DNA from: Verrucomicrobiia bacterium
Lineage (GTDB): Bacteria; Verrucomicrobiota; Verrucomicrobiia; Opitutales; Opitutaceae
Direction of reading: 5' to 3'
Length of the DNA: 7,819 nt
Assembly (NCBI GenBank): GCA_030424825.1
Contig: JAUHWE010000195.1
Location: 1-7,819, forward strand
The position numbers and the translations under genes were made by a program. Shown here in pieces: positions 1-7,819 of the stretch (its first letter is position 1; every line of letters starts with the position of its first letter). The notes under the pieces are model-generated. The model saw only the letters and a program-made list of their open reading frames with translations. It was not told the DNA's origin and did not search any database.

Positions 1-71
1 GGGCACGGCGTTCCCAGGGGCCAGCTTCTCTCGCTGCATTCGACGAGAATCCCGTTGCCCTTGAGACGTGA
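1..71 (+). CDS. C-terminal end of an unidentified upstream gene (partial)
   Basis: Reading from base 3 gives an open frame of 22 residues that ends ...LAAFDENPVALET and stops at TGA 69-71. The gene begins before the window, so its identity cannot be told. It is called mainly because its stop overlaps the GTG start of the next gene as GTGA, the usual form of a translationally coupled pair, and because the peptide has ordinary composition. The frame starting at base 2 also stops nearby (62-64) but gives a Cys/Arg-rich peptide that looks less like protein. A sequence this short could be open by chance. Confidence 0.4.
   Translation, partial: ARRSQGPASLAAFDENPVALET
68..71 (+). promoter_or_regulatory. 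GTGA stop-start overlap
   Basis: The GTG start of the first sulfatase shares bases with the TGA stop of the frame that enters from the left edge. There is no clear Shine-Dalgarno ahead of it, so re-initiation by ribosomes finishing the upstream gene would explain how this start is used. It depends on the upstream frame being real. Confidence 0.35.
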
Positions 72-1465
72 GTTACCCATCATCTCCCGCTATGAGCCCC
101 CTGTCTACCTTAACCCTATTGAGCGCTTTGGCGATCGCGACAACAACTGCTTTCGCAGCGGATCGTCCTCATATTATCTTGATGCTGGCCGATGATCTGG
201 GCAGCCGCGACATGAGCTTTCGAGGCAGCAATATATCAACGCCGCACATCGACAAGCTAGCCAGCAGAGGTGTGGTAATAGACCCCTTTTATGTCCAGTC
301 CGTCTGTTCCCCTACTCGAGCAGCCCTAATGACCGGTCGCTATCCCATTCGACTGGGAATGCAGTGCAGCGTGGTGCGACCCTGGGCCAGCCACGGGTTG
401 CCACTTGACGAAAGGACCCTTCCACAAGCGCTGAAGGAAAGTGGATACACCACCGCCATCGTTGGGAAATGGCATCTGGGCCACGCCAAACCCGAATACC
501 TCCCGCTGCAGCGGGGTTTCGACAAACAGTACGGGCACTATAACGGAGCGCTCGACTATTATACACACGAGCGTGAGGGGGGTCACGATTGGCATCAGAA
601 CGACAAGCCCAACTACGACGAAGGCTACACCACTGACTTGATCGGCCGGGAAGCTTCGCGAATCATTAAGGAACACGATCCTGGGACACCGTTGTTTCTC
701 TACGTTCCGTTTAACGCTCCTCATTCCCCCTACCAAGCTCCAGAAGAACATCTGGAGCGAAACAAACATATAACGAATAAGATCAGGCAGACCCACGCGG
801 GCATGGTCACGAGTATGGATGACGCCATCGGTCAAATCGTAGGTGCGGCTGACCAGCGTTTTCCGAGAGAAAATACGCTGATCTTTTTCTGTTCCGACAA
901 TGGGGGTATCCTACGAGCGGGCTCCAATGGCGCCCTGCGTGGGGAAAAATCCCACGTTTATGAAGGCGGAGTTCGGGCTCCCGCCATCATGGTGTGGGAA
1001 GGGAGCATCGAAGCAGGTTCGGTAGTCGAGGAACCGCTACATATTACAGATCTCTATCCCACTCTCCTGGGTATAACCGGAACCTCCCTTAAGCAGGAAA
1101 AACCTCTGGACGGGAAGGATGCCTGGGCGACGATCACCCGAGGAAGGCGCTCTCCTCACGAATACATTCTCATCGACTCCACCCCGTTTCGAGGCGCGTT
1201 TCGCATGGGTGACTGGAAGCTCGTTCGCAACGGAACTGCCAACGCGAACGTCCCGACATCACTAGGGGAAGACAAATGGGAATTGTACAATTTGAAAAAC
1301 GACCCCTACGAGAAAAACGACTTGCATCAGAAAAGCCCTCGAGATTTCCAGCGATTGAAAAGGAAGTTCCAAGAGCTGTCCGGCCAAGCCGCACCCCCGC
1401 ATATCCCTCCCTCAGGACTGCCCACAAACTTTGAAGTGCCTAAAATTTGGGGACATTTTGAATGA
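68..1465 (+). CDS. Secreted sulfatase, arylsulfatase B-like (formylglycine type)
   Basis: A 465-aa family S1 sulfatase that hydrolyses sulfate esters, probably on a sulfated glycan outside the cytoplasm. An N-terminal signal peptide is visible (hydrophobic stretch about 13-29, cleavage near AFA-AD at 30). Visible active-site residues are Asp42-Asp43 (LADDLG), the formylglycine motif C80-S-P-T-R84 followed by AALMTG, Lys134 and His136 in GKWH, His219 (NAPHSP), Asp277-Asn278 (SDNGG) and Lys294. Spacing from the second Asp to Cys (37) and from Cys to Lys (54) equals human ARSB as I recall its residue numbers, and PLDERTLPQALKESGYTT resembles that enzyme. An ARSB-like GalNAc-4-sulfate preference is only a guess. 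Cys80 must be matured by a formylglycine-generating enzyme, which is not in this window. The GTG start at 68 is chosen because it overlaps the previous stop; ATG at 92 would also leave a good signal peptide. No strong Shine-Dalgarno is seen. Sulfatase identity is very sure, substrate is not. Confidence 0.95.
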   Translation: MSYPSSPAMSPLSTLTLLSALAIATTTAFAADRPHIILMLADDLGSRDMSFRGSNISTPHIDKLASRGVVIDPFYVQSVCSPTRAALMTGRYPIRLGMQCSVVRPWASHGLPLDERTLPQALKESGYTTAIVGKWHLGHAKPEYLPLQRGFDKQYGHYNGALDYYTHEREGGHDWHQNDKPNYDEGYTTDLIGREASRIIKEHDPGTPLFLYVPFNAPHSPYQAPEEHLERNKHITNKIRQTHAGMVTSMDDAIGQIVGAADQRFPRENTLIFFCSDNGGILRAGSNGALRGEKSHVYEGGVRAPAIMVWEGSIEAGSVVEEPLHITDLYPTLLGITGTSLKQEKPLDGKDAWATITRGRRSPHEYILIDSTPFRGAFRMGDWKLVRNGTANANVPTSLGEDKWELYNLKNDPYEKNDLHQKSPRDFQRLKRKFQELSGQAAPPHIPPSGLPTNFEVPKIWGHFE

Positions 1466-1474
1466 AGCCTAAAA

Positions 1475-1556
1475 CGTAAGAGCAGTTTTATACCGCGATT
1501 TGTAAGATGAGAGCGTTTTAACGCTATTCCAATCGCGGTGTAAAACCGCTCCTACG
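1475..1556. repeat. REP-like inverted pair (REPIN/BIME-like) between convergent sulfatases
   Basis: Two 28-base arms, 1475-1502 and 1529-1556, are inverted copies with four mismatches. The right arm, read on the minus strand, begins CGTAGGAGCGGTTTTACACC. It shows GTAG next to a small hairpin (GCGGT 1535-1539 with ACCGC 1545-1549), the layout known for bacterial REP units. The left arm has the degraded form GTAA. Between the arms sits a further palindrome, AGCGTTTTAACGCT (1512-1525). The whole element can fold into one long interrupted hairpin or three small ones. It fills most of the 123-base gap between two convergent genes, so it may end transcription from both sides, although no long T-run is present. 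Family membership is inferred from structure, not from a search. Confidence 0.8.
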
Positions 1557-1588
1557 CCATCAACGACTTCAAAAATGGCACTTATAAT

Positions 1589-3034
1589 TCAATCTCCGAT
1601 TGCCCCTGGAACCGTCCTGCGTTCTGCCTCAACATCTTCAAACCAAGTCTCAAGTTGTCCTAGCATGTTGCTGACTCGATCTGGAAACTCTGCGGCTAAG
1701 TCATTTTCTTCTCCCGGGTCGTCCGACAAATCGTAAAGCTCAGGGACTTCAGGTGGAGGAAGATTCACCCTTGGAATCGCAAGCAGTTCGGAAACTGAGA
1801 GTGGATCCTTTTTGTGCCGCTGATCCGCCTCTACGAAAGCCTGGGTTCTCCGTTCATCCTCTTCACTCACATAAAGCTCTTTGCTAAAGAAACGGGTGCC
1901 CTTGATCATCGGACGGACAAGTTTCCAGTTCCCGTCCCGCATCGCGGCATTCGTACCAATGTTCGGCTCGTAGAAATTCCATTGCCAGAATCGCCTGGGC
2001 TCAACGTTGACCTCCCCTCCCAATAGCTTCAGCGAGAGATCGTGACCATCGAATGCAGGCCCATCGATCCGATTGATTCCAGTCAATGAGATGAGCGTCG
2101 GGAGCCAGTCGGTGAAGTGAGTCAAATCATCATTCACGGCCCCTGCCGCGACTCGCCCAGGAAAGCGGATGATTATGGGAACACGGATACCGCCTTCATA
2201 GATCCATCCTTTGCTGCCTCGCATCCCGCAATTAAAGCGTTCGTTGAACGTGTCCTCTCCCGGTTCCAACATATAGGGAGGATTGAAAAAGGCTGGGCCA
2301 TTGTCGCTGGTAAAGAGCACGATCGTGTTTTCCGCCAGACGCTTGTCTTCGAGAGATTGGAGGATGCGTCCAATCCCTCGGTCCATGATCTCAATCATCG
2401 CATAAGTGGTGGCGGTCACACGATTGAGTCCGATTGCCCGGTACTTCGCAACAGTCTCCTCAGGAGCTTGAAAAGGAGAATGCGGCGCGGTGTAGGCGAG
2501 CTGGAGAAAGAATGAAGATTCCTGGTGCCTCTCTATAAAGGAGAGTCCTTCTTCAGTCAGGACGTCGGTCATGTACCGCCCATCAGACTGGCGGTAGCCA
2601 TCGTTAACTCGCAGCGTGTAGTCGTAGTAGTCGGACCAGCCCCCGCAAAAGCCGACAAACTCCTGAAAGCCACGGGCATTGGGTTCAAACCTCCGATCGA
2701 GAGCGCCATTGTGCCATTTTCCGACCAATCCTGTCGCGTATCCGGAATGCTGAAACATGTCGGCCATCGTAACCTCCCGCAACGCGATGCGGTCCAGGCC
2801 ATGAAGTTCATGCTGAGTAATCGCACCCGTACGATGAGGCACGCGACCGGTCATTAGCGAGGCCCGGGCGGGGGAACAAATCGGCGAGGCCGAGTAGTGC
2901 TGGCGGAAACACATTCCCTCATTCATCAATAAATCGAGATTGGGCGTCCGAACAACGGAATTAAAAGCCCCAAAATCGCCATAGCCCATATCGTCGGCCA
3001 CGATGAGAATTATATTGGGTCTGCGGGAGCTCAT
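1589..3034 (-). CDS. Sulfatase without signal peptide (formylglycine type)
   Basis: A 481-aa family S1 sulfatase. Key residues seen: Asp14-Asp15 (VADDMG), C53-S-P-A-R57 followed by ASLMTG, Lys106 and His108 in GKWHNG, His185 (TAPHSP), Asp244-Asn245 (SDNGP) and Lys275 (RGSKGWIYEGG). The C-terminal subdomain runs from about 345 and has the usual GNWKLV and ELYDLSDDPGEENDL segments near 368-446. It is a distinct paralogue of the convergent neighbour: it has a longer insert before the Lys275 region and a charged tail. The protein starts at MSSRRPNIILIVADD, so the first metal ligands come at residue 14 and there is no room for a signal peptide. The ATG overlaps the stop of the LVIVD-repeat gene by one base (TAATG), which fixes the start and implies coupled translation. 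Substrate is unknown; cytoplasmic action or export with a partner are both possible. Confidence 0.94.
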   Translation of the reverse strand: MSSRRPNIILIVADDMGYGDFGAFNSVVRTPNLDLLMNEGMCFRQHYSASPICSPARASLMTGRVPHRTGAITQHELHGLDRIALREVTMADMFQHSGYATGLVGKWHNGALDRRFEPNARGFQEFVGFCGGWSDYYDYTLRVNDGYRQSDGRYMTDVLTEEGLSFIERHQESSFFLQLAYTAPHSPFQAPEETVAKYRAIGLNRVTATTYAMIEIMDRGIGRILQSLEDKRLAENTIVLFTSDNGPAFFNPPYMLEPGEDTFNERFNCGMRGSKGWIYEGGIRVPIIIRFPGRVAAGAVNDDLTHFTDWLPTLISLTGINRIDGPAFDGHDLSLKLLGGEVNVEPRRFWQWNFYEPNIGTNAAMRDGNWKLVRPMIKGTRFFSKELYVSEEDERRTQAFVEADQRHKKDPLSVSELLAIPRVNLPPPEVPELYDLSDDPGEENDLAAEFPDRVSNMLGQLETWFEDVEAERRTVPGAIGD

Positions 3035-3036
3035 TA
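3032..3036 (-). promoter_or_regulatory. TAATG stop-start overlap coupling propeller and sulfatase
   Basis: On the minus strand the TAA stop of the LVIVD-repeat gene (3036-3034) shares its last A with the ATG of the sulfatase (3034-3032). No convincing Shine-Dalgarno lies in the codons just upstream (GAAGGCTTGCCGACGCTTCG). Translation by termination and re-initiation would make the two proteins in linked amounts. Confidence 0.75.
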
Positions 3037-4200
3037 CGAAGCGTCGGCAAGCCTTCTGACAATCACATCTTCCACTTCCAAAATAAGAAACCCATTATCA
3101 CTTTGGGCACTAATGTACAAATAGCCGTCCCGATAAACTAGATCGTGGTAGTTATCTGTCCTTTCGGAATACCGGTAGACTGGAAAGCTCTGGCTGGCGA
3201 CTGGTATCGGATTTTCCGGGTTGCTTATATCATACGCGCATACGGTTTGGCCTCCCGCACAGAATAAAATCTTTCCCGCTATGGTCAAACCATTGGGTCC
3301 TCGAACATCATCGAAAGGCAACGAAGCAACGATTGCCGGGCGCGAAGGATCGGAAATATCGACGACGGATACACGAGAAGGCTCAGAACTAAGCGCCCTC
3401 GCCTCTGGAGTAAGACTCCCCCCGACGTAGGCATAGTTCGCTTTTATTTGTAAGCGATTTGCTCCAATCAGCTCACTCGCTTCGATTTTTCCAATCAGGC
3501 TCCATTCCTCCGCTGGCAACAGGTTTCCATTCTCCAGTACTTTGAAAATTCCCAATCTTCCTACAGGAGGCGTAAAGCCGTTGGGGTCCACTATCACAAT
3601 ATAGTCTCCATAGTCTGCAATATCATGAGGCAGTCGAAGGCCAAACTGTTCGTTCGTTTCCAGTGCGCCGAAAAAGGCGGGGTTCCTGATATCAGTAATA
3701 TCAAAAGCAGTGATATAGCCGGATTTATTGGCTCCCAAAACATAGTTTCCCAGCAAAACCATGCCATTGATCTTATCAATGCGGGGTCGGTCGGAAATCT
3801 TCTTTAGTACAATAGGATTATTTGGGTCCTGAATATCCAATGTTAAGAAGTCCCGGGTTCCCAGTAAGAGGAAATCCCCCATAGGCAAAACCGTTTCCGA
3901 ATCAGGAATCTCTGGACTGCTAAGACTCCACAATAGGTTCGGGCGCTCCGGATTGCTGATGTCGACTATCGATAGCGAGTTCCGCTTTCCCGGTACAAAC
4001 GCTAAATCGCCTTGGAGTTCAACATCGTGAGCTCCCGCAAGGGCCTCATCATGCAGTGTCATCGATACGATTCTAAAGGCATCCTCCGCGTGGACGAACA
4101 ACCCAAATGGAGTAATCAATAAGATCACCCTCGCTAGGTTTAGCGCATACCGCATACGTCTACTTTTTAAGCCTGCAGCGTCCCAACGATATGTCTTCAT
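3034..4200 (-). CDS. Secreted LVIVD-repeat beta-propeller protein
   Basis: A 388-aa protein counted from the chosen ATG. Positively charged residues precede a hydrophobic segment at about 21-38 ending FVHA-ED, a signal peptide or membrane anchor. The rest is seven LVIVD-type repeats. Their marker strands are SIVDISNPERP (77-87), LTLDIQDPNNP (119-129), ITAFDITDIRNP (163-174), LGIFKV (216-221), VSVVDISDPSRP (277-288), VCAYDISNPENP (320-331) and FLILEVED (371-378). Seven units fit a complete seven-bladed propeller, a fold that usually binds partners or glycans; no catalytic residues are recognised. Starts: TTG at 4221 also opens the frame; ATG 4200 is preferred for a GGA a few bases upstream; ATG 4155 would give the neatest signal peptide (MRYALNLARVILL...). 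The gene lies 50 bases after the isomerase and overlaps the sulfatase by one base. Function is unknown; a scaffold or ligand-binding role is inferred. Confidence 0.85.
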   Translation of the reverse strand: MKTYRWDAAGLKSRRMRYALNLARVILLITPFGLFVHAEDAFRIVSMTLHDEALAGAHDVELQGDLAFVPGKRNSLSIVDISNPERPNLLWSLSSPEIPDSETVLPMGDFLLLGTRDFLTLDIQDPNNPIVLKKISDRPRIDKINGMVLLGNYVLGANKSGYITAFDITDIRNPAFFGALETNEQFGLRLPHDIADYGDYIVIVDPNGFTPPVGRLGIFKVLENGNLLPAEEWSLIGKIEASELIGANRLQIKANYAYVGGSLTPEARALSSEPSRVSVVDISDPSRPAIVASLPFDDVRGPNGLTIAGKILFCAGGQTVCAYDISNPENPIPVASQSFPVYRYSERTDNYHDLVYRDGYLYISAQSDNGFLILEVEDVIVRRLADAS

Positions 4201-4250
4201 GATTCCAATTAGAAATATCAATCTAGATTAAATAGCGAGCCGATTGGAAA
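4201..4250. other. Short intergenic gap between isomerase and LVIVD gene
   Basis: About 50 A/T-rich bases between the TGA of the isomerase gene and ATG 4200. On the minus strand it holds the alternative TTG start (4221-4219) and a GGA a few bases before ATG 4200 that could serve as a weak ribosome-binding site. I see no terminator hairpin and no clear promoter, which agrees with read-through. Confidence 0.5.
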
Positions 4251-4874
4251 TCATTCTCGTTCAAACGAAAGGAACCGAACCGGTTCGACCAGAGATTGCC
4301 CACTGGTATACTCCAGTTTTTCAGGATTCGATGATATCGTCTCCATTTTCTGTATGCGTAAAACAACCTCCATTCCCTCAATCACTCGACCAAACGCTGC
4401 GAATCCCTGACCATCCGGGTTACGCTCACCACCAAAGTCGAGACTCGGCTGATCGTTGATGCAGATAAAGAATTCCGAAGTCCCGGAATCGGGCTCGCTT
4501 CGAGCCATGGACAACGTTCCATGACGATGCTTAAGCCTCGTTCTACTCGTCCTTTCCAATACAATAGGATTGAACGAAACAGCTTTTTCCTTCCCAGCCA
4601 ATCCCCCTTGGATCACTTCAATTTTCACCGTATTCTGTTCTTGGTTATCCATCCGCACAACCCGATAAAAGCTGCCACCCTCAAAATGGCCTCCATCGAC
4701 ATACTTGAGAAAGTTCGCAACCGTCAATGGGGCCTGATCAGGGAATAGCTCAAAACGTATTTCTCCTTCCGTAGTCACGAGATTTACATTTATCGGTTCC
4801 GCATAGGCGAATTTTGCTAAGCTCAGAACCAAGGCCGTGAAGGCAACTTTACTAGCGATACCCAAATTGGTCAT
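4251..4874 (-). CDS. Secreted cyclophilin-type peptidyl-prolyl cis-trans isomerase
   Basis: A 207-aa cyclophilin that should catalyse cis-trans isomerisation of Xaa-Pro bonds outside the cytoplasm. The signal peptide is clear (MTNLGIASK, hydrophobic 10-20, cleavage near AYA-EP at 25). The family core follows: TTEGEIRFELFPDQAPLTVANF (34-55), FYR with the catalytic-type Arg71, QGG (89-91), LSMARSEPDSGTSEFFICIN (121-140) and FAAFGRVIEGMEVV (158-171). Deviations from CypA: about nine extra residues between FYR and QGG, Glu134 where Gln is usual (SEFF for SQFF), and LDFGG where CypA has its cyclosporin-contact Trp; bacterial members often lack that Trp. It would fold or maintain exported proteins, perhaps the proline-rich products of this operon. 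The ATG at 4874 is set by the signal peptide; there is no strong Shine-Dalgarno. Confidence 0.93.
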   Translation of the reverse strand: MTNLGIASKVAFTALVLSLAKFAYAEPINVNLVTTEGEIRFELFPDQAPLTVANFLKYVDGGHFEGGSFYRVVRMDNQEQNTVKIEVIQGGLAGKEKAVSFNPIVLERTSRTRLKHRHGTLSMARSEPDSGTSEFFICINDQPSLDFGGERNPDGQGFAAFGRVIEGMEVVLRIQKMETISSNPEKLEYTSGQSLVEPVRFLSFERE

Positions 4875-4889
4875 TTAACATTCTACACC

Positions 4890-4928
4890 GTCTAGAAAAC
4901 TAGACACTCTTTGCCGAGACTAGGCAAA
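4890..4928. other. Two tandem hairpins in the DUF1592-isomerase gap
   Basis: The 54-base gap holds two perfect six-base inverted repeats: GTCTAG-AAAA-CTAGAC (4890-4905) and TTTGCC with GGCAAA (4910-4928, seven-base loop). In the minus-strand message the second lies directly after the DUF1592 stop and the first follows it, about 15 bases before the isomerase start. Neither is followed by a T-run, so they look more like message-stability, processing or partial attenuation structures than a full terminator. Structure is seen; role is a guess. Confidence 0.5.
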
Positions 4929-7625
4929 CTATCTCGTCCGGAAGCTTTCCGAATCGATTAGGTCGAGAAGCAAATCCTTAAAGCCTTCCTCGTTCTCGAT
5001 ATTATTCCTCACGATCGCACCGATCACTTTTCGGTCACTATAGTTCATGGATCGACCGGTGGCATAAGTGAGGAGCTTTTCAGAAAGGCACTCTGCGAAA
5101 GGTGTTATGTCATTCACAAGAAATGCTTTCAAATCGCGCACATCTCTCAGTACCGTGCCGTCTGGCAAGACCCCGTTCGTCTCTACGGGAAGGCCTTCGT
5201 TTGATTTGTCTTTGGAATTTCCCGACAAATCTGGGTAGTAAGTACGCCATCGGCCAATCGGATCGAAAGACTCGAAGACAAATCCAATCGGATCGATTTT
5301 CTTATGGCACCCCGCACAAGAGTCTTCCGACATATGGGCCGCAAGCATCTCGCGAGGCGTTTCTGCCTTGGTGGTATCAGGTGTCAAAGCGGGAACCGCA
5401 TCCGGAGGATCACGTGGCCGATCTCCCAGAATATTCTCGAGCATCCATACACCGCGGACGACCGGTTGCGTATCGACACCATTGGCAGTGGCTGTCATCA
5501 CCCCCGCCATACCCAGGATTCCTCCGAATCGGCCTCCCTTCTCAAACTCCACTCGTTCCATTTTTTTCCGACCGCTGCCTTTCCCCATCGATAGCTCGTA
5601 CACATAGGTCCCAATCGATTCGTTAGTGTAAGTAAAATCTGGATCTATGAATTCCACTACGGATCGATTCGAATCAAGCATCTCTTTGAAAAAGAGGTTG
5701 GGTTCCTGGATGAGGGAATCCCTTTCGTCGTCCCCGTATTTGAATTTTTTTGGATTTGGGAAAAGCGTCTTGTCCGGAACAAGCTGATCCAAGGCAGTCA
5801 GGTCCAACCACTGGTCGAGAAAGCTCTCCACAAAGGTATCCCTTTCTTTCGAATTCAAGAGACGTGCGGCTTGGGTACGTAGCTCAAAAGGTTCTAATAG
5901 CGCTCCCGTACTCGCAGCTTCGTAAAGCATTGCATCCGGAGGTCGTGATGTGAGAAAGTAAGACAATCGAGAGGCTAAGTCATAGGCATCTAGTGAACCG
6001 GATTCAAATCCTCGATACAGGAAGTAGGGCGATGTCAGAGCGGTTCGAAACGCGAGATGCAATCCATCCTCAAGTCGGCCGGACAAGTCGCGTTCCGCTT
6101 CGATCATTCGCAGATATTCATTTCTTATCGAATCGTCAACGGGACGACGAAACGCACTTGGGAGAAAGTCGCTCAGAAACTTCTCGACAGCTCCTTCAAT
6201 AGCCGCCCCATCTCTATGACCAAACAACTGACCACCCTTCTTCTTCCAATACAGATCTTCCTGGCCATCAGCCAGTTCGATCGGACCATAAGCCACCGCT
6301 CTGTGCACATCCAAAGCCGGGCCTTCTTCGAATTGCTTGTATTGTAGCACTTCTGTTGTCAGTCGAAGGTTCTTGATCACCAACGCGACGAGTTCGTCCA
6401 AGGGCTCTCCTTCCGGTGCCTCGGGAAGAAGCTCGGATTTCATTAGGGCTTTCAACCGTTCCCATCCGATGCGGCCTCTCTCTACGACCCCGTCTGCTTG
6501 TTTATAAGCTGAAGCCAGCAGAGGCTCTTTCTGAAAAAGCTCTTTCACGTGCGCCCTGAGCTTCTCTCTATCCTCAGACAGGGACGAGTTGCCATACCGG
6601 ATCGCAATCGTCTCGCCCCTTTCAAGCAGCGTTTCGAAGGTGTACACTCTGCGAGTTGACCCGTTGATTTCGAATTCATTCAACAAACGAATGGTGTCGA
6701 TCCGCTGCCCTGGCGCCTCTACTGCATCCACTGCATGAATACTGCAAGTAATCGATTCACCTAATGGTGCATTAAAAGCTGACAACTCTAGTTCAATTTG
6801 GTAGACTCCTGTCACTGTCGCTTCGAATTTACTGGGCCAAGTCGCACTGGCCGCGATCGCTTCGGAACTCGAAACGATCCGCATCGCATCATCAATGAGC
6901 AGACCCGATGAGTAGGCGTAGGTAAAATCAGATGCTTTCAAATTAGAACGCGTCGGCTCGACCGATTTTCGTATTGGCGGAAAGAACTTCTCAGCCAAAT
7001 CAGTCGCGACTTCGGAATATGACTGCATGAGAGCTCCCGACATGGGGAGTGCTTCACTTTGGTTGTCGAATCCATGCGACTCGCCATCGATCGGAAAGCT
7101 ATCGGGAAGATCGTATTCAATATCCAGTAGAGAATTGATACTATTCACGTATTCGCGCCGATTAAGTCGGCGAATCATGGTACCGCCAATGGGAGAATTC
7201 CGTGCCAACGATTCATCGAGCCAATCAATAAGCTGCTCCCGCTCGCCCGCAGATGGTTGCCGCTTCTTTTCAGGAGGCATCTCGCCTGAACGGAGCACAC
7301 TTATCGCGCGTTCCCATATATCGAGCCGCTCCTTTTGCTCCCAATTGATCGAAAGCGCCTCTAGACTGATCTCCCCTTTTCTTTCAATGTCGTCGTGGCA
7401 ATCGAGACAATAGGTTTCGAGTAGGGAGTATTCTATATCTGGGATCGTTTCTGAAGTAGTGCCAATTATTTGGCCCGATGCCAGAGCCATAAAAGCCAAA
7501 AAAGAAAGCGGGAGTAGCAGGGTCGGCGCCTGTGGTGGGCCCCGATGGCAAGGATTTCTTAGGCTACGCGGCACAGCGCAAGCGCTGGCCCTACGAGGAC
7601 GATTCAACAACCCCAATTTGAACAT
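4929..7625 (-). CDS. Secreted PSCyt/DUF1592-family protein with two CxxCH motifs
   Basis: An 898-aa exported protein of the planctomycete-type cytochrome family. Order seen: odd N-terminal extension (9-33), hydrophobic signal (about 34-49), PSCyt1-like segment with C73-L-D-C-H77 and SGEMPP (113-118), DUF1587 near 150-215 (RRLNRREYVNSINSLLDIE), a beta-rich, carbohydrate-binding-like stretch near 235-345, DUF1595 near 480-540 (FLPSAFRRPVDD, TSPYFLYRG), DUF1592 near 545-670 (LASRLSYFLTSRPPD, FLDQWLDL), DUF1588 near 697-795 (ANGVDTQPVVRGVWMLENILG, C770-A-G-C-H774, KIDPIGFVFESFD) and DUF1585 near 820-895 (ECLSEKLLTYATGRSM). CxxCH motifs normally hold covalent haem c, and Met116 could be an axial ligand; haem binding here is not proved. 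The reaction is unknown. The start lies 2 bases after the DUF1552 stop, so the two are probably translated together. Family names are from memory of motifs; borders are approximate. Confidence 0.9.
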   Translation of the reverse strand: MFKLGLLNRPRRASACAVPRSLRNPCHRGPPQAPTLLLPLSFLAFMALASGQIIGTTSETIPDIEYSLLETYCLDCHDDIERKGEISLEALSINWEQKERLDIWERAISVLRSGEMPPEKKRQPSAGEREQLIDWLDESLARNSPIGGTMIRRLNRREYVNSINSLLDIEYDLPDSFPIDGESHGFDNQSEALPMSGALMQSYSEVATDLAEKFFPPIRKSVEPTRSNLKASDFTYAYSSGLLIDDAMRIVSSSEAIAASATWPSKFEATVTGVYQIELELSAFNAPLGESITCSIHAVDAVEAPGQRIDTIRLLNEFEINGSTRRVYTFETLLERGETIAIRYGNSSLSEDREKLRAHVKELFQKEPLLASAYKQADGVVERGRIGWERLKALMKSELLPEAPEGEPLDELVALVIKNLRLTTEVLQYKQFEEGPALDVHRAVAYGPIELADGQEDLYWKKKGGQLFGHRDGAAIEGAVEKFLSDFLPSAFRRPVDDSIRNEYLRMIEAERDLSGRLEDGLHLAFRTALTSPYFLYRGFESGSLDAYDLASRLSYFLTSRPPDAMLYEAASTGALLEPFELRTQAARLLNSKERDTFVESFLDQWLDLTALDQLVPDKTLFPNPKKFKYGDDERDSLIQEPNLFFKEMLDSNRSVVEFIDPDFTYTNESIGTYVYELSMGKGSGRKKMERVEFEKGGRFGGILGMAGVMTATANGVDTQPVVRGVWMLENILGDRPRDPPDAVPALTPDTTKAETPREMLAAHMSEDSCAGCHKKIDPIGFVFESFDPIGRWRTYYPDLSGNSKDKSNEGLPVETNGVLPDGTVLRDVRDLKAFLVNDITPFAECLSEKLLTYATGRSMNYSDRKVIGAIVRNNIENEEGFKDLLLDLIDSESFRTR
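7570..7595 (-). repeat. REP-like hairpin inside the DUF1592 coding region
   Basis: On the minus strand CGTAG (7595-7591) is followed directly by GGC-CAGCGC-TT-GCGCTG-T-GCC (7590-7570), a nine-pair palindrome with one bulged base. This GTAG-plus-hairpin layout matches REP units and the right arm of the element at 1475-1556. It is read in frame as residues 11-18 or so of the DUF1592 protein (RRASACAV). The hairpin could collapse to a CTTG tetraloop on five pairs. The unusual sequence may extend to about 7527 (through RNPCHRGPPQAP). Structure is certain; belonging to a dispersed family is inferred. Confidence 0.7.
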
Positions 7626-7627
7626 GA

Positions 7628-7819
7628 TTAAACCAAATACTGGTTCATGTTTCGGTTGGCATTGGAAAACTGGTCGCGTTCGATTCCCATCTGCTGGAGC
7701 ATCGTAATATAAAGATCGCCCAACAACGGAGCGTCCGGGCGATCCCGATCGATTGCAAGATGAGACCCGTGCTTCAATCCCCCACCGGCTAGGAATACGG
7801 GTAGATTCGCATTGGAGTG
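7628..7819 (-). CDS. DUF1552 family protein, C-terminal end (partial)
   Basis: The last 63 residues of a gene that begins beyond the right edge; TAA at 7630-7628. The peptide runs HSNANLPVFLAGGGLKHG, then a basic and acidic linker, then LLGDLYITMLQQMGIERDQF and ends NMNQYLV. The pattern N-x-P-x-x-x-A-G-G-x-x-K-x-G followed by L-x-x-x-M-L-Q-x-M-G is the C-terminus I know from DUF1552 proteins, which regularly stand next to DUF1592/DUF1588/DUF1585 proteins, as here with a 2-base gap. DUF1501 proteins, relatives of sulfatases, end in a somewhat similar way but usually pair with DUF1549/DUF1553 genes. Function is unknown; members usually carry an export signal, which cannot be seen in this fragment. 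Confidence 0.82.
   Translation of the reverse strand, partial: HSNANLPVFLAGGGLKHGSHLAIDRDRPDAPLLGDLYITMLQQMGIERDQFSNANRNMNQYLV

Follow-up and report, generated by a model that had tools for sequence, protein, structure and literature searches.

The window, by which we mean the whole 7,819-nt stretch of DNA analysed here, is one contig of an 811-contig, 5.04 Mb genome (G000, the host genome below). It carries on the minus strand a gene for an 898-residue protein in which Pfam names DUF1592 (PSD4), DUF1588, DUF1587, DUF1585, DUF1595 and PSCyt1 (in PSD/PSCyt naming PSD2, PSD3, PSD5, PSCyt1 and PSCyt3 beside PSD4). Inside the first codons of this gene lies a pair of repetitive extragenic palindrome (REP) arms. 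The features are as follows.

4929–7625, minus strand: gene for a DUF1592/PSD4-type cytochrome-like protein, 898 aa (open reading frame list, Pfam)
7476–7520, minus strand: hydrophobic core predicted for the signal peptide, LLLPLSFLAFMALAS (judged on the translation, by eye)
7514–7544 (approximate), plus strand: decayed inverted REP arm, GTAG at 7514–7517, then 19/26 ungapped over 7519–7544
7545–7565, minus strand: spacer (21 nt) between the REP arms (from the sequence; ordinary host pairs have spacers too)
7566–7595, minus strand: intact REP arm of family A, CGTAGGGCCAGCGCTTGCGCTGTGCCGCGT, encoding RRASACAVPR (consensus match)
7623–7625, minus strand: ATG start of the DUF1592 gene, 2 nt after the stop of the preceding gene
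7628–7819, minus strand: 3′ end of the upstream gene (...MNQYLV*), cut at the window end (from the sequence)

No Shine-Dalgarno-like stretch was found by eye before the ATG of the window gene. The 2-base gap to the upstream gene is as the earlier note on this DNA gave it, and DUF1552, the family name used below for that gene, is taken from that note.

The earlier note had pointed to a Cys/Arg/Pro-rich stretch whose DNA carries a GTAG tag beside a nine-pair palindrome, and all three are present in the sequence. The stem of the palindrome has 6 + 3 complementary pairs, interrupted by a single bulged base (GGC-CAGCGC-TT-GCGCTG-T-GCC), and the adjoining GTAG tag of the left arm occupies 7591–7594 on the minus strand, beginning at +32 of the gene. 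The genome search proposed at the time was performed with the 20-base core CGTAGGGCCAGCGCTTGCGC (7576–7595, minus strand) and returned 15 exact sites and 168 sites at ≤3 mismatches, with 1 for the reversed control. The reverse complement of 7566–7595 agrees at 30/30 positions with the majority consensus built from 128 host REP arms. Chance resemblance to a REP is ruled out by this 30/30 arm and the copy number in the genome, and the suspected mobile-type palindrome is indeed a member of a dispersed GTAG-REP family in its own genome.

The extent of the element had to be redrawn: instead of one palindrome at residues 9–33, it is a REP pair, a 30-base arm with a decayed inverted arm, which read in frame gives residues 11–38 of the DUF1592 protein. 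The decayed right arm is not caught by fixed REP-arm patterns and was scored separately, its 19/26 being reached by 35 of 5000 dinucleotide shuffles. The two arms pair with each other in the predicted RNA fold, and the pair measures 81 nt from tag to tag, the 35 inverted two-arm pairs listed in the host genome spanning 69–88 nt. The first residues of the predicted hydrophobic core overlap the right arm. The REP-encoded peptide has a net charge of +5; the n-region, core and cleavage site of the putative Sec signal were judged by eye. This copy lies in an open frame after the start codon, so it is intragenic rather than extragenic. The observation of a REP in the predicted signal region of this protein is confirmed.

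Sites of the 19-base family A core were found in all 11 same-genus genomes, ranging from 2 (G005) to 292 (G009; reversed control 14). The core is clearly present in eight of them, while G001, G005 and G008 have only 2–3 sites against 1–2 in the control. The genus has three other dispersed families with a GTAG tag, with reversed controls of 0 in the genomes named: B (142 sites in G000, 58 in G006), C (122 in G006, 56 in G001) and D (94 in G009). One pair in the host genome is a hybrid of a B arm and an A arm (L057, 1761–1844).

RAYT proteins are held to mobilise REP pairs. REPs on both sides were observed at 2 of 30 Y1-transposase loci in the genus; a RAYT gene in G009 is flanked by family A pairs and another in G001 by family C REPs (1 to 5 mismatches), and both proteins pass the NCBI NF047646 cut-off (82 and 101 vs 80 bits). 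The link to RAYT transposases suggested earlier is thus borne out in two relatives but not in the host genome, where no REP occurs in the flanks, of up to 1.5 kb on each side, of any of the five Y1-transposase matches. The accounts of GTAG REPs and REPINs by Di Nocera (2013, PMC3733652) and by Bertels and Rainey (2011, PMC3116915) describe the GTAG tag, a short stem, inverted pairs, high copy number and several families per genome, together with RAYT genes flanked by REPs.

An orthologue of the window gene is present in all 11 same-genus genomes, its own included, and in eight of these the n-region carries a two-arm REP. The families differ: an A pair is found in G000, C pairs in G003, G010 and G005, B pairs in G004 and G002, and a decayed C arm followed by a D pair in G001 and G008. 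G006 has a weak remnant, a half-arm level with its shuffles (0.74 vs 0.74), and no REP was recognised in this n-region of G009 (marginal, 0.68 vs 0.64) or G007 (none). The arms in orthologue DNA were scored against 60 shuffles each. Both arms exceed all 60 in the seven REP-bearing genomes other than G000; in G000 the left arm does so, and the right arm is supported by the separate test given above. The A and B elements start at a common place, +32, in the window, L020 and L024, and the C pair, beginning at +25, is read in a different frame (GTA-GGG vs xGT-AGG, hyphens marking codon boundaries). A paralogous DUF1592 gene has a REP pair in its n-region in G009, G005, G006 and G003, and in G007, G002 and G004 it has a GTAGCGGCC-type or related element that scores as none of families A–D. 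An insertion unique to the window is ruled out by the pairs in the orthologues, and an assembly or contig-end artefact is unlikely, as the one-contig genome G010 has its own C pair there.

At the protein level, 16 of 35 rows scored above their own 40 shuffles. Fifteen of them are read as REP-bearing and have arms at recurring offsets, for instance the window (51 vs 26), P0009 (43 and 39 vs 27) and P0017 (48 and 37 vs 26); P0016, read as REP-free, scores 25 vs a shuffled maximum of 24. Weak rows within the shuffled range are P0003–P0005 (22) and P0021 (22). In the case of the window's own segment, P0006 and P0008 lie above the shuffled range (the right arm of P0008 just so, 30 vs 29), and P0003–P0005 are decayed, with an arm score within that range. 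The expectation of the earlier note that orthologues would lack the segment holds for P0014 (73% identical) and for most rows of the remoter set P0025–P0035, which have short ordinary signal peptides, but not for near relatives, which share it. P0026 and P0034 look cut at the N-terminus. Among the orthologues aligned, the segment is common to close relatives only, and its occurrence as protein in distant genera, which would have spoken against an inserted repeat, was not observed.

The history of the site was followed on a tree of the mature region of the DUF1592 protein (39 rows), on which we assigned the REP types. Parsimony gives 8 changes of REP type over 36 rows (P0007, P0015 and P0016 left out, P0007 being called too short to show its type) and 7 over the 32 firmer rows, from which weak calls were also left out. 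Placing the C rows in one clade was rejected (p = 1e-8), as was placing the B rows in one clade (p = 9.6e-4), the groups for both tests being named post hoc, after the tree had been seen. The window's sister on the tree, P0002 (94/98), carries B; the C-bearing P0009–P0013 join P0003–P0007 (100/100), whose N-termini are A-like; and the REP-free P0014 stands between REP bearers. The changes of type therefore mean that REPs of other families were either repeatedly inserted at one place or repeatedly written over each other. Of the in-frame insertion between start codon and hydrophobic core proposed earlier, the position has been retained and the single event has not, with many captures in the genus by at least four families.

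Repeated overwriting would require few insertions and many conversions: one old REP pair, later replaced through gene conversion by pairs of other families. The common start of A and B elements at +32 is what such a history would leave behind, and the hybrid B/A pair at L057 is in line with it. The C pair at +25 in a different frame, the D pair that follows a decayed C arm in G001 and G008 instead of replacing it, and the position of P0014 between bearers on the tree are harder to reconcile with it. We regard gene conversion of a single ancestral pair as possible but rather unlikely.

Putative secreted proteins unrelated to DUF1592 also show REPs in their n-regions, of which an outer-membrane efflux protein (OEP) is the clearest. 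The OEP was matched in 10 of 11 genomes and eight N-termini were readable (G004 is cut, and in the G006 relative, 49% identical, the motif was not found). A family A pair in one frame is present in G000, G003, G010 and G009 (arm identity 0.79–1.00), the left tags in G003 and G010 having decayed to CTAG. In G001 a C pair lies upstream, together with a remnant of an A arm (0.68); no REP was found in the OEP N-terminus of G005, G007 or G002. In the seven genomes other than G001, the start lies exactly 7 nt after GGAGG, and any REP follows the start codon. From the start to the conserved PDT(F/L)DL there are 59–65 residues with a REP and 29–47 without, G001 apart. The start signals which REP-bearing and REP-free orthologues share upstream of the repeat speak for translation through the REP. 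Changes in the whole OEP n-region favour third codon positions (15, 16, 33; G000/G003), while the 27 REP codons alone display no clear third-position excess (e.g., 6, 8, 8).

REPs in coding frames were surveyed in about 256 kb of G000 (stretches around the first 100 of the 168 family A places), 239 kb of G009 (around family D places) and 111 kb of G006 (40 stretches, each surrounding an exact family C site). Among 233 REP units, 29 fell into the N-terminal class, meaning in frame with a coding-like stretch behind, 18 of them with a start codon before the REP and 11 without; one of the 29 counts, on the opposite strand, as C-terminal too. No unit (0/233) was a mid-gene capture by the coding-score criterion, and in this sample the REPs are mostly outside coding regions. 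The score accepts 89% of windows in long ORFs and 12% of other frames, and the window gene itself falls below the cut. Spans of weak score, e.g., L271 and L198, were not assigned as mid-gene or otherwise. Before the G006 data were obtained, it was predicted that in-frame captures would again be in n-regions and none mid-gene; G006 then gave 3 of 42 units in the N-terminal class and 0 mid-gene, L332 being a clear n-region capture and the other two starting behind the REP.

Five of the 18 units with a start before the REP have no Pfam match (L046, L069, L197, L269 and L286) and may not be genes. Four of the 18 have no start in or behind the REP, L046 and L269 among them, neither of which is secreted-looking. 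In 4 of 13 Pfam-type cases, DUF1501, DUF4399, DoxX and a metallophosphatase, the start is likely behind the REP (L207, L233, L296 and L321). The remaining cases, whose start is or may be ahead of the REP pair or within it, comprise two outer membrane efflux proteins (families A and C), a lipoprotein with DUF4440, a ceramidase-like protein, two aldose-epimerase-like genes that are nearly identical, a DUF1592 paralogue and a metallophosphatase whose ATG is maybe supplied by the REP arm; a DUF7133 protein with a TTG after the pair is ambiguous. The placing of L050 and L224 rests on their similarity to L056 and the window gene rather than on Pfam. Judged by eye, these proteins are exported; the sorting of real captures from others was likewise made by eye.

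Ordinary pairs are open in 0.41–0.42 of random frames in G000 and G009 and in 0.20 in G006, so a single in-frame capture is not a rare event. The frame that reads TAG as a codon is almost never open in ordinary pairs. Open REP readings are mostly basic, but basic charge special to REPs was ruled out (3.39 vs 3.37 per 25 aa in shuffled sequence).

The REP might still be an untranslated leader in front of a true start further downstream, that is, an N-terminal misannotation. Di Nocera and colleagues suspected this for most N-terminal REPs, and section 15 of PMC3733652 argues it for several species. In our material, this view draws on substitutions that are spread over codon positions in the REP segment, on the in-frame GTG (codon 18) inside the left arm of the window REP, a possible start that would leave the beginning of the pair untranslated, on an ATG or TTG after the REP in P0002, L362 and L278, and on the four census loci whose start likely lies behind the REP. 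It meets difficulty in the window, where the remaining candidates past the REP are a TTG and an ATG in the hydrophobic core, and in L224 and L229, which have no ATG, GTG or TTG from the REP to 25 codons behind it. It is also at odds with the GGAGG + 7 nt + start that OEP orthologues with and without a REP share upstream, and with the DUF1592 starts, which remain close to the upstream stop: the chosen start is 2–21 nt after the DUF1552 stop in 10 of 11 orthologues, G009 lying outside the ten measured. With this spacing, the suggestion that the repeat uncouples translation from DUF1552 is not supported either. An untranslated leader is improbable.

Coding proof by dN/dS failed, and the REP segment turned out to be under little amino-acid constraint. 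The pN/pS of the DUF1592 n-region is 0.37–2.94 in 10 pairs (undefined in an 11th) vs 0.12–0.29 in the mature part, and the sole gap in the REP part of close pairs is 9 nt. With so little constraint on the inserts, tolerance fits them better than a selected function.

A function of the hairpin at the mRNA level, such as tuning of initiation or protection of the upstream message, was also considered. The repeat codons have a lower synonymous divergence than the mature mean in 8 of 8 pairs (pS 0.00–0.32 vs 0.15–0.73), although these are overlapping pairs and the element in one of them, L034/L035, is outside the set tested for REP identity, and mature windows with equally low values make up a fraction of 0.0015–0.08; this leaves room for a role at the nucleotide level. 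By eye, the right arm of L017 differs from that of L015 by a paired C-G to A-T change. Against this, the REP segment has diverged in total nucleotides about as far as the mature gene in 6 pairs and less far in the other 2, and 2 of 11 genomes have no recognised REP at the site. Extra RNA stability around the start was not found: the 156-nt RNA does not exceed its shuffles in stability (z = −1.07), and the GTAG begins only at +32, results which also leave unsupported the idea that the hairpin damps initiation of translation. We think it unlikely that the hairpin was kept for such a role.

Returning to in-frame capture, we consider it probable that residues 11–38 of the window DUF1592 protein derive from an in-frame REP pair and are one case of a recurrent capture across the genus. 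The interpretation in the earlier note is partly supported. RAYT-driven spread probably placed the pair, in frame, downstream of the start codon and ahead of the predicted hydrophobic core. We infer that REP pairs scatter over gene junctions and that two of the three frames through a pair would often be open and mostly basic. An n-region presumably needs little beyond an open frame and some positive charge, and an in-frame pair that would wreck a folded domain may survive there. The start codon would stay anchored by its own signals, either the nearby upstream stop or a Shine-Dalgarno sequence, and the insert would then extend the n-region by about 24–30 residues, or more where two elements nest.

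Intragenic REP copies are known already, most of them in Opitutus terrae, and over half of such inserts consist of dimers or groups that encode 20–30 residues, according to PMC3733652, whose treatment of them stresses DNA-repair and other genes. The elements described here resemble GTAG REPs and REPINs in tag, stem, inverted pair, high copy number and RAYT flanks (the last in relatives only, at 2 of 30 loci), and differ in lying in signal-peptide n-regions, with different families in the same gene and REP-free orthologues that keep the same start signal. The closest parallel in position is recB of X. campestris and X. oryzae, in which different REPs occupy about the same coding site (PMC3733652, section 15); that is a DNA-repair gene in two species, whereas here one site in a signal peptide carries four families over a genus. 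Rickettsia palindromic elements are likewise palindromic mobile DNA fused in frame into many unrelated protein genes, and are set apart by their description in PMC10969869 as about 150 bp long, in another host and in metabolic genes. Among the literature matches listed, in which subscription journals are thinly covered, no REPs in signal peptides were reported. The new part is the recurrent capture in one n-region by different REP families.

There is a warning for annotation in this: in REP-rich genomes one cannot simply shorten genes at their start to leave REPs out. For the genus, it would mean one route by which n-regions lengthen and change, and the occupied and empty OEP orthologues make it testable whether a mobile palindrome becomes part of a protein. 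Tentatively, signal-peptide n-regions may be a preferred coding niche of REP pairs, and the resident REP populations of this Opitutales-type genus would supply, replace and nest n-regions across the secretome; a mobile non-coding repeat would then be a renewable source of front ends for secretion signals. If a mobile palindrome does become a protein part in this way, signal peptides would be the place where selfish repeats and proteins can meet with least harm.

The fold predicted for window 7595-7655 pairs the start codon of the DUF1592 gene with the final codons of the gene before it, and the modelled structure is a possible coupling hairpin. In three DUF1592 paralogues, L030, L034 and L035 (of the same-genus genomes G007, G002 and G004, respectively), the n-region, the basic front part of the signal peptide, contains a palindrome of the GTAGCGGCCGATCT type or one related to it. 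Scored against the four dispersed REP families of the genus, A-D, these palindromes did not score as any of them, and perhaps represent a fifth REP family.

A mixed REP pair, in which one arm belongs to family B and the other to family A, was observed in the same genome as the window (L057, 1761-1844); this suggests that REP families have recombined with, or converted, one another. In G009 (L340, 1396-2049), the stop codon of a RAYT gene (1975-1977) lies inside the GTAG tag of the next family A pair. The reading frame of the DUF4440 relative in G010 (L376) is broken by an in-frame TAA, and this gene is perhaps a pseudogene.

For the REP at L215, 1490-1568, in G009, ATGGCGCGAGCGCCAGCCCTACG is the reading of the right arm in the frame of a metallophosphatase. 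As this arm is in frame with a protein that appears to be secreted, the REP may supply both its start codon and its basic n-region.
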